A DNA stretch of 64,000 nucleotides from Dehalobacter sp. (lineage in GTDB: Bacteria > Bacillota > Desulfitobacteriia > Desulfitobacteriales > Syntrophobotulaceae): NCBI GenBank assembly GCA_023667845.1, contig JAMPIU010000125.1:1-64000 (forward strand), given 5' to 3'. Shown here piece after piece: positions 1 through 64,000 of this stretch. The notes beneath the pieces are model-generated. The model did no database searches. It was not told the DNA's origin and saw only the letters and a program-made list of their open reading frames with translations. A program made the translations under genes and the position numbers. Each line of letters begins with the position of its first letter. Position 1 is the stretch's first letter.

Positions 1-40
1 AGAATACTACAATACCAAAAGGATTAAAAGCAAATTGAAA

Positions 41-73
41 GGACTGAGTCCTGTTCAATACAGGATCCAGTCC
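41..73 (-). terminator. Hairpin, probable terminator of the first methyltransferase operon
   Basis: Two nested inverted-repeat blocks, GGACTG/CAGTCC and TCCTGT/ACAGGA, enclose a five-base loop. Read on the minus strand the stem is followed by a T-rich stretch. It lies downstream of the corrinoid/methyltransferase/small ORF genes on that strand. The 125 bases between it and the small ORF hold nothing I recognise. Confidence 0.55.
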
Positions 74-200
74 TCCAGCGCAGCTTAATTATATTCTGTC
101 CAGATTTTGGGGTTCAGTTCATTATTGACGTCCTTCATTGGGGCTAAGTTGTGATACAGCCCCCAGTGATATAACATTTTACTTCTTGGTAACGTCAGAC

Positions 201-323
201 CTATGAATAGAGCATGAGCAGCGTTAAAGCCAACTCAACCCCATCTTTTTCCTGATCTGAATTAAGAAACTGTGATAAAATTCTTTCCCTTGCCATTTTA
301 AAGATCATTTCCATGTCACTCAT
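201..323 (-). CDS. Small ORF (40 aa) closing the first corrinoid/methyltransferase module
   Basis: This is an ATG-started 40-codon frame with a strong Shine-Dalgarno sequence (AGGAGGGTG) about nine bases upstream, immediately downstream of the URO-D-type methyltransferase gene on the same strand. The product begins MSDMEMIFKMARER and is mostly helical, with no recognisable domain. The two other methyltransferase modules in the window (near 40.8 and 43.0 kb) also end with a short ORF in this position, of 47 aa and different sequence, so positional conservation supports this being a real gene. Function is unknown. A helper subunit of the methyltransferase complex is a guess. Confidence 0.45.
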   Translation of the reverse strand: MSDMEMIFKMARERILSQFLNSDQEKDGVELALTLLMLYS

Positions 324-389
324 CTTAAGAACACCCTCCTATTCTTTAGGGTTCCATATTTATTTTCAGATAACAGATGGAAGTTTCTA

Positions 390-1556
390 TTACTTAGAGC
401 CATATTCCACAATAAATTCCGTAACAGCTTTTAAATTTTCTGCCTTGGCATCATTTTTGGTTGCCAAAACTTTGTCCGGTGCAAAGACAAATCCGCCGCC
501 CGGAGCCAAATCATCGATTAATCCCTTGGCAACTTCGATACATTTTTCCTTTGTTCCGTAGTACAGGTCGTTTGTCCGTAAGCCACCGGCAATACACATC
601 GTTTTTCCTAAGGCTTTCTTCGCTTTTCTGAGATCGTCTTCTTCAAAGAATCCAATAACCGATCCTTTTGGAAGCTCCTGGATGTACTCGTACAAATGTT
701 CCCAATTCTTTTCAAATAGAATGAGAATCTTGACACCTCTTGCTGCAACTGCTTCAACATATTTTTTAAAGGATGGCCAGTAAACCTTTTCAAACTCTTT
801 CGCTCTGATAAATTGCGGCAAATGCAGATATAAATGAACATATTTGTCATCAGAAACAGTACGCATTTTTCCAAATGTGTCTTTTACCATAGGGTCGACC
901 ATTGCCATGCAGGCTTCAGCCACTTTATCAGGACATTTTTTAATATCCCTCATAATCCCTTTGAAATCCCTTAAATAGTCCATTATCATATCACCGGGCA
1001 TAAAATGGTTTACACCCGCGTTAGTTATCGGAAGTCCATGTTCAGTTTTAAACCTATCCGCCAACATCTTTGTTGTTTGACCAAATTTGAAGAAGATGGA
1101 AAGCGAATTGGCATATTTCGCAAACTTTTCTTCTAGCGTCCCCTCTTGGAAAATCTTATGTTTTCTAGGAAGAATTTTGTCGCGGATAAATTTCATCGGA
1201 TCGGCAATAAGCTCATCATACTCTTCTACTGCCATAATTTCCGAATGACCGGTGGCGATTTGAATGGTTTCCGTCGCATTGTTAAAAATTCCGCCGCCTA
1301 AGGAATACACAAAATTAAGGGGAAAGGTTACGCGTGAAGCGAGTGCACCGTCAAAGGGAAAATCTGTTAAGGCCTTGGAATAAGCTTTGTATTCAAGTTC
1401 TACATCTTTTAATGCTTCTTCTAAGGTTGTCCCATAATAAGAAAGAGCCCAATTATCAACCAGACCATAAATAGGAACCCTATCCGGTTCTCTTAATTCG
1501 ATGGCATCTTTGAGCCTTTTGACACGCTCATCATACAATTTCATTTTATCACTCAT
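390..1556 (-). CDS. URO-D family corrinoid-dependent methyltransferase
   Basis: A 388-aa protein of the uroporphyrinogen decarboxylase fold (PF01208-type) used by methyltransferases such as MtaA/MtbA and by O-demethylase methyltransferases of acetogens and Desulfitobacterium. It starts MSDKMKLYDERVKRL, followed by the usual 'pDRvPv' strand (EPDRVPIYG, about residues 22-30), and ends with the family's Gly-rich segment (APGGGFVFAPDK, about 350-361). It lies 92 bp downstream of a cognate corrinoid protein gene, which indicates methyl transfer to or from a cobamide rather than tetrapyrrole decarboxylation. I do not see a clear HxC zinc motif, so it may differ from coenzyme M methylases. It is about half identical by eye to the two copies at 41-44 kb. 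The methyl donor is unknown. Confidence 0.8.
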   Translation of the reverse strand: MSDKMKLYDERVKRLKDAIELREPDRVPIYGLVDNWALSYYGTTLEEALKDVELEYKAYSKALTDFPFDGALASRVTFPLNFVYSLGGGIFNNATETIQIATGHSEIMAVEEYDELIADPMKFIRDKILPRKHKIFQEGTLEEKFAKYANSLSIFFKFGQTTKMLADRFKTEHGLPITNAGVNHFMPGDMIMDYLRDFKGIMRDIKKCPDKVAEACMAMVDPMVKDTFGKMRTVSDDKYVHLYLHLPQFIRAKEFEKVYWPSFKKYVEAVAARGVKILILFEKNWEHLYEYIQELPKGSVIGFFEEDDLRKAKKALGKTMCIAGGLRTNDLYYGTKEKCIEVAKGLIDDLAPGGGFVFAPDKVLATKNDAKAENLKAVTEFIVEYGSK

Positions 1557-1648
1557 ACTAGATCCTCCTGTGCTATTTATTCACAAGTTTTCTTCGTTGC
1601 GGGTTTTCCTCTGATACTGATTTGGCGGTTATCACATAACCCTTACGA

Positions 1649-2284
1649 TTAACCCACCCACTTCTGGCATATTTTTACACCTTCTGCTGCATTCGAGGTA
1701 AATGCATCAGCGCAAATTGTTTCACAAGCTTCCTTCGTTACAGGGTTTCCACCGATAATAACTTTAACATTGTTGCGTAATCCCGCTTCTTCTAAAGCCT
1801 CAACAATATTTTTCATCGATTCCAATGCCAAAGTCAAAACACCGCTTAAACCAACAATTGTAGGATTTACTTCTTTTACTTTTTTTACAAATTCACCTGC
1901 AGATTGATCGATACCCAGGTCGTATACTTTAAAACCAGCTGCTTCAGCCATGCTCTTAAAAATGTTTTTTCCAATGTCATGCAAGTCGCCTGCAACAGTT
2001 CCAAGCACCATTGAACCGACAGTTCCAGCATTTTGGGTGTCCATAACCGGCTTTAAAATATCAATTGCACTGGTTAACAACTCCCCGGCAAAGATCAAAT
2101 CACCGACAAAGTATTCCCCCTTTTCAAAAAAATCTCCAACTACTGACATCCCGCTCTGACAAGCAGCTACCACCTTTTTTGTTTCATCTGGACTGGGATT
2201 TGTGTTAACAAAGTCATTCAGCATTTCAACTACTTTTTCTTCATCAAGTTCTCCAATTTTCTGTGTTAATAGCGACAAATTCAT
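1649..2284 (-). CDS. Methyltransferase cognate corrinoid protein (MtaC/MtbC-type)
   Basis: A 211-aa B12-binding protein. The N-terminal helical cap (about residues 1-85) precedes a Rossmann cobalamin domain with the base-off/His-on motif GDLHDIGKN (DxHxxG, about 101-109), the GLSGVLTLAL segment (SxL) and the terminal IIGG loop. Family members carry the methyl group between two methyltransferases. It is the first gene of the operon, followed by the URO-D-type methyltransferase. Start: ATG with AGGTAAATT-type ribosome site just upstream. Cobamide-dependent genes here sit next to cobamide-dependent dehalogenases, but no direct functional link is shown. Confidence 0.88.
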   Translation of the reverse strand: MNLSLLTQKIGELDEEKVVEMLNDFVNTNPSPDETKKVVAACQSGMSVVGDFFEKGEYFVGDLIFAGELLTSAIDILKPVMDTQNAGTVGSMVLGTVAGDLHDIGKNIFKSMAEAAGFKVYDLGIDQSAGEFVKKVKEVNPTIVGLSGVLTLALESMKNIVEALEEAGLRNNVKVIIGGNPVTKEACETICADAFTSNAAEGVKICQKWVG

Positions 2285-2493
2285 TTTAATTTACCTCCAG
2301 TATTTAAAAATTATTAATATAATGTTAACCTATTAATTTAAAAAAATTATTGCCGAAAAATTGATAACGTTATCTTCTTTTAAGTTGTATTGTATATACA
2401 TTTATATATATTTTCATTAGTAAATACTACTCATATTTTAAATATTTTTTGTTGTGCAAGTCTGCAACATCCCAAGAAAAAGTTAAAGACGCC
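2285..2493 (-). promoter_or_regulatory. Upstream region of the first corrinoid/methyltransferase operon
   Basis: A 270-bp AT-rich gap. It contains a perfect 12-bp palindrome, GATAACGTTATC (2363-2374), preceded by TT so that it resembles an FNR/CRP-type half-site arrangement. The -10 candidates at the expected distance are weak, so I mark it only as a possible operator. The far end is occupied by the terminator of the upstream rdhA. Confidence 0.3.
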
Positions 2494-2539
2494 AAAAAAT
2501 TTCCAGCGACCCTTACAAAGGCGACGCTGGAAATTTTTT
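2494..2539 (-). terminator. Intrinsic terminator of the first rdhBA pair
   Basis: A 15-bp inverted repeat (AAAAAATTTCCAGCG / CGCTGGAAATTTTTT) lies 16 bases after the rdhA stop codon. The A/T tails make it able to act in either direction. Confidence 0.85.
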
Positions 2540-2555
2540 ACCTATACTTGTTGGA

Positions 2556-3929
2556 TTAATATTTGAACTTATACATTTCCGGCCATTCCAACCACCATTT
2601 ATATTTATCGACAATCTCTGTGCCATAACCAAACATATCGTCGATACCTTTTAAGAGGCTTGAGGCAGCTTCTCCTTTGCTTCCGATCCAGATTCCGGCC
2701 TCATGAAACCATGAACTTTCCTTGGAGCTCCATGGACAAACTTTAATACAAACGCCGCAGCTAACTCCTTGATCATTGCTTGCCCTAAATTGTGCACACT
2801 TTTTGAAATCGCTGTTCCAACGCAAATAGCCGTTATATTCAACCATGTCCTTATCACGCGTGATAGCTTGGGAAGGACAATTATCGGAGCACTTATTGCA
2901 CACACGGCAGAAATCCGCCATTCCGAAATCAATCGGTTTATCCGGGACCAAAGGCAAGTCCGTGGTGATCGCTGCCACTTTGTTGCGGAACCCCATGCGC
3001 GGATGGGCTACACAGTCCCCTGTCCGAGTAAGTTCCCCCATCCCTGCAGCGATTAAGCAGGGCGCCATTACGGCACCATAGTTGCCAAAATGGTGTGCTC
3101 TGGCGTGGTATCCAAGCTCTCTGATGTATTTAGCCATAATTATAGAAATGTTGGCGGTCGCATGATAACACCGGAAAGATTGGGAATCTGAAATTCCGTC
3201 ATATCCGGTTGAGGCCAAGTAAGTCTCTAAATGCTGCTCAACCGCAACAACGATGACATAAGGCATCTTCTCCGTAAAGGGTACATCTTGAAGAGGAGTT
3301 CCCCTTGGAACCATACCGCCGATAATTCCCATCATCGGGGGATTCATTTTATCAGAGTAATAACCGTATTCAGGCATTTTCCCGATTCCAACTTCATCAG
3401 CTCTTAGATAATAAGCAACATCCTTAATATGCATGGACATTTGCTCGGGATCAGGTATCGGAAGTTTTTCCTTTTTGGGCTGACCATCAACGATGTTTTC
3501 TCCGAATATGGGGGAAATAGCCCAGCCAAGCGCATCACTCAGCGGGTGTCTAATACCGATCGTATAGAACCCCGCCTGTGCTTTGGGTCCTAAAAGACCT
3601 TGGGCAACTAACGCAAATCCCATTTCTTTTTCTTTAAACTTCTTTACCGTCCCGACAATTTTGGATGTGCCAAGCCATTGGTCATTGTACTCTGCGAAGC
3701 TGACGGAAGCGCCTCCATAATTAGGCTCGGGTTTCAACTTAGACCATTGTCCTTTTTTGGGGGTAATGTATTCGTAGTTGCTTACCGCAGCTTCAGCTAT
3801 TTTTGAGGGCGCTTTGATCGCGCCAAGTACTCCCATTGCAGCTGCAGCCGCTCCTGTTTTCAAGAAGCCGCGACGGCTTACCGGAAATCTTTTTTCCGGA
3901 GTATTTTTACTTTCTAAAGAATCTGTCAT
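2556..3929 (-). CDS. rdhA: Reductive dehalogenase catalytic subunit, CprA-like
   Basis: A 457-aa RdhA. It has a twin-arginine signal (SRRGFLKTGAAAAAMG, about residues 19-34) with cleavage near AEA. The corrinoid domain follows, then two ferredoxin-type 4Fe-4S motifs: CxxCxxCxxxCP (CRVCNKCSDNCP, about 341) and C...CxxCxxxCP (about 380-400). Length and sequence, including the shared 'IPDPEQMS' and '[13 protein letters not shown]'-like blocks, place it with ortho-chlorophenol-type CprA rather than PceA. The enzyme uses cobamide to remove halogen as terminal electron acceptor on the outer membrane face. Its anchor gene rdhB lies immediately upstream. The start has AAAGGAGG nine bases upstream. 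It is closest to the copy at 5.5 kb. Substrate unknown. Confidence 0.95.
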   Translation of the reverse strand: MTDSLESKNTPEKRFPVSRRGFLKTGAAAAAMGVLGAIKAPSKIAEAAVSNYEYITPKKGQWSKLKPEPNYGGASVSFAEYNDQWLGTSKIVGTVKKFKEKEMGFALVAQGLLGPKAQAGFYTIGIRHPLSDALGWAISPIFGENIVDGQPKKEKLPIPDPEQMSMHIKDVAYYLRADEVGIGKMPEYGYYSDKMNPPMMGIIGGMVPRGTPLQDVPFTEKMPYVIVVAVEQHLETYLASTGYDGISDSQSFRCYHATANISIIMAKYIRELGYHARAHHFGNYGAVMAPCLIAAGMGELTRTGDCVAHPRMGFRNKVAAITTDLPLVPDKPIDFGMADFCRVCNKCSDNCPSQAITRDKDMVEYNGYLRWNSDFKKCAQFRASNDQGVSCGVCIKVCPWSSKESSWFHEAGIWIGSKGEAASSLLKGIDDMFGYGTEIVDKYKWWLEWPEMYKFKY

Positions 3930-3945
3930 TTCTTTTTACCTCCTT

Positions 3946-4257
3946 TCATGCTGATACCGATTCACTGTCTTTTACTTTTTTAGTACCGATAAATCCTAGC
4001 AGGCGCGCTAGAATCACGGCAATTACAACTGCGATTCCTCCAAATAAGAAGATGGCTGTACTTGTTGCCTTGGCGTGACCGACAGCGGCATTAATGTAAA
4101 CAAAGGAGATCCCCATCCATAAGACAATGCTCCCAATAACGTATAAAGCCCAAACAAGCACGGTCTTCCACATGACATCCTTTTTTGCATGTGGTTTAAT
4201 AAACAAAATTCCAGCTAAAAATAATATCCCAGCAAAAAAAATCAATACAGTACCCAT
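3946..4257 (-). CDS. rdhB: Reductive dehalogenase membrane anchor, CprB-like
   Basis: A 103-aa integral membrane protein with three predicted spans and the conserved rdhB middle motif ([19 protein letters not shown], in the loop before the third span). It anchors the Tat-exported RdhA to the outside of the cytoplasmic membrane. I start it at the internal ATG (MGTVLIFFAG) because GGGAGGTG lies ten bases upstream of it. An earlier in-frame ATG precedes that ribosome site. It lies 16 bp before rdhA in a B-A operon. A CRP-type operator and -10 lie upstream (4316-4358). Confidence 0.9.
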   Translation of the reverse strand: MGTVLIFFAGILFLAGILFIKPHAKKDVMWKTVLVWALYVIGSIVLWMGISFVYINAAVGHAKATSTAIFLFGGIAVVIAVILARLLGFIGTKKVKDSESVSA

Positions 4258-4315
4258 AGCTTTTTTCACCTCCCTCATTGCGGAACTATTTTTATTTCAT
4301 GCGCCATTCGCTAAT

Positions 4316-4358
4316 AATATAAAGCATCATATTAAAATCTTCTGTGTTACTATGCACA
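4316..4358 (-). promoter_or_regulatory. CRP-type operator and -10 before the first rdhBA pair
   Basis: TGTGT-N6-GCACA at 4343-4358 is centred 32 bp upstream of a TATATT hexamer (4316-4321) on the minus strand, the geometry of a class II activator site (about -41.5). A second inverted repeat, TAATAT-N8-ATATTA, overlaps the -10. The same block recurs upstream of the creatininase gene. Confidence 0.65.
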
Positions 4359-4389
4359 TAATAATTGGCTACCATCAGGTAAAAAAAAT

Positions 4390-5160
4390 TTATTTGATTA
4401 GTTCAAGTACCTCTTCAACTACAATGTCGGAGAAAATATCGTATACCTTGTCACCGGTTTCTTTCGTAGCGATTTGTGGATCGCCTAAATATGCCAACGG
4501 GGCGCCTACATCTTTCCAGTCGTTTTTACCAGCAGAAATTCTCTCAAAGAGATGTTCTGCCTCATAATTAGGTTTTAGCTTAATTAATTCTTCCTGATCC
4601 ACTAATTCGGGATATTTAAGTAAAATTAAACCCGTTTCCCATTCTCCGGCATGAAAATCCCATTCCGGATGTTCTCCTTTGCATACTGAACTCATTCTAG
4701 GCAGTCCATGATGAAACCACGCGGATACCTTAACATTTAATCCATCTTTTTTCAGTGAAGCTCTTTTGATTCCTTCTTTGATCGCTTCGTTATTTTGAGG
4801 TTCGCCATGAGCGCATATAATGACTATTTTATTAAAGCCCCATTTGGCTAAGCCAAGACAAACGTCTTCTACAATATTAGCAACAGTTTCAAATTTCAGA
4901 GTGATATTGCCATCAAATGAGTTCGCAATATCAGCTAAAGTATAATGAAGTGTGGGAGCTATTAATGTTTCAATACCTTTGTCTTTCAATTTCTGGGCAG
5001 CCCGTTCAGTCATTTCGTTAGCGCTAACTACATCAACCATCATTGGCAGATGTGTCCCATGAACTTCGCATGGACCCATTGGAAATAGGGCAATGTTTGT
5101 TTTTTCTTTTAAATTCCTAACTTGCTTTGTTGTCATATTAGACAGATAGTTAAGTTTCAT
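4390..5160 (-). CDS. Creatininase-family metal-dependent amidohydrolase
   Basis: A 256-aa protein of the creatininase (creatinine amidohydrolase) family. Visible metal-site elements are GPCEVHGTHLPMMVD near residues 29-43 (Glu, His, Asp ligands), CAHGEPQNN near 115-123 and the AGEWETG glutamate near 171-177. Relatives include creatinine amidohydrolases, the FAPy deformylase ArfB and the mycofactocin peptidase MftE, so the reaction is probably amide hydrolysis of a small molecule or peptide end. It lies upstream of an rdhBA pair and its promoter is a near-duplicate of the rdhB promoter, including the CRP-type operator, which implies co-regulation with dehalogenation. The substrate is unknown. 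Confidence 0.85.
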   Translation of the reverse strand: MKLNYLSNMTTKQVRNLKEKTNIALFPMGPCEVHGTHLPMMVDVVSANEMTERAAQKLKDKGIETLIAPTLHYTLADIANSFDGNITLKFETVANIVEDVCLGLAKWGFNKIVIICAHGEPQNNEAIKEGIKRASLKKDGLNVKVSAWFHHGLPRMSSVCKGEHPEWDFHAGEWETGLILLKYPELVDQEELIKLKPNYEAEHLFERISAGKNDWKDVGAPLAYLGDPQIATKETGDKVYDIFSDIVVEEVLELIK

Positions 5161-5224
5161 TATACGTATCCCCTTTTATTTTTATTTGGCATATGTTTTT
5201 TTACCTCATACGCCATTCGTTAAC

Positions 5225-5267
5225 AATATAAAGCATAATATTGAAATCTTCTGTGTTATTATTCACA
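5225..5267 (-). promoter_or_regulatory. CRP-type operator and -10 before the creatininase gene
   Basis: TGTGT-N6-TCACA (5252-5267) is centred exactly 32 bp upstream of a TATATT hexamer (5225-5230, minus strand). The -10 overlaps CAATAT-N8-ATATTG, which differs from the rdhB copy by a compensated T-A to C-G pair at its ends. The surrounding 70 bp align with 4300-4370. Confidence 0.65.
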
Positions 5268-5461
5268 TGGATATGCGAACACATATTTCATTTTAAGCCA
5301 AATATAGCATGAAGAAATGCCTGATTCTTGGCATTCTTCATGCTATATTAATGCGATTCTCATTTTATAAAATGAAAAAATTATTTTATGATAGTCACTA
5401 ATCAATACTCAAATAAATCATTTTTTAAGATAAATATACCGCCCATTTCTAGAATAAAATT

Positions 5462-5492
5462 TTCAGCGGCGCCTTCTGCAGGCACCGCTGAA
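5462..5492 (-). terminator. Terminator of the second rdhBA pair
   Basis: TTCAGCGG-GCC and GGC-CCGCTGAA arms form a GC-rich stem with a short loop, followed on the minus strand by an A/T-rich run. It lies 33 bases past the rdhA stop. Confidence 0.7.
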
Positions 5493-5524
5493 CCAATCTC
5501 ATAAATTCATTTGGAATAATGATT

Positions 5525-6880
5525 TTACATTTTAATTTTATACATTTCCGGATATTCTATCCACCATTTATATTTATCGACCATTTCAGTACCATAACCA
5601 AACATATCATCGATACTTTTTAATAAGCGTGCAGAAGACTCTCCGTGGCTGCCGATCCAAACACCGGCCTCATGGAACCACGAATCCTCCTTGGAACTCC
5701 ATGGGCATACTTTAATACAGCGCCCGCACATATATCCTTCTTCATTTGATGTTCTAAATATTGTACATTTTTTGAAATCGCTGTTCCAACGCATATAGCC
5801 GTTATACTCGACCATGTCACGATCAGTTGTAATCGCTCCGTTCGGGCAATTCTCCGCACATTTATTGCATACTCTGCAAAAATCTAGCATTCCAAAGTCA
5901 ATCGGTTTATCCGGCACCAAAGGCAAATCCGTGGTAATAGCCGCTACCTTGTTGCGGAATCCCATGCGAGGATGGGCTACACAGTCTCCTGTCCGGGTAA
6001 GCTCCCCCATCCCTGCAGCTATTAGACAAGGCCCCATAACTGCTATATAATTGGTATAATGAGATGCTCTGGCATGATAACCCAATTCTCTGATGTATTG
6101 AGCCATTATTACGGCAATGTTAGCTGTAGCGTGATAACACCGGGTAGATTGGCTATTGGAGATTCCATCATATCCAGTTGACGCTAAAAAAGTTTCCAAA
6201 TGCTGCTCAACCGCGACAACAATCACATAAGGCATCCTCTCGGTAACCGGTTTTTCTCCGACGGGAAGCTTAAATCCACCGCCGAAAAGTCCGGGATCCA
6301 TTTGAGCAGAATAATAAGCGTATTCAGGCATTTTTCCGATTCCGACTTCATCAGCTCTCAGATAATAAGCCAAATCCTTAATATGCTTGCTCATTTGCTC
6401 AGGGTCAGGTATTGGAAGTTTGTTTTGTTTGGGTACACCATCAACCATTTTTTCATCGGCCATAGCATGTACTGCAAAGCCTAAAGCGCTACCCAGTGGA
6501 TATCTTGGTTGAAAAAGCCCACCCTGTGACTTTGCCCCTAAAAGCCCTTGAGCAGACAGCGAAAATCCCATATCTTTTTCACTGGTATTTTTCACAGTAC
6601 CAACGATTTTCGATGTCCCAAGCCACTGGTCATTATACTCTGCATAACTGACAGAAGCACCCCCGTAATTAGGTTCAGGCCTCAATTTTGACCATTGACC
6701 TTTATTCCCCGCAATAAAGTCGTAGTTGGTTACAGTTGCAGCTTCAGCAATCTTAGAGGGGGCCTTTATCGCTCCAAGGGCACCCATGGCAGCTACCGCC
6801 ACACCTGTTTTCAGGAAGCCGCGACGGTTCACCTGAATTTTTTTTTCAGGATTGTTTTTACTTTCAATGGAATCTAGCAT
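5525..6880 (-). CDS. rdhA: Reductive dehalogenase catalytic subunit, CprA-like
   Basis: A 451-aa RdhA paralogue of the 2.6-kb gene. Tat signal NRRGFLKTGVAVAAMG; two 4Fe-4S motifs, CRVCNKCAENCP (about residue 335) and a second ending CGRCIKVCP (about 385). I start at MLDSIESKN (ATG 6880) because AAAGGAG lies eight bases upstream and this matches the start of the paralogue. A longer frame from 6898 would overlap the rdhB stop. The C-terminal WWIEYPEMYK tail is typical of CprA-type enzymes. It forms a K-K-B-A arrangement with two CprK-like regulators upstream on the same strand. Substrate unknown. Confidence 0.94.
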   Translation of the reverse strand: MLDSIESKNNPEKKIQVNRRGFLKTGVAVAAMGALGAIKAPSKIAEAATVTNYDFIAGNKGQWSKLRPEPNYGGASVSYAEYNDQWLGTSKIVGTVKNTSEKDMGFSLSAQGLLGAKSQGGLFQPRYPLGSALGFAVHAMADEKMVDGVPKQNKLPIPDPEQMSKHIKDLAYYLRADEVGIGKMPEYAYYSAQMDPGLFGGGFKLPVGEKPVTERMPYVIVVAVEQHLETFLASTGYDGISNSQSTRCYHATANIAVIMAQYIRELGYHARASHYTNYIAVMGPCLIAAGMGELTRTGDCVAHPRMGFRNKVAAITTDLPLVPDKPIDFGMLDFCRVCNKCAENCPNGAITTDRDMVEYNGYMRWNSDFKKCTIFRTSNEEGYMCGRCIKVCPWSSKEDSWFHEAGVWIGSHGESSARLLKSIDDMFGYGTEMVDKYKWWIEYPEMYKIKM

Positions 6881-6894
6881 CCCTTTTACTCCTT

Positions 6895-7206
6895 TCATGC
6901 CTGTACCGACTTGTTGTCATTTACTTTTTTGTTGCCGATGAAACCCAACATACGTGCCAGGATCACAGCAACGACTACCGCAATTCCTCCAAATAAGAAG
7001 ATAGCTGTACTTGTTGCCTTAGCGTGGCCGACACTGGCATTGATGTAAACAAAAGAGATTCCCATCCATAAGACTGCGTTGCCAATACCATATAAAGCCC
7101 AAACAAGCACGGTCTTCCACATGACCTCTTTTGTGGCACGTGGTTTAATACATAAGATTCCGGCTAAAAATAGAATCCCAAACAAGAAAATCAAAAAAAT
7201 ACTCAT
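6895..7206 (-). CDS. rdhB: Reductive dehalogenase membrane anchor, CprB-like
   Basis: A 103-aa three-span membrane protein with the family motif FVYINASVGHAKATSTA. The internal ATG (MSIFLIFLFG) is preferred because GGAGGTG lies about ten bases upstream. It is nearly the same protein as the rdhB at 3.9-4.3 kb, particularly in the C-terminal half. It lies 14 bp before rdhA. No TGTG-type operator is evident upstream, unlike the first pair, and the closest regulators are of CprK type. Confidence 0.9.
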   Translation of the reverse strand: MSIFLIFLFGILFLAGILCIKPRATKEVMWKTVLVWALYGIGNAVLWMGISFVYINASVGHAKATSTAIFLFGGIAVVVAVILARMLGFIGNKKVNDNKSVQA

Positions 7207-7508
7207 GGCTTTTTTCACCTCCTTTTATTGACTGACAGTAGATTCTCGGAAACTCTCAACTCAGTCTTATCAAACTAGTTATCCATGATTCCGAGTTACT
7301 ATACTAATATTGTATATAGCCCTACTTCTTGGCGTATTTAGCGATCACTGCTTTTAACAATATTTTGACTTTGCTTTGCTCGCCAATTCCAGATGGAATT
7401 GCCTACAGTAACAATTTAACCTATAGAAGGGGCATCTATTTAAGAAATAACCGACTGTTTTGCTAATACTCCTAGTGGGCTACTGGCAAGCCGCCCTGAA
7501 GATGAAAA
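7207..7508 (-). other. Intergenic region between CprK-like regulator and rdhB
   Basis: About 300 bp with no ORF. On the minus strand it holds an AT-rich symmetric block (CTATA...TATAG, near 7300-7320) and, nearer rdhB, complementary CTCGGAA and TTCCGAG segments that could fold the leader. I could not identify a clear dehalobox (TTAAT-N4-ATTAA) here, nor a cobalamin riboswitch B12 box. Confidence 0.3.
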
Positions 7509-7512
7509 TAAA

Positions 7513-7547
7513 AAAACTGCTTTAGCATATTACTGAGAAAAGCAGTT
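7513..7547 (-). terminator. Terminator of the CprK-like regulator
   Basis: AACTGCTTT / AAAGCAGTT stem followed on the minus strand by a run of Ts, 12 bases past the stop codon. Confidence 0.8.
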
Positions 7548-7558
7548 CTTAATAGCAA

Positions 7559-8245
7559 TTAGTAAGATATTCCCACATCAATCATCTCTTTTAATTTTTC
7601 TAAATCATAAATAATAATTACCTTTCTTTTTTTTATTAAAATTTTTTCTTTTCTTAAACTTGCAAGTATCTTACTGACTGTAACATAATGAATCCCGGTT
7701 ATTTCAGAAATCATTTTATTGGACAAAGCTATTTTTATTTCCCAATGATCAATATTAGATTCTCCGTTCGATTTGTAAAGTTCATAAAACAATCGTAAGA
7801 CCCTTACAGAAGGGGCATATTGCTTCATTTCAGTGAAATGTTTTAAAAAATATAATGCCTTGGCACTAATATTTCTAAAGAAATCAAAAATTATTTGTTC
7901 GTCTTGTTTAAAGATTAGAAGCAGTTGCTCTTTAGTGAAAAAGCATACCTTACTATCCTCAATCGCAACAATCTGAATTCCATCTTCTTCAGATTTAAAC
8001 AATCTATTCATAAGACTATGCCGCCCGGCAGTGTACATTAATATTTCCCTGCCCTCATCCACGATCGTATAAACATTAAATCTCCCAGAGATTACATATA
8101 TTGCCCTATCCAGTATTTCATCAGGAAATACTACGATCTCTCCCTTTCCATAGTTACGTATGAATCCTAAATGGCAATAATCTAAAAGTTTACTGATAGG
8201 ATAAAATGTATCTGGCAGGATATAACTTTTAAGAAGTTGATCCAT
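7559..8245 (-). CDS. rdhK: CprK-like Crp/Fnr-family regulator
   Basis: A 228-aa transcription factor with an N-terminal cyclic-nucleotide-type beta-roll (about residues 20-120), a long dimer helix and a C-terminal winged helix. The recognition helix reads GIHYVTVSKIL, matching CprK (xHxVTVSRVL). CprK of Desulfitobacterium binds chlorinated phenols and activates at TTAAT-N4-ATTAA boxes. I start at MDQLLKS (8245), where GGAGGG lies eight bases upstream; the longer frame has no ribosome site. It sits directly upstream of an rdhBA pair and downstream of a second CprK-like gene, and the two look like divergent tandem duplicates. Confidence 0.88.
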   Translation of the reverse strand: MDQLLKSYILPDTFYPISKLLDYCHLGFIRNYGKGEIVVFPDEILDRAIYVISGRFNVYTIVDEGREILMYTAGRHSLMNRLFKSEEDGIQIVAIEDSKVCFFTKEQLLLIFKQDEQIIFDFFRNISAKALYFLKHFTEMKQYAPSVRVLRLFYELYKSNGESNIDHWEIKIALSNKMISEITGIHYVTVSKILASLRKEKILIKKRKVIIIYDLEKLKEMIDVGISY

Positions 8246-8299
8246 TTTTTTATCCCTCCATACTGCGAGATTTGATGGACGCCTTAGGCAAGACAACAA

Positions 8300-8530
8300 G
8301 GCTAAATTATTATTCTCATTCTCATTATTAATTATAATTGAATAATTGACCTAAAAAAATAGCCATGGCTATTTTACCGTTATTTTTTAGTCCTGGCTAT
8401 ATTGCTACTATTTCAAACTTCACTTCAATTTTACAGTAACTTTGACTGCGTCTATTTCTACGGCTACTTCAGAATTTTTTCATTACCTGCTCTATCTGTT
8501 CATAATCTTTCTAAAAATATTTTCTATGTC
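8300..8530. other. Intergenic gap between the two CprK-like genes
   Basis: AT-rich. It holds the palindrome AAAATAGCC/GGCTATTTT (8356-8375) just upstream of the regulator. This could be an operator or a leader hairpin. Nothing else recognised. Confidence 0.3.
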
Positions 8531-8534
8531 AAAA

Positions 8535-8571
8535 AAGAGAAAGCAGGGATTTAGAATTACTGCTTTCTCTT
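8535..8571 (-). terminator. Terminator of the second CprK-like regulator
   Basis: A 12-bp stem, AAGAGAAAGCAG / CTGCTTTCTCTT, followed by TTTTTT on the minus strand, 20 bases past the stop codon. Confidence 0.85.
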
Positions 8572-8591
8572 AATAACAAACTATCATGATA

Positions 8592-9284
8592 TCATTTTAT
8601 TTTCATCCAGTCATTAATTAAATTTTTAAGTCCTTGCAAGTCAAAGACTGTGATCTTATTTGTGGTTTTATGCAAAATATTTTCTTTTCTTAGATATCCA
8701 AATAGTTTGCAGATAGTCACATAGTGAATACCTGTCATCTCTGAGATAGACTTTTGGGATAATTTAACGTCAATTTGATAAACGCCATCAACCAATTTCC
8801 CCTGATTAAGACAAAGATCATAAAGTAAACGCAAGACCCGGGCTGATGGGCTATAAAGGGCCATCTCATGGGTTTCCCGCATAAAATAACTACATTTCGA
8901 CGAATAGGATGTAATGAATTCAAAAATCATTTCTTTATCCATCTGGAAGATTTCTGAAAGTTGTTCTTTGGAGAAAAAACATACTGTGCTGTCCTCTACG
9001 GAAACAACATGAACAAAACAGGGATCAACTGGGAATAATCTGTCGGAAAAGGTATAAGGGCCCGCATAGAACATTATTTTTTTTCGTCCATCTTCATTAA
9101 GAAAACTTATACTTAGTTTTCCGGAAAGCACATAGACGATTCTATCTATTAACTCTCCGGGCAAAACAATGGAATCCCCTTTACGATATTCACGGACAAC
9201 ACCCATGTTAATATAATTTTGCAGCTTTTTCATCGGATAAAAATGATTCGGTAAGGCCCCATAATTATTTGCTATTTTTTCCAT
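8592..9284 (-). CDS. rdhK: CprK-like Crp/Fnr-family regulator
   Basis: A 230-aa paralogue of the adjacent regulator: beta-roll sensor domain, dimerisation helix and C-terminal HTH with GIHYVTICKLF in the recognition region. I choose the ATG at 9284 (MEKIANNYG) because GGGAG lies nine bases upstream; a longer frame starts at 9314 without one. Cysteines in the effector domain (for example SVEDSTVCFF) align with those of CprK-like proteins. It is followed by its own terminator, so it is probably transcribed separately from its neighbour. The regulated genes could be the downstream rdhBA pair or the upstream PceA-type cassette. Confidence 0.87.
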   Translation of the reverse strand: MEKIANNYGALPNHFYPMKKLQNYINMGVVREYRKGDSIVLPGELIDRIVYVLSGKLSISFLNEDGRKKIMFYAGPYTFSDRLFPVDPCFVHVVSVEDSTVCFFSKEQLSEIFQMDKEMIFEFITSYSSKCSYFMRETHEMALYSPSARVLRLLYDLCLNQGKLVDGVYQIDVKLSQKSISEMTGIHYVTICKLFGYLRKENILHKTTNKITVFDLQGLKNLINDWMKIK

Positions 9285-9487
9285 ACTTTTATTCTCCCGC
9301 AAATATGACATCATTAAATTTAGACAATAAATTTAAATTATTATACTCCTTTATAAATGATTAAACTATAAACTGCTATACAATTGGACAAAGATCTTAT
9401 CTTTTGAATCAATATTAACATAGAATAAGAATTCTGTATGTTATCCAGCATACAAATGTAGAAAATGTTGAATACAATCAAAAAGGC

Positions 9488-9510
9488 AAGAAGCAGCTTT
9501 AAGCTGCTTC
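9488..9510 (-). terminator. Terminator of PceA-type cassette I
   Basis: AGAAGCAGC-TTTAA-GCTGCTTCT perfect stem-loop, followed on the minus strand by GCCTTTTTG, 45 bases past the rdhT stop codon. Unlike cassettes II-IV, no Crp/Fnr gene of the K3-K5 type follows rdhT here. Confidence 0.85.
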
Positions 9511-9554
9511 TCCTAATTCTATACATAGTAAGATGGAAGAATACCTCATTGACA

Positions 9555-10538
9555 CTATCCTTTTGCCAAATTCTCCTCCAGCAAAAAATCCATAGCTGCT
9601 CTTCTCAAAAGTTGGGTCTCCATCATCTTTAGCTCTCCGGACAGACCGGCTTCCTGATCATCTTGCCGGCTTTTCTTAAACTGTTCTTTTACCTGCTTCA
9701 TTTCTTCACTAGTAAGCCGAATCCCTTCCGCTTGAATCACTGCATCCAAGATTTTTTCTCCCAGAATTATTTTGGCAGCCTCTTCTTTACACTCAGCCAG
9801 CAACTCATCGGCCGTTATCTTCCTTTGCATTAAGTAATGAATGAGTTCCATGTCGTGGACGTCTTTAAGCTCCTCGGCAAATTTCCGGTATAAATTCTCT
9901 GCTGCTTGTTTTAAGGTCTCTTCATCGAATTCATACTTGCTTCCATCGGCCAGAGCTTGAAACACTTTTTCGATGTTGGCTGCGCGTGCTATTGCTTTTT
10001 TCTCTTGATTGATCTCTGCTGATAATAATTCTTTTAATTCCTGTAATGTTTTTACTCGTGGATCAATTTCCCGGATAGTGTCGTCTGTCAATTCCGGCTC
10101 TTTCATACGATATACTTTTACAATCTCGACGGAAAAGGTGATACGCTGCCCCCATAAGGCTTGGTATTCCAGTAAGACAGGTTGTATCGTGGTTTCAAAT
10201 ATCACTGTTTCACCCATCTTCTTGCCAAGCAGGTTGGCGGAGAAATCCTGTAAGACGTTCTCGTCACCTAATCTGAACTTAAAGCCTCTCTCCCTAAATT
10301 TGGGGACTGTCATACCATTTTCTGTTCCCTCAAAGTTTACGATGACGTAATCTCCGGGTTCGATTGGTTCATTACTTTTCTCGACCTGGATTTCGTCCAT
10401 TGATTTCCGAACATAATTGATGGCTTCATTAATTTCTTCTTCTTTGACGGATACATCAAAACGATTGACATTTAATCCTTTGTACTGTCCAAGTTCAAAT
10501 TGTTTCATTCCGTCTCTAACCTCCATGTTGACTGTCAC
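9555..10538 (-). CDS. rdhT: PceT-like trigger-factor-related chaperone
   Basis: A 327-aa protein related to the peptidyl-prolyl isomerase and C-terminal domains of trigger factor. It lacks the ribosome-binding N-terminal domain. PceT of Desulfitobacterium binds the Tat leader of PceA and helps cofactor-dependent folding before export. The FKBP-like core (about residues 40-150, containing 'GDYVIVNFEGTENG') precedes a helical C-terminal arm. The likely start is GTG at 10538 with GGGGAGG nine bases upstream. A second in-frame ATG (MKQFELGQ) has its own GGAGGTT, so two starts are possible. It is almost identical to the rdhT at 18.2-19.2 kb. Confidence 0.9.
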   Translation of the reverse strand: MTVNMEVRDGMKQFELGQYKGLNVNRFDVSVKEEEINEAINYVRKSMDEIQVEKSNEPIEPGDYVIVNFEGTENGMTVPKFRERGFKFRLGDENVLQDFSANLLGKKMGETVIFETTIQPVLLEYQALWGQRITFSVEIVKVYRMKEPELTDDTIREIDPRVKTLQELKELLSAEINQEKKAIARAANIEKVFQALADGSKYEFDEETLKQAAENLYRKFAEELKDVHDMELIHYLMQRKITADELLAECKEEAAKIILGEKILDAVIQAEGIRLTSEEMKQVKEQFKKSRQDDQEAGLSGELKMMETQLLRRAAMDFLLEENLAKG

Positions 10539-10566
10539 TTAGGACATCCTCCCCTTCTGAAAATAT

Positions 10567-10734
10567 TCAGCGATCGGCCCGGATAATGCCAATTGATTGA
10601 AGCATTACAATCACGTGAGCTGCTCCCAGTATCAGTATTAAAGCTATAAATAACAGATCTTTTATTTTCAGGCTTTGTCGCTTTTCCATTGGTTCCATCT
10701 TTGATTCCCTATTCGGTTCCACATTTGTTTCCAT
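10567..10734 (-). CDS. Small conserved membrane protein overlapping rdhC (cassette I)
   Basis: A 55-aa ORF that I read from the sequence: an acidic/Met-Pro-rich start (METNVEPNRESK), then KIKDLLFIALILILGAA (one transmembrane span) and the invariant tail VIVMLQSIGIIRADR. The ATG follows GGGGTGAG at five bases. Its first 67 nt lie out of frame inside the 3' end of rdhC. The same ORF exists in all four PceA-type cassettes, always between rdhC and rdhT, with a near-identical C-terminus and many silent changes. I know of no named Rdh accessory protein that it matches. Inference: a single-span accessory subunit of the dehalogenase or of RdhC. Confidence 0.72.
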   Translation of the reverse strand: METNVEPNRESKMEPMEKRQSLKIKDLLFIALILILGAAHVIVMLQSIGIIRADR

Positions 10735-11924
10735 ACTCTCACCCCGTTATTCCGCCAACGATTGAGTAAGTTGAGTATAAAGCCGACTGGACAGAAGAAT
10801 TGACAATAAAACCGGCTGATAAACAGACTAATGAAAATAAATACCGGCAGCATTAACCACATGACCCATACGGCTTTAAACAGGAAGAATGCACTAAACG
10901 GCTGGTAATCCAATGTCCCATAGTCCCCTAAGAAGGTTCCAAGCATGATGGCCACCCATAGGATGGTCGGCGCAGCCAGCTTCAATTTCTTGGTGACTTG
11001 CGGGGAAATCCCCAGGGATTTAAAACCTGCTGCTTTATTAATGACCTCCTGGGCTGCTCCGAAAGGGCAAATCCATGCACAGTAAATGTTCTTTCCTAAA
11101 AGAACAATGAAGCCCAAAGATCCAACAATAAGGACGTACCATCCCACATTGGTCAAACCGGGTATTTGCAGCGTTATTAATGAGAATAAATTACTAGCTG
11201 CCACGAATTCTTTTACGAAAAATCCCATAACACCAAATGCTGCTAAAAGTATCCAAACCCGGAGCCGCACGAGTTTCTTGATCAAAGCTGCAGCGAGCGC
11301 GATGATATAGATCATTATCATCGCGAAATCCTGCCGGTTAAATTGATAAGTGTCATAAGGATTGCTCCAGCGCGTATGAAAGAATTGCGATGCTACATAG
11401 GCAGTCCCTTTGTTGACAGCCTCGGCTACCGCATGAGACGATACCGTGGAACCGGTTACCCGGTCAATGTAATTATTGGTTTGTCTTTCATCCAGATAAC
11501 CAGAATATCCTGAAGCCCCTCCTAAATAAATAGGTTCTTTGACGGAGAGATTCTTAAATTGATCAAACAATTTTCCGGTATAGAGTCTCTCAAAAAAGAT
11601 GGGAGTCTCACCCTGCTGGGTAATGATCACTTTTTCCACCAAACCTTCTTGGTTGATGATGGTCATGGCTTCTATGCGGGATTGATATCCTACTGCGGAG
11701 TCACAAACGGCATAATACTTCTCTCCTGCAGCATCAACTTGATAAGCACGTTGGGTTCCTATGATTTTCTCAATAGATGTGGCACCAGGAACGTTCTGCT
11801 GAATAACCGCCTCGTAATCAATGGTTTTACTCGTCCAAAAGATACCGTAAAAGATCGCCGCTATTGCAGTTATGAATAGTATAGTCAAATAGTAAGACTC
11901 CAGGTCTCTCTTTTTACTAGCCAT
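10668..11924 (-). CDS. rdhC: PceC-like membrane flavoprotein (NosR/NirI-type)
   Basis: A 418-aa RdhC. An N-terminal span is followed by an extracytoplasmic FMN-binding domain with the covalent flavinylation-type motif VTGSTVSS (about residues 161-168). Several membrane spans follow, and two polyferredoxin-like motifs, CxxxCP (CAWICPFG, about 283; CQFFCPVG, about 374). Similar proteins carry electrons across or along the membrane. A role in electron transfer to RdhA or in regulation is proposed but unproven. The C-terminal tail is Trp/Asn/Gln-rich and is encoded by short imperfect repeats shared out of frame with the overlapping small ORF. The 3' half is almost identical in DNA to the copy at 34.0-34.6 kb. 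Confidence 0.92.
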   Translation of the reverse strand: MASKKRDLESYYLTILFITAIAAIFYGIFWTSKTIDYEAVIQQNVPGATSIEKIIGTQRAYQVDAAGEKYYAVCDSAVGYQSRIEAMTIINQEGLVEKVIITQQGETPIFFERLYTGKLFDQFKNLSVKEPIYLGGASGYSGYLDERQTNNYIDRVTGSTVSSHAVAEAVNKGTAYVASQFFHTRWSNPYDTYQFNRQDFAMIMIYIIALAAALIKKLVRLRVWILLAAFGVMGFFVKEFVAASNLFSLITLQIPGLTNVGWYVLIVGSLGFIVLLGKNIYCAWICPFGAAQEVINKAAGFKSLGISPQVTKKLKLAAPTILWVAIMLGTFLGDYGTLDYQPFSAFFLFKAVWVMWLMLPVFIFISLFISRFYCQFFCPVGFILNLLNRWRNNGVRVWKQMWNRIGNQRWNQWKSDKA

Positions 11925-11977
11925 CTTTTTTCATCCTTCGCTGTTATTGAGAATAAATACGCAAAGACGTAATAAAG

Positions 11978-12017
11978 TACGCAAGCCACTATGCCAAATG
12001 GATAAGTGGCTGGCGTA
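11978..12017 (-). other. Conserved rdhB-rdhC intercistronic stem-loop (cassette I)
   Basis: TACGCaaGCCACT pairs with AGTGGCtgGCGTA. There is no T-run on the minus strand, so it does not look like a plain terminator. Equivalent hairpins lie between rdhB and rdhC in cassettes II-IV with compensated base changes. Confidence 0.65.
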
Positions 12018-12046
12018 TTTTAAAAGCATCTTATTCCTTCATTTAT

Positions 12047-12364
12047 CTAGACTGAGGTAGTTGCAGAATTCTCTTTGCTCTTTTTTTCTGAGCGGTTTAA
12101 TAGTCTATACGTAATAATACCCGGGATGAGCGTTGCACCGCCAAAAAAGACAAAACCCATTGAGGCAGCCTGGTATTCGTGCTCAAGAAGGCTAGCATAA
12201 CCCCAGGCCAGAGTAAATATAAAGAAGAAGTTCGCAAGAAAACCACAAAGCTGTATAGGGATTGTATTTTTTACTTTGCTTTTTGAATACTGCCAAATAC
12301 CAAATTGAATAAAGAGCATTAACATACCGAAAAACATCCAAACAAAGTCATTCGCAATTTTCAT
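12047..12364 (-). CDS. rdhB: PceB-like membrane anchor
   Basis: A 105-aa protein with three membrane spans and the PceB-type segment GFVFFGGATLIPGIITYRLLNRS near residues 71-93. It anchors the adjacent RdhA. It begins 16 bp after the rdhA stop on the minus strand, in the A-B order typical of PceAB. GGAGGGAAA precedes the ATG. Confidence 0.92.
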   Translation of the reverse strand: MKIANDFVWMFFGMLMLFIQFGIWQYSKSKVKNTIPIQLCGFLANFFFIFTLAWGYASLLEHEYQAASMGFVFFGGATLIPGIITYRLLNRSEKKSKENSATTSV

Positions 12365-12379
12365 TTTAGTTTCCCTCCT

Positions 12380-14032
12380 TTATTTTGTCGGTTCGGTATC
12401 CTTCCAGAAATCTTTCACCATGTTCGCAACATAGCCAGACTCAATCCGTTCTTCAGGATTTACGGGGCCATTATAGCCAAACCACTCGTCAAACTTGCGG
12501 GCCGCATCTTGAACCAAAGGAATTTGGGTCGCAATTCTCGCCACATCATGCTGCCATTGATCGATTTTATTCCAGGAACAGACCGAGATACAGTTTCCGC
12601 AATCTCCACCGTTATAGGCAAAGAAAGAGAGACAGCGATGAGAGTCGACATGCCATTTTTCCGTGTAAGGATTTTCCGACGGACCACAATCCTCGGGCTG
12701 CAAAACCCGTGCTTCTTTCTCGTGAGAGATGGCCTGTGACGGACAAGCATCCGCACATTTCATACAGAGGCGGCAAAATTCACGTACTCCAAAACTTCTT
12801 GGCTTATCAGGGACGAGTTCCAAATCCGTATAGACCTTGGCGATACGCAGCCGGGGCCCGTATTTTTGGGTGATTAGCTGTCCAGCTCTTCCTACCTCTC
12901 CCAGACCGGCTTGGACTGCAATTGGAATACTCATTCCGGTATCATTTCCCGACGGAATTGCATAGTATCCAATCTCTCTTAAAAAGTTTGCCACTTTGAA
13001 GGCCACTTCTCCCATGTTCGAGTAAGATTTACCCGGCGCAGCGCTGTGTAGGATGGAGGGGGCCGTGCGGTATGCTTCGTAATCCATCTCAAAAACCATC
13101 GTAACAACAGATTTTGGTTGGAAACCGGCATATTTTTCCCAATCCGCATCAAAAACGGTTTGCCCGAAGGTCTCTACTTCCCCTTTCATAAATTTATAAG
13201 GATCCGTCGGGAAAAATTCAGTCCTGCCATCCGGTAATTTGAACGGTTTAAGGTTTGGCCGAGACCAGGTTGAATAGGTCCAGCGATCATCATAGGGCGC
13301 AATGCCGACCAGATCTGCCCCCAGGAAGCGGGCTGCTTTTTTCACAATTCTACTGGCCTCTTCACCTGAATCGAATTTCCATTGCCGCCCTTGACCACGT
13401 CTCTCCACAACTTTGGAATTGTCCCAAGAATACATACCCTGGATAACCACCGGTTCTGTCCCAGATTCATTGGTTGCAGGGTTAAACGGATAATGCGCAA
13501 TGACGCCGCCCGGGCCGCTCCCGGGTGCGGTGAATCCATTGAATTTATATTCTACGGACCAGGCTGCCACATCCAATGCTACTTCCAGTTCACGCCATCC
13601 CAACTCATCCTTGCGCAGTGGTAAAACCGTACCGTCATGATGGGAGAAAAAAATACCTCCCGTTTCAGTAAGGGTTGCATCACGTCCTTTAATTCCTAGC
13701 GTCTCAGCGTTAATTCTGGGAAGTTCTTTCCCGGTATCTTTTTTTCCTGTGATTTTAGAAACATCGTCATGCTTAAATTTAAGTGGGGATTTGTTTTCCT
13801 CCGGATCAAAGACCCTTTGGTATAAGAGCTTGTTTCCGGGCAAACGTTGGTATTTTGCATCCACGGTGTAAGGAAATTCCGAGGTCTCTTTGATTGGAGC
13901 TACGATCTCTGCCGCTTCAGCTGTCAATGGGTTAAAAGTTTCTTTCGCCGCTGCAGCGGATGCAACTGCAACAGCTACGGCACCCATGAACGATGTTTTG
14001 AAAAAAGATCTTCTGCTTACATTGTGCGCCAT
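12380..14032 (-). CDS. rdhA: Reductive dehalogenase catalytic subunit, PceA-like (cassette I)
   Basis: A 550-aa RdhA closely resembling the tetrachloroethene dehalogenase PceA of Dehalobacter/Desulfitobacterium in length and sequence (for example APIKETSEFPYTVDAKYQR near residue 43 and the C-terminal DEWFGYNGPVNPEERIESGY). Tat signal SRRSFFKTSFMGA. Two 4Fe-4S motifs: CRLCMKCADACP (about 417) and CGNCISVCSW (about 477), the second with the PceA-type CSW ending instead of CP. It is first in A-B-C-small ORF-T. The sequence differs from PceA enough that the substrate cannot be assigned. A CRP-type operator lies about 79 bp upstream of the start. Confidence 0.96.
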   Translation of the reverse strand: MAHNVSRRSFFKTSFMGAVAVAVASAAAAKETFNPLTAEAAEIVAPIKETSEFPYTVDAKYQRLPGNKLLYQRVFDPEENKSPLKFKHDDVSKITGKKDTGKELPRINAETLGIKGRDATLTETGGIFFSHHDGTVLPLRKDELGWRELEVALDVAAWSVEYKFNGFTAPGSGPGGVIAHYPFNPATNESGTEPVVIQGMYSWDNSKVVERRGQGRQWKFDSGEEASRIVKKAARFLGADLVGIAPYDDRWTYSTWSRPNLKPFKLPDGRTEFFPTDPYKFMKGEVETFGQTVFDADWEKYAGFQPKSVVTMVFEMDYEAYRTAPSILHSAAPGKSYSNMGEVAFKVANFLREIGYYAIPSGNDTGMSIPIAVQAGLGEVGRAGQLITQKYGPRLRIAKVYTDLELVPDKPRSFGVREFCRLCMKCADACPSQAISHEKEARVLQPEDCGPSENPYTEKWHVDSHRCLSFFAYNGGDCGNCISVCSWNKIDQWQHDVARIATQIPLVQDAARKFDEWFGYNGPVNPEERIESGYVANMVKDFWKDTEPTK

Positions 14033-14075
14033 GTAGTCTCTCCTCCCTTAATATGGAATTATTAATCCATTTTTT

Positions 14076-14119
14076 ATTGTAGGCTATCCTAAATTATTGT
14101 CTCTGTGTCTAGGAACACA
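14076..14119 (-). promoter_or_regulatory. CRP-type operator and -10, PceA-type cassette I
   Basis: Perfect TGTGT-N6-ACACA palindrome (14104-14119), centred 33 bp upstream of TACAAT (14076-14081, minus strand) and 79 bp upstream of the rdhA start. Class II activator geometry. Confidence 0.7.
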
Positions 14120-14187
14120 TTTGTTAAACTATTGTTGAAAACATTTTTAAATGTTTAAGATTGACAAATTACGGATATCTTCAAAGA

Positions 14188-14251
14188 TAAAGAAAATATG
14201 TAACCCAGATAACAAAAACCCTGTTGTCTGGGCAATATGTTTTCTTTTATT
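14188..14251 (+). terminator. Long hairpin in the divergent rdhA/rdhB intergenic region
   Basis: CCCAGATAACA (14204-14214) pairs with TGTTGTCTGGG (14222-14232), extended by AAAGAAAATAT / ATATGTTTTCTTT flanks, and followed on the plus strand by TTTTATTATTTT. It lies upstream of both divergent operons. It could attenuate the plus-strand rdhBAC transcript, since a TTGACA occurs at 14161-14166, or be a relict terminator. Confidence 0.5.
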
Positions 14252-14365
14252 ATTTTGCTATCCTTAGAGCTATAGTCTTTCATCACAAAACAAAATCTCA
14301 ATGTCTAAAGGGGGTATCTAACAAAAAGGTAAATAAAACGATTAAGTGCCTGTAATCACTAGCAG

Positions 14366-14704
14366 GTGAAGAAAAAAGGGAGAGTGATTTTTGTGTGGTT
14401 AATCTGGATGGCGGCAGGAGCGTTTACTTTCTTTGTCGCCCAAACATTCAACAAGCGCTTAAAGGAAAAAGGAATTATTTTAAAATGGTATCAATGGGGA
14501 GTTTTTGTCATTTGGTATGCGCTTGCCTTTTTGGCAATTGATATTGTCTGTCTCAGTATTGCTGAACATGAAACAAGAGCAGCCACAATCATGGGAGCGG
14601 CTATAATAGCCATCATGCTGGTATTACTGCCCCTTCTCAGGAAAATGCTTAATCCGGGCAAAAAGAACCCGATCAACATGGAGAAAAAGGGGGAAGTGGC
14701 ATGA
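14366..14704 (+). CDS. rdhB: Reductive dehalogenase membrane anchor (plus-strand operon)
   Basis: A protein of about 112 aa with three predicted membrane spans, unlike both PceB- and CprB-type copies in detail but the right size and topology for RdhB. Its stop overlaps the start of rdhA (ATGA), giving translational coupling in a B-A order. The first GTG (14366) has a poor ribosome site. GTG codons at 14384 or 14393 lie after AAAGGGAG and are plausible alternatives. It is the first gene of the only plus-strand dehalogenase operon in the window. Confidence 0.8.
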   Translation: MKKKGRVIFVWLIWMAAGAFTFFVAQTFNKRLKEKGIILKWYQWGVFVIWYALAFLAIDIVCLSIAEHETRAATIMGAAIIAIMLVLLPLLRKMLNPGKKNPINMEKKGEVA

Positions 14705-15993
14705 AGACTTCAAGAAGAAATTTCTTGAAAACAGCACTAGTGGCTGGAGCAGCCTTAAGCGTTCCTGTCTTGATAGCACCGGAAGAAGCCCAGGCTAAAA
14801 CCGTAGACAAACCAGTTTACGAGTTGACTAAGGATTATGGCCGTTTCAATCAGAAGAATACCATGTTCGCCCGCAAGTTTTGGGATGCTGAATACAACGC
14901 CTGGAGAAAAACTTTACAGGCTCGCGATTTTAGTGTAAAAGATGAGCACGAATACATGGCTATGAACTTGGCTGCATGGCACGTGCATAATAACGGGGCA
15001 TTTATGAACGCTTTTGGAGTTTCCGCCCAATCACCTTTAATGCGGTGGGACGATGCCGTCATTACCATGGATGAAAAAGTCTCCGAAGCCTATAATACAG
15101 TTACTACTAAAAATACTGATAACCCCATGATTTGGGATGATACGATAGCTCCAAATGCTTTTCAGGCAGAGCCTGAGGTATTTAGCCGAAAGGTCAAGAA
15201 CGCCGGCTTATTTCTTGGTGCATTTGATGTAGGTATTGCCAAATTAGACCCCAATTGGATTTATTCACAATACTTTAACTTTAAAGAAAAGACAAGTAAG
15301 CCTTGGCCAAAAGATCCTGCACAGTTTAAGTATGCTGTAGTAGCGGCGATCGAGATGAAAAATGACCCAATTCGTGATCTAAAAACCTACAGTGCTTCAG
15401 CAAGCGCCGGACTGGGCTACTCTAACATGGTGGAAATTGCAGACTCACTGGCTAGGTTCATCCGAGGTTTAGGATATCCGGCTATCCCTATTGGTAATGA
15501 TACGATGCCAACAATTCCTGCCGCACTTGAAGCCGGTATGGGCGAATTAGGAAGAAACGGATTGCTGATTACGCCTAAATTCGGTCCCCGGGTACGGTTA
15601 TGTGCCGTACTTACCGACGCACCTCTGATGCCAGATAAGCCTGTGGATATGGGCGTTAAAGCATTCTGCGATGTCTGCAAAAAATGCGCGGAAAATTGTC
15701 CTAACGGTTGTATTAGCTCAGGTGAACAAACAGCTGAAACACTCAACATATCCAACCGCCCCGGTGTCGTCAGATGGCCTGTCGACGGAAGAAAATGTTT
15801 TGACTTTTGGAGAATAAATCGTTCATCTTGCAGTGTTTGCATAGGAGTGTGTCCGTACAATAAGGTAAAAGGAACAGCTTGGTTCCATGACATAACACCT
15901 TCGGTCATAGAACATGCCTCACCTCTTGATCGTTTTCTGGTCTTCGTGGATAAAACTTTGGGATATGGTGCAAAGAAACCTTTTGAACTTTAA
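14701..15993 (+). CDS. rdhA: Reductive dehalogenase catalytic subunit, divergent type
   Basis: A 430-aa RdhA with Tat signal SRRNFLKTALVAGAAL and an AQA cleavage site near residue 31. Two 4Fe-4S motifs: CDVCKKCAENCP (about 323) and C...CSVCIGVCP (about 370-381). It is shorter than both the PceA- and CprA-like paralogues here. The 'PIGNDTMPTIPAALEAGMGELGR' region (about 265-287) is of general RdhA type, so I treat it as a separate lineage. Overlaps rdhB by four bases. A stem-loop separates it from rdhC. The operon has no small ORF, T or K gene. Substrate unknown. Confidence 0.93.
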   Translation: MKTSRRNFLKTALVAGAALSVPVLIAPEEAQAKTVDKPVYELTKDYGRFNQKNTMFARKFWDAEYNAWRKTLQARDFSVKDEHEYMAMNLAAWHVHNNGAFMNAFGVSAQSPLMRWDDAVITMDEKVSEAYNTVTTKNTDNPMIWDDTIAPNAFQAEPEVFSRKVKNAGLFLGAFDVGIAKLDPNWIYSQYFNFKEKTSKPWPKDPAQFKYAVVAAIEMKNDPIRDLKTYSASASAGLGYSNMVEIADSLARFIRGLGYPAIPIGNDTMPTIPAALEAGMGELGRNGLLITPKFGPRVRLCAVLTDAPLMPDKPVDMGVKAFCDVCKKCAENCPNGCISSGEQTAETLNISNRPGVVRWPVDGRKCFDFWRINRSSCSVCIGVCPYNKVKGTAWFHDITPSVIEHASPLDRFLVFVDKTLGYGAKKPFEL

Positions 15994-16020
15994 TTAAAGA
16001 CCCAAAATAAACAATAGTCA

Positions 16021-16057
16021 TAGGGGAAGTGTTACTTTGAAAAGCGCACTTCCCCTA
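16021..16057 (+). other. Intercistronic stem-loop between rdhA and rdhC (plus-strand operon)
   Basis: TAGGGGAAGTG pairs perfectly with CACTTCCCCTA (11 bp, 15-base loop). No U-run follows, so it is more likely an mRNA stabilising/processing element than a terminator, placed like the rdhB-rdhC hairpins of the PceA-type cassettes. Confidence 0.55.
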
Positions 16058-16077
16058 CCTCTCTGGAGATGTAGAAA

Positions 16078-17328
16078 ATGAAAAATTATTTGCTGGTTAA
16101 AAAGATAATAATATTTCTGGCAATTATTGCTCTACTTGGAGCTTGGTTTATTTCAGACAAACAAAAAACGAATGAAAACACAAATAACGCCAAACAATAT
16201 GCTGGGGTATTAAAGCAAGCTTATCCGCAAGCAGAAGAATTCGAAAAAAGCTCCTCAGACCCTTTAACTTTTTCGGCAAAAGATTCAAATCAAAAAGAGA
16301 TTGGTTTTGTAGCTTTTGGAGAAGCCAATGGTTATGGTGGTCCTCTGAAGATTGCAGTAGGTATAGATTTAAACGGACAAATTATTAGCACAATTATTGC
16401 CGAACAAAAAGAAACCCCTTCTTATTTAGAAGAAGTCCTAAGTAAAGGTTATTTGGATAAATTCAAGGATGTAAAAGTAACCTCCCCTTTTGTTCTGGGA
16501 ATAGACCTTAACGGAGTCTCAGGTGCCACCATCTCCTCAAAAGCGATAGCTAAAGCTATTCGCAACGCATCCCATGCTGTCGGCAAAAAGGATCTGAACC
16601 TTGAAGTCAAAGAAATAAGTGAACCATGGAATTTTGGAGCAGCAGAAGCTGCCGTAATGTTGATATTTATTTGTGCTATTATTTTTTCTTTCTTCACTAA
16701 GCAATTGAATCTTCTCTTTAAAAGGAAATTAAATCTTCGATTTCCAATTATTCTTTGTAGTATGATAGTGCTTGGCTTTTGGCTCGATCGTCCAATTTCT
16801 ATGCAATATTTGACAGGCGCGATGTTAGGTTTCTTTCCTTCAATACGGGAAAATTTTTTATGGTATTTAATTTTATTCACAGGAATTGGTTTGCCATTAT
16901 TCACAGGAAAAAATATTTATTGCTTTTGGGTTTGCCCCTTTGGCGGTTTGCAGGAAATAATCAATAAACTTTGTGGGGTAAAATACCGTTTAAAAATTGC
17001 CAAAATCTTTAAAGTAACACGTTATTTCTTGCTATGGCTTGGTATTCTTCTAGTAATAATCAATAACAATCCGGCTTCAGGAAATATTGAACCGTTTGGA
17101 ACAGTATTTGGCTTCAAAGGAACAGGATTTGATTGGATAGAACTTATCATCGTGTTGGTAATAGCGGTATTTAGCTATAGGTTCTGGTGCAATTTCTTAT
17201 GCCCGATAGGTGCAGTAATGGACTTGTTAAGTAACGCAAACCATATGGTTACAAAAAAAATGTTGCAACTATATAATAGAACAGTTGTTCAAAAATCAGA
17301 AACTATCTCTTCAAGTCCCAAACAATAA
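16078..17328 (+). CDS. rdhC: RdhC-like membrane flavoprotein (NosR/NirI-type)
   Basis: A 416-aa protein: N-terminal membrane span, FMN-binding domain with the canonical flavinylation motif SGATISS (about residues 149-155), then multiple spans and two CxxxCP motifs (CFWVCPFG about 282; CNFLCPIG about 378). It shares architecture, but limited sequence, with the four PceC-like proteins. It closes the plus-strand B-A-C operon. The C-terminus lacks the W/N/Q-rich repeat tail, and no overlapping small ORF is visible downstream. Confidence 0.9.
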   Translation: MKNYLLVKKIIIFLAIIALLGAWFISDKQKTNENTNNAKQYAGVLKQAYPQAEEFEKSSSDPLTFSAKDSNQKEIGFVAFGEANGYGGPLKIAVGIDLNGQIISTIIAEQKETPSYLEEVLSKGYLDKFKDVKVTSPFVLGIDLNGVSGATISSKAIAKAIRNASHAVGKKDLNLEVKEISEPWNFGAAEAAVMLIFICAIIFSFFTKQLNLLFKRKLNLRFPIILCSMIVLGFWLDRPISMQYLTGAMLGFFPSIRENFLWYLILFTGIGLPLFTGKNIYCFWVCPFGGLQEIINKLCGVKYRLKIAKIFKVTRYFLLWLGILLVIINNNPASGNIEPFGTVFGFKGTGFDWIELIIVLVIAVFSYRFWCNFLCPIGAVMDLLSNANHMVTKKMLQLYNRTVVQKSETISSSPKQ

Positions 17329-17418
17329 AAAGATACTATTTTAGGATTTGATTTTTGCTCAAGGGGTCTGAATCTATAACCATATATCTGCTCTAAACAC
17401 AAGTACTACTTTAGCTAC

Positions 17419-18162
17419 TTAATCTTTAATTTTGGTTAGTAGCCGAGTATCTGTCGAACCATCAATTTCTATTACCCCGTATTCTTCTACAAGTCCCCTG
17501 TTAATAAAAAGCCTATTTCTGACAGTTTTAAGTTTCCCTGTATGTTTATACTGGCTGATCATTCGGCATACCGTACTCCGAGAGGCACTGATAATCTCTC
17601 CTATTCGCTCATGGGACAAGTTTACCGGCAGCTCATACCAATCCCCGTTCCCGTGTTTCTTTTGTTCCCCGGATTGGAGCAAGGAAACAAAATAATAGAT
17701 TAACCTCTGATTGGGAGTTGACAAAGAAGAAAATATATTTTCCCCTTCTAAAATTGACCTCAATCTCAATGTTACAATGGATACCATTTCAATTCCTAAA
17801 TTGATGTCCTCAAGCATGGCCTGAATCAAATCTTTTCGGGAAACCTTATACGCCTCGCAATCTTCGATAGCGTGAATGCTTACAGCAACCGGAAGCTGAT
17901 CGAATGCCGGTCCTAAGCCAAAAACCCTTCCAGGGCCTACTAAAGAGGCAATTCTTTCTTCTCCACAGAGATTATTCAGATAATATGCAGCCCATCCTTT
18001 AATGACAACATACGCATGTTCCACCACACTCCCTTCCGGAATGATGATGGTACCCTTTTTAAATGATACCTTAGTTCCATTACTTGAAGCATGTTTGATA
18101 ACAATGTCTTTAACCGGCCGTTCAATCCACTGTAAATACACAAGCGAATTGGAGATATACAT
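17419..18162 (-). CDS. rdhK: Crp/Fnr-family regulator of PceA-type cassette II
   Basis: A 247-aa regulator with N-terminal beta-roll effector domain (about residues 25-120) and C-terminal winged helix. The recognition helix reads SASRSTVCRMIS. Compared with CRP (SRETVGR) it keeps both arginines but replaces Glu181 by Ser. It starts MYISNSLVYLQW after GAGG. It lies 38 bp downstream of rdhT and belongs to a group (with 22.9 and 32.1 kb) distinct from the CprK-like genes. The A-B-C-small ORF-T-K order suggests it senses the cassette's substrate and binds the TGTR-type palindromes. Confidence 0.87.
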   Translation of the reverse strand: MYISNSLVYLQWIERPVKDIVIKHASSNGTKVSFKKGTIIIPEGSVVEHAYVVIKGWAAYYLNNLCGEERIASLVGPGRVFGLGPAFDQLPVAVSIHAIEDCEAYKVSRKDLIQAMLEDINLGIEMVSIVTLRLRSILEGENIFSSLSTPNQRLIYYFVSLLQSGEQKKHGNGDWYELPVNLSHERIGEIISASRSTVCRMISQYKHTGKLKTVRNRLFINRGLVEEYGVIEIDGSTDTRLLTKIKD

Positions 18163-18199
18163 GTTACCTCAGCCCCCCAAACGTATTAATTTAAAAGGA

Positions 18200-19183
18200 T
18201 TATGGTCTTGCCAAATTCTCCTCCAGCAAAAAATCCATAGCTGCTCTTCTCAAAAGTTGGGTCTCCAACATCTTTAGCTCTTCGGACAGACCGGCTTCCT
18301 GATCATCTTGCCGGCTTTTCTTAAACTGTTCTTTTGCCTGCTTCATTTCTTCACTAGTAAGCCGAATCCCTTCCGCTTGAATCACTGCATCCAAAATTCT
18401 CTCTCCCAGAATTATTTTGGCAGCCTCTTCTTTACACTCAGCCAGCAACTCATCGGCCGTTATCTTCCTTTGCATTAAGTAATGAATGAGTTCCATGTCG
18501 TGGACGTCTTTAAGCTCCTTGGCAAATTTCCGGTATAAATTCTCTGCTGCTTGATTTAAGGTCTCTCTATCGAATTCATACCTGCTTCCATCCGCCAGAG
18601 CTTGAAACACTTTTTCGATGTTGGCTGCGCGTGCTATTGCTTTTTTCTCTTGATTGATCTCTGCTGATAATAATTCTTTTAATTCCTGTAACGTTTTTAC
18701 TCGCGGGTCAATTTCCCGGATCATATCGTCTGTCAATTCCGACTCTTTCATACAATATACTTTTACAATCTCGACGGAAAAGGTGATTTGCTGCCCCCAT
18801 AAGGCTTGGTATTCCAGTAAAACAGGTTGTATCGTGGTTTCAAATATCACTGTTTCACCCATCTTCTTGCCAAGCAGGTTGGCGGAGAAATCCTGTAAGA
18901 CGTTCTCGTCACCTAATCTGAACTTAAAGCCTCTCTCCCTAAATTTGGGGACTGTCATACCATTTTCTGTTCCCTCAAAGTTTACGATGACGTAATCTCC
19001 GGGTTCGATTGGTTCATTACTTTTCTCGACCTGGATTTCATCCATTGATTTCCGAACATAATTGAGTGCTTCATTAAGTTCTTCTTCTTTGACGGATACA
19101 TCAAAACGATTGACATTTAATCCTTTGTACTGTCCAAGTTCAAATTGGTTTATCCCGTCTCTAACGTCCATGTTGTCTGCCAC
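18200..19183 (-). CDS. rdhT: PceT-like trigger-factor-related chaperone (cassette II)
   Basis: A 327-aa protein almost identical to the cassette I copy, including long identical DNA stretches, which indicates recent duplication or gene conversion. FKBP-like core plus helical arms, as expected of PceT. In this copy the internal ATG used by homologues (MKQFELG) has become ATA (INQFELG) and its ribosome site is changed, so translation must begin upstream, at GTG 19183 after GGGGAG or at the ATG of MDVRDG. Confidence 0.9.
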   Translation of the reverse strand: MADNMDVRDGINQFELGQYKGLNVNRFDVSVKEEELNEALNYVRKSMDEIQVEKSNEPIEPGDYVIVNFEGTENGMTVPKFRERGFKFRLGDENVLQDFSANLLGKKMGETVIFETTIQPVLLEYQALWGQQITFSVEIVKVYCMKESELTDDMIREIDPRVKTLQELKELLSAEINQEKKAIARAANIEKVFQALADGSRYEFDRETLNQAAENLYRKFAKELKDVHDMELIHYLMQRKITADELLAECKEEAAKIILGERILDAVIQAEGIRLTSEEMKQAKEQFKKSRQDDQEAGLSEELKMLETQLLRRAAMDFLLEENLARP

Positions 19184-19210
19184 TTAAGATATCTCCCCTT
19201 CCGGAAATTT

Positions 19211-19390
19211 TTAACGATCCGCTCGGATAATACCGACTGATTGAAGCATTACGATAATGTGAGCTGCTCCTAGTATCAGTATTAAAGCTATAAATAACAG
19301 ATCTTTTATTTTTAGGCTTTGTTGCTTTTCCATTGGTTCCATATTCGGTTCCATCTTTGGTTGCATATTCGGTCCCCTATTTGTTTCCAT
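19211..19390 (-). CDS. Small conserved membrane protein overlapping rdhC (cassette II)
   Basis: A 59-aa ORF. The N-terminus is a Met-X-Pro repeat (METNRGPNMQPKMEPNMEPM), followed by KIKDLLFIALILILGAA and IIVMLQSVGIIRADR. GGGGTGAG lies five bases before the ATG. Seventy-nine nt overlap rdhC out of frame. Compared with cassette I, the repeat region differs in length while the membrane span and tail are preserved. Confidence 0.72.
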   Translation of the reverse strand: METNRGPNMQPKMEPNMEPMEKQQSLKIKDLLFIALILILGAAHIIVMLQSVGIIRADR

Positions 19391-20577
19391 ACTCTCACCC
19401 CATTATTCCGCCATCGATTGAGTAAGTTGAGTATAAAGCCGACTGGACAGAAGAATTGACAATAAAACCGGCTGATAAACAGACTGATGAAAATAAATAC
19501 CGGCAGCATTAACCACATGACCCATACGGCTTTAAATAGGAAGAATGCACTAAACGGCTGGTAGTCCAATGTTCCATAGTCGCCTAAGAAGCTTCCAAGC
19601 ATGATGGCAGCCCATAGGATGGTCGGCGCAGCCAGCTTCAATTTCCTGGTGACTTGCGGGGAAATCCCCAGGGATTTAAAGCCTGCAGCTTTATTAATAA
19701 CCTCCTGGGCTGCTCCAAAAGGGCAGATCCACGCACAGTAAATATTCTTACCTAAGAGCACAATAAAGCTCAAGGCTCCAACCATAAGTACGTACCATCC
19801 TATATTGGTCAAGCCCGGTATTTGCAGCGTTATTAAGGAGAACAAATTACTGGCTGCCACAAATTCTTTTACGAAAAAACCCATAACACCAAATGCTGCT
19901 AAAAGTATCCAAATCCGTAACCGCACAAGTTTCTTGATGAAGGCTGCAGCGAGTGCGATGATATAGACCATTATCATGGCAAAATCCTGTCGGTTAAATT
20001 GGTAACTGTCATAGGGATTGCTCCAGCGCGTATGAAAGAATTTGGATGCGATATACGCAGTTCCTTTGTTGACAGCTTCAGCTACAGCATGAGACGATAC
20101 GGTAGAACCGGTTACCCGGTCAATGTAATTATTGGTTTGTCTTTCATCCAGATAACCGGAATATCCTGAGGCTCCTCCAAGATAAATGGGTTCTTTGACG
20201 GAGAGGTTCTTAAATTGATCAAACAATTTTCCGGTATAAAGTCTTGCAAAGAAGATGGGGGTCTCGCCCTGCTGGGTAATCATGACTTTTTCCACGAAGC
20301 CTTCTTGGTTGACGATGGTCATGGCTTCTATGCGTGATTGATAGCCTACGGCCAAGTCACAAACGGCATAATACTTCTCTCCTGCAGTATCAACTTGATA
20401 AGCACGTTGGGCCCCGATCATTTTCTCAATAGATGTGACACCAGGAATGTTCTGCTGAATAACCGCCTCGTAATCAACGGTCTTACTCGTCCAAAAGATA
20501 TCGTAAAAGATCGCCGCGATTGCAGTTATGAATAGTACGATCAGATAGCAGGATTCCAGGTCTCTCTTTTTAGCCAT
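19312..20577 (-). CDS. rdhC: PceC-like membrane flavoprotein (cassette II)
   Basis: A 421-aa RdhC with the same layout as the cassette I protein: N-terminal span, FMN-binding domain with VTGSTVSS, membrane core, CAWICPFG and CQFFCPVG motifs. The C-terminus (NQRWNRIWNQWKSNKA) carries one more W-N repeat unit than cassette I, matching the longer N-terminus of the overlapping small ORF. It follows rdhB by 124 bp, containing the conserved stem-loop. Confidence 0.92.
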   Translation of the reverse strand: MAKKRDLESCYLIVLFITAIAAIFYDIFWTSKTVDYEAVIQQNIPGVTSIEKMIGAQRAYQVDTAGEKYYAVCDLAVGYQSRIEAMTIVNQEGFVEKVMITQQGETPIFFARLYTGKLFDQFKNLSVKEPIYLGGASGYSGYLDERQTNNYIDRVTGSTVSSHAVAEAVNKGTAYIASKFFHTRWSNPYDSYQFNRQDFAMIMVYIIALAAAFIKKLVRLRIWILLAAFGVMGFFVKEFVAASNLFSLITLQIPGLTNIGWYVLMVGALSFIVLLGKNIYCAWICPFGAAQEVINKAAGFKSLGISPQVTRKLKLAAPTILWAAIMLGSFLGDYGTLDYQPFSAFFLFKAVWVMWLMLPVFIFISLFISRFYCQFFCPVGFILNLLNRWRNNGVRVWKQIGDRICNQRWNRIWNQWKSNKA

Positions 20578-20631
20578 CTTTTTTCATCCTTCGCTGTTTT
20601 TGGGAATAAATACTTCATAGACGCAATAAAG

Positions 20632-20671
20632 TACGCAAGCCACTAAGCCAAACGGATAAGTGGCCGGCGTA
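20632..20671 (-). other. Conserved rdhB-rdhC intercistronic stem-loop (cassette II)
   Basis: TACGCaaGCCACT pairs with AGTGGCcgGCGTA across a loop of about 14 bases, in the same position as in the other PceA-type cassettes. Confidence 0.65.
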
Positions 20672-20701
20672 TTTTTCAAACATTTTATTCCTTCAATTTA
20701 T

Positions 20702-21022
20702 CTAGACCGAGGTAGTTGTAGAATTCTCTTTGCTCCTCTTTAGCGAACGATTCGATAATCTATACGTAATTACAGCCGGAACCAGCGTTGCACCGCCAAA
20801 GAAGATAAAGCCCATTGCGATCGCTTGATATTCACGTTCCATAAAACTGGAATATGCCCAAGCCAAAGTAAATATTAGCAGGAAGTTTGCAATAAAACCA
20901 CCGATTTGCAGACCAATCGTGTTTCTCCCTTTCCCCTTTAAATACAGCCAAATACCGTATTGAATAAGCAACAGCAACATGCCTAGAATAGCCCATACGA
21001 TTACACCAGAAATTGTTGTCAT
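20702..21022 (-). CDS. rdhB: PceB-like membrane anchor (cassette II)
   Basis: A 106-aa, three-span protein with FIFFGGATLVPAVITYRLSNRS near the C-terminus. It lies 15 bp downstream of rdhA, with GGAGGAAGA before the ATG. It is the anchor for the cassette II dehalogenase. Confidence 0.92.
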   Translation of the reverse strand: MTTISGVIVWAILGMLLLLIQYGIWLYLKGKGRNTIGLQIGGFIANFLLIFTLAWAYSSFMEREYQAIAMGFIFFGGATLVPAVITYRLSNRSLKRSKENSTTTSV

Positions 21023-21037
21023 ATTGGTCTTCCTCCT

Positions 21038-22693
21038 TTATTTTGTCGGTTCGGTATCCTTCCAGAAATCTTTGACCATATTGGCGACATAGCCTGACTC
21101 AATCCGTTCTTCAGGATTTACTGGGCCATTATAGCCGAACCACTCGTCAAATTTACGGGCCGCATCTTGAACCAAAGGAATTTGGGTGGCAATTCTCGCT
21201 ACGTCATGCTGCCATTGATCAATTTTATTCCAGGAACAGACTGAGATGCAGTTTCCGCAATCTCCACCGTTATAGGCCCAAAAAGAGTTGCAACGTTGAG
21301 CGTCAACTTCCCACTTTGATGTGTAGGGATTCTCCGACGGGCCGCAATCCTCGGGCTGCAGAATCCTTGCTTCTTTCTCGTGAGAGATGGCTTGCGCCGG
21401 GCAAGCATCCGCGCATTTCAGGCACAAGCGGCAGAACTCACGTACACCGAAACTTCTTGGCTTGTCAGGAGTAAGCTCCAAATCCGTATAAACTTTAGCG
21501 ATACGTACCCGGGGGCCGAATTTTTGAGTAACTAACTGTCCGTTTCTCCCTGCTTCCCCGAGACCGGCTTGAACCGCAATAGGAACGCTCAGCCCGGTGT
21601 CATTTCCCGACGGAATCGCATTGTACCCTATCTCTCTCAAAAAAGTTGCGAGCTTATACGCCACTTCTCCCATGTTCGAGTAAGCTTTGCCCGGTGCGGC
21701 GCTGTGAAGGACCGACGGGGCCGTGCGGTATGCTTCGTAATCCATTTCGAAAGCCATGGCAATAACGGATTTTGGCTTAAAGCCGGCATACTTTTCCCAG
21801 TCTGCTTCGAAAACACTCAATCCGAAAACTTCCACTTCCTGATTTTTAAGAAATTTTTCGATATTAAACGGAGCATAAACGGTTCTGCCATTAGGCATTT
21901 TGAACGGTCGGGCTTTTGGTCTGCTCCAGTTGGCATAAGTCCACCGATCGTCATAGGGTGCAATACCGGCTAAATCCGCTCCCAGAAAGCGGGCTGCCTT
22001 TTTCATAATCAGACTGGCCTCGTCCGCAGAATTGAATTTCCATTGCCTTCCCTGACTCCGCCTTTCTTCAGCTTTGGAATTATCCCAATTAAACATTCCT
22101 TGAATAACCACAGGTTCTTTCGCCATTTCATTCGTTTCGGGATTAATGGGATAATGTGCAATCACACCTGCCGGACCACTACCAGGCGCCGTAAATCCGT
22201 TGTAATTATATTCCACTGACCAAGCCGCTGTACACAAGGCGACGTCCAATGCGCGCCAGCCTAATTCTTTCTGGCGCAGCGGCAGAACAGTACCATCATG
22301 TTGAGAGAAAAAAATTACTCCCGTTTCGCTAACGGTTGCATTACGCCCTTTAATTCCAAGCTTCTCGGCATTAATCCGCGGTAGGTCTTTTCCGGTATCT
22401 TTTTTCCCTGTGATTTCGGAAACATCATCATGCACAAATTTCATTGGCGTCTTGTTTTCTTCGGTATCGAATACCCTTTGATAGTAAATCTTATTTCCCG
22501 GAAAACGTTGATATTTTGGATCGACGATGTAAGGAAATTCCGAGGTTTCCTTGATCGGAGCTACCATGTCCGCCGCTTCAGCCACGAATGGGTTAAAAGT
22601 CTCCTTTGCCGCTGCCGCCGTTGCCACGGCAACAGCCACAGTACCCATAAGTGATGTTTTGAAAAAAGACCTTCTGCTTACATTGTTTGCCAT
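21038..22693 (-). CDS. rdhA: Reductive dehalogenase catalytic subunit, PceA-like (cassette II)
   Basis: A 551-aa PceA-like RdhA. Tat signal SRRSFFKTSLMGT; 4Fe-4S motifs CRLCLKCADACP (about 425) and CGNCISVCSW (about 479). The last 60 residues are the same as in cassette I, while the middle (about 125-330, where substrate-pocket residues usually lie) is divergent. This suggests C-terminal homogenisation with a different substrate range. It is preceded by a CRP-type operator and a perfect TATAAT. Confidence 0.96.
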   Translation of the reverse strand: MANNVSRRSFFKTSLMGTVAVAVATAAAAKETFNPFVAEAADMVAPIKETSEFPYIVDPKYQRFPGNKIYYQRVFDTEENKTPMKFVHDDVSEITGKKDTGKDLPRINAEKLGIKGRNATVSETGVIFFSQHDGTVLPLRQKELGWRALDVALCTAAWSVEYNYNGFTAPGSGPAGVIAHYPINPETNEMAKEPVVIQGMFNWDNSKAEERRSQGRQWKFNSADEASLIMKKAARFLGADLAGIAPYDDRWTYANWSRPKARPFKMPNGRTVYAPFNIEKFLKNQEVEVFGLSVFEADWEKYAGFKPKSVIAMAFEMDYEAYRTAPSVLHSAAPGKAYSNMGEVAYKLATFLREIGYNAIPSGNDTGLSVPIAVQAGLGEAGRNGQLVTQKFGPRVRIAKVYTDLELTPDKPRSFGVREFCRLCLKCADACPAQAISHEKEARILQPEDCGPSENPYTSKWEVDAQRCNSFWAYNGGDCGNCISVCSWNKIDQWQHDVARIATQIPLVQDAARKFDEWFGYNGPVNPEERIESGYVANMVKDFWKDTEPTK

Positions 22694-22735
22694 GTAATTT
22701 CTCCTTCCTTAATATAAAATCATGATTTCGTTTTC

Positions 22736-22778
22736 ATTATACTTTTCTCAAATTATTGCCACTATGCTCAGCAGCACA
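22736..22778 (-). promoter_or_regulatory. CRP-type operator and -10, PceA-type cassette II
   Basis: TATGC-N6-GCACA (22763-22778) is centred 32 bp upstream of a perfect TATAAT (22736-22741, minus strand) and about 78 bp upstream of the rdhA start. The flank AAATTATTG is shared with cassette I. Confidence 0.68.
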
Positions 22779-22839
22779 GTTGTTAAATTAATTTTGGCTA
22801 AATTTTTATTGGTGTAAGATCAATGCAAATAAAAAAACT

Positions 22840-22876
22840 TGTGACGCGCCCAGAGGGTACGACACAAGTTCATTTC
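22840..22876 (-). terminator. Terminator of PceA-type cassette III
   Basis: AACTTGTG / CACAAGTT stem, followed by TTTTTTT on the minus strand, about 35 bases past the stop codon of the Crp/Fnr gene. Confidence 0.85.
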
Positions 22877-22909
22877 GCTGAAGCCACCATTAATAATCAA
22901 ACAAACCCA

Positions 22910-23614
22910 CTATCTATAAACACCTATTTTTTCATAGTCTTCCATGATTATTCCTTTGTGAACATAAATTTTATTATTGTCATTCTTTAGCTTGCCTACG
23001 TTTTTGTAATAATGGAACATTCGACATACCGTAACCCTCGTGGTACCAATAATTTCTGCTATTCGCGCATGAGACAAATTGACAGTTAACTCATACCAAT
23101 CGTCATGCTCTTTATATTCCCCGGACTGAATCAGTGACACGAAATAATAGATTAGCTTTTCTTTTGGAGATGACAAGGAAGAAAATATATTAGCTCCTTC
23201 AAAAGCGCACATCAATCTCATCGTAACAGTGGATACTATTTCTATTCCCAAATTAATATCCGCAAGCATTCCTTGAATCAGATCGTCCCGGGACACCTTA
23301 TAGGTTTCGCAGTCTTCAAGAACTTTAATACTTATGTTAATTGGCAGTTGACAAAAGGCCGGTGCTAAGCCGAAGATTCTTCCGGGACCTGCCAGACAAG
23401 CAATTCTTGATTCCCCACAGATACTATTTAGACAATAAGCTACCCATCCTTTGGTGACTAGACACGCATAATATACGACATCCCCTTCATGAAATATGGT
23501 TGCACCCTTTTTGAATACCTCTTTGTTATTTTTCCTTTTAACGAAGTTAAAGAGAATTTCATCTACAGGTGGATCTATCCACTCCAAACGTACCGCTAAA
23601 TTATCAAAATACAT
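22910..23614 (-). CDS. rdhK: Crp/Fnr-family regulator of PceA-type cassette III
   Basis: A 234-aa regulator. It starts at MYFDNLAVRLEW (23614), preceded by GGGGGTGAT; a GTG three codons earlier is less likely. Effector beta-roll, dimer helix, and a winged helix whose recognition segment is GTTRVTVCRMF, again with both CRP-type arginines but Val in place of Glu181. It is the last gene of cassette III, 38 bp after rdhT. Clear paralogue of the 17.4- and 32.1-kb genes. Confidence 0.87.
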   Translation of the reverse strand: MYFDNLAVRLEWIDPPVDEILFNFVKRKNNKEVFKKGATIFHEGDVVYYACLVTKGWVAYCLNSICGESRIACLAGPGRIFGLAPAFCQLPINISIKVLEDCETYKVSRDDLIQGMLADINLGIEIVSTVTMRLMCAFEGANIFSSLSSPKEKLIYYFVSLIQSGEYKEHDDWYELTVNLSHARIAEIIGTTRVTVCRMFHYYKNVGKLKNDNNKIYVHKGIIMEDYEKIGVYR

Positions 23615-23651
23615 GACTATCACCCCCAGAATAATAGTCTAAACAAAAATA

Positions 23652-24602
23652 CTATCTAACTAAATTAGTATTTACTAAAAAATCCATAGCTTTTTTGCGC
23701 AAATATTGGTTCTCTAGAGCATCGATATCATTCGTCAGATCAGCGGGTTGCTCATTTTTCAGGTTTTTCATCCATTGTTCTTTTAAATCATTAATTTCTT
23801 TGACAGTAACTTGAATTCCTTCTGCTTGAATTACAGCGTCCAAAATTTTCTCTCTGAGAATTTTTCTCGCAGCCTCTTCCTTGCACTCAATCAATAACTC
23901 GTCGGCAGATATCTTTCTTTGCAGTAAGTAAACCATGAGTTCTGTATTGTGAAATTCCTTAAGCTCTCTGGTAAATTTCAAATATAAATCCTCTGCTTTT
24001 TGATTCAAGATTTCTTCATCGAATTCATACTTGCATTGTTCTGCCAGAGCGGCCATCACTTTATTAATATTAGCCACATGTGCTCTGGTCCTTTTTTCTA
24101 TAAGAATTTTATTTTCCAGCATTTTTTCAAATTCCTGCAGCGTTTTTACCTTTGGCTCAATCTCTTGTATGGTTTCCTCTGTCAATTTCGGCTTTTCAAT
24201 CACAAATACTTTAACAATTTCGATGGAGAATGTGATCTCGAGCCCCCATAAGGCTTGAAATTCAATTAAGACAGGTTGTATTGTCGTATCAAAAACTACA
24301 GTGTCGCCCATTTTCTGTCTGAGCAGCTTAGCTGAGAACTCCGGCAAAACATTATCGTCACCCACCTTGAATTGTAAACCATCTTCTTTCACTTTCGGAT
24401 AAGGCATACCCGTTTCTGTTCCAACAATATTAATGATTACAGTATCCCCTGTTTCGATTGGCTCATTCCTTTTCTCGACCTGGATTTCGTCCAAAGATTT
24501 AAGAATATAGTTAATTGCTTCATCAAGCTCTTCCTCTTTAACTGATACATCAAAGCTTCCGATATTTAATCCTTTATACTTTCCAAGTTCAAATTGTTTC
24601 AT
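23652..24602 (-). CDS. rdhT: PceT-like trigger-factor-related chaperone (cassette III)
   Basis: A 316-aa PceT-like chaperone, more divergent than the other three. Translation starts at the ATG of MKQFELGKYKG, after TGGAGGTT. The upstream GTG used by other copies is out of frame here. FKBP-like core with GDTVIINIVGTETG near residue 43, followed by a helical arm. It lies between the small membrane ORF and the regulator. Confidence 0.9.
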   Translation of the reverse strand: MKQFELGKYKGLNIGSFDVSVKEEELDEAINYILKSLDEIQVEKRNEPIETGDTVIINIVGTETGMPYPKVKEDGLQFKVGDDNVLPEFSAKLLRQKMGDTVVFDTTIQPVLIEFQALWGLEITFSIEIVKVFVIEKPKLTEETIQEIEPKVKTLQEFEKMLENKILIEKRTRAHVANINKVMAALAEQCKYEFDEEILNQKAEDLYLKFTRELKEFHNTELMVYLLQRKISADELLIECKEEAARKILREKILDAVIQAEGIQVTVKEINDLKEQWMKNLKNEQPADLTNDIDALENQYLRKKAMDFLVNTNLVR

Positions 24603-24656
24603 TTCTTACAACCTCCATATTGACTACTACTTGATACTACCTATCCTGCCGGTTTT

Positions 24657-24827
24657 TTAGCGATCCGCACGGATAATCCCAACCGATTGAAGCATTACAA
24701 TGACATGTGCAGCACCAAGCATGATGATCAAGCCGATCAATAACAGATCTTTCATTTTTAGCCTTTGTTGGTTTTCCATCTTTGGTTCCATATTCCGTTC
24801 CATAGTCGGTTCCATATTTGATTCCAT
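24657..24827 (-). CDS. Small conserved membrane protein overlapping rdhC (cassette III)
   Basis: A 56-aa ORF beginning MESNMEPTMERNMEPKMEN, then KMKDLLLIGLIIMLGAA and VIVMLQSVGIIRADR. The last 15 residues match the other copies although codons differ at many third positions (for example in the LIGLIIML region and the ADR end), the pattern expected of a translated ORF. GGGTGAGGG lies just before the ATG. Seventy-one nt overlap rdhC. Confidence 0.72.
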   Translation of the reverse strand: MESNMEPTMERNMEPKMENQQRLKMKDLLLIGLIIMLGAAHVIVMLQSVGIIRADR

Positions 24828-26026
24828 ACCCTCACCCCATTATTCCGCCAACGATTTAGTAAGTTGAGTATAAAGCCAACGGGACAAAAAAATTGGCAGT
24901 AAAACCGGTTAATAAACAGGCTGATGAAGATAAAAATGGGTAACATTAACCACATCACCCATACAGCTTTAAACAAAAAGAAAGCGCTAAAAGGCTGATA
25001 ATCCAAGGTTCCATAGTCTCCAACCCAGGTCCCCAGCATGATTGCAATCCATAGGATGGTCGGGGCGGCCAACTTCAGAATCCTGGTAACTTGCGGAGAA
25101 ATCCCTAAAGATTTAAATCCTGCGGCTTTGTTTAGAAACTCCTGTGCAGCTCCAAAAGGACAAACCCATGTACAGTAAATATTCTTCCCAAAGAGAACAA
25201 CAAAGCCCAACGATCCGACCATAATCACGTACCATCCTAAATTTGTCAAGCGGGGTATTTGTAACGTTACAATCGAGAACAGATTGTTTGCCGTCACAAA
25301 CTCTTTGACAAAGAAACCCATAACTCCAATAATGATTAAAAGCCACCAAATCCGAAAACGGGAGATTTTCTTTATAAAAGTTGCGATCAGCGCGACAAGA
25401 AAAACCACAATCATTGCTAAAGTCTTACTGTTCAATTGGTAAATGTCATAAGGGTTCGTCCATTGCTTATCAAAGAATTGAGATGCTATATACAAAGTCC
25501 CTTTGTTAACAGCTTCGGCAACAGCATGCGATGATACCGTTGAGCCAGTTACCCTGTCAATAAAATTTTCTGTTTGTCTTCTGTCCAGGAAACCGGAATA
25601 ACCATAGGCGCCTCCCAGGTAAATGGGCTCACCGAGAGAAAGGCTTTTAAATTGATCAAAAAATTTCTGGCTATAAAGCCTGTCAAAAAACACAGGCGTT
25701 TCGGCATGCCGGGTAACAATGACTTTCTCTACCAAACCCTTATCGGTGAGAATTGTCATGGTTTCAATCCGAGATTGATATCCTACCGCTGAGTCACAAA
25801 CTGCATAATACCGTTTCCCAGCAGCATCAATCTTATAAGCGCGTATAGTTCCTACGATTTTTTCAATGGACGTAATTTCTGGTACGTTCTGCCTGATAAG
25901 TGCAGGATAATCAATTGTTTTTTCGGCAAAACAGGCGCCATAAATGATTGCTGCAATCGCCGTAAAGAATAATGCCATTAAATAATAGGACTTAATATCT
26001 CTCTTCTTCCTCTCCACTTTTTTCAT
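24758..26026 (-). CDS. rdhC: PceC-like membrane flavoprotein (cassette III)
   Basis: A 422-aa RdhC, the most divergent of the four: FMN domain with VTGSTVSS, membrane core, CTWVCPFG and CQFFCPVG motifs. The C-terminal tail repeats W-N-x-I/L (VWNQIWNRLWNGIWNQRW), the other reading frame of the small ORF's Met-Glu-Pro repeat. Confidence 0.92.
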   Translation of the reverse strand: MKKVERKKRDIKSYYLMALFFTAIAAIIYGACFAEKTIDYPALIRQNVPEITSIEKIVGTIRAYKIDAAGKRYYAVCDSAVGYQSRIETMTILTDKGLVEKVIVTRHAETPVFFDRLYSQKFFDQFKSLSLGEPIYLGGAYGYSGFLDRRQTENFIDRVTGSTVSSHAVAEAVNKGTLYIASQFFDKQWTNPYDIYQLNSKTLAMIVVFLVALIATFIKKISRFRIWWLLIIIGVMGFFVKEFVTANNLFSIVTLQIPRLTNLGWYVIMVGSLGFVVLFGKNIYCTWVCPFGAAQEFLNKAAGFKSLGISPQVTRILKLAAPTILWIAIMLGTWVGDYGTLDYQPFSAFFLFKAVWVMWLMLPIFIFISLFINRFYCQFFCPVGFILNLLNRWRNNGVRVWNQIWNRLWNGIWNQRWKTNKG

Positions 26027-26063
26027 CCTTTTCTAATTTCAGAACAACCGTCTGATAATAAAG

Positions 26064-26110
26064 GACGTAAGCCACTTAAGACCTCGCAAGGCAAAGTGGC
26101 TGTTTACGTC
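26064..26110 (-). other. Conserved rdhB-rdhC intercistronic stem-loop (cassette III)
   Basis: GACGTaaGCCACTT pairs with AAGTGGC...TACGTC. The outer helix uses GACGT/ACGTC where cassettes I and II use TACGC/GCGTA, so pairing is kept although the bases differ. Confidence 0.65.
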
Positions 26111-26145
26111 TTAATTAAATATTTTAACCTTTTACTTTTACCTGA

Positions 26146-26463
26146 TTAAACCGAGATGGTTTCGGAATTGTCTGCCTTCTTCTTCGACGGACGGTTAATT
26201 AATCGATACGTTATCGCAGCCGGAATCAGCGCCGCACCGCCGAAAAATAAAAAGCCCATGGCAACAGCCTGGTATTCTCCCTCAGCAAAGCTGGAATAAC
26301 CCCAAGCCAAAGCAAATACAAACAGAAAATTGGCACAAAAAGCACATAACTGCAAAGGAACCGTATTTTTCCCTTTAAGCTTCAAGTATTTCCAAATACC
26401 GTATTGAATCACCAGCATCAATATACCGATACTCATCCAAATTAATACATCGAAAATCGTCAT
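26146..26463 (-). CDS. rdhB: PceB-like membrane anchor (cassette III)
   Basis: A 105-aa, three-span membrane protein with FLFFGGAALIPAAITYRLINRP near the C-terminus, 18 bp downstream of rdhA. GAGGAGGGAT precedes the start. Membrane anchor of the cassette III dehalogenase. Confidence 0.92.
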   Translation of the reverse strand: MTIFDVLIWMSIGILMLVIQYGIWKYLKLKGKNTVPLQLCAFCANFLFVFALAWGYSSFAEGEYQAVAMGFLFFGGAALIPAAITYRLINRPSKKKADNSETISV

Positions 26464-26481
26464 GTAGGATATCCCTCCTCT

Positions 26482-28134
26482 TTATTTTGTAGGTTCGGTG
26501 TCATTCCAGAAATCATTAACCATGTTCGTGACATAGCCAGATTCAATCCGCTCTTCGGGATTTACAGGACCGTTGTAGCCAAACCATTCATCAAACTTGC
26601 GAGCCGCGTCCTGAACCAACGGAACTTGGGTAGCAATTCTGGCTATATCATGGTTCCACTGCCCGATTTTATTCCAGGAACAGACCGCAATACAGTTTCC
26701 GCAGTCCCCACCGTTATAGGCCCAGAAAGAGTTGCAGCGGTGTGCGTCAACGTGCCATTTTGATGTATAAGGAACTTCAGAAGTACCACAATCCTGGGGC
26801 TGCAGAACCCTTGCTTCTTTCTCGTGAGAGATGGCCTGAGAAGGACAAGCATCCGCACACTTCATACACAGGCGGCAAAACTCACGGACTCCGAAGCTTC
26901 TCGGTTTGTCTGGAACAAGCTCCAAATCTGTATAGACTTTGGCGATACGAACCCGAGGACCGTATTTTTGCGTGACAAGCATTCCGTTTCTTCCCGCTTC
27001 CCCTAGACCGGCTTGGACAGCGATGGGAACACTCATTCCAGTGTCATTCCCCGACGGAATCGCATAGTACCCAAGCTCTCTTAAAAAAGTTGCAAGTTTA
27101 AAAGAAACTTCTCCCATATTGGAATAAATTTTGCCGGGCCCAGCGCTCTCAATGATTGATGGCGCCGTTCGGAAAGACTCATAATCCATTTCAAAAGCCA
27201 ATGCAATTACATTTTTGGGTTGGAAACCGGCATATTTCACCCAATCAGCTTCAAAAGTACTTAGTCCAAACACTTCCACTTCGCGGTTTTTAAGATATTT
27301 TTCAATGTTATACGGCGTATACACAGTTCTACCGTTTGGCAATTTGAACGGCATGGTTTTTGGTCTACACCAGTTACCGTAGGTCCAGCGGTCATCATAG
27401 GGCGCAATTCCGACGAGGTCCGCCCCTAGAAAACGGGCTGCTTTCTTCACAATCTTTGTAGCTTCTTCCGCTGAGTCGAATTTCCATTGCAATCCTTGAC
27501 TCCGCTTGTCTTCAGCCATGGTGTTATCCCAGTTAAACATCCCTTGGAAGACCACAGGCTCTTTTGCCATTTCATTGGTTTCAGGATTAATGGGATAATG
27601 CTGGATTATTCCAGCCGGACCACTGCCGGGTGCAGTAAACCCGTTGTACCAAAACTCTACCGACCAAGCTGCAACACTCAAGGCTACGTCCAATTGGCGC
27701 CAGCCGACTTCTTTGTGCCGCAGCGGCAGAATAGTACCATCATGTTGGCCAAAAAATATAACGCCTGTTTCAGAGACTGTTGCCTGCCGGCCTTTAATAC
27801 CAAGGGTCTCAGCGTTAATTCTCGGCAGATCTTTTCCGGTGTCTTTCTTTCCGGTTGTTGCCGAAACGTCATCGTGGACAAATTTAATCGGCGTCTTGTT
27901 TTCTTCCGGATCAAAAACCTTTAAGTAGTAGACCTTGCTCCCTGGTAAACGTTGATACTTTTCGTCCACTGTGTAAGGGAATTCCGATGTTTCTTTAATA
28001 GGCGCTACAATGTCTGCCGCCTGGGCAACTAGGGGATTAAATGTTTCCTTTGCAACCGTAGCCGTTGCCACAGCCGCGGCAACGGTGCCCATGAGTGAAG
28101 CTTTGAAAAAACTTCGTCTGTCTAAGTTTCCCAT
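26482..28134 (-). CDS. rdhA: Reductive dehalogenase catalytic subunit, PceA-like (cassette III)
   Basis: A 550-aa PceA-like RdhA. I start at MGNLDRRSFF (28134): GGGAGGAG lies nine bases upstream, the start matches PceA and the cassette IV copy, and it restores the standard operator-to-start spacing. A longer frame to 28173 would translate the ribosome site itself. Tat signal DRRSFFKASLMGT; 4Fe-4S motifs CRLCMKCADACP (about 421) and CGNCIAVCSW (about 478). Operon A-B-C-small ORF-T-K. Confidence 0.96.
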   Translation of the reverse strand: MGNLDRRSFFKASLMGTVAAAVATATVAKETFNPLVAQAADIVAPIKETSEFPYTVDEKYQRLPGSKVYYLKVFDPEENKTPIKFVHDDVSATTGKKDTGKDLPRINAETLGIKGRQATVSETGVIFFGQHDGTILPLRHKEVGWRQLDVALSVAAWSVEFWYNGFTAPGSGPAGIIQHYPINPETNEMAKEPVVFQGMFNWDNTMAEDKRSQGLQWKFDSAEEATKIVKKAARFLGADLVGIAPYDDRWTYGNWCRPKTMPFKLPNGRTVYTPYNIEKYLKNREVEVFGLSTFEADWVKYAGFQPKNVIALAFEMDYESFRTAPSIIESAGPGKIYSNMGEVSFKLATFLRELGYYAIPSGNDTGMSVPIAVQAGLGEAGRNGMLVTQKYGPRVRIAKVYTDLELVPDKPRSFGVREFCRLCMKCADACPSQAISHEKEARVLQPQDCGTSEVPYTSKWHVDAHRCNSFWAYNGGDCGNCIAVCSWNKIGQWNHDIARIATQVPLVQDAARKFDEWFGYNGPVNPEERIESGYVTNMVNDFWNDTEPTK

Positions 28135-28177
28135 GAAGTCTCTCCTCCCTAAATAAGGTAATTTTAATTTCATGTTT

Positions 28178-28221
28178 ATCGTACTTTAGATTCAATCGAC
28201 GAACCTGTATACGGTGATACA
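28178..28221 (-). promoter_or_regulatory. CRP-type operator and -10, PceA-type cassette III
   Basis: Perfect TGTAT-N6-ATACA palindrome (28206-28221), centred 33 bp upstream of TACGAT (28178-28183, minus strand) and 79.5 bp upstream of the rdhA start. Confidence 0.66.
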
Positions 28222-28299
28222 CCTTAGAAAAAATGGTTTATATTCATTCCAAAATATTACCTTTTCCGAGAAGATAGCAGGGGAAGGCCGTAAACATAA

Positions 28300-28357
28300 A
28301 AGAACCTACTTATTAGATTAGACACTTGAAAAATGGTCTAATAATAAGTAGGTTCTT
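28300..28357 (-). terminator. Terminator of the chemotaxis receptor gene
   Basis: AAGAACCTACTTATT and AATAAGTAGGTTCTT (plus inner GATTAGACA/TGGTCTAAT) form a long stem, followed on the minus strand by TTTTATGTTT. It insulates the methyl-accepting protein gene from the cassette III promoter. Confidence 0.8.
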
Positions 28358-28446
28358 GTTGCTTCATTAAGCATATTCTGCCGATAGAGTCTGTTTATTT
28401 CACTGTCTATATTTCACGTACGGTTCTGAAGAAGAAAATACTAGGC

Positions 28447-29730
28447 TTATTTTTTACCAATAAGCCGGGATAATCCTTCACCTAGCTGAGCCAATGTTTC
28501 TGCGGATTGGTTTACCAAAAGCATTTTAGCATTTTGTTCCTCCGAAGCGCCAGATACCTCTTGCGTGCTGGAAGCCGTTTGTTCAGCTATGGCACCAATA
28601 CTCTCGATAGAAATGGCAGCTTGCGTCGTTCCGCTGGCTATTTCCTGTGCCGCAGTCGTAACCTGCTGAATCTGACTGACAACAGTCTTAATCTCCTCGA
28701 CAATTGTCTGGAATGATCTCCCCGCCAGCTTGACAGCCTCGACGCCTCCGGCTACTTCATCCTTACTTTTTTCCATCATTTCAACAGCACGTTCTGTCTC
28801 CCGTTGAATATTACCGATAAGAATTGCAATCTGGGCTGCGGAAGTTGACGATTGTTCCGCCAGTTTACGTACTTCATCGGCTACAACAGCAAAACCTCTT
28901 CCCTGTTCGCCTGCCCGGGCCGCCTCTATAGCGGCATTAAGAGCCAATAGGTTGGTTTGTTCGGCAATATCTTTAATGACATCAACAATATTGCCAATCT
29001 GAATGGATTGATCCCCTAATATAGAAACAACTTCGGATGTTTGGACGGATGCTTCACTAATCTTTTCTATTTTTCTAATGGCATTTTCTGCTTGACTGAA
29101 CCCGGATTCTGCGGCCAGTGCAGCCTTTCCGCTGCTTTGGCTGACGCTTTCTGCATTGGCAGCAACTTCTTGCGCGTTTGCGGAGAGCTGCTCGATAACC
29201 ACACTTGTTTGTTCTAAAGAGATCGCTTGGTCTTTTGCCCCGGTTGCAAGTTGGCCTAACATATCGGAAAGATGTGCACTTACGGCGGTCGTTTCCTGTA
29301 CGGTCGAAGATAATTCCCCGCTGGTGTTTTCTAAATTTTCAGCAGTTTCCATAAGCTTTGCAATAAGCGCGCGCCGATTAACGACTAAATTATTCGTGAC
29401 AGCAAGCAGGTCATCCAATAAGCCGTCTGTATTTACGTCAAATTGTGAAGCTAGTTTACCCTCGGAAAGGTCTTTATTATAATCGGTATACATGCGTAGA
29501 AATTTTGCGTTTCGATATATCAGGTAGGCTAGACTACTGCTTAAAATCAAGCCGACAAAGGAAAACAGAATACTTGCTTTTATCACTGTATTGAGCAAAT
29601 CTTCCAGACTGCTCCATTGTCCATTGGCCACCATTCCCTTTAGAACAATATTTACACCGGCAGCTATGAGAAAAAGTAAAACAATAATGAAAATATTTAT
29701 GTATTGTTTTTTCGTAATGGTAAGCTTCAA
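28447..29730 (-). CDS. Methyl-accepting chemotaxis protein
   Basis: A 427-aa receptor. Two membrane spans (about residues 10-30 and 48-70) flank a loop of only about 17 residues, so there is no room for a periplasmic ligand domain. A short HAMP-like region and a full cytoplasmic signalling domain follow. The hairpin tip ([20 protein letters not shown], near 265-284) is the highly conserved CheA/CheW contact. The first methylation-helix region is near 130-150. It is a single gene with its own terminator, placed between PceA-type cassette III and an rdhBA pair. Sensing must occur in the membrane or cytoplasm, possibly of redox state or energy. Confidence 0.93.
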
Positions 29731-29992
29731 AATATATCCACCTCTTTATTCTTATTTATTCCTGTATTTAGCCTACAACAGTTAATAATAGATTAGGTTA
29801 ATAGTAACTAACAATGATTGGCAATGTCAATAAATTTTTTGGAATATTTTGTGCCATATTGGCTCATGCGGTCATTTAAATGGTAATATTTTAGATATTT
29901 CATAGAATTAGCGGCGATTTATAACCCAATACCGAATGAAGCCGATATACATTTTCTGCCTCGCGGAAAGGCTGCCGCACCTAAATTGAAAA
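29731..29992. other. Intergenic region upstream of the chemotaxis receptor
   Basis: AT-rich, about 260 bp plus the terminator that follows. No ORF, RNA gene or clear operator recognised. It presumably holds the receptor's promoter on the minus strand. Confidence 0.3.
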
Positions 29993-30021
29993 AGATGCCC
30001 CAAGTATGATTTAGGGCATCT
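29993..30021 (-). terminator. Terminator of the 30-32 kb rdhBA pair
   Basis: AGATGCCC / GGGCATCT stem followed by TTTTTCAATTT on the minus strand, about 60 bases past the rdhA stop. Confidence 0.85.
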
Positions 30022-30080
30022 CCAATCCGGATCCAGTTATACTATTTATATAACTGCAATAGACTTAGTGATTAAAGATA

Positions 30081-31448
30081 TCAATGGGCTGCCGGTACTT
30101 TGTACAGTTCCGGCCATTCCAGCCACCATTTATATTTTTCAATCTGCTCATCACCATAACCGAACATATCATCAATTTTTTTCAACAGGCTGGAGGAAGC
30201 TTCTCCATGGCTGCCGATCCAGGTGCCGGCAGTATGGAACCAGGATTGTTCCTTGGAGTTCCACGGACATACCTTCATACATCTGCCGCAGGATGAACCT
30301 TCTTGATTGGTTGTACGGAATACGGTGCATTTTTTCATATCACTGTTCCAACGTAAGTAACCGTTGTATTCAACCGGTTCCTTATCGAAGGTAATAGCGC
30401 TGGAGGGACAATTTTCTGCACATTTGCCACAGACTCGGCAAAAATCCAGCATACCGAAATCAATCGGATTGTCAGGAACAAGCGGCAAATCCGTGGTCAC
30501 TGCTGCCACCTTGTGGCGGAATCCCATACGCGGATGTGCAGCGCAGTCACCTGTTCTGGTTAACTCACCCAGTCCTGCAGCAATAATACAGGGTGGCATG
30601 GTTGCCGCATAGTTTGTCAAATGATGCGCTCTGGCGCTATATCCAAGTGATCGGATATAATTGGCCAAGATAACCGTAACGACTCCGGTCGTATGATAAG
30701 AGCGCATGGATTGACCGGCGCTGATACCGTCATATCCGGTCGAGGCCAGCATGGTCTCTAAATGCTGGTCAATCATTACGACAATAACATACGGCAGCCT
30801 CTCGGTTACCGGCATTGCGTTGGTCAAATCATCTTTCAGCATATCATCCTGACTCGGCATTTTATGACTATAGTAAGCAAAAGCAGGCATTTTGCCAATC
30901 CCGACTTCATCCGCCCGTAAAAAATATGCGCAATCTTTGATGTGTTGGGACATTTGCTCAGGGTCGGGAATCGGTAACTTGGTCGGTGAGGGCTTTCCGT
31001 CAACCATTTCTTCAGGAGCAAGATTCATAGCGAACCCGCCAATAGCGGCATTTAAGGGGTGCTTCATAACAAATTGGAAGTGGTAGTACCCTCTTTGAGA
31101 TTCCGGCGTAAGTTTGCCGCGACAAGCCAGAGCAAATCCCATCTCGGCTTCGTGGGTATTTTTGACCGTGCCGACAAGCTTCGATGTGCCTAGCCACTGG
31201 TCATTGTGTTCGACAAATCTGACGGAAGCACCGCCATAATCTATAACGGGATGAAGTTTGGACTTTGCGCCGTTCTGGGGCACTGAAGCATTCGTCACTG
31301 CATCCGCAGCCTTTGCTGGTAAAGCGTTTACCGCTCCGAGAATCCCCATGCCAAGAGCAGAAGCGGCACCAGCTTTCAAAAAGTTGCGTCGGTTCATCTG
31401 TAATTTCGGCTGTTGCTGCTTTCCTTCATGATCAGAAAACCTGGACAT
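30081..31448 (-). CDS. rdhA: Reductive dehalogenase catalytic subunit, CprA-like
   Basis: A 455-aa RdhA. Start at ATG 31448 (MSRFSDHEG) with AGAGGTG six bases upstream; a GTG three codons before overlaps that site. Tat signal [17 protein letters not shown], then CprA-like corrinoid domain ('[14 protein letters not shown]', '[18 protein letters not shown]') and 4Fe-4S motifs [12 protein letters not shown] (about 339) and [10 protein letters not shown] (about 387). C-terminus [10 protein letters not shown]. Closest in style to the 37.6-kb gene and to Desulfitobacterium CprA. Substrate unknown; a halogenated aromatic is a reasonable guess from family only. Confidence 0.94.
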
Positions 31449-31461
31449 TTTTTTCACCTCT

Positions 31462-31770
31462 TTATACTTCTACGCTTGAATTTGTACGTCTTTGTTTACC
31501 GAGAAAGCCTAAAAGTCTGGCTAGTACGACGGCGAGAACAACTGATAATCCTAAGAACAAAAAGATTGCAGTACTTGTGGCCTTAACATGTCCTACGATG
31601 GAATTAATATAAACAAAAGAGATTCCAGTGGCGGTAATCAGATACCAAATAACGTACAATCCCCAGTTCAGGACAGTTTTCCATTTTTGGTCCTTTTTCG
31701 CCCGGGGTTTAATAAAGAGGATCCCAGCTAAAAACAAAATTCCGGCTAAAAAAACTAAGAAAGTTCCCAT
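31462..31770 (-). CDS. rdhB: Reductive dehalogenase membrane anchor, CprB-like
   Basis: A 102-aa, three-span protein starting [16 protein letters not shown], with [17 protein letters not shown] as the family signature. I use the ATG at 31770, preceded by GGAGGTG at six bases. The open frame extends 48 codons further upstream through low-quality sequence and past the ribosome site. It lies 13 bp before rdhA. Confidence 0.9.
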
Positions 31771-31960
31771 TTTTTCACCTCCTCCATACAATTTGCATTT
31801 CTCAGAAACCTTACACCTACGTTGAATCAACCGACTACAAAAAAATACATCTGTTTGTAAATCTGAATTGACCGGATGAACGGTTTGCGAGAAATCTATC
31901 GTCAACGAGATCATAACACTTTAAAAAAAAAAAAATTATTAGCGCATGGTAAGTTTTTTG

Positions 31961-31974
31961 TTAACATATGCTAA
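31961..31974 (-). promoter_or_regulatory. Possible dehalobox-like site before the 31-kb rdhB
   Basis: Minus-strand TTAGC-ATAT-GTTAA has the 5-4-5 layout of the CprK box (TTAAT-N4-ATTAA) but imperfect arms. It lies about 30 bp upstream of an AT-rich -10 candidate. Between it and rdhB is a 13-base A/T tract and a leader of about 150 bp. Confidence 0.35.
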
Positions 31975-32036
31975 TATTCTTTTCAGTTTTGGGATTCGAT
32001 AACAAAATGATATCTGGTTTTAATATTCAAAAAAAT

Positions 32037-32059
32037 AAGCCAGGATTTTCTCCTGGCTT
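32037..32059 (-). terminator. Terminator of PceA-type cassette IV
   Basis: AAGCCAGGA-TTTTC-TCCTGGCTT hairpin about 50 bases past the regulator stop codon, followed on the minus strand by ATTTTTTTG. Confidence 0.85.
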
Positions 32060-32107
32060 TTGACTGTGGTATAAAATTCTATATTTTTTCCTAACGGTAT
32101 CCGTTTC

Positions 32108-32806
32108 TTAAATTCCTATTTCTCCATATTCCTCGAGTATCAGCTCCCTGTGAACATAAAGTTTATTCTTACAATTTTTTAGTTTACCTGTGATTTTATA
32201 CTTACTGATAATTCGAGATACCGTAACCCTTGAGGCACCGATAATTTCTCCTATCCGTTCGTGAGATAAGTTCACAGGCAGTTCAAACCAATCTCCATGT
32301 TTTTTACATTCGTAGGATTGTAGCATCGATACGAAAAAATTTATTAATCTTTCTTTCGGAGATAACAAAGAAGAAAATAGGTTGGCACCTTCAATAACAC
32401 AGCGTAATCTGTTGTATAAAATGCTTATCACTGCAATTCTTGCCTCTAAGTTATCAGCCATTGACTCTATCAGGTCGGCCTTGGAAACCAGATAGATCTC
32501 ACAATCTTCAATTGCTTTGACACTTGAATTAATTGGAAGCATATCAAATGCCTCACCTAACCCGAATACTCTTTTTGGACCAACCAGGCATGCAATTTTT
32601 GACTCTCCACGAAGATTGTTGACATAGTAAGCAACCCAGCCTTTGGCTAAAAAGTGCGCATTCTGCACCAACTCGCCTTCGTGCAGAATGGTCGTCCCTT
32701 TTTTATATGATACTTTAACTCCTTTACTCGTCGCATGACTTACAACGCTTTCAACAACTGGCGGATCCACCCACTGCAAGTACGTACAAGAATTCACTGT
32801 ATACAT
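32108..32806 (-). CDS. rdhK: Crp/Fnr-family regulator of PceA-type cassette IV
   Basis: A 232-aa regulator starting MYTVNSCTYLQWVDPP after GAGGTAAT. Beta-roll effector domain, dimer helix and winged helix with recognition segment GASRVTVSRIIS: CRP arginines kept, Glu181 replaced by Val. Last gene of cassette IV, 33 bp after rdhT. It groups with the regulators of cassettes II and III. The likely operator is the TATAT-N6-ATACA site upstream of rdhA. Confidence 0.87.
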   Translation of the reverse strand: MYTVNSCTYLQWVDPPVVESVVSHATSKGVKVSYKKGTTILHEGELVQNAHFLAKGWVAYYVNNLRGESKIACLVGPKRVFGLGEAFDMLPINSSVKAIEDCEIYLVSKADLIESMADNLEARIAVISILYNRLRCVIEGANLFSSLLSPKERLINFFVSMLQSYECKKHGDWFELPVNLSHERIGEIIGASRVTVSRIISKYKITGKLKNCKNKLYVHRELILEEYGEIGI

Positions 32807-32839
32807 ACCGATTACCTCGTTATATCTTGGTCTAAGATA

Positions 32840-33817
32840 TTATTGCGCTAGATTTGCCTCTAACAGAAAGTCCATCGCTTTTCTACGTAAGCATTGGACA
32901 TCTTGTATATTGTTTTCTCTTGACAGTTCTACTTTCTCTGCTTTCTCACGGTTCTGCAACCGGACTTTCTCATAGAGCATTTCTTTATCCGTAAGCTGAA
33001 TTCCTTCTGCCTTGATCACTGCATCTAAAATTTTCTCTCCAAGAATTCTTTTTGAAGCTTCTTCCTTACACTCGTTCAGCAGCTCATCAGATGACAGCTT
33101 CCTTTGGATTAAGTAAACAATGAGTTCCATGTTGTAAACGGCCTTAAGCTCCTCAACAAACTTTCGATACAAATCCTCCGCTGCTTCGACTAATATTTCC
33201 TGCTCGAATTCATATTTGCAGTTCTCAGCTATTGCCCCAATTACTTTACTCATATTAGCGATTTGTGCTTTATTTACTTTTTCCTGAAAAATTTTATTCT
33301 TTAATATGATTTCAAATTCCTGCAACGTTTCTACCTGCGGATCAATTTCCCGGACAATATCGTCAGTTAATTCCGGCTCTTTAATACGATATACTTTTAC
33401 AATCTCGACCGAAAAAGTGATCTGTTTTCCCCATAAGGCTTGGTATTCCAGTAAATCAGGCAGTACCGTCGTTTGAAATATCACCGTTTCGCCCGTCTTC
33501 TTACCAAGCAGGTTGGTGGAGAATTCCTCTATAAAGTTTTCATCACCCACTCTGAACTTAAAGCCCCTGTCCCTTAATTTGGGGACTATCTTGCCATTCT
33601 CCGTTCCTTCAAAATTTACGATGACATAATCTCCGGTTTCGATCGGTTCATCATTTTTTTCGACCTGGATTTCGTCCAAAGATTTCTTAACATAATTAAG
33701 CGCTTCATTAAGTTCTTCTTCTTTGACGGAGACATCAAAACGATCGACGTTTAATCCTTTGTATTGTCCAAGTTGGAATTGTTTCATCTCGCTTCTAACG
33801 TCCATGTTGACTGCCAT
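32840..33817 (-). CDS. rdhT: PceT-like trigger-factor-related chaperone (cassette IV)
   Basis: A 325-aa PceT-like chaperone. N-terminal part (to about residue 160) is very close to cassettes I and II; the C-terminal helical arm diverges, as expected if it recognises a different Tat leader. The likely start is GTG/ATG at 33817 (AVNMDVRSEMKQFQLG region) with GGGGAGGAAG upstream; an internal ATG at MKQFQLG is also possible. Confidence 0.9.
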   Translation of the reverse strand: MAVNMDVRSEMKQFQLGQYKGLNVDRFDVSVKEEELNEALNYVKKSLDEIQVEKNDEPIETGDYVIVNFEGTENGKIVPKLRDRGFKFRVGDENFIEEFSTNLLGKKTGETVIFQTTVLPDLLEYQALWGKQITFSVEIVKVYRIKEPELTDDIVREIDPQVETLQEFEIILKNKIFQEKVNKAQIANMSKVIGAIAENCKYEFEQEILVEAAEDLYRKFVEELKAVYNMELIVYLIQRKLSSDELLNECKEEASKRILGEKILDAVIKAEGIQLTDKEMLYEKVRLQNREKAEKVELSRENNIQDVQCLRRKAMDFLLEANLAQ

Positions 33818-33845
33818 TTGAGACTTCCTCCCCTTCCGGAAATTT

Positions 33846-34025
33846 TTAACGGTCTGCCCGGATAATGCCGACTGATTGTAGCATTACGATGATGTGAGCT
33901 GCTCCGAGTATCAGTATTAAGGCAATAAATAACAGATCCTTTATTTTCAAGCTTTGTTGCTTTTTGCTTTGTTCCATCCTTGGTTCCCTATTCGGTTCCA
34001 TTTTTGAACCCACATTTGTTTCCAT
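33846..34025 (-). CDS. Small conserved membrane protein overlapping rdhC (cassette IV)
   Basis: A 59-aa ORF: variable basic/Met-Pro start (METNVGSKMEPNREPRME), KIKDLLFIALILILGAA span and IIVMLQSVGIIRADR tail. GGGGTGAA precedes the ATG. Seventy-nine nt overlap rdhC out of frame. The stop codon lies 29 bases before the rdhT start, so coupling to rdhT translation is possible. Confidence 0.72.
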   Translation of the reverse strand: METNVGSKMEPNREPRMEQSKKQQSLKIKDLLFIALILILGAAHIIVMLQSVGIIRADR

Positions 34026-35215
34026 ACTTTCACCCCGTTATTCCGCCAACGATTGAGTAAGTTGAGTATAAAGCCGACTGGACAGAAGAATTGACAATAA
34101 AACCGGCTGATAAATAGACTGATGAAAATAAATACCGGCAGCATTAACCACATGACCCATACGGCTTTAAACAGGAAGAATGCACTAAACGGCTGGTAAT
34201 CCAATGTCCCATAGTCCCCTAAGAAGGTTCCAAGCATGATGGCCACCCATAGGATGGTCGGCGCAGCCAGCTTCAATTTCTTGGTGACTTGCGGGGAAAT
34301 CCCCAGAGATTTAAAACCTGCTGCTTTATTGATAACCTCCTGGGCTGCTCCAAAAGGGCAGATCCACGCACAGTAAATGTTCTTGCCTAAGAGAACTATA
34401 AAGCTCAATGTTCCACCCATAAGCACGTACCATCCCAGATTGGTGAAGCCGGGTATTTGCAGCGTTATTAATGAGAACAAATTACTGGCTGCCACAAATT
34501 CTTTTACGAAAAAACCCATAACACCAAATGCTGCTAAAAGTATCCAAATCCGCAACCGCACGAGTTTCTTGATGAAGGCTGCAGCGAGCGCGATAATATA
34601 GATCATCATCATCGCCAAATCCTGCCGGTTAAATTGAAAACTGTCATAGGGATTGCTCCAGCGCGTATTGAAGAATTTGGATGCGATATACGCAGTCCCT
34701 TTGTTGACAGCCGCCGCTATAGCATGAGACGATACGGTAGAACCGGTTACCCGGTCAATGTAATTATTGGTTTGTCTTTCATTCAGATAACCGGAATATC
34801 CTGAGGCCCCTCCTAAATAAATAGGTTCTTTGACGGAAAGGTTTTTAAATTGATTAAACAGTTTTCTGGTATAAAGTCTCTCAAAAAAGATGGGAGTCTC
34901 ACCCTGCTGGGTGATCATCACTTTTTCCACGAAGCCTTCTTGGTTGACGATGGTCATGGCTTCGATGCGGGATTGATATCCTACTGCCGAGTCACAGACG
35001 GCATAATATTTCTTTCCTGCAGCATCAACTTGATAAGCACGTTGGCCCCCGATCATTTTCTCGATGGATGTGACACCAGGAATGTTCTGCTGAATAACCG
35101 CCTCGTAATCAATGGTTTTACTTGTCCAAAAGATACCGTAAAAGATCGCCGCTATCGCAGTTAAGAAAAGTACAGCCAAATAATAGGTCTCCGGGTTCTT
35201 CCTTTTCCCTTCCAC
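33947..35215 (-). CDS. rdhC: PceC-like membrane flavoprotein (cassette IV)
   Basis: A 422-aa RdhC: N-terminal span, FMN domain with VTGSTVSS, membrane core, CAWICPFG and CQFFCPVG motifs. Its last third is almost identical in DNA to cassette I (only a few differences over the 300 bp from about 34,036), although the two cassettes are 20 kb apart and their rdhA genes differ clearly. The C-terminal W/N/Q repeat tail is longer than in cassette I. Confidence 0.92.
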   Translation of the reverse strand: MEGKRKNPETYYLAVLFLTAIAAIFYGIFWTSKTIDYEAVIQQNIPGVTSIEKMIGGQRAYQVDAAGKKYYAVCDSAVGYQSRIEAMTIVNQEGFVEKVMITQQGETPIFFERLYTRKLFNQFKNLSVKEPIYLGGASGYSGYLNERQTNNYIDRVTGSTVSSHAIAAAVNKGTAYIASKFFNTRWSNPYDSFQFNRQDLAMMMIYIIALAAAFIKKLVRLRIWILLAAFGVMGFFVKEFVAASNLFSLITLQIPGFTNLGWYVLMGGTLSFIVLLGKNIYCAWICPFGAAQEVINKAAGFKSLGISPQVTKKLKLAAPTILWVAIMLGTFLGDYGTLDYQPFSAFFLFKAVWVMWLMLPVFIFISLFISRFYCQFFCPVGFILNLLNRWRNNGVKVWKQMWVQKWNRIGNQGWNKAKSNKA

Positions 35216-35265
35216 ATCTTCATCCTCATCTTATGTGTTTTTTTGAACCATATGTTTGATAGTAC

Positions 35266-35308
35266 GGACACGCAAGCCACCTAATACAACATAAGTGGCT
35301 GCGTGTCC
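35266..35308 (-). other. Conserved rdhB-rdhC intercistronic stem-loop (cassette IV)
   Basis: GGACACGCaaGCCAC pairs with GTGGCTGCGTGTCC. The outer helix is longer and of different sequence from cassettes I-III, while the GCCAC/GTGGC core is the same. Confidence 0.65.
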
Positions 35309-35337
35309 AAAACCGATCACGTTATTTTAATTCTTTC

Positions 35338-35658
35338 CTAAATTGTGTTAGCTTCACCTTTTTTTATGGTCTCCTTTGAGGAACGATTTACCAGCCTATA
35401 GGTAATAATGGCCGGAATCAGCGCTACACCGCCAAAGAAAAGAAAGCCCATAGCAACTGCTTGATATTCCCCTTCAACAAAACTGGCGTAACCCCAAGCT
35501 AAAGAAAACACCAAGAAAAAGTTTGCACAAAAACCGCCAAGTTGAAAACCAATCGTATTCTTTTCTTTACTCTTCAAATACCGCCAAATGCCATATTGAA
35601 TTAAAAGCAATAATATGCCGAAACTCATCCAAGTCAGGACATCTACAATCGTCATCAT
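35338..35658 (-). CDS. rdhB: PceB-like membrane anchor (cassette IV)
   Basis: A 106-aa three-span protein with FLFFGGVALIPAIITYRLVNRS near the C-terminus, 18 bp downstream of rdhA. GGAGGTGTAAT precedes the start. Anchor of the cassette IV dehalogenase. Confidence 0.92.
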   Translation of the reverse strand: MMTIVDVLTWMSFGILLLLIQYGIWRYLKSKEKNTIGFQLGGFCANFFLVFSLAWGYASFVEGEYQAVAMGFLFFGGVALIPAIITYRLVNRSSKETIKKGEANTI

Positions 35659-35676
35659 GATGGATTACACCTCCAA

Positions 35677-37332
35677 TTATTTTATCGGCTCCATGTTATT
35701 CCAGAAATCAATAACTTTGTTCTTAACATACCCGGACTCGATGCGTTCTTCGGGGTCTACCGGGCCGTTGTAGCCAAACCATTCATCAAACTTACGCGCC
35801 GCATCTTGAACCAAGGGAACTTGGGTAGCGATTCTGGCAACATCATGATTCCATTGCCCGATCTTATTCCAAGAACATACTGCTATACATACTCCGCAGT
35901 CATTGCCGTTATAGGCCCAGAATGAATTACAACGGTGAGCGTCGACGTGCCATTTTGATGTGTAAGGAACCTCAGACGGACCACAATCCTCCGGTTGCAA
36001 GACCTTTGCTTCTTTCTCGTGAGAAATAGCTTGAGCCGGGCAACCGTCCGCGCATTTCTTACATAAGCGGCAGAACTCACGGACTCCGAAACTTTTTGGC
36101 TTGTCAGGAATTAGTTCCAAATCTGTATAGACTTTGGCGATGCGAGCCCGAGGACCGAATTTTTGAGTAATAAGCAACCCGTTTCTTCCGGCCTCTCCGA
36201 GACCGGCTTGGACTGCAATCGGAATGCTCATCCCTGTGTCGTTTCCTGAAGGGATCGCATTGTACCCCAGATCTCTTAAAAAAGTTGCAAGCTTGATGGT
36301 CATCTCTCCCATTTTTGAATAAGCCATACCCGGTCCAGCACTCTGAAGGATCGATGGTGCAGTACGGAAAGCCTCGTAACTCATTTCAAACGCTACAGCA
36401 ATCACGTATTTTGGCTTAAAGCCGGCATATTTTTCCCAATCCGCATCAAACTTGTTCAGTCCGAAGACTTCTGCTCCCTCATTTTTAAGTACTTTATCAA
36501 GGTTATACGGAACGTACGCAGTTCTGCCATTAGGTAGTTTGAACGGCTTGTGTTTTGGTCTGCACCAGTTGGCGTAGGTCCAGCGATCATCATAGGGTGC
36601 AATGCCTACAAGATCCGCCCCCAGATGGATTGCTGCTCTTTTAATATATTTTGTGGCTTCCTCGGCAGAGCTGAATTTCCATTGTCTTCCCTCATTCCGT
36701 CTTGCCTCTGCTAAACTATTATCCCAGTTATAAATTCCCTGGACAGCTACCGGTTCTTTCGCCACTTCATTCGTTTCGGGGTTAATGGGGTACTGATAAG
36801 ATATACCAGACGGACCGCTGCCTATCGCAGTAAACCCGCTGTACGACAGTTCCACAGCCCAGGCTGCGAAAGCCAAAGCAACATCTATTTGACGCCATCC
36901 TTCTTCTCCATCGCGCAATGGTGGAGAAGTACCATCATGCTGGGCTATAACCCTAACCTCTGTCTCGGACACTGTTGCCCGCCTGCCTTTTATTCCAAGG
37001 GCTTCAGCGTTAAGCCTTGGAAGATCTTTCCCCGTGTCTTTTTTTCCCGTGATTGTAGAAACATCTTCGTGCACGAATTTGATCGGCGTCTTGTTTTCTT
37101 CCGGATCAAACGCCTTGATATAGTAGATCTTGTCACCCGGCAACCGTTGATACTTTTCATCGACTGTGTAAGGAAATTCCGATGTTTCTTTGATAGGTGC
37201 CACGATGTCTGCTGCCTCGGCAACTAAAGGGTTAAATGTTTCCTTTGCCACCGCAGCCGTTGCGACAGCGGCAGCGACGGTACCCATGAGTGAAGCTTTT
37301 AAAAAGCTTCGCCTGTTTAAGTTGTTTCCCAT
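35677..37332 (-). CDS. rdhA: Reductive dehalogenase catalytic subunit, PceA-like (cassette IV)
   Basis: A 551-aa PceA-like RdhA. Tat signal NRRSFLKASLMGT; 4Fe-4S motifs CRLCKKCADGCP (about 424) and CGVCIAVCSW (about 480). It is the most diverged of the four PceA-like proteins in the central region (about residues 125-330). The C-terminal tail ends NMEPIK, close to the WNNPESIKQ-type end of PceA. Start MGNNLNRRS with GGAGGAG upstream. Confidence 0.96.
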   Translation of the reverse strand: MGNNLNRRSFLKASLMGTVAAAVATAAVAKETFNPLVAEAADIVAPIKETSEFPYTVDEKYQRLPGDKIYYIKAFDPEENKTPIKFVHEDVSTITGKKDTGKDLPRLNAEALGIKGRRATVSETEVRVIAQHDGTSPPLRDGEEGWRQIDVALAFAAWAVELSYSGFTAIGSGPSGISYQYPINPETNEVAKEPVAVQGIYNWDNSLAEARRNEGRQWKFSSAEEATKYIKRAAIHLGADLVGIAPYDDRWTYANWCRPKHKPFKLPNGRTAYVPYNLDKVLKNEGAEVFGLNKFDADWEKYAGFKPKYVIAVAFEMSYEAFRTAPSILQSAGPGMAYSKMGEMTIKLATFLRDLGYNAIPSGNDTGMSIPIAVQAGLGEAGRNGLLITQKFGPRARIAKVYTDLELIPDKPKSFGVREFCRLCKKCADGCPAQAISHEKEAKVLQPEDCGPSEVPYTSKWHVDAHRCNSFWAYNGNDCGVCIAVCSWNKIGQWNHDVARIATQVPLVQDAARKFDEWFGYNGPVDPEERIESGYVKNKVIDFWNNMEPIK

Positions 37333-37372
37333 GCAAGTATCTCCTCCTAATTGGTATTAATATTTCAGTTGT

Positions 37373-37414
37373 ATTTTACTTCAGCTAAAATGATTGACTA
37401 TATCCAGTGATACA
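37373..37414 (-). promoter_or_regulatory. CRP-type operator and -10, PceA-type cassette IV
   Basis: TATAT-N6-ATACA (37399-37414) is centred 31 bp upstream of TAAAAT (37373-37378, minus strand) and about 75 bp upstream of the rdhA start. One half-site departs from TGTAT. Confidence 0.58.
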
Positions 37415-37580
37415 ATTTTAAAAATATTTCCATTAATATTTTCTTATTTATAATGCCAAACCTTAAAGAAGATTTTTGCTTTATTTTTTACACATACTAA
37501 ATTTCTCTAAAACATTTCATGTTAAAATATTACGTGAACAAGCCATGGAAGAAGGTCTCCTCCCGTAATGGAATAAAATT

Positions 37581-37609
37581 TAAGCGACGGGTTAAAAACC
37601 CGTCGCTTA
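37581..37609 (-). terminator. Terminator of the 37.6-39.4 kb rdhBA pair
   Basis: TAAGCGACGGGTT / AACCCGTCGCTTA perfect 13-bp stem with a three-base loop, followed by AAATTTTATT on the minus strand. The remaining 37,415-37,580 is AT-rich with no recognised feature. Confidence 0.88.
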
Positions 37610-37640
37610 GAGCGCCTTGTTCTATTACGAAGAAATATTT

Positions 37641-39032
37641 TTAATGAGCAGGAGGAGCTGCTGGGGCCGGAGCCGGAGGGATACTGGCAGGTATCTTATA
37701 AAGTTCCGGCCACTCCAACCACCACTTGTACTTCTCGATTTGTTCAGTACCATAGCCGAACATATCGTCAATTGACTTGAGAAGCTTTGAATTGGCTTGC
37801 CCTCTGCTTCCAATCCACATCCCAGCTTCATGGAACCAAGAATCTTCCTTGGAGTTCCAGGGACAGACTTTCATGCAACGTCCGCAGGAAGAACCTTCTT
37901 CATTGGATACACGGAATTCCGTGCACTTTTTCATGTCGCTGTTCCAACGTAAGTAACCGTTATATTCAATTGGGTCTTTATCATACGTGATGGCTTTGGA
38001 TGGACATTCAGCCGCACATTTTCCACATACTCTGCAAAAATCCAGCATGCCAAAATCGATTGGTTTATTGGGAAGCAGTGGCAAATCTGTGGTAACAGCC
38101 GCTACTTTAAGGCGGAATCCTAGCCGGGGATGGGCTGCGCAGTCTCCTGTTCTGGTTAATTCCCCCAGCCCTGCCGCTAATATTAGGGGTGGCATGACGG
38201 CCATATAGTTTCCTGCATGGTTGGCTCTGGCATTATAGCCGAGACTTCTGATGTATTTTGCAATAATAACCGCAATATTACCCGTAGCATGATAACTGCG
38301 CATAGATTGAGATGCACTGACTCCGTCATAGCCGGTGGATCCCAACATAGTCTCCAGATGCTGGTCGACCATTACGACAATTACATAGGGATAGCGTTGT
38401 GTTACTGGGTAAACACATTCCTCTACCGGTTGGTAAGTCAAATTCTTTGTGGGATTAACTTTATGGGAATAGTAGGCATAAGAAGGCATTTGTCCAATAC
38501 CAACCTCATCAGCTCTCAGAAAATAGGCAAGGTCTCTAATATGCTGGGACATTTGCTCGGGGTCGGGAATCGGTAATTTCTCAGGCGCCGGTTTGCCGTC
38601 TACTGCAGCTTCTGAGGCAACCAAACCGAGAGTCGCACTTATTGCTCCTCCTTGAGGATGTTTAGGAACGAAATTAAAAACTCCTCTATGGGCTCTATCA
38701 CTAATTAGCCCCCTCCGGGCCAAATTAAACCCCATATCAGCCTCATTGGTATTTTTTACAGTCCCAACAAGCTTGGATGTCCCTAACCACTGATCATTAT
38801 TTTCTGCAAAACGGACGCTAGCTCCGCCATAGTTATGCTCGGGATGGAGTTTAGACCATCGCCCTTTGGCCGGGGCTAAGTAGTTAACACTACTTGGAAC
38901 AGCAGCATCCGCCAATTTAGCCGGAGCCTTGATCGCTCCTATGACCCCCATTGCTGTTGCGGCCATTCCAGCTTTAAGAAAATTGCGGCGGTTCATCTCT
39001 AATCTTTGTTTTTGTTCGGTTTTTTCTACCAT
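37641..39032 (-). CDS. rdhA: Reductive dehalogenase catalytic subunit, CprA-like
   Basis: A 463-aa RdhA, the most CprA-like of the nine: Tat signal [21 protein letters not shown], '[10 protein letters not shown]' cleavage region, '[22 protein letters not shown]', 4Fe-4S motifs [12 protein letters not shown] (about 334) and [10 protein letters not shown] (about 385), and [10 protein letters not shown] end followed by an unusual Pro/Ala-rich tail ([12 protein letters not shown]) of about 15 residues. It lies in a K-B-A unit with a CprK-like regulator upstream, the arrangement of the Desulfitobacterium cpr cluster. A chlorophenol-type substrate is plausible but unproven. Confidence 0.95.
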
Positions 39033-39047
39033 GTTATTACCTCCCTT

Positions 39048-39353
39048 CTAAGCTTGTACAGCATTGCTTGCTTTTTTTACGCCAATAAAACCTAACAGAC
39101 GAGCCAAAACAACCGCAAGTACCACAGAAATTCCCAAGAATAAGAATATTGCCGTACTTGTTGCTTTGACGTGGCCAACGCTGGCATTAATGTAAACAAA
39201 GGAAATACCAATCCAAGTAATGGCATACCATAGTACAAATAAGCTCCAGTTAAGGACCGTTTTCCACATTAATTCACGCTTGGCACGGGGTTTAATGAAA
39301 ATAATTCCGCCTAAAAATAACACACCGGCAATAAAAATTAAAAATGTGCTCAT
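39048..39353 (-). CDS. rdhB: Reductive dehalogenase membrane anchor, CprB-like
   Basis: A 101-aa, three-span protein starting MSTFLIFIAGVLFLGG (ATG 39353, GGAGGTG six bases upstream). Family signature [17 protein letters not shown]. It lies 15 bp before rdhA. The promoter region upstream combines a terminator-like hairpin, a dehalobox-like palindrome and a TATAAT. Confidence 0.9.
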   Translation of the reverse strand: MSTFLIFIAGVLFLGGIIFIKPRAKRELMWKTVLNWSLFVLWYAITWIGISFVYINASVGHVKATSTAIFLFLGISVVLAVVLARLLGFIGVKKASNAVQA

Positions 39354-39403
39354 ATTTTTCACCTCCTTCCAGTTAATGAAGTAGATTTTGTTCATACAAG
39401 TAC

Positions 39404-39446
39404 ATTATACAAAACAACAAGCAAATGAAGCTTTAAACCGGTTTAA
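39404..39446 (-). promoter_or_regulatory. Dehalobox-like palindrome and TATAAT before rdhB
   Basis: TTAAA-CCGG-TTTAA (39433-39446) has the 5-4-5 layout of the CprK dehalobox and is centred 33 bp upstream of a perfect TATAAT (39404-39409, minus strand). It forms the top of the hairpin described in the next entry. Confidence 0.6.
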
Positions 39447-39469
39447 AACTTCATTTGCCTGTTGTTTAA
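39412..39469 (-). terminator. Hairpin terminator of the CprK-like gene
   Basis: AACAACA.GCAAATGAAG.TTTAAACC pairs with GGTTTAAA.CTTCATTTGC.TGTTGTT (two mismatches), then TTGTTTTG on the minus strand. The stem contains the dehalobox-like palindrome, so termination of the regulator and activation of rdhB share the same DNA. Confidence 0.7.
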
Positions 39470-39490
39470 ATAATTAAAAATTTATCGCAA

Positions 39491-40207
39491 TTATTTTATA
39501 ATTTTTTCATTTGTCGCTTCTAAAATATGTGTTTCATGTGTCAATATATTAAGCTTTGCCAAATTACGGATAATTATTTTGTTTTTCTTTTTTTCCAAGA
39601 TATTCTGCCTTCTTAACCATCCCAATACTTTAGACACTGTTACATAGTGCGTCCCCGTAATTTCCGATATATCTTTCATGGATAGATCAATATTAATCTC
39701 TATACAATCGTCTACTTCGATACCACTGGCGAGGCAAAGTTTGTAAAGCAACCTTACAACTCTGACCGTAGGATTAAAATAATTCATTTCTGTTACTTGT
39801 TTTGCATAATAATTTATCTTCGATTGATAGTTCTTAAGAACATCAATAACAATATCGTCGTCTGTACGAAAGATTTGTCTTATTTGCTGCTCGGTAAAAA
39901 AACAAACTTGGCTGTCTTCTGTGGCAACAGCATAGATGCCACTGAACTCTGTGAATAAAAGACCCAGTATACAATGCTGCCCAGCAAAATACATCAATTT
40001 TTCCCGTTCATCCTCAATAAACGCATTGATTCTAAGCCTTCCATAAATCACATAACCTAGAGTTAGCATTCTATCTCCCGGAAAAACAACCGTACTTCCT
40101 TTCGGATAAGTTTTTACAGACCCCAAATGAGTATACTTAACTAGTTTCTCAATTGGAAAGAATGTATCCGGAACTACTACGTCCAATTTTTCAAGATCTT
40201 CTTTCAT
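39491..40207 (-). CDS. rdhK: CprK-like Crp/Fnr-family regulator
   Basis: A 238-aa regulator, the closest in the window to CprK of Desulfitobacterium: VVPDTFFPIEKLVKYTHLG at the N-terminus, a beta-roll with 'LMYFAGQHCILG', the FRTDDDIVIDVLKNYQSKI dimer helix region, and recognition helix GTHYVTVSKVL. CprK binds ortho-chlorophenols and activates transcription at dehaloboxes. It lies directly upstream of rdhBA on the same strand, which makes a K-B-A unit. Start ATG preceded by GGGGGGAAG. Confidence 0.9.
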   Translation of the reverse strand: MKEDLEKLDVVVPDTFFPIEKLVKYTHLGSVKTYPKGSTVVFPGDRMLTLGYVIYGRLRINAFIEDEREKLMYFAGQHCILGLLFTEFSGIYAVATEDSQVCFFTEQQIRQIFRTDDDIVIDVLKNYQSKINYYAKQVTEMNYFNPTVRVVRLLYKLCLASGIEVDDCIEINIDLSMKDISEITGTHYVTVSKVLGWLRRQNILEKKKNKIIIRNLAKLNILTHETHILEATNEKIIK

Positions 40208-40690
40208 ACTCGTCTTCCCCCCGTCATTTTTTCAACCGCCGGGTAATATGTGGCTGGCAATATGCTGGTTAAATGCCCATCTCCCCTTTCCCCACTTTAT
40301 TTTGTATGAAATGTTTTAAATGTTTGCATACATTAATAATTTTCTAAATATTTTATGGTAAACTAAGTGAAAGAAGATTGAAAATCATAAGACGAGAATG
40401 CCTAGGTGTATAATACAAAATTGGTCTAATAATAGATTTGACCAAGATAATATTCTTATCATTTGGTTTGTATAGTGGCACGTCTCAAAGAAATAATTGA
40501 GGATTTATTAAGTGCGGCTATTAAGTGCTTTACTATCTTAGGAATGCAACTATAGCGCATATATTATACAATATAAACTTTTATTATTCTTTAATCCGCG
40601 TTAAGACACTATGCCTGCTTTACCTTCGGAACCGTACCGTTGATTTTTTCTCCGATGATAATCATTATTGTTTTTTCTATGTCCTTTAGT
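40208..40690. other. Long intergenic region between the CprK-like gene and the methyltransferase operon
   Basis: About 480 bp, AT-rich, no convincing ORF. It contains TGTATG...CATACA complementary segments near 40,306-40,338, upstream of the regulator. It may hold the regulator's promoter (minus strand). I see no RNA gene or riboswitch. Confidence 0.3.
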
Positions 40691-40720
40691 AAAAACAGCC
40701 GGGATAAACCCGGCTGTTTT
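40691..40720 (-). terminator. Terminator of the second corrinoid/methyltransferase module
   Basis: AAAACAGCCGGG / CCCGGCTGTTTT stem with a five-base loop. A/T tails on both sides make it bidirectional. Confidence 0.88.
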
Positions 40721-40762
40721 GATTTGTTTTTTGTCTTTTAAGTCTTCCTTATTTTCTTTGTT

Positions 40763-40906
40763 TTAAAAGAGCGCTAGGAAAGTTACATAGGCAAAGATCA
40801 TTTCCTGTCCGATATCCCAGCTCATAGCCATTGCAGGATCTTTGTCTGCGAGTTCCGGATGCTCTTTAACGATATCACTCCAAGAGATCAACAATTGTTC
40901 TTCCAC
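40763..40906 (-). CDS. Small ORF (47 aa) closing the second corrinoid/methyltransferase module
   Basis: GTG-started frame with AGGAGGTG eight bases upstream, 16 bp after the methyltransferase stop. The product begins VEEQLLISWSDIVKEHPE and ends EMIFAYVTFLALF, acidic with a hydrophobic C-terminus. It is almost identical to the ORF at 42,979-43,122: the differences cluster at AMAMSWD versus AMGMNWD, while other changes are silent, which supports translation. An upstream in-frame ATG (40,948) would run through the ribosome site and is less likely. Function unknown. Confidence 0.65.
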   Translation of the reverse strand: MEEQLLISWSDIVKEHPELADKDPAMAMSWDIGQEMIFAYVTFLALF

Positions 40907-40922
40907 CGTGAAGCACCTCCTA

Positions 40923-42092
40923 TTAATAAATACCATACTCCATGACAAATTTGTTTACGGCAATAATGTTTTCTGCTTTAGCATCCTGCGGCGCGATAAG
41001 TTCCTTATCGGTACCAAAAATGTATCCTCCGCCAGGTGCCAGATTATCCAATAATTCTTTTGCTTTGGCAATACATTCTTCCTTGGTGCCATATTGCAGT
41101 AAAGTCGCCGGGAAAAGTCCGATAAGACACATGGTATCTTGGAGCTTTTGTTTCATTTCTTTGGGATCTCCGTGTTCGAACCAGCCCATTGTTTTCTTAG
41201 CCGGAAGTTCTTGAAGATGATTGTAAAAACGTGACCAATCGCCTTCGTAGAACGGTATTACATAGACATTGTAGGCAGCAAAAAATTCCATGATCATTTT
41301 AAACGACGGCCAGTAATACTTGTCGAAGTCCGCTACTTTCAGCATAGTAGGTAAATGCAGCGGTAATAGAAGGACTTTCGGATTTGGGCTCGGCGGTGCC
41401 ATGTGCACCTGACCCATGCCAAGCCTGATGACCAACGGTGTGAACGCTTGGATAGCCTCGGCAAATTCTGCCGGACGACGGCGAATGTCCCCGAATGCTC
41501 CTTTAATGCCCCTGAAGAAATCCGCAATCCAATCCATTGGGTGTAAAATAATGCCGTCAAATAGCACGGGCATTCCTTGCGCGGCAAGCGAACCCTTAAT
41601 GGCTCCCTTTTGGGCGCCAAACATCCCAAACTTCATGGCGCCTTTGGCAAATGCTAAATCCCTCATCGGTGAATCCTTAGCCAGCTCGGCGTATTTTCGC
41701 GGCAACACCTTCTCTACCAAGAACCTGAACGGATCTTTGCTGAATTCCGGATATTCATCATCTTTCATTATCTGGGCAGATTCGTCGGAATACTGGACAA
41801 TATTGCTGTCACTTAAGTAGTGAAATGCCTTACTCCCCAACGCCTGATAAACGCCGCCGGGTCTGGCAAAAGGCTGATGAAGCATATCCATCGGAATATC
41901 ATTCGCCATCTTCAGCATTGCTTTACCGCATTTATCTATGTCCCAATTCGTCTCAGAATCAGTATATCCTCCATAGTAAGCACCCCAAGTCCCATAAGTA
42001 CCTAGCACTGGGACGCGATCCGCTTGTTCCAACCTTAAAGTTTTGAAGACACGGTCCAAACGTTCTTGATAAGTATTCATTACTTCACTCAT
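40923..42092 (-). CDS. URO-D family corrinoid-dependent methyltransferase
   Basis: A 389-aa URO-D-fold methyltransferase: 'LRLEQADRVPVLGTYG' at about residues 19-34, and a C-terminal LAPGGGYIFGTDKELIAP (about 350-367). It follows its corrinoid protein gene by three bases and is followed by the conserved small ORF. It is a close paralogue (roughly nine in ten residues by eye) of the gene at 43.1-44.3 kb, showing tandem duplication, and a more distant relative of the gene at 0.4-1.6 kb. Methyl donor unknown; O- or N-demethylation are possibilities. Confidence 0.82.
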   Translation of the reverse strand: MSEVMNTYQERLDRVFKTLRLEQADRVPVLGTYGTWGAYYGGYTDSETNWDIDKCGKAMLKMANDIPMDMLHQPFARPGGVYQALGSKAFHYLSDSNIVQYSDESAQIMKDDEYPEFSKDPFRFLVEKVLPRKYAELAKDSPMRDLAFAKGAMKFGMFGAQKGAIKGSLAAQGMPVLFDGIILHPMDWIADFFRGIKGAFGDIRRRPAEFAEAIQAFTPLVIRLGMGQVHMAPPSPNPKVLLLPLHLPTMLKVADFDKYYWPSFKMIMEFFAAYNVYVIPFYEGDWSRFYNHLQELPAKKTMGWFEHGDPKEMKQKLQDTMCLIGLFPATLLQYGTKEECIAKAKELLDNLAPGGGYIFGTDKELIAPQDAKAENIIAVNKFVMEYGIY

Positions 42093-42095
42093 TGA

Positions 42096-42731
42096 TCAAC
42101 CCACCCATCCTTGGCATATTTTTACACCTTCAGCGGCGTTTGTCGAGAAGGCGTCGGCTCCTATGCTTTTGCAAACAACCTCATTAACCGGTACTCCGCC
42201 GATAATCACCTTGACTGAACTTCTGAAGCCTGCTTCATTAAGCGCATCAACCGTTTCCTTCATACTATCCAGCGCCAAAGTCAATACGCCGCTTAATCCC
42301 ACGATATCAGGGTTAACCTCTTTAACCTTGTCCACGATCTGGCTGACCGGAACATTAATCCCCAGGTCGATTACCTCAAAATTTGCGGCTTCAACCATTG
42401 ATCTGAATATATTTTTGCCTATGTCATGAAGATCTCCAAAAACTGTAGCCAGGACAATTTTTCCGCCTTTTGCTGAGGAACCTGCACTTAAAGCCGGTTT
42501 GAGCTTGTCCATTACACTTTGCAACACTTCCCCGGCAAAGACCAAGTCTCCGATAAAGTACTCGCCCGAATCATAACGTTCACCTACGAGTGTCATACCT
42601 TGCTGACAGGCTTTAACAACTTCTTGAGCTGCGGCATTGTCGTCTTTGCTTAGTACTTCATCAATAGCCTTGTTTAACACGTCTTCGTCCAAATCGGACA
42701 TCGCTTGAGTCAGGACTTTCAAATCCACCAC
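42096..42731 (-). CDS. Methyltransferase cognate corrinoid protein
   Basis: A 211-aa corrinoid carrier with helical cap and B12-binding domain (GDLHDIGKN, about residues 99-107; GLSGVLTLAL; VIIGGVPV). First gene of the second module; its stop is three bases before the methyltransferase ATG. It differs from the third-module copy by one missing residue (DDNAAAQ versus DDNAAEAQ) and a few substitutions. The first 370 bp of the two genes are almost identical. Confidence 0.9.
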   Translation of the reverse strand: MVDLKVLTQAMSDLDEDVLNKAIDEVLSKDDNAAAQEVVKACQQGMTLVGERYDSGEYFIGDLVFAGEVLQSVMDKLKPALSAGSSAKGGKIVLATVFGDLHDIGKNIFRSMVEAANFEVIDLGINVPVSQIVDKVKEVNPDIVGLSGVLTLALDSMKETVDALNEAGFRSSVKVIIGGVPVNEVVCKSIGADAFSTNAAEGVKICQGWVG

Positions 42732-42919
42732 TTCAAATCATCCTCCTTAAATTTTTTTGTTTAGTTTTGTAATTCTGAAATAATTTTCTTATTCCATTAA
42801 CTCGTCTATACAAGTAAAGATATCATTTGCAGAAAACATATGAATTAGTGGGCGATAATTTGTTCATAGGTCTTTTGATTTTTTCCAATGATGATCGTTA
42901 AGTCTCCCCTTTATGATTA

Positions 42920-42958
42920 AACAAAACAACCGGGTTTAAACCCGGTTGTTTTGTTTAA
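42920..42958 (-). terminator. Terminator of the third corrinoid/methyltransferase module (perfect palindrome)
   Basis: AAACAAAACAACCGGGTTT is followed directly by its exact reverse complement, a 38-bp perfect palindrome with T-rich ends. It lies 20 bases past the small ORF stop and also upstream of the second module's promoter. Confidence 0.85.
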
Positions 42959-42978
42959 TCTTCCTTATTCTCTTTGTT

Positions 42979-43122
42979 TTAAAAGAGCGCCAGGAAAGTT
43001 ACATAGGCAAAAATCATTTCCTGCCCGATATCCCAATTCATTCCCATTGCGGGATCTTTGTCTGCGAGTTCCGGATGCTCTTTAACGATATCACTCCAAG
43101 AGATCAACAATTGTTCTTCCAC
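42979..43122 (-). CDS. Small ORF (47 aa) closing the third corrinoid/methyltransferase module
   Basis: GTG start, AGGAGGTG eight bases upstream, 13 bp after the methyltransferase stop. Begins VEEQLLISWSDIVKEHPE and ends in a hydrophobic AYVTFLALF. Paralogue of the ORF at 40,763-40,906. It is too short for routine gene calling, but the conserved ribosome site, position and reading frame argue that it is made. Confidence 0.65.
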   Translation of the reverse strand: MEEQLLISWSDIVKEHPELADKDPAMGMNWDIGQEMIFAYVTFLALF

Positions 43123-43135
43123 TGTGAAGCACCTC

Positions 43136-44308
43136 CTATTTATAAATCCCATACTCCATGACGAATTTATTTACGGCGATGATGTTTTCCGCCTTACCAT
43201 CCGCTGGTGCAAGAAGTTCCTTATCGGTACCAAAAATGTAGCCTCCGCCTGCCATACCGTCGATTAATTCTTTCGCTTTGGCAATACATTCTTCCTTGGT
43301 CCCATATTGCAGCAGAGTTGCTGGGAAAAGTCCGATGATGCACAGGGTGTCTTTGAGTTTATCTTTAAGCTCTTTGGGATCGCCATGTTCAAACCAGCCC
43401 ATTGTTTTCTTGGCCGGCAATTCTTGAAGATGATTGTAATAACGCGACCAATCGCCTTCGTAGAACGGTATCACATAGACATTATGGGCAGCAAAAAATT
43501 CCATAATCATTTTAAACGACGGCCAGTAAAACTTATCAAAATCCGACGTTTTAAGCATCGGAGGCAAATGCAGCGGGAAAAGAAGAACTTTTGGGTTTGG
43601 TTTCGGCGGTCCCATGTGCACCTGACCCATGCCAAGCCTGATTACCAACGGTGTAAACGCTTGGATGGCCTCCGCGAATTCCGCCGGACGACGGCGAATA
43701 TCCATAAATGCGCCTTTAATGCCCCGGAAGAAATCAGCAATCCAATCCAATGGGTGTAAGATAATGCCATCAAATAACAAAGGCATTCCGTATTGCGCGG
43801 CAAGCGCGCCCTCAATGCCTCCCTTTTGGGCACCATACATTCCAAACTTCATGGCGCCTTTGGCGAATGCCAAATCCTTCATCGGGGAATCCTTAGCCAG
43901 TTCGGTATACTTTCGCGGCAAGACCTTTTCTACCAAAAACTTGAACGGATCTTTGGTAAATTCAGGATATTCATCATCTTTCATTATTTGGGCAGACTCA
44001 TCAGAATACTGTACGATATTGCTATCACTTAAATAGTGGAATGCACTGCTCCCCAACGCCTGATACACGCCACCCGGCCTGTTGTAAATCATATGGATCA
44101 TATCTACTGAAAGCTCATCTGCTACTTTCATTAGGGCTTTACCGCATTTATCCGTATCCCAATTGGTTTCTGCATCGGTATACCCTGCAAAGTAAGAACT
44201 CCAAGTTCCGTAAGTAGCCAGCACCGGAACGCGGTCTGCTTGTTCCAATCTTAAGGTTTTAAAAACACGGTCCAAACGTTCTTGATATAGATTCATAACT
44301 TCACTCAT
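43136..44308 (-). CDS. URO-D family corrinoid-dependent methyltransferase
   Basis: A 390-aa paralogue of the 41-kb methyltransferase (same 'LRLEQADRVPVLATYG' start region and GGGYIFGTDKELLAP end). Differences between the two concentrate in the N-terminal third (about residues 40-75), which may alter the donor specificity. It follows its corrinoid protein gene by three bases and precedes the 47-aa ORF. Methyl donor unknown. Confidence 0.82.
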   Translation of the reverse strand: MSEVMNLYQERLDRVFKTLRLEQADRVPVLATYGTWSSYFAGYTDAETNWDTDKCGKALMKVADELSVDMIHMIYNRPGGVYQALGSSAFHYLSDSNIVQYSDESAQIMKDDEYPEFTKDPFKFLVEKVLPRKYTELAKDSPMKDLAFAKGAMKFGMYGAQKGGIEGALAAQYGMPLLFDGIILHPLDWIADFFRGIKGAFMDIRRRPAEFAEAIQAFTPLVIRLGMGQVHMGPPKPNPKVLLFPLHLPPMLKTSDFDKFYWPSFKMIMEFFAAHNVYVIPFYEGDWSRYYNHLQELPAKKTMGWFEHGDPKELKDKLKDTLCIIGLFPATLLQYGTKEECIAKAKELIDGMAGGGYIFGTDKELLAPADGKAENIIAVNKFVMEYGIYK

Positions 44309-44311
44309 TGA

Positions 44312-44950
44312 TCAACCCACCCATCTCTGGCATATTTTTACACCTTCAGCTGCGTTTGTCGAAAAGGCATCGGCACCTATGCTTTTACATACATTCTCAT
44401 TAACGGGTACGCCGCCGATAATAACCTTAACTGAATTTCTAAAGCCTGCTTCATTAAGCGCATTAACTGTTTCTTTCATACTATCCAGCGCTAAAGTCAA
44501 TACGCCGCTTAAGCCCACAATATCAGGGTTAACCTCTTTAACCTTGTCCACGATCTGATTAACCGGAACATTAATCCCCAGGTCGATTACCTCAAAATTT
44601 GCGGCTTCAACCATTGATCTGAATATATTTTTGCCTATGTCATGAAGATCTCCAAAAACTGTAGCCAGGACAATTTTTCCGCCTTTTGCTGAGGAACCTG
44701 CACTTAAAGCCGGTTTGAGCTTGTCCATTACACTTTGCAACACTTCCCCGGCAAAGACCAAGTCTCCGATAAAGTACTCGCCCGAATCATAGCGTTCACC
44801 TACGAGTGTCATACCTTGCTGACAAGCTTTAACAACTTCTTGAGCTTCTGCGGCATTGTCGTCTTTACTTAGTACTTCATCAATAGCCTTGTTTAGCACG
44901 TCTTCGTCCAAATCGGACATTGCTTGAGTCAGGACTTTCAAATCCACCAC
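44312..44950 (-). CDS. Methyltransferase cognate corrinoid protein
   Basis: A 212-aa corrinoid carrier with GDLHDIGKN (about residues 100-108), GLSGVLTLAL and VIIGGVPV. First gene of the third module. Near-identical to the second-module protein. The promoter regions of the two modules share a block (TCTATACAAGTAAA.ATATCATTTGC, near 42,810 and 45,040) that gives TATAGA as a -10 candidate on the minus strand. Confidence 0.9.
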   Translation of the reverse strand: MVDLKVLTQAMSDLDEDVLNKAIDEVLSKDDNAAEAQEVVKACQQGMTLVGERYDSGEYFIGDLVFAGEVLQSVMDKLKPALSAGSSAKGGKIVLATVFGDLHDIGKNIFRSMVEAANFEVIDLGINVPVNQIVDKVKEVNPDIVGLSGVLTLALDSMKETVNALNEAGFRNSVKVIIGGVPVNENVCKSIGADAFSTNAAEGVKICQRWVG

Positions 44951-45344
44951 TTCAAATCATCCTCCTTAAATTTTTCTTTCATACCGATTGTGCTTGCAGT
45001 TCTTAGCCTGGAACAATATCCTCATTCCATTCTATTGTCTATACAAGTAAATATATCATTTGCTAATAATATGTGTTATAGTTACAACTAAATCTTTGTT
45101 CATATTTTTTAAATTTTTAGTTATAATTTGTATTATTGATCCAGCCTATACTGTCTAATTGCCTTTGTAGTTCGATAATTGCTGTTTCAAAGGCCTCACC
45201 TTTTAGTTTTGGCATCTTCTTCTGATTTTTCAGCAATGATTCAGCACATATCCAAAATAGATGTATTAATTTTATTATTTCCCTTTTTTTAATATTGTTT
45301 CACTAAGTTTTTACCTAATCGCTCCAACCGGACAATTGTCGTGG
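44951..45344. other. Intergenic region; possible gene remnant
   Basis: About 390 bp. The first 130 bp hold the promoter of the third methyltransferase module. On the minus strand a short frame (45,117-45,215, MPKLKGEAFETAIIEL...) of 32 aa continues upstream without a good start. It looks like the tail of a lost gene, which I cannot identify. Confidence 0.3.
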
Positions 45345-46628
45345 TCATAGCTCCATGATAATTTTACCGACTCTCTTCGCCATAGCCATTATCGTAAGTA
45401 TGGGCGGATTTCCCAAAGACTCGGGAAATAGCGTTGCATCGGCAACGTACAGGTTTTCAGGAAGCTTGGGATTGTGAAAGGTTTCCGCTTCCTGTCTTGT
45501 GAGCGGCAGCATGCCGCCGGGATGCCCGGCATTGATCGTTCCAAGGAAAATATTGTCCTTCCTTATACCATACCTGTTCAGTATCTCCTTGCAGATCCCG
45601 ACTCCCTCCTGCAGTCTTTCTTTATCAATACCAGTAAGTGTTTTATTGATTTTTTTGTTATCAACACTTCCAGCATTTGAATCCGCCAGCTTGATCATCA
45701 GGGCCAAGGTATCCGAGGCAGGATACCGCCAGCTTTTATTAAAGAAAAAACTTAGATAATCAAAATACGGGGACAAAATATAATGCTCCCGCTGTACAGC
45801 AAAGGGCATGGAAAGCTCCGTGTTCTGAAGGCTTCCCTCATACTCGGCAGCTACGCAGAGGACCGGATCAACAAACAGTCTGCTTTCGCATTCAATTCCC
45901 GAATTCTGAAGGATTACAGGGGTAGAAAAACCGCCTGCCGCTAGGATGACAATATCAGCCGGATAGAATACGGAATTCATGCCTTTCTGCGCCTGTACTC
46001 CCTTGACGGAACCCTTTTCTGTAACTACCTTGGAGACCTTACAGCCTATAACCAGTTCCGCTCCTGAATCCTGTGCGGCCTTCAGAAATTGACGGCTGTC
46101 CCACTTCACACCGTACCGGCAGCCCAAGACACATCTCCCGCAGTTGGTACAGCGCTCATAATCTCCAAGCTTTGGTAAAGGTTGGGGATTCAGATCCATT
46201 TCTTTGCATATTTCAAACAATTCCTTGGTGGTATCCCGCCATTTATTCTGATGATTATTTGTAACGGGAATCTCCCGATAAAGCTCCTCGAATTCATCAT
46301 CCAGATCAATTCCAAGCTCCTTAAGCCCTTTGTCCATACGAAGCGCATTTCCGGCAGAAAGCGTGGTCGTCCCGCCCAGGCCGGTCCCGCTGACCATAAC
46401 CATGCCATCTTCGGTTTTATGGACTTTCATGGACGGAAACAGCAGCTGTATTTCCCTTTCATCAAAGAACAGTCCGGTTTTCTTTAGCTTCTCCAAGGCA
46501 GGCCAACTAAAGGAGAAAGGCTTAAACTCTCTGCCTGTCTCCAGAACAGTTACCTGAAATTTCTCCTGCAGCTTCTTGGCCGCGGCTGCTCCGCCTGCAC
46601 CGCTGCCAACTACGATTACTCTTTTCAT
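45345..46628 (-). CDS. GMC-type FAD oxidoreductase with a 4Fe-4S-type cysteine motif
   Basis: A 427-aa flavoprotein starting MKRVIVVGSGAGGAAAAKKL (GxGxxG FAD-binding). Within it, CTNCGRCVLGCRYGVKWDSRQF (about residues 164-185) resembles a ferredoxin motif and is found in a subset of GMC-like oxidoreductases. C-terminal GMC features include GTINAGHPGGMLPL (about 361-374) and the NLYVADATLFPESLGNPPILTIMAMA segment (split as NLYVADATLFPES and NPPILTIMA). Start at 46,628, with GGGAGAG upstream, abuts the previous stop. A longer frame to 46,823 overlaps that gene. Last gene of a four-gene operon with a radical SAM enzyme. Substrate unknown; an alcohol or a modified metabolite is likely. Confidence 0.8.
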   Translation of the reverse strand: MKRVIVVGSGAGGAAAAKKLQEKFQVTVLETGREFKPFSFSWPALEKLKKTGLFFDEREIQLLFPSMKVHKTEDGMVMVSGTGLGGTTTLSAGNALRMDKGLKELGIDLDDEFEELYREIPVTNNHQNKWRDTTKELFEICKEMDLNPQPLPKLGDYERCTNCGRCVLGCRYGVKWDSRQFLKAAQDSGAELVIGCKVSKVVTEKGSVKGVQAQKGMNSVFYPADIVILAAGGFSTPVILQNSGIECESRLFVDPVLCVAAEYEGSLQNTELSMPFAVQREHYILSPYFDYLSFFFNKSWRYPASDTLALMIKLADSNAGSVDNKKINKTLTGIDKERLQEGVGICKEILNRYGIRKDNIFLGTINAGHPGGMLPLTRQEAETFHNPKLPENLYVADATLFPESLGNPPILTIMAMAKRVGKIIMEL

Positions 46629-46629
46629 T

Positions 46630-47166
46630 TCAACTCTCCCTGCTGAAATATCCTTTACAGCAGCTGCCGCCTTCAGTGATTCTTTGCTTAAAACACAGCC
46701 TGCCGCCGCCTGAAACTCCCGCCGCCAGTCCTTCATCCAGTGAAGAAATAAGCTTGCAGACTTCTCCGGAATAATATTTACTGAAAAAGCACTGTTTAAT
46801 GATAAACTCGCCCTGCCTGTCATATTGAAAATCGATGCCCATAAGCTTATAAATAACTGTAAGTACCGTGACAGCTTCTTCCCAGGTTATGATATGAAGG
46901 CTTCTTCTTAAGCCTTGTCCAAAAATATAAGAATTTTGATACAACCGCTGTTTCAGTTCTTCAGGAGGGCGTCCGCTCTGCAAATAGCTCTCGGCCTGTT
47001 CCTTGGTAAATATAGCGTATTCCGACAAGCACTCGGCAAAAGAAAGCCCCTTAAGCTCCGGCAGCTCACATCGGAAGGCATCAGCCGTCAATCGGAATAA
47101 TTCATTCAGCTTTTTCTTTTTGATAAATTCAGGCATGCGGAGCCGCATAATTTTCTGAAGCATCAT
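46630..47166 (-). CDS. Cys-rich protein resembling L-2-amino-thiazoline-4-carboxylate hydrolase-like proteins
   Basis: A 178-aa protein. I start at the ATG 47,166 that overlaps the upstream stop in TGATG, a translational coupling signature; a longer frame to 47,220 is unlikely. The C-terminal half has spaced cysteines, CFFSKYYSGEVC, then RLCFKQRITEGGSCCKGYF, which resemble the 'ATC hydrolase' family pattern (weak recognition). The N-terminal half is helical. Its placement between a membrane protein and a GMC oxidoreductase suggests a metal-binding partner or small subunit. Identity uncertain. Confidence 0.5.
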   Translation of the reverse strand: MMLQKIMRLRMPEFIKKKKLNELFRLTADAFRCELPELKGLSFAECLSEYAIFTKEQAESYLQSGRPPEELKQRLYQNSYIFGQGLRRSLHIITWEEAVTVLTVIYKLMGIDFQYDRQGEFIIKQCFFSKYYSGEVCKLISSLDEGLAAGVSGGGRLCFKQRITEGGSCCKGYFSRES

Positions 47167-47567
47167 CAAACCCCTGTTTTTTTCATTTCCATGAGGATTA
47201 AGGCTGCAATACCTATGCAACCGTCAATCACAAAGTTGGTAAGATATATTAGGTAATGCTGGTGCATCAGGAATAGATAAATTGAAAAAAACGAAGATGC
47301 CAGTTTGCCATGAGCCAACAAGAACGGATAAATCTTTTGCTGCGGATAGCGGTACATCAGAATTGCAAGCACCGTTACAAGATACATGTAAGCCGCAGCC
47401 AGCGTCAGATAAAAGCTGCTACCTTGTACCGGAGACTGGGGCAATCCGAAATAAGATGAAAACCTGTTAAAAAAAATCAAGGCCGAGTCGGGGAAAAATA
47501 GAAAAATGAATCCTACAACGGCAAATATTACTGCTGCGGCAAGACTGAACAGTTTATACAATCTCAC
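47166..47567 (-). CDS. Four-span membrane protein of unknown function
   Basis: A 133-aa hydrophobic protein with four predicted spans (about residues 5-27, 50-72, 80-100, 107-127) and a short C-terminal KK tail. Layout resembles DoxX-like/quinol-associated small membrane proteins but no motif fixes this. Its stop overlaps the next ATG (TGATG), and it lies 90 bp after the radical SAM gene in the same operon. Confidence 0.6.
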   Translation of the reverse strand: MRLYKLFSLAAAVIFAVVGFIFLFFPDSALIFFNRFSSYFGLPQSPVQGSSFYLTLAAAYMYLVTVLAILMYRYPQQKIYPFLLAHGKLASSFFSIYLFLMHQHYLIYLTNFVIDGCIGIAALILMEMKKTGV

Positions 47568-47657
47568 ACCTATACCCCCATCTTATATTGCTCGCTATTC
47601 ATTGTTCACTATTTATTGCTCGCTATTTATTGCATCTATGCAACTGTTCCTATCACT

Positions 47658-48851
47658 TTATCGCATCTGGTACAATCGTGAGAACTTGGACAGCGGGCTA
47701 AACCGGGCTTCCTTCATCATCTCCAAGGTATCCTCTTTGCTTAAAGGAGACTTTCCCTGATAATATTTTTTCAGCAATTCATAGTTTTTGTTCATAAAAC
47801 AGCAGCTTTCCGACGGAAAATGCGCTTTCATCTCTGAAAAAACGGCTTGCACCGGCTTATTCCGTACATTACCAAAGGTCATGGGCGTAAACACACAGGG
47901 GCTTACCTCCCCAAATGCATCAATATAGACCATTTTGTGGCCTGCATTACAGCCGAAGTGCTCTCCCCCCTCAAAATGTCCAAGATAATTAACCGTTATT
48001 TTTCCCTCTTTATTGTATTTGTCCTGCAAGCTGACCAGGCTTAAGCGTTCCTCTTCGGTGATGACTGCAGCTTTGTTCCAGAAGGCCTCTGCCGTCGGCT
48101 TGGTTTCACTCAGCCAGGCTTCATGGATATCAAGGCTGATCAGGAACTTAAGAAATTCCTGCACCTGATTTTTCTGGAGCATCTCTCTGGATATGACCGC
48201 TGATACACTGACATGGACACCTATATTTTTAAATATATCTATCGCCTCGAGCGCCTTTTGATAAGCCCCAACGCAACCCCTGATCCGGTCATGTTCTTCT
48301 TTTTCCCAATGGTCCAGGCTGATTGAGACATACAAAAGGCCTGCTTGCTTAAGCTCCGCTGCCAGTTGCTCCGTAATGCTCATGCCTGTGGTAAACAGCT
48401 TTATGGCACAATCATTTCCGACACTTTTTACAATCTCAACGATATCTTTGTTCATAAGCGGTTCCCCACCGGTAAAGCCCAGCCAAAAAACGCCCATTTT
48501 CTTCAGTTCCTGGATGAGCTGCTTGATTTCAGCGGTACTTAGCAGCTCCCCGCTTCTATTCTTGTTATAACAATATCGGCAATTCTGTGGGCAGACATTA
48601 GTCAAGCCGATTTGAGCGTGGGAGGGTCCCTCCGTCCTTGCCAGCAGATGCTCATTGATGAAGCGGGTAAAGGCTTTGCTGTTTACCGAAGGCAGATGCG
48701 AATGAATGATCAGCTGCCCGCCTATATTCAACAAATTGAACTTTCCCATATATTTAGCCAGGAACCAATTAATCGAAGGTTTTACCCTAATGATCTGCGG
48801 GTTTGACAACAATGCTTTGACCAGGGCAATTTGATTCTTAAATTTAGCCAT
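47658..48851 (-). CDS. Radical SAM protein with SPASM-like C-terminus
   Basis: A 397-aa radical SAM enzyme with CPQNCRYCYNKN (CxxxCxxC, about residues 88-99), the GFTGGEPL glycine motif (about 122-129) and a C-terminal SPASM-like region: CNAGHKMVYIDAFGEVSPC (about 305-323), F/TFGNV and a CC pair (about 353). The N-terminal 80 residues contain a PqqD-like/FxsB-like extension ('LNIGGQLIIHSHL'). Related proteins (PqqE, MftC, AnSME) modify peptides or proteins. There is no obvious precursor peptide; the only small frame upstream is doubtful. First gene of the operon ending in the GMC oxidoreductase. Confidence 0.85.
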   Translation of the reverse strand: MAKFKNQIALVKALLSNPQIIRVKPSINWFLAKYMGKFNLLNIGGQLIIHSHLPSVNSKAFTRFINEHLLARTEGPSHAQIGLTNVCPQNCRYCYNKNRSGELLSTAEIKQLIQELKKMGVFWLGFTGGEPLMNKDIVEIVKSVGNDCAIKLFTTGMSITEQLAAELKQAGLLYVSISLDHWEKEEHDRIRGCVGAYQKALEAIDIFKNIGVHVSVSAVISREMLQKNQVQEFLKFLISLDIHEAWLSETKPTAEAFWNKAAVITEEERLSLVSLQDKYNKEGKITVNYLGHFEGGEHFGCNAGHKMVYIDAFGEVSPCVFTPMTFGNVRNKPVQAVFSEMKAHFPSESCCFMNKNYELLKKYYQGKSPLSKEDTLEMMKEARFSPLSKFSRLYQMR

Positions 48852-49034
48852 GTGTTAATAACCTCATCATTCACTTTATCTTTTGGCCCACTGATAAGCA
48901 GCATTCCGCTTATTCGTTTAATTCTGAAATACAATTCCATCATAATTATCACACATATCAGCAGAATAGTCTGTATCAGTAAGTGATGATTTGGACTATT
49001 TTTATTAGATTCCCTCTTCCATATGCTAATTAAC
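48852..49034. other. Region upstream of the radical SAM gene
   Basis: A minus-strand frame (48,782-49,042) encodes a hydrophobic stretch (LLIQTILLICVIIMMELYF) but overlaps the radical SAM start by 70 bp and has no ribosome site, so I do not call it. Otherwise AT-rich and likely promoter. Confidence 0.3.
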
Positions 49035-49205
49035 TCAATCACTTAAATGTTTTTCAGTTTTGGATAGGAATTTCTCCAATGCTTCGCTGATATCAATATT
49101 CATGCGTTCAGCCAAAATAATCAGCCACCATATGCATTCGCCAAGTTTATGTTCCAGTTCGGATACAGTTTCCCCATTTGTCGGCCAACGCCCCTGTTGA
49201 GACAT
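49035..49205 (-). CDS. Small MazG-like protein
   Basis: A 56-aa frame starting MSQQGRWPTNGETVSELEHKL and continuing GECIWWLIILAERMNIDISEALEKFLSKTEKHL (the two halves of one helix-loop-helix). The E-x-x-H-x-L-G-E-C-x-W-W-L pattern followed by a 'nIdieeal.kfl.KtekhL' end resembles the second half of MazG-like nucleotide pyrophosphohydrolases. The first half, with the ExxE metal site, is missing, so it may be a remnant or a mini-protein. The ribosome site GAGGAGG lies 17 bases upstream, too far to be convincing. It lies after tag on the same strand. Confidence 0.45.
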   Translation of the reverse strand: MSQQGRWPTNGETVSELEHKLGECIWWLIILAERMNIDISEALEKFLSKTEKHLSD

Positions 49206-49250
49206 TGTATCTTTTATTTTCCTCCTCTTCTTTCTATAAAAACTTATGGT

Positions 49251-49808
49251 TTATCTGTTTGCCGAATGGTTAGGGCACGTTCTTATATGGTCATCCACCA
49301 TGCCGATTGCTTGCATGAATGAGTAGACGGTCACCGGGCCGACGAATTTAAAGTTTCGTTTTTTTAAATCTTTACTGATTTGTTCCGATAGAGTAGTCTG
49401 AGCAGGAATATGTCCATCGGATTCCCAATTGTTTATCACCGGATTAAAATCAACGTAGCGCCATAAGAAGTTTGAAAAACTTCTAAATTCTAATTGTATG
49501 TTGGTGACTGCTAAGGCATTGCTTCTTACAGCTTTAAGTTTTGATAGATTTTTAATAACATTGTATTGCTCTCTGATGTTTTCTAATTCTTCATCGCTTA
49601 ACTTTGAACAATAAGCAATATCAAAATTGTGGAAAGCTTTTTTATAGTTTTCTCTTTTGGAAAGTACGATATTCCATGATAATCCTGATTGAGCACCTTC
49701 TAATGTAAGCATTTCAAATATATACGAATCATCATGGCTTGGTACACACCACTCGTTGTCATGATACAGTTGCATCATTTGATTTTTTCCAGGCCATAAA
49801 CATGCACT
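49251..49808 (-). CDS. tag: DNA-3-methyladenine glycosylase I
   Basis: A 185-aa Tag family glycosylase that excises 3-methyladenine. Recognisable blocks: YHDNEWCVPSHDD (about residues 17-29, family YHDxEWG), LTLEGAQSGLSW (about 35-46), FKFVGPVTVYSFMQAIGMVDDH (about 149-170) and the terminal HxxxC zinc ligands. I start at MSACLWPGKN (49,808), which has GGGAGGATT before it; an upstream ATG in frame (49,841) precedes that site. Single gene, with a MazG-like frame downstream. Confidence 0.93.
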   Translation of the reverse strand, partial: SACLWPGKNQMMQLYHDNEWCVPSHDDSYIFEMLTLEGAQSGLSWNIVLSKRENYKKAFHNFDIAYCSKLSDEELENIREQYNVIKNLSKLKAVRSNALAVTNIQLEFRSFSNFLWRYVDFNPVINNWESDGHIPAQTTLSEQISKDLKKRNFKFVGPVTVYSFMQAIGMVDDHIRTCPNHSANR

Positions 49809-49841
49809 CATGGAAATCCTCCCAGTCATTTTTTGACACAT

Positions 49842-50369
49842 TGCTATTATACCATTTTAACTTTTCCCATAATCGTCAGCGCTGACGAATTCGAATGCGC
49901 CTTCGAATTTGGGACAGGCCTGGCCGTATAAAATTTTAAGTAGCCTTTACTTAAAAAAGCTACTTAACTTAGCACAAAAAATAAAATATATGTGTTGGAT
50001 CAATGTTTTTTTGCTATGCGCAAAAATAGCTGTGTCTGGAATCGAACGCCAGAACGCTCTTTTTTTGTTGGTACTTTTCAATTATTTTTAGCCTGACTTA
50101 CAAAAGTATTCTACCTATAAATAATTATGATATTGACGAAACTGGCGAAATCTCAACCTTAACCGGATTTGAGCAGACTCTTTTCACCGCTTCACTGTGA
50201 AATTGCTGTCGCCCTCTACTTTTCATCATTATAAATGCTAACAAAGTCAACTAAAAGTATATTGTATGTATCAATCTACAACGGACAATAAATGAATTAC
50301 TTTCCAGTGTAATTTATTTTGTTTAATCATAAAATATCATAAAATATCTAATAAAGGAGGATGATTACT
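49842..50369. other. Intergenic region with a hairpin
   Basis: About 520 bp without a supported gene. A stem AAGTAGC / GCTACTT (49,937-49,968) followed by A/T-rich sequence may be a terminator remnant. The last 90 bp hold the AT-rich promoter of the following plus-strand gene. Confidence 0.35.
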
Positions 50370-50903
50370 TTGTATAAAATAAAAGATAGGGAAACACTTG
50401 CAATTGTTTCAGGCGTTATTGGTTTGGCAGGAATGACTCTTGCTGATGGAATATCCAGGCGAATACGGATATCTAAACGATCATATCGGGAAGCTGCGGC
50501 AGGGATGTTTTTATCCAAGGGTCAAGCAAAAAGCTCAAAAGGACAAGCTCTTGGCTTAATTATGAACTCTGCCGTCAGCATCCTTGGAGCTAATTATATT
50601 ATTAAGCGTTTAACCCAAAGCGGTCGCGATAAGCTTCTGGTTAAAGGAATAGTAGCCGGGACTGCCATCGGCGCAATCGCTACGGCCATTCCAAATGTTG
50701 TTCCTAAAAATCGTGTCAAACCTAAAGATGCGGCAAGCAATCTATCCTATGTTGGTACTAATATCGTGTATGGAATACTTGCCACTTTCGCTGCTGCTCT
50801 ATTTGGACATGATTCATTATTCGATGCTCCCCCTCAAAACGACTACTTGGAACCAACTGAAAAGACGAGCGAACAAGTGAGAATGGCTCGTGTGTTAGGC
50901 TGA
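50370..50903 (+). CDS. Conserved membrane protein of unknown function
   Basis: A 177-aa protein. The preferred start is TTG at 50,370, nine bases after AAAGGAGG. The ATG at 50,361 touches that ribosome site. Hydrophobic segments lie near residues 8-24, 60-75, 86-104 and 125-145, separated by basic stretches. It contains no catalytic motif I recognise. It is followed by the CIRCE promoter region, without a terminator of its own before 51,048. Confidence 0.65.
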   Translation: MYKIKDRETLAIVSGVIGLAGMTLADGISRRIRISKRSYREAAAGMFLSKGQAKSSKGQALGLIMNSAVSILGANYIIKRLTQSGRDKLLVKGIVAGTAIGAIATAIPNVVPKNRVKPKDAASNLSYVGTNIVYGILATFAAALFGHDSLFDAPPQNDYLEPTEKTSEQVRMARVLG

Positions 50904-50961
50904 TTTTGACACATCTGTCATAAAAATCATTTTACTCATTTGCCTGCATTTGACATGCTAT

Positions 50962-51022
50962 TTGACATTATGCTTACTTGATGCTACACTAAATATTAGC
51001 ACTCGGAGTCGAAGAGTGCTAA
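50962..51022 (+). promoter_or_regulatory. Sigma-A promoter with CIRCE operator (HrcA site)
   Basis: TTGACA (50,962-50,967), 17-bp spacer, TACACT (50,985-50,990), then a perfect CIRCE inverted repeat TTAGCACTC-N9-GAGTGCTAA (50,996-51,022) over the predicted start site. CIRCE is the heat-shock operator normally placed before groES or hrcA. No chaperone gene follows. Confidence 0.9.
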
Positions 51023-51078
51023 TAATAAAATTTGATAAGACTGCGAGAAGTCACTTTTTATTTAAAGTGGCTTTTTTT
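50997..51078 (+). ncRNA. Predicted short CIRCE-controlled transcript
   Basis: From the predicted start (about seven bases after TACACT) to the T-run of the terminator at 51,078 the transcript would be about 80 nt with no ORF. Its 5' end is the CIRCE stem-loop itself and its 3' end the terminator hairpin. It is either a small RNA or a leader from which read-through reaches the Lys-rich ORF at 51,149. Confidence 0.4.
51048..51078 (+). terminator. Intrinsic terminator downstream of CIRCE
   Basis: AAGTCACTTT pairs with AAAGTGGCTT (one G-U), followed by TTTTTTT. Confidence 0.85.
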
Positions 51079-51148
51079 TATAACCTTAACCAGTAAATAT
51101 TATCCATGAATTACTTTTATTTCTAAATAAGTAAGGAGATGATACGAA

Positions 51149-51268
51149 ATGGGAGACAAGAATCCAAAAAAGTTGAAGAAAAAGAAGAAAATACTTGAGA
51201 AAGCCCCTCTGCAACCCACAATCACACCGGAAACAGTCCCGGAAAAGAAACCTAAAAAGCATCAATAG
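51149..51268 (+). CDS. Small Lys/Pro-rich protein (39 aa)
   Basis: ATG frame with AAGGAGATGATAC upstream (eight-base spacing). The product (MGDKNPKKLKKKKKILEK..., ending PEKKPKKHQ) is about one-third lysine and likely unstructured. It lies 21 bp before the glycosyltransferase TTG start, so it may share its mRNA. Function unknown. Confidence 0.5.
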   Translation: MGDKNPKKLKKKKKILEKAPLQPTITPETVPEKKPKKHQ

Positions 51269-51289
51269 AAAAGTCAGGAGTTAGCATCA

Positions 51290-52858
51290 TTGAATAAAAA
51301 AAGAGTATTGGTTGGCAGTCCGGTATATCAAAAGCCGAAAATACTGGAGGCATTTTTGGCGTCCCTGAAAAAGCTTACCAGGAATACAATTATATTGGAT
51401 TATATGTTTATCGATGACAATGAGGATGAAAATTCCAGCAAGCTGCTGGCTGATTTTGCAAGAGAGGCATCATTGGTTGTCACCATTTGTGGTGAAAAAC
51501 AAGGGAACTATCTGTGCGACGATGAATCCCATTATTGGGATGACGGCTTAATGTTGAAGGTGGCAAATTACAAGAACAGCATTATTAATTACGCAATTGA
51601 AAATAATTACGATTATCTATTTTTGGTGGACTCCGATTTGGTTTTACACCCCGGTCTGATTGAACAGCTAAAAAACACGGATAAGGATATTATCTCTGAA
51701 ATCTTCTGGAGCCGGTGGCATAAGGATAGGCCTTTGGAACCCAATGTTTGGTTGTTTGACGAATATGACTTGGTGCCCAAGGAATTGGGTGAAAAACTGA
51801 GTGAAGAAGAGATGCAGATACGACAAAGCAGGTTTTTAAACCAACTCAGACTTCCCGGCGTGTATGAAGTAGGCGGGTTAGGCGCGTGCACCTTGATCAG
51901 CAGCGCTGCCTTGGCGGCGGGTATTAGCTTTGAACCAATCAAGAACTTAACCATCCATGGCGAAGACAGGTTTTTCTGCATACGGGCAGCGGTGCTTGGT
52001 ATTGACCTATTTGTTGATACCCATTATCCCGCGTACCATATTTACAGGGAACAGGACTTAGCCGGGGTAGCGTCTTATGTAAAAAGTAGCGACGCAGACC
52101 TTGCCTTTGTAAGACAATCTAAAAAAGATGGAAATAAAATCACGCTTTCGATGGTTGTGAAAAATGAAGAAAGACGCTATCTAAAGCAGGTCCTCAGTAG
52201 TTTAAGCGGGTACATTGATGAAGCAGTTATTATTGATGATGGAAGCTCAGACCATACAATTAATTTGTGCCGAGAAATATTGAAGGATATACCTCTGCAT
52301 ATCATCCAAAATGAAGAGCCAATGTTTACCCACGAGGCTGAGCTCAGGAAAAAACAATGGCATGAAACGATAAAAACAAATCCGGACTGGATTTTAAACC
52401 TTGATGCTGATGAGATGTTGGAAGACAGTTTTTGGGATCACGCCCAAAACCTGATTAAAAATCAAGATTACGATTTATATTGTTTCAGGCTATATGATAT
52501 GTGGAATGAAACCCACTATCGCGAGGACAAATATTGGAATGCCCATAGTATTTATCGGCCATTTTTAATGAGATACCAGCCTGATTTTAATTATAAATGG
52601 AATGAAATCCCTCAGCATTGCGGGAGATTTCCAGTAAACACATTCTCTTTGCCAAGCGTTGAAATTGTATTTCGAATAAAGCATTTTGGTTGGGCTACAC
52701 AGGAAGACAGAACGGGAAAGTATCAAAGGTATCAGCTTTTAGATCCGGACGCCATCTACGGGAACAGAGAACAATATGATTCGATTATGGATACAACTCC
52801 GAATCTGATCAAATGGGAAGCGGGCGAGGTCGTATATATATTGAGGAAAAGAAAATAA
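51290..52858 (+). CDS. Bi-domain glycosyltransferase
   Basis: A 522-aa protein with two glycosyltransferase 2-like regions. The first (about 1-260) has LVDSDLVLHPGL near 114-125, an ETD/DSD-type metal motif. The second (about 280-500) has 'TLSMVVKNEERRYLKQVL' and IDDGSSDHT, then LNLDADEML, characteristic of GT-A family 2. TTG start with CAGGAG nine bases upstream. Cytoplasmic, sugar-nucleotide dependent, probably for a surface or spore glycan. The next gene overlaps or abuts it and is also glycosyltransferase-like. The acceptor is unknown. Confidence 0.82.
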   Translation: MNKKRVLVGSPVYQKPKILEAFLASLKKLTRNTIILDYMFIDDNEDENSSKLLADFAREASLVVTICGEKQGNYLCDDESHYWDDGLMLKVANYKNSIINYAIENNYDYLFLVDSDLVLHPGLIEQLKNTDKDIISEIFWSRWHKDRPLEPNVWLFDEYDLVPKELGEKLSEEEMQIRQSRFLNQLRLPGVYEVGGLGACTLISSAALAAGISFEPIKNLTIHGEDRFFCIRAAVLGIDLFVDTHYPAYHIYREQDLAGVASYVKSSDADLAFVRQSKKDGNKITLSMVVKNEERRYLKQVLSSLSGYIDEAVIIDDGSSDHTINLCREILKDIPLHIIQNEEPMFTHEAELRKKQWHETIKTNPDWILNLDADEMLEDSFWDHAQNLIKNQDYDLYCFRLYDMWNETHYREDKYWNAHSIYRPFLMRYQPDFNYKWNEIPQHCGRFPVNTFSLPSVEIVFRIKHFGWATQEDRTGKYQRYQLLDPDAIYGNREQYDSIMDTTPNLIKWEAGEVVYILRKRK

Positions 52859-52860
52859 AT

Positions 52861-54165
52861 GTGGGTGTCGGCTTTGCAACGGGACGCAAAAATTTTAAAA
52901 ATGTGGTAAAAACCTATGTGAACAACTGGAACGAATCCGGACTCGTCGATAATACAAGAATTGCGCTCCACCTGTTTGTCGCTTACGATTTGACGTATAA
53001 AGACACCATCGTGAATGATTACAAAATTACGGACGAAGAAATCCTGGATACGGTAGACTCGGCCTATTACCTAGGCGATGCTGCCATAACAAACGAGGCT
53101 CAATTTCTTATTGAAAAGAAGGTTATTGATTTAAAAGAGGCTGAGCTTATATTTGGCGATGGCTATGCTATGAAAAGAAATGCAGTTCTGTATTTTGCCT
53201 TAAAAAATAAAATGGACTATCTTATTTTCTTTGATGATGACGAATACCCTATAGCTAATATAAAAATTAACAATAGCCTTGCTTGGAAAGGCCAAGAGGT
53301 TCTATCAACGCATATTAAGAATATTATCCATGCGGACATGACTCATGGGCATCATTGCGGTTACATTTCTCCCATCCCCCAATTGGATTTCAACGGCAAA
53401 CTTTCGGAAGACGATTTTAGGATTTTTATTGAATCACTTAGCAACGATATTATTAATTGGGATTCAATTAAAGAAAAAATGGATAATGGCGGCGTTACGT
53501 ATGCTGACATTGATGTTGTCAATAGCAAAATTACTGAAGTTGTTAAAGAGAAAAACGGCATGAAATTCATTTCGGGTGCTAACCTGGGCTTTAATCTTAA
53601 AAATCTTGATAAATTATTTCCCTTTTATAACCCGCCGGGAGCAAGAGGAGAAGACACTTTCTTAAGCACCTGTATTTGTGAATGTACAATAAGAAAAGTT
53701 CCTTGCTATACCTTCCATGATGGCTTCTCTACCTATCAACATTTGCTTCTCGGTGTGCTTCCTAATAAATTAAAAGCGATGAGAGCTGACTCGGGAGTAA
53801 ATACGGAGAGGTTTTTAAGAGCTTCCATCGGCTGGATCAGGTACAAGCCACTCCTGCTTTATATCACGCAAAGAAGCAATTACCAAACAGAAATCGCGAA
53901 AATAAAAAAGAACTTAGAAAATGTTATCCCAAAAATTTGTGATTATTTTGCAAATGACCAATTTAAAATTATTTTGAATGAGCTTGAATTTTATCATACG
54001 CATGTGGAAGATCATCATAACGATTTTGAAAATACGAAGTTAGCGTGGCTAAAAATAATAAAATTTTTAAAGAATAGTGAAAAAGTATCCACAAAAATAA
54101 GTTCTCCGCAGAAAGAAGGAAGATATCCTCAAGTTAAAGGAACGAATGTGCCTGTCGGAGCCTAA
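52861..54165 (+). CDS. Glycosyltransferase-like protein
   Basis: About 434 aa if begun at GTG 52,861 (VGVGFATGRKNFKNV), just after the previous stop. A frame to ATG 52,813 overlaps the upstream gene by 46 bp. 'FFDDDEYPIANI' (about 120-131) resembles the DxD metal motif of GT-A enzymes; 'ISGANLGFNLKNLDKLFPFYNPPGARGEDTFLS' (in two parts, about 236-268) resembles the acceptor region of GT2-like enzymes with a GED motif. Pairs with the preceding glycosyltransferase. Function inferred only from motifs. Confidence 0.65.
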   Translation: MGVGFATGRKNFKNVVKTYVNNWNESGLVDNTRIALHLFVAYDLTYKDTIVNDYKITDEEILDTVDSAYYLGDAAITNEAQFLIEKKVIDLKEAELIFGDGYAMKRNAVLYFALKNKMDYLIFFDDDEYPIANIKINNSLAWKGQEVLSTHIKNIIHADMTHGHHCGYISPIPQLDFNGKLSEDDFRIFIESLSNDIINWDSIKEKMDNGGVTYADIDVVNSKITEVVKEKNGMKFISGANLGFNLKNLDKLFPFYNPPGARGEDTFLSTCICECTIRKVPCYTFHDGFSTYQHLLLGVLPNKLKAMRADSGVNTERFLRASIGWIRYKPLLLYITQRSNYQTEIAKIKKNLENVIPKICDYFANDQFKIILNELEFYHTHVEDHHNDFENTKLAWLKIIKFLKNSEKVSTKISSPQKEGRYPQVKGTNVPVGA

Positions 54166-54169
54166 TGCG

Positions 54170-54350
54170 CAAAAGTTGTTCGGTATCAGCCACATCCGTT
54201 TCTCTGCTTTTACGGTCCTCGGCAGTCATTTTCAACTGCCTACAATTTGTTGTCAGTTGATAGATTGATTTCTTTATAGCCATCATACCAAACGCATGTT
54301 CTATTTGCAATAGCTGGAACCGCTTGAAATAAGGCTATTTTTTCTCTATC
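54170..54350 (-). pseudogene. Fragment of a phage antirepressor (Bro-N type) gene
   Basis: Two minus-strand frames read 'EKIALFQAVPAI..R..WYDGYKEINLS' and 'LTTNCRQLKMTAEDRKSRETDVADTEQLLRI', typical of Bro-N/antirepressor proteins, but they are in different frames and the gene stops after about 60 codons in total. It is a decayed phage or element remnant between the glycosyltransferase and carboxypeptidase genes. The rest of the 326-bp gap (to 54,491) shows nothing else. Confidence 0.45.
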
Positions 54351-54491
54351 AAAACGCAACACTCAACGTGCCTTGAGTGTACAAAAGAGATGCCGTTAAA
54401 CCTAGTATGGCCTTGGCGGCAGGATGTATTTCAGAAAAAAGCCTGTGGATGCGGCAGTGCAAAATCTAAATAAATTCTTATGAAGAACTTA

Positions 54492-55517
54492 TTATTTTCT
54501 TATACTGTTGTATACAGCTAATGCATCGGTAATATTATACTGTTCCGAAAGGTGATCTCCTTTTGCACCAGCTGAAATCAGAACATATTCTTGTTTACCC
54601 ACTTTGGCGAGACTCGCGAGACATAGACCGGCCTCATCGGTATATCCAGTTTTCCCTCCTAAAATTTCCCCACCGATAATGCTTTGATTGTTGAAGTCCT
54701 CAAACATGGTATTGTAAAAGGTTATCCCGCCAGGGTGCTTATTCGTAGGTTGTGTGGAATGACGGGATGAAGTAAAAATCTCCCGGAAAGTATCATTTTG
54801 CAAAGCATAGCTTAGAAGAATAGCCAGATCCTTGACTGTTGTGTAGTGGTTTTCATTGTGAAGTCCGATCGCATTTTCAAAATGGGTATTGTCCATACCA
54901 AGACCTGCCGCCTTTTGATTCATTATTTTTACAAAATTCTGCTCTGATCCCGCAACCTGATCAGCAAGTCCAATACAGCACTCCGCGCCACTCGGTAGCA
55001 TTACTCCGTATAACAGATCGATTGCCCTGACCTGCTCACCCGGTTGGAAACCTGCCATTGATGCATCTGCTTCGTACAGTCCCTGAAACGTAGAATTGGT
55101 AAGTTTAATTTCTTCCTTCAGGTCAGGTAAATTTTCTATCGCCACAATGGCTGTCATCATCTTAGTCAAAGAAGCAGGATAGATTTTTTCTTCGCTGTTT
55201 TTTTGCATCATGATGGTATGATCTTTTAACCGGATCAAAATCGCATTAGGACTGTTCAGCTTGTCGAAAGATATAGAAGCTGAGAGATCTGGTTCTATCT
55301 TTGACGAAGGAACCGGTGTTGTTCTATCGTCAGAAGAATCGGGGGTTACCTTTAAAGAAGAATATGACGAGGCTTTATCGTCATATTCTTTCTCAAATAT
55401 TTGGTGGTTTCCTGGAGTAATGATGGATTTGTAAGCTAAAGCAGCAATGACAACCGTCAACAAAAAAGTTACAAATATGCGTATTCCTGACTTTTTCTTT
55501 TTTATTTTTCGTACCAT
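54492..55517 (-). CDS. D-alanyl-D-alanine carboxypeptidase (S11 family)
   Basis: A 341-aa membrane-anchored peptidoglycan carboxypeptidase. One N-terminal span (about 9-27), a Ser/Thr-rich linker (to about 80), then the S11 active site: SLTK (about 116-119), the second motif position PSGAECC (about 174-180; Ser-Gly-Ala instead of SxN) and GGKTGYTDEAG (KTG, about 290-300). It trims terminal D-Ala from pentapeptide stems. It lies beside VanZ-, VanS- and VanR-like genes, where VanY-type carboxypeptidases are expected; VanX/VanH/VanA genes are absent. The ribosome site is inside an inverted repeat. Confidence 0.9.
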   Translation of the reverse strand: MVRKIKKKKSGIRIFVTFLLTVVIAALAYKSIITPGNHQIFEKEYDDKASSYSSLKVTPDSSDDRTTPVPSSKIEPDLSASISFDKLNSPNAILIRLKDHTIMMQKNSEEKIYPASLTKMMTAIVAIENLPDLKEEIKLTNSTFQGLYEADASMAGFQPGEQVRAIDLLYGVMLPSGAECCIGLADQVAGSEQNFVKIMNQKAAGLGMDNTHFENAIGLHNENHYTTVKDLAILLSYALQNDTFREIFTSSRHSTQPTNKHPGGITFYNTMFEDFNNQSIIGGEILGGKTGYTDEAGLCLASLAKVGKQEYVLISAGAKGDHLSEQYNITDALAVYNSIRK

Positions 55518-55524
55518 ACTCTAA

Positions 55525-55574
55525 AACAGCTCCTTATTCTGTGCTGATATTATTCAACCACAGAACAAGGAGCT
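55525..55574. promoter_or_regulatory. Inverted repeat covering the carboxypeptidase ribosome site
   Basis: AGCTCCTTATTCTGTG and CACAGAACAAGGAGCT are complementary (one mismatch) across an 18-base loop. On the minus strand the AAGGAGC ribosome site of the carboxypeptidase would be paired, so the hairpin could control translation. It could alternatively be an operator for the divergent genes. Confidence 0.55.
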
Positions 55575-55799
55575 ATGTTGGAATTCCAGCTTATGAATTT
55601 CTTAAGATTTTCTTATAACGGTATCTGGAGTTTCACTGTGACATACATGTTCTTTGCGACACTACTGCATCCTGATAGTTGTAAAAATAGGAATAAAACT
55701 TTATTAAGGAGAAAATCACCCTATCTTAAGGTTTTATTAAGACATTTCTTTTTTAAATATCCTAGAATAAACAAGTTAATTACAACGGAGGTAAATTTA

Positions 55800-56510
55800 G
55801 TGATCATTACGATTTTAATGTTTATTATAGTGTCGATTACATGGTTTATTAGTACTTTGCCATTCTTGATTCCATACCATATACTACTGACCTCTCAAAG
55901 CAAAAAGATTGGCTATAAACTGTCAATTGAACATATTGTAATCGTATATATCTTTGTGTACTACCTTACTGGTGTTCTAGATTTTACTGGAATTTATACC
56001 ATTTTAAGGGATATTGTTCATAACAGCTTTGGTATAATAACACCAAAGGGGTTGAATATTCAACCGGATGAGATTAATCTGATTCCATTTCGTTGGCTTA
56101 CAGAGGGTGTTCGCCCATACATAGAAAATATATTACTTTTTATACCTCTTGGATTTATGCTTCCGTGTATTTGGAAAAAGTATGAAGTGTTATGGAAAAC
56201 AGCATTATTCGGTATTACATTCTCTCTTATTATAGAATTGAGCCAATTGTTCAATAGAAGAGTAACGGATATTGATGATTTACTGATGAATACTCTCGGA
56301 GCGTTAATCGGATGGGTAATTTTCAGGCTGCTGCAAGAATATTTAGCAAAATTACAGAAGAAGGTTTCTGTCCAAAGTCCCAATATCGAAAAAATTCCCT
56401 TGCTCCTTCGTGAAGAGGCATGTTTTTATATGGCCAGCGCATTAGCCGGTATGTTCTTTGTGTATAACCCATTTTTAATTTACCCATTTTTAAGATCTTT
56501 ATTTAATTAA
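55800..56510 (+). CDS. VanZ-like membrane protein
   Basis: A 236-aa VanZ-family protein with five or so membrane spans and the family motif 'NLIPFRW' (about 97-103; residues of the 'iNLiPf' type), 'YIENILLFIPLGFMLP' (about 112-127) and 'IIELSQLFNRRVTDIDDLLMNTLGALIGW' (in parts, about 152-181). I start at GTG 55,800, which follows CGGAGG at eight bases. The open frame to 55,575 adds unrelated sequence. VanZ gives low-level teicoplanin resistance in enterococci; the role of chromosomal copies is unclear. Confidence 0.82.
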   Translation: MIITILMFIIVSITWFISTLPFLIPYHILLTSQSKKIGYKLSIEHIVIVYIFVYYLTGVLDFTGIYTILRDIVHNSFGIITPKGLNIQPDEINLIPFRWLTEGVRPYIENILLFIPLGFMLPCIWKKYEVLWKTALFGITFSLIIELSQLFNRRVTDIDDLLMNTLGALIGWVIFRLLQEYLAKLQKKVSVQSPNIEKIPLLLREEACFYMASALAGMFFVYNPFLIYPFLRSLFN

Positions 56511-56511
56511 C

Positions 56512-56554
56512 AAAAAGACAAGCTATCTGACTTAAGCAGATAACTTGTCTTTTT
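56512..56554. terminator. Bidirectional terminator between vanZ-like and vanS-like genes
   Basis: AAAAAGACAAG.TATCTG and CAGATA..CTTGTCTTTTT form a stem with A/T tails on both sides. It overlaps the last codons of the histidine kinase gene. Confidence 0.85.
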
Positions 56555-57698
56555 CTTGCTTTTGTGGAAGCACGACAGTGAAGACTGTCTTTTCTGTATT
56601 ACTTTGCACGAAGATATTGCCTCCATGCGCGTTGACGATTTCTTTGGCAATAGCCAGTCCAAGCCCGGCACCGCCTGTATTGGCAGAACGGGATGTGTCC
56701 AGCCGAAAAAATTTCTCAAATATCGTTTCCAGCTTTTCTCGTGGGATTGCATTACCTTGATTCGTAAAAGTTATAACAATATTTTTTTCCTGCTGCTGAG
56801 CAGAAATGTCAATGACGCTGTTTTCATAGCTATAGGCCAGCGCATTTTTCAAAATGTTATTGAATACCCGGGCCAGTTTGTCTGCATCTCCCCACAGGGT
56901 GAGTCCGTCGGGCACATTGACGGACACCTGCTTTCCTCGCGGAGTCAGCATGGGATAGAATTCATCCGCCATTTGCTGGAGCATGAATTGTAAATTGATT
57001 TTCTCTTTATTCAAAACAATCGTTTGAAGATTAAATCTTGTAATCTCAAAAAACTCATCGATAAGCTGCTCTAAACGATAAGCTTTTTCCAAGGTAATAC
57101 CGACATATTTTGCCTTCTGCTCAGGAGGCATATCAGGAGCTTCATCCAAAAGACTTAAGTATCCTATAACGGAGGTCAGAGGTGTCTTGATATCATGAGC
57201 CAGGTAAACTACCAAATCATTTTTGCGCTGCTCGGCATCAAGAGCAGCCTTGTTTTGTTTTTTTAAGTTGTTTTTTATCTGATTTAGCTTATTTTCCATA
57301 AAATCCAATTCTGGCGATAATGTAATTTCAGAATCTGATTCCTCAGTAAGTTTATCCATTCCGGCGCTGATTTCATCAAAATATTTTGTGAACCAAGAAA
57401 CAAAAAATCGAAAAAGGATAACTAAAAAAATCAGGCTTACAACAATAAGAATCATATCCATATTGTTGCGAATCACCAACTGATAGATTGTCAGGGCGTC
57501 CGAATTATTAAAATGAAAAGCGTTCATTAAAAATTTAACGATAAGATCTCCGAACTGTCCACGCAGGATTTGCCGCAACAGAAAAACAGTCACAGCTGCG
57601 GCAACTGTGATCAGACTTATTTGCAAAAATACTTTCCTTTTTAATTTTATATAATCATTCTTTCTTTTAGCTCTCTTACTCTTCAATTTTATAGCCAA
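56532..57698 (-). CDS. VanS-like sensor histidine kinase
   Basis: A 388-aa kinase: two spans (about 27-45 and 75-95) flanking a loop of about 30 residues, then a HAMP-like region, the H-box LAHDIKTPLTSVIGYLSLL (His near 170), N-box NILKNALAYSYEN, and G-boxes FFRLDTSRSANTGGAGLGLAI. The H-box and following 'YRLEQLIDEFFEITRFNL' are close to VanS. It overlaps the regulator gene by 23 bp. Possible input is cell-wall antibiotic or envelope stress. Confidence 0.9.
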   Translation of the reverse strand: MAIKLKSKRAKRKNDYIKLKRKVFLQISLITVAAAVTVFLLRQILRGQFGDLIVKFLMNAFHFNNSDALTIYQLVIRNNMDMILIVVSLIFLVILFRFFVSWFTKYFDEISAGMDKLTEESDSEITLSPELDFMENKLNQIKNNLKKQNKAALDAEQRKNDLVVYLAHDIKTPLTSVIGYLSLLDEAPDMPPEQKAKYVGITLEKAYRLEQLIDEFFEITRFNLQTIVLNKEKINLQFMLQQMADEFYPMLTPRGKQVSVNVPDGLTLWGDADKLARVFNNILKNALAYSYENSVIDISAQQQEKNIVITFTNQGNAIPREKLETIFEKFFRLDTSRSANTGGAGLGLAIAKEIVNAHGGNIFVQSNTEKTVFTVVLPQKQEKDKLSA

Positions 57699-58383
57699 CC
57701 CCCCATACCGTTTTGATATATTTAGGATGCTCCGCGCTGTCTTGCATTTTTTCCCTTATATGCCTGATATGAACCATTACCGTATTATTACTGTTGCTGA
57801 AATACTTGTCTCCCCATACCTCTTGGAACAATTCTTCCGAACTGACTACCCGTCCGCGGTTGGAACAAAGGACCCAAAGAATGGAGAATTCAGTAGGAGT
57901 GAGAGCTAGCTTTTTTTCATTCAACGTACATTCATGGGTGTCCATGTCCAATACCAAGCCGGAAAAAGCAATCAAGTGTTCTTCCTGATTTCGCTCTGAA
58001 GAATTATATTTGGTAAATCTCCGGAGCTGCGCCTTGACACGGGCAATAAGCTCCAAGGGACGGAACGGCTTGGTGATATAGTCGTCCGCACCTAAGGTCA
58101 GCCCGGTAATCTTATCGATTTCTTCTTCTTTGGCTGTCAGCATGATAACCGGAAAGTTATGCTTTTCCCGGATTTGCTGACAGATAGAAAAACCATCTAC
58201 ATCAGGAAGCATGACATCCAAAATGGCGAGATCCAATCTTTCATTTTCAATGCAGTTAAGAGCATCCTTGCCGTCATAAAATTTAAAGACATTATAATTT
58301 TCGTTTTTCAGATAAACTTCTACCAAATCGGCAATAGCCTGTTCATCATCAACTATTAAAATATTTGCAGCCAAGAGCGTCAT
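57676..58383 (-). CDS. VanR-like response regulator
   Basis: A 235-aa OmpR-family regulator. Receiver domain with phospho-acceptor Asp in LAILDVMLPDVDGFS (about 52-66), the T/K switch residues (MLTAKEEE, ITKPF) and a C-terminal winged helix (about 135-232, 'LTPTEFSILWVLCSNRGRVVSSEELF'). Pairs with the overlapping VanS-like kinase. The targets are probably the adjacent VanZ-like and carboxypeptidase genes. The ribosome site is weak, so an internal TTG four codons in is possible. Confidence 0.9.
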   Translation of the reverse strand: MTLLAANILIVDDEQAIADLVEVYLKNENYNVFKFYDGKDALNCIENERLDLAILDVMLPDVDGFSICQQIREKHNFPVIMLTAKEEEIDKITGLTLGADDYITKPFRPLELIARVKAQLRRFTKYNSSERNQEEHLIAFSGLVLDMDTHECTLNEKKLALTPTEFSILWVLCSNRGRVVSSEELFQEVWGDKYFSNSNNTVMVHIRHIREKMQDSAEHPKYIKTVWGVGYKIEE

Positions 58384-58739
58384 CTTCTTTCTTTTAAGTA
58401 TATGACCCCATAATTATTATACCGCAAAGCAATAATCCATTTTATAGCTTTTTACTTATTATAATCTTAAGAATTTCTGAATATCGCGATACTGATAGTC
58501 TTTTACACCAATATAAATATCAATTTTGACAATAGCAAGGGTTTAAGCAATAAATTGCACTTGCGGTCCTGGATCGTCATCGGCGGAACTCCTATTTCCA
58601 GAGACAAAGTCCGTTCACTCTTGCCATGATAAAATAATTCAATAATAAGGTACCTTTCATGGTCATCGAGCAGAGGCAATCCGGCATCTTTGCAATCATA
58701 TCCTTCATAGCGATTGCTACCTCAATAGTATCCTTTCAC
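58384..58739. other. Upstream region of the VanR-like gene
   Basis: About 350 bp. The first part is AT-rich and should hold the vanR-like promoter. The rest leads into the ferredoxin-family remnant; no intact gene seen. Confidence 0.3.
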
Positions 58740-59000
58740 TTAGGTGATCGCATACTCCACGGGGATGCCTTTCTCCATGAAGTTTTCAAGCGAAATGTTG
58801 TATTTGTTTGCCAGTGGGGTTGTGATACCTCGTGTGTCCGACTGTTTTTGTGCCATATTCTATTGCTTCACAAGGACACCAGTGAATACAGGCAAGGCAT
58901 CGTTCACAATTATGCTGCCAAACCGGACGCCGGTCATAAGATGTCCTACCCATCTGGTTTCCCCTTAGCGGAAGGTCATCTGCTTGCGCTTAGCATCCGT
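58740..59000 (-). pseudogene. Fragment of an EFR1-family ferredoxin (flavodoxin-ferredoxin) gene
   Basis: A minus-strand frame reads ...RPVWQHNCERCLACIHWCP (CxxCxxCxxxCP), followed by EAIEYGTKTVGHTRYHNP, the characteristic end of EFR1-family proteins. The first 4Fe-4S cluster and the flavodoxin domain are missing, and a frameshift near 58,800 precedes a plausible C-terminus (ISLENFMEKG...). It is decayed, and directly upstream of the PadR-ABC cassette. Confidence 0.55.
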
Positions 59001-59121
59001 TATAGATGAAATTTATTATCAGAGCAAACGCTATTGACAAAGTGTCTACTATGTTTTACTATATAGCAGTATTAAGTAACACTCCATACCAGTCATACAG
59101 AATAGCAAGGGGGCGATTGTA

Positions 59122-59445
59122 CTGGAAAACCTAACAGAAATGCTCAAAGGCGTGCTTGAGGGCTGCGTCCTTGAAATTATAAGCCGCAAAGAAACCTACG
59201 GCTACGAAATCACACGGCGGCTGAACGCCCTCGGCTTTCCAGATGTTGTGGAGGGAACGGTGTACACTATCCTGATCCGGCTTGAAAAAAGCAAGCTGGT
59301 AGAGATCACCAAAAAGCCCTCCGACATGGGGCCGCCGCGAAAGTTTTTCGCGCTCAACGACGCGGGACGCGAGGAACTGCAGAGGTTCTGGGAAAAATGG
59401 GAATTTGTCGCGTCGAAAATCAACCAATTAAAGGAGGAGCAGTAA
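59122..59445 (+). CDS. PadR-family transcriptional regulator
   Basis: About 107 aa. 'MLKGVLEGCVLEIISRKETYGYEI' and 'VEGTVYTILIRLEKSKLVEI' form the winged helix of PadR. Homologues begin with 'MENLTE', and here that segment is present as (C)TG-GAA-AAC with AAGGGGG eight bases upstream, suggesting a rare CTG start (59,122). An ATG at 59,140 is the alternative, without a ribosome site. First gene of a GC-richer five-gene cassette with DUF1048 proteins and an ABC exporter, which it probably represses. Confidence 0.85.
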   Translation: MENLTEMLKGVLEGCVLEIISRKETYGYEITRRLNALGFPDVVEGTVYTILIRLEKSKLVEITKKPSDMGPPRKFFALNDAGREELQRFWEKWEFVASKINQLKEEQ

Positions 59446-59447
59446 CA

Positions 59448-59819
59448 ATGCTTGATTCTTTTAAAAAACTGATAATAGGCGACATGGAAGAAAAACGGGC
59501 CTATAAACAAATGATGAAAAGGGTTGACGCCCTGCCGAAAGATTATCGGTTTGCATTTCGCAAAATTCAACATTATATGTTTACCGTTGGCCCCCCTGGC
59601 GGTGACATGACGATATTTACGGACTTGACGATGTTTACGGACTTAGTGGATTTATTCGAAGCAAGCGCTGCAGAGGGCAGACAGGTTCTTGATGTCATAG
59701 GCAGTGACGTCGGCAAGTTTTGTGATGAGTTTATGCGCGCGTCGGGTGCCAATACTGAAACACTGCGAGAAAAACTAAACAAAGAGGTTATGGCAAGGTT
59801 TAACAAGGAGGGACAATAA
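59448..59819 (+). CDS. DUF1048 family protein
   Basis: A 123-aa helical protein of the DUF1048 family ('DMEEKRAYKQMMKRVDALPKDYRFAFRKIQHYM'-type start). These small proteins commonly accompany PadR regulators and ABC exporters; their role is unknown. It starts after AAGGAGGAG, two bases past the PadR stop. It contains a short internal duplication (MTIFTDL TMFTDL, about residues 50-62) not seen in the next paralogue. Confidence 0.85.
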   Translation: MLDSFKKLIIGDMEEKRAYKQMMKRVDALPKDYRFAFRKIQHYMFTVGPPGGDMTIFTDLTMFTDLVDLFEASAAEGRQVLDVIGSDVGKFCDEFMRASGANTETLREKLNKEVMARFNKEGQ

Positions 59820-59821
59820 CG

Positions 59822-60175
59822 ATGCTGGAGCTTATCAAAAAGATGATCGGGGACAAAAAAGAGTATAGGGAGCAAATGGCAAGAGTAGAAGCGCTGCCTG
59901 AAGACTATCGGTTCGTATTTAAAAAAATCCAGGGATACATGTGGAATTTTGCGGGAGGAGACGGCTCTGACATGTTGAAAACTCAGTACGAATTGATAGA
60001 GTTGTTTGAGGCCAGCGCAGCGGACGGCAAGCACGTTCTCGACGTGACGGGCGAAGATGTTGTCGGGTTCTGCGACGAGCTTTTGCGCGACACGAAAGTG
60101 TGGACCGATAACTTTCGTCAAAAATTAAACCGTGACATTATGAACAAATTCGGAAGGGAGAAAGATTCTAAATGA
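59822..60175 (+). CDS. DUF1048 family protein
   Basis: A 117-aa paralogue of the preceding gene ('EYREQMARVEALPEDYRFVFKKIQGYMW'), 'LIELFEASAADGKHVLDVTGEDVVGFCDELLRD'. Overlaps the ABC ATPase start by four bases (ATGA), so it is translationally coupled to the exporter. Confidence 0.85.
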   Translation: MLELIKKMIGDKKEYREQMARVEALPEDYRFVFKKIQGYMWNFAGGDGSDMLKTQYELIELFEASAADGKHVLDVTGEDVVGFCDELLRDTKVWTDNFRQKLNRDIMNKFGREKDSK

Positions 60176-60936
60176 AAGACATCGCAATCCAAGTGAAAGG
60201 ACTGCAAAAGTCTTACCATAAGCTTCATGTCCTAAAAGGCGTGAATTTTGAGGTGGAAAAGGGCAGTATTTTCGCTCTGCTCGGCTCCAACGGCGCGGGC
60301 AAGACAACGATTGTCAAAATCCTCACCACGCTGCTCAAACAGGATAGCGGAACTGCCACCGTCAACGGCTTCGACGTTGCGGCAAAGCCCGACTATGTAC
60401 GGCAATCGATCAGCCTGACTGGGCAGTTTTCCGCCGTGGACGAGATTTTGACCGGGCGGGAAAACCTTATTATGATCGCCAAGCTCCGGCACCTCGACAA
60501 CCCGCGTCAGGTCGCGGATGATTTACTGAACCGCTTCGGCCTGACCGAGGCCGCCGACCGCAGGGTATCCACTTATTCGGGCGGTATGCGCCGCAGGCTC
60601 GATATCGCCATGAGCCTGATCGGAAAACCGCAGCTTATTTTTCTCGACGAACCGACCACCGGGCTCGATCCCGAGGCGCGCATTGAGGTTTGGAAGGTTG
60701 TCAAAGAACTTGCTAACAGCGGCACGACGGTATTCCTGACCACGCAGCATCTGGATGAAGCTGAACAGCTTGCCGATCAAATTGCCATTCTGCATGAGGG
60801 CAGGATTATCGCGGGCGGCACACTCGCGGAGCTGAAAAAGTTGTTCCCGCCCGCCAAGGTGGAGTATGTGGAAAAACAGCTGACATTGGAGGAGATATTC
60901 CTGGCCATCATCGGCAAACGTCCACGGATGGACTAA
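60172..60936 (+). CDS. ABC transporter ATP-binding protein (DrrA-type)
   Basis: A 254-aa ATPase with Walker A GSNGAGKTT (about 38-46), signature YSGGMRRRLDIA (about 136-147), Walker B LIFLDEPTTGLDPEAR and the H-loop TTQHLDEAEQ. DrrA-like subfamily, used for export of antibiotics or lipids. Works with the membrane gene downstream. Its DNA is noticeably GC-richer than the window's core, consistent with recent acquisition. Confidence 0.93.
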   Translation: MKDIAIQVKGLQKSYHKLHVLKGVNFEVEKGSIFALLGSNGAGKTTIVKILTTLLKQDSGTATVNGFDVAAKPDYVRQSISLTGQFSAVDEILTGRENLIMIAKLRHLDNPRQVADDLLNRFGLTEAADRRVSTYSGGMRRRLDIAMSLIGKPQLIFLDEPTTGLDPEARIEVWKVVKELANSGTTVFLTTQHLDEAEQLADQIAILHEGRIIAGGTLAELKKLFPPAKVEYVEKQLTLEEIFLAIIGKRPRMD

Positions 60937-60985
60937 TACCGCGGTGCCACGGATGGCAAAGAGCGGTAAAAAGGAGGAGAAGTAA

Positions 60986-61756
60986 ATGGAAACAATCAGG
61001 AAACACTTTTTCAGCGATATGAGCGTTATGCTCGGACGTTCCATGCGTCATATTTTCCGCAGCATGGATACCATTATCACGGTCACCGTCACTCCGATCG
61101 CGATGATGCTGCTGTTCGTCTATGTGTTGGGCGGCGCGATTCAAACCGGCACGGATAACTATGTGAATTACCTGCTGCCCGGCATCCTGCTGATTGCAAT
61201 TGCAAGCGGCATCGCCTATACGTCTTACCGTCTGTTTATGGATATGCAAAGAGGCATCTTTGAACGGTTCCACTCCATGCCGATTGCGCGTTCGGCCGCA
61301 CTGTGGGGGCATGTGCTGACCTCACTGGTATCCAATGTGATTTCGGTTGTTGTCATCATTCTCGTAGCGCTCATAATGGGCTTCCGCTCGTCGGCAGGCG
61401 TATTGTCATGGCTTGCCGTGGCTGGTATACTCGCGCTGTTTACGCTGGCCTTGACCTGGATCGCGGCGATTGCCGGACTGTCCGCAAAATCGGTGGACGG
61501 TGCAGGCGCCTTTTCCTACCCGCTTATCTTCCTCCCATTTATCAGTTCGGCGTTTGTACCGACCGAATCGATGCCGTCAGTCGTTCGCGCCTTTGCCGAA
61601 AACCAGCCGGTGACTTCGATAGTGGACGCCATCCGCGCGCTCCTGTCGGGGCAACCTGTCGGAAATGATATTTGGGTTGCACTCGCGTGGTGCTTAAGCG
61701 TACTGATCGTCGCATATCTGTTTGCGATGCGCGCGTACAAACGGAAAGCAGCTTAA
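60986..61756 (+). CDS. ABC-2 type permease (DrrB-type)
   Basis: A 256-aa ABC-2 membrane protein with six spans and the 'MLFVYVLGGAIQTGTDNYVNYLLPGIL' segment (in two parts) and the RAFAENQPVTSIVDAIRALLSG region typical of DrrB-like permeases. AAGGAGGAG precedes the ATG by about seven bases. It lies 49 bp after the ATPase and closes the cassette. Its last codons meet a truncated nitroreductase frame on the other strand. Confidence 0.92.
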   Translation: METIRKHFFSDMSVMLGRSMRHIFRSMDTIITVTVTPIAMMLLFVYVLGGAIQTGTDNYVNYLLPGILLIAIASGIAYTSYRLFMDMQRGIFERFHSMPIARSAALWGHVLTSLVSNVISVVVIILVALIMGFRSSAGVLSWLAVAGILALFTLALTWIAAIAGLSAKSVDGAGAFSYPLIFLPFISSAFVPTESMPSVVRAFAENQPVTSIVDAIRALLSGQPVGNDIWVALAWCLSVLIVAYLFAMRAYKRKAA

Positions 61757-61851
61757 TGTTTGCAGGCATTGAAATGAATCTCCATTCCGTTATAGGTCCT
61801 GCAGGATCTCCTGGTCTTGATCAGTTCGATAACCGGTTTTTGATAATCCAT
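61753..61851 (-). pseudogene. Truncated nitroreductase gene
   Basis: Minus-strand ATG with AAGGGG upstream encodes MDYQKPVIELIKTRRSCRTY, the N-terminus of nitroreductase-family flavoproteins (RRSxRxY). The frame ends after 32 codons at the 3' border of the ABC permease. It is a remnant at a cassette junction. The rest of this gap (to 61,964) shows nothing. Confidence 0.6.
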
Positions 61852-61964
61852 CGTTATACCCCTTAAACATTCGATTCGACACTCTTTATTATTCCAGGTC
61901 ACGGTTTCGGCATCCCTAAAATGGCCCGGCGGCAGTGATTGGGAATCCCGGCCTTATTTTACTT

Positions 61965-62429
61965 TTACAAAAGTGTTTTAATATAATCAACCGGCACATC
62001 CATACGAGCGGCTGTTTCTTCAATCGACAGTCCGGTGTCTATAAATCTCTTCATTACCATCATGATGTTTTCTCCGACTTCAATGATGTGCTTATCCGGA
62101 TCATAAAAACGAATGACGTGCTGACCCCACGAATGCTCTAAGAGCGGATGAACATATTCGATATTATTGATCCTGTTTAATTTGGCAGCGAAGGCGTCGA
62201 TGTCATCTTCTTCAAAATACAACTCACAGGCATTATTGCCGAAAATAATTTCTTCATACGGCTTATGAATAAAGCCTTGCCAGGAATCTACAGTCTGCAA
62301 GACAATGCCTCCTGTCAAGGTAACATTTGCCCCAAAATCAGCAACGACTTCTAATCCTAGAACGTCGTAATAAAACTGCTTTGCTTTTTCCATGTCTCTA
62401 ACTGCAATTAGGGTGCAGGTATATTTCAT
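61965..62429 (-). CDS. VOC-family (glyoxalase-like) protein
   Basis: A 154-aa protein of the vicinal-oxygen-chelate fold, with two beta-alpha-beta-beta-beta repeats: 'YTCTLIAVRDMEKAKQFYYDVLGLEV' and 'NIEYVHPLLEHSWGQHVIRFYDPDKHIIEVGE'. Metal ligands would be in the 'GQHVIRFYDPDKHIIEVGE' end (Glu). It extends past a typical VOC domain by a C-terminal helix (about 130-154). Substrate unknown; monocistronic. Confidence 0.85.
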   Translation of the reverse strand: MKYTCTLIAVRDMEKAKQFYYDVLGLEVVADFGANVTLTGGIVLQTVDSWQGFIHKPYEEIIFGNNACELYFEEDDIDAFAAKLNRINNIEYVHPLLEHSWGQHVIRFYDPDKHIIEVGENIMMVMKRFIDTGLSIEETAARMDVPVDYIKTLL

Positions 62430-62550
62430 TCTCGCTATCCTCCAATGTGAGTGTTTAAATTGCTATTATATGGATAATGTGCAGCTCACAACTCTGCAAA
62501 ATTAGCTGGTTATAAACATATTGATGCCAATTAAAAGAATCAAAAATCTT

Positions 62551-62661
62551 TTATTCTCGGTTTTCTAAAAGGCGTAAAGCGTGGGATAATATAGTGCTCA
62601 AAAGGTCTTTTTCAGCTTGCTCTCTGGCATCCACCTTATATCGAACCGGGCCGCAATGCAT
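62551..62661 (-). CDS. Possible small ORF (36 aa) or gene remnant
   Basis: Minus-strand ATG frame MHCGPVRYKVDAREQAEKDL, ending LSHALRLLENRE. The frame is open 14 codons further upstream (GNFGHHPIIF), without a start codon or ribosome site, so this may be the C-terminus of a lost gene. Not recognised. Confidence 0.3.
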   Translation of the reverse strand: MHCGPVRYKVDAREQAEKDLLSTILSHALRLLENRE

Positions 62662-62711
62662 GAATATTATGGGATGATGCCCAAAGTTTCCAATTTATAT
62701 AGTACCTCGAT

Positions 62712-63722
62712 TTAAGCCAAAGCGCCACCACAACTTGAACCAACTCCCGCAGTACAAGCATAGCAATGATTATTAAGCATAATTTTACGGTCCTGAAGGG
62801 TAGCAAGATTAAAATCCTGAACAAATCTTGGTTGACAATTCAGCCCCAGCATCTGGTTAAAATCGCAGTCATAAAGTTGACCGTCCCATCCCACAGAAAT
62901 CAATTCCCGGCACATGACTTTCGATACAGCCGATAGGTTAAAAGCACCGGCCAAATGTGACATATACCTTTCCAGGTTCTGGCTCTCAGTAAGAAAAGTC
63001 AGAAAACGTCCAACCGGAACATTCGTAAGAGTGTGTAAATTATTGAAACGAACTCCGTAACGGTTCAAAAGCTCTCTGCGAAAATCCACTTCAATCATGT
63101 GTTGGGGCGGTGGTAAAAAAGCGCCACCCGGATTATAAACCAGATTAAGCTTTAACTGACTGTTCTCGTTTCCATAGCCTAAATTATTTAATCGCTGAAG
63201 AACCTGAATAGAGGTTTGAAAAACTCCCTTTCCCCTCTGTCTCTCAGTATTCTCTTCTTTGTAACAAGGTAAGGAGGATATTATCTCAACACCTTTACTG
63301 GCGAACAACTGCAGCAGAGGGGCATATTCAGCTAAAGCCAGTACAGTAAGATTTGTCCGAATCATGACATGGCTGCCTATTTTAACTGCCTCATTTAAAA
63401 ACCAGGATAAGTGGGAGTTTAATTCAGGGGCTCCCCCAGTTATATCCAGGTTGGGAATATGATTATCAGCCAGGGCTTGAAGACAAAAAGACATAGTCTG
63501 CTGACTCATAGATTCCCGGCGATGAGGCCCTGCCTCGGCATGACAATGCTTGCAGGACAGGTTGCATACCTTGCCTACATTGACCTGAAGCGTATTGATA
63601 GAATTGCTGCTCCTTAGGGGATATAAATTTACTTCCTTAAGTTTTTCCTTAAACGGTTTGATACCTTTAACAGATTGCAAGCAATTCGGTATTAAATCCG
63701 CTGATTTGTAATAAGATTCCAC
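62712..63722 (-). CDS. arsS: Arsenosugar biosynthesis-type radical SAM protein (ArsS-like)
   Basis: A 336-aa radical SAM enzyme of the ArsS family. CNLSCKHCHAEAGP (CxxxCxxC, about residues 53-66), 'LDITGGAPELN' (about 93-103) and a C-terminal region with 'HCYACTAGVGSSCGGALA', the hallmark Cys-rich end. Family members alkylate arsenic to an oxoarsenosugar precursor; other members are of unknown function. It lies downstream of a TVP38-family membrane protein gene, a common pairing. GTG/ATG start at 63,722. Confidence 0.88.
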   Translation of the reverse strand: MESYYKSADLIPNCLQSVKGIKPFKEKLKEVNLYPLRSSNSINTLQVNVGKVCNLSCKHCHAEAGPHRRESMSQQTMSFCLQALADNHIPNLDITGGAPELNSHLSWFLNEAVKIGSHVMIRTNLTVLALAEYAPLLQLFASKGVEIISSLPCYKEENTERQRGKGVFQTSIQVLQRLNNLGYGNENSQLKLNLVYNPGGAFLPPPQHMIEVDFRRELLNRYGVRFNNLHTLTNVPVGRFLTFLTESQNLERYMSHLAGAFNLSAVSKVMCRELISVGWDGQLYDCDFNQMLGLNCQPRFVQDFNLATLQDRKIMLNNHCYACTAGVGSSCGGALA

Positions 63723-63738
63723 GGTGTGTCACACCCTT

Positions 63739-64000
63739 TTAGTTACTATGCTTTTTCTCCCACATTTGCCGTAAGACAAATATGACTATACTTAATGAAA
63801 ACAGTATCAGAAGTCCGAAGACAAATGTTCTTACACTACCCACCAACATTCCTCCCACATAGGAATAAATAATTGTGGCCGGGAGCTGGCCTAGGCCCGT
63901 GGCCCAAAAGAATTCCCAGAAGCCCATTGAGGTTAAGCCAGCTGCATAGCTGACTATATCAAAAGAGACAAAAGGCAGCAAACGGGCTACTAATACTGCC
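63739..64000 (-). CDS. TVP38/TMEM64-family membrane protein (C-terminal part)
   Basis: The window's right edge cuts this gene. At least 87 residues are open, reading from the edge 'AVLVARLLPFVSFDIVSYAAG' (in parts), then 'GLGQLPATIIYSYVGG' and a final span. The 'P-F-x-x-x-D-x-x-S-Y-x-A-G' and 'G-x-x-P' motifs are those of the TVP38/DedA-like family. It lies 16 bp upstream of the ArsS-like gene. The start lies outside the window. Confidence 0.8.
   Translation of the reverse strand, partial: AVLVARLLPFVSFDIVSYAAGLTSMGFWEFFWATGLGQLPATIIYSYVGGMLVGSVRTFVFGLLILFSLSIVIFVLRQMWEKKHSN

Follow-up and report, generated by a model that had tools for sequence, protein, structure and literature searches.

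What does the short open reading frame between rdhC and rdhT in the PceA-type cassettes of Dehalobacter encode, and does its product belong to a neighbouring protein or stand on its own? The question arises from four cassettes in the window, the 64,000-nucleotide stretch of Dehalobacter sp. DNA analysed here. In each of them an earlier note had described a frame of 55-59 aa with a GGGGTGA ribosome-binding site, a start inside rdhC in another frame, a variable N-terminus and a tail ending GIIRADR, and had argued that the frame is no product of chance and has a function, as a subunit or as an accessory factor.

The small ORF in the window and in related genomes

All four frames were read as described and lie on the minus strand, which the earlier note had not given; the plus strand at these positions is interrupted by stops. 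With stop codons included, the small ORFs occupy 10567..10734, 19211..19390, 24657..24827 and 33846..34025 in cassettes 1 to 4, encoding 55, 59, 56 and 59 aa, respectively. Each starts within a PceC-type rdhC, in the -1 frame relative to that gene. The four rdhC genes, also on the minus strand, are located at 10668..11924, 19312..20577, 24758..26026 and 33947..35215, and their last 67, 79, 70 and 79 nt overlap the small ORF; the gene of cassette 1 has Fer4_5 and FMN_bind matches. On the same strand, rdhT, encoding a PceT-like chaperone, follows at 9555..10538, 18200..19183, 23652..24602 and 32840..33817, starting 28, 27, 54 and 28 nt past the small ORF. The GGGGTGA Shine-Dalgarno sequence is found at 4-nt spacing before the start in all four cassettes.

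The predicted products share a variable Met/Glu/Pro-rich N-terminus, a basic stretch, one hydrophobic span and a tail of the form VMLQS(V/I)GIIRADR, of which GIIRADR is indeed invariant among the four. The N-terminus is as variable as had been reported and is partly made of 12-bp units. In cassette 3, TRF detects 4.6 copies of a 12-bp tandem repeat inside the overlap (24774..24828, minus strand), the units of which are in register with both frames (MEPN / WN-rich) and keep both of them open. AlphaFold2 predicts a single helix at residues 24-47, with a pLDDT of about 80-90.

The small ORF gave no Pfam or NCBIfam match above the curated cut-off, and a PDB sequence search returned no family; weak matches to EscU, EssA, DUF2116, a light-harvesting beta chain and a HEAT protein were set aside as hydrophobic-helix noise. 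Identity with the RdhB/PceB membrane anchor, which has three TM helices and is encoded beside rdhA, was rejected because the small ORF has one helix only; besides it, each of the four cassettes has an rdhB-like ORF. Also beside rdh genes of the window, three pairs of corrinoid-binding-type and UroD-like proteins are encoded (390-2284, 40923-42731, 43136-44950 (-)), which resemble the RdhU/RdhV genes of D. hafniense DCB-2 by position and type (PMC9888536).

A profile built from the four small ORFs identified one more copy, the fifth, on a different contig of the genome that the window comes from; it lies at C206:289176-289319 and starts with GTG. Of four other genomes in the genus, three also gave matches to this profile. 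A profile of ten small ORFs added one genome of the neighbouring family (G420), with no further match at E <= 0.001 among 83 genomes of the class. Scans of genome-contig, viral-contig and plasmid collections, in which near relatives may be missing, yielded no match. The small ORF is present at every PceC-type rdhC obtained by protein search that is not cut by a contig end; including two further copies at contig ends, the total reaches 13 loci in five genomes of two families. Across these copies the start codon (GTG in one), the Shine-Dalgarno sequence and the stop are kept, the overlap with rdhC is 64-79 nt where measurable, and rdhT is the next gene, lying 95 nt away from one copy.

The copy of Dehalobacter restrictus PER-K23 (G181) is located at 2,409,137 and the RdhA of its operon at 2,411,420. 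By position this RdhA fits Dehre_2398 (PceA), and its operon the canonical pceABCT. Its small ORF product consists of 47 aa, METESRSIETQKKGRTRDLVFTLLILIFAVAHFVVMLQSVGILRADR, and is identical in another Dehalobacter genome (G206). Trypsin would cut it into a very hydrophobic peptide of 27 residues, two peptides of six residues and fragments of at most three.

Substitutions among the copies follow the pattern of a translated frame, as had been expected from the window alone. Over the 22 codons that every copy has and that lie outside rdhC, pairwise comparison of 12 PceC-type copies counted 252, 59 and 789 differences at codon positions 1, 2 and 3. For the same codons, NG86 dN/dS was 0.05-0.22 in most pairs with measurable dS, with one pair at 0.45 and dS saturated in many; these values are far below 1, the level that the earlier note had named as refuting a coding frame. 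As for the frameshifts it had likewise asked about, one of the 13 copies has a broken tail. In that copy (G255:C12:284917-285054; L039, L085), RADR has given way to unrelated sequence following an insertion and the frame measures 71 aa; the copy is possibly decaying. A second group of small ORFs at rdhC ends (35 aa, 14 copies) is likewise under constraint, with a pN/pS of 0.36. Comparative evidence is strong that the small ORF is a real gene, with a frame of the translated type under selection and a probably translated product.

Separate and fused helices across RdhC loci

Among 79 RdhC loci in the order, a separate one-helix ORF is found at 52, a fused C-terminal helix at 20 and neither at seven. 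Separate ORFs were defined as one-helix ORFs starting -100 to +100 nt from the rdhC stop, and fused helices as an extra hydrophobic helix past the second CX3CP motif of RdhC. Two loci, L089 and L135, were reset by hand from separate to neither, the candidates being TTG-start frames that run antisense into a neighbouring regulator gene (L089) or across a terminator-like hairpin (L135). Under a stricter rule (ATG/GTG start, Shine-Dalgarno, 30-70 aa, hydropathy), 47 of 59 non-fused rdhC genes are accompanied by a small ORF versus 2 of 206 other genes, drawn from 400 kb of D. restrictus stretches; the rdhC paralogues are not independent, and a p-value for this comparison is not to be taken literally. 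This control rate, together with the substitution pattern of a translated frame, places the small ORF beyond chance. In other families of the phylum, outside the order, a separate ORF bearing the Gln motif described below is found at five of seven RdhC loci; at L201 the RdhC locus is cut by the contig end, and at L208 (G111:C55) an RdhC-like gene is directly followed by a TatA-like ORF, not by a helix-7 ORF.

The two forms appear to be interchangeable. In a quick tree of the RdhC core, the fused or separate state changes at least four times, and closely similar helices occur in both states. The fused RdhC of L119, beside rdhA in Dehalobacter G206, ends NLKDVVFLVLISSIILMIVVNMFQIYLNR (fuller end KFEINLKDVVFLVLISSIILMIVVNMFQIYLNR), and its helix is nearly identical to the ORF MNVKMNLKDVVFLVLISSIVLLIVVNMFQIYLSR that directly follows the rdhC stop at L123, beside rdhA in another genus. 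By eye, the DNA of these two loci aligns across the junction, and both fall in one starred clade with L121 and L122, which are separate. The L119 fusion rests on one genome, and its small frame change could in principle be a sequencing error. In the CprC-like clade, a separate product, LLGAAYALTLILIG (L130), likewise resembles a fused end, AFAAAYLLTLALVI (L102). An rdhA gene is nearby for at least eight fused RdhC (L102, L115, L119, L120, L127, L131, L140, L145). Around the fused L136, L137, L144 and L147-L154, no rdhA turned up to a distance of about 5 kb, and these proteins therefore look like RdhC relatives outside organohalide respiration. With the tree taken as unrooted, a fused ancestor with repeated splitting is compatible with these data. 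At L139 (G000:C14:5558-6691), RdhC is followed by an 87-aa ORF with an N-terminal helix and a long Pro/Asp-rich C-terminal extension, which would lie outside.

Helix 7 is not universally needed, since seven of the 79 loci have neither form. These include the fifth rdhC of the window, which is not PceC-type (16078..17328, plus strand), and L090 of D. restrictus, 88% identical to it; for these two RdhC proteins the helix is possibly supplied in trans by neighbouring cassettes. L134 and L135 (G000:C143 and G255:C10) are RdhC genes lacking helix 7, with a terminator-like hairpin behind them; rdhA genes are close to the copy in G000.

Charges flanking the helix indicate a common orientation, with more K/R on the N side in 50 of 52 separate and 19 of 20 fused helices (N-in/C-out bias). 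RdhC is described as having six TM helices, the first of which is followed by an extracytoplasmic FMN domain (PMC5928378). The C-terminus of such a protein should be cytoplasmic, and a seventh helix would thus run from inside to outside, as the charges predict. Furthermore, in a subclass that includes PceC, D/E is found exactly 20 residues before a Gln in 15 of 16 clade representatives, fused and separate, versus 1 of 22 control helices, a motif (acidic-x19-Gln) that was defined after viewing the alignments. Among PceC-type rows, D is present in 10 of 11 (N in one) and Q in all 11, while the motif was not found in CprC-type and several other helices. As sequence evidence, comparisons of single helices are weak in general. 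An AlphaFold2 model of PceC (mean pLDDT 48) is too poor for packing.

A candidate seventh helix of RdhC and competing explanations

Taken together, the selected frame, its fixed position at the 3' end of rdhC, the natural fusions, the common orientation signals and the acidic-x19-Gln motif lead us to regard the microprotein, with good though incomplete confidence, as a detached and translationally coupled seventh helix of RdhC (PceC). According to this mechanism, the overlap of rdhC and the small ORF would couple their translation, so that the two proteins are made together, and the microprotein would insert N-in/C-out beside helices 1-6, in a complex with RdhC; the physical association is suggested by the natural fusions. 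The conserved Gln would then be placed at the outer end of the helix, near the extracytoplasmic FMN domain, and helix 7 might help to hold the membrane core of RdhC together or shape a site facing the quinone or FMN. A bolder version is put forward tentatively: RdhC may work as a seven-helix protein whose last helix was repeatedly split off as a coupled microprotein, with the acidic residue and the Gln, one at each membrane face, in the electron/quinone path to the outer FMN, and the microprotein may be an indispensable part, so far overlooked, of the way these bacteria respire organohalides. The general claim of the earlier note thus holds, as low dN/dS, conserved start, ribosome-binding site and position, and wide occurrence all speak for function; its unnamed accessory factor of PceA-type cassettes proved too unspecific in kind and too narrow in range.

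The strongest competitor, albeit an unlikely one, is a separate small regulator or assembly factor, acting for instance on the RdhA-RdhB complex or RdhT, that adjoins rdhC and is no structural part of its product. In PceC-type cassettes the small ORF has rdhC on one side and the chaperone gene rdhT on the other, a position that would suit such a factor, and the function of RdhC is itself unsettled (PMC8905343). However, the small ORF follows rdhC whatever gene comes next, be it rdhT, a cprD-like GroEL gene (L117 and L124) or others, and in 20 loci the equivalent helix is fused to RdhC. A role as a subunit of PceA2B2 also finds no echo in the cryo-EM account, since PceA and PceB are the only components named in the text of PMC10624902.

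Far less probable is a purely translational role, in which the ORF is translated chiefly to hand ribosomes on from rdhC to rdhT and its peptide does not matter. The overlap with rdhC and the short gap to rdhT in most copies are what such a coupler would use, but the peptide is conserved while synonymous sites are saturated, the ORF also occurs after rdhC genes that do not have rdhT next to them, and the copy 95 nt from rdhT does not fit. Slightly less credible still is a -1 ribosomal frameshift near the end of rdhC that would fuse PceC to the helix and yield no independent protein. The frame of the ORF and the existence of natural fusions agree with it, as does the A AAA AAG heptamer that canonical pceC (L040 / L010) has in its own frame where it overlaps the small ORF. 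A conserved slippery site was nevertheless rejected: the heptamer is confined to the canonical lineage (three near-identical rows of 11) and absent from the window copies. Moreover, every copy has an ATG or GTG start with a Shine-Dalgarno sequence at normal spacing, and there are many other RdhC loci whose ORF begins past the rdhC stop. That the frame is non-coding, open by chance or through constraint on rdhC, can practically be dismissed: its 5' part does lie within rdhC, where repeat units hold both frames open, but the conserved part is largely downstream of the rdhC stop and under strong purifying selection, a substitution pattern that refutes this reading, and the control genes seldom have such an ORF.

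Prior notice, significance and known systems

Earlier notice of the helix appears to be limited to a single dismissed locus. For D. hafniense DCB-2, the Fig. 7 legend of PMC9888536 places ACL18782, a 'short additional locus', in the interval from rdhC5 to rdhD5 and sees no evidence of a protein-coding role for it. Compared by position alone, it occupies the same place as the CprC-type helix-7 ORFs, after rdhC and before rdhD; its authors draw no link to other rdh operons or to fused RdhC. In the open-licence literature, the small ORF goes unmentioned in the passages found on PceC topology, pceABCT stoichiometry and the structure of PceA2B2, and earlier notice elsewhere is possible. PceC is reported to be present in much smaller amounts than PceA and to be missing from the PceA2B2 complex as isolated (PMC8905343, PMC10624902).

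A tiny, overlooked gene directly after rdhC in bacteria that respire chlorinated solvents thus appears to encode the missing last helix of RdhC, and it is present even in the classic tetrachloroethene operon pceABCT, where the role of PceC/RdhC is still unsettled. Published work treats PceC/RdhC as complete with six helices; should a partner subunit have been missing, studies of RdhC would need to be repeated with it. The few tryptic peptides of the canonical product could explain why proteomics missed the small ORF, and the helix-7 pattern provides an annotation rule for finding such ORFs.

Within the FMN-binding, NosR/NapH-like RdhC/PceC family (PMC5928378), the helix forms the C-terminal end of some members and is encoded separately at the end of rdhC in others. 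The family has been described with six TM helices, and a seventh, fused or separate, was not found in the portions of the literature searched. Small single-helix subunits of respiratory complexes are represented by CydX and CcoQ. By analogy, these likely work alike with the RdhC helix, each being a one-helix microprotein encoded beside a large membrane partner and made together with it. The likeness concerns the mode of working only, with no claim of sequence kinship, and the RdhC helix differs in being interchangeable with a fused segment of its partner.
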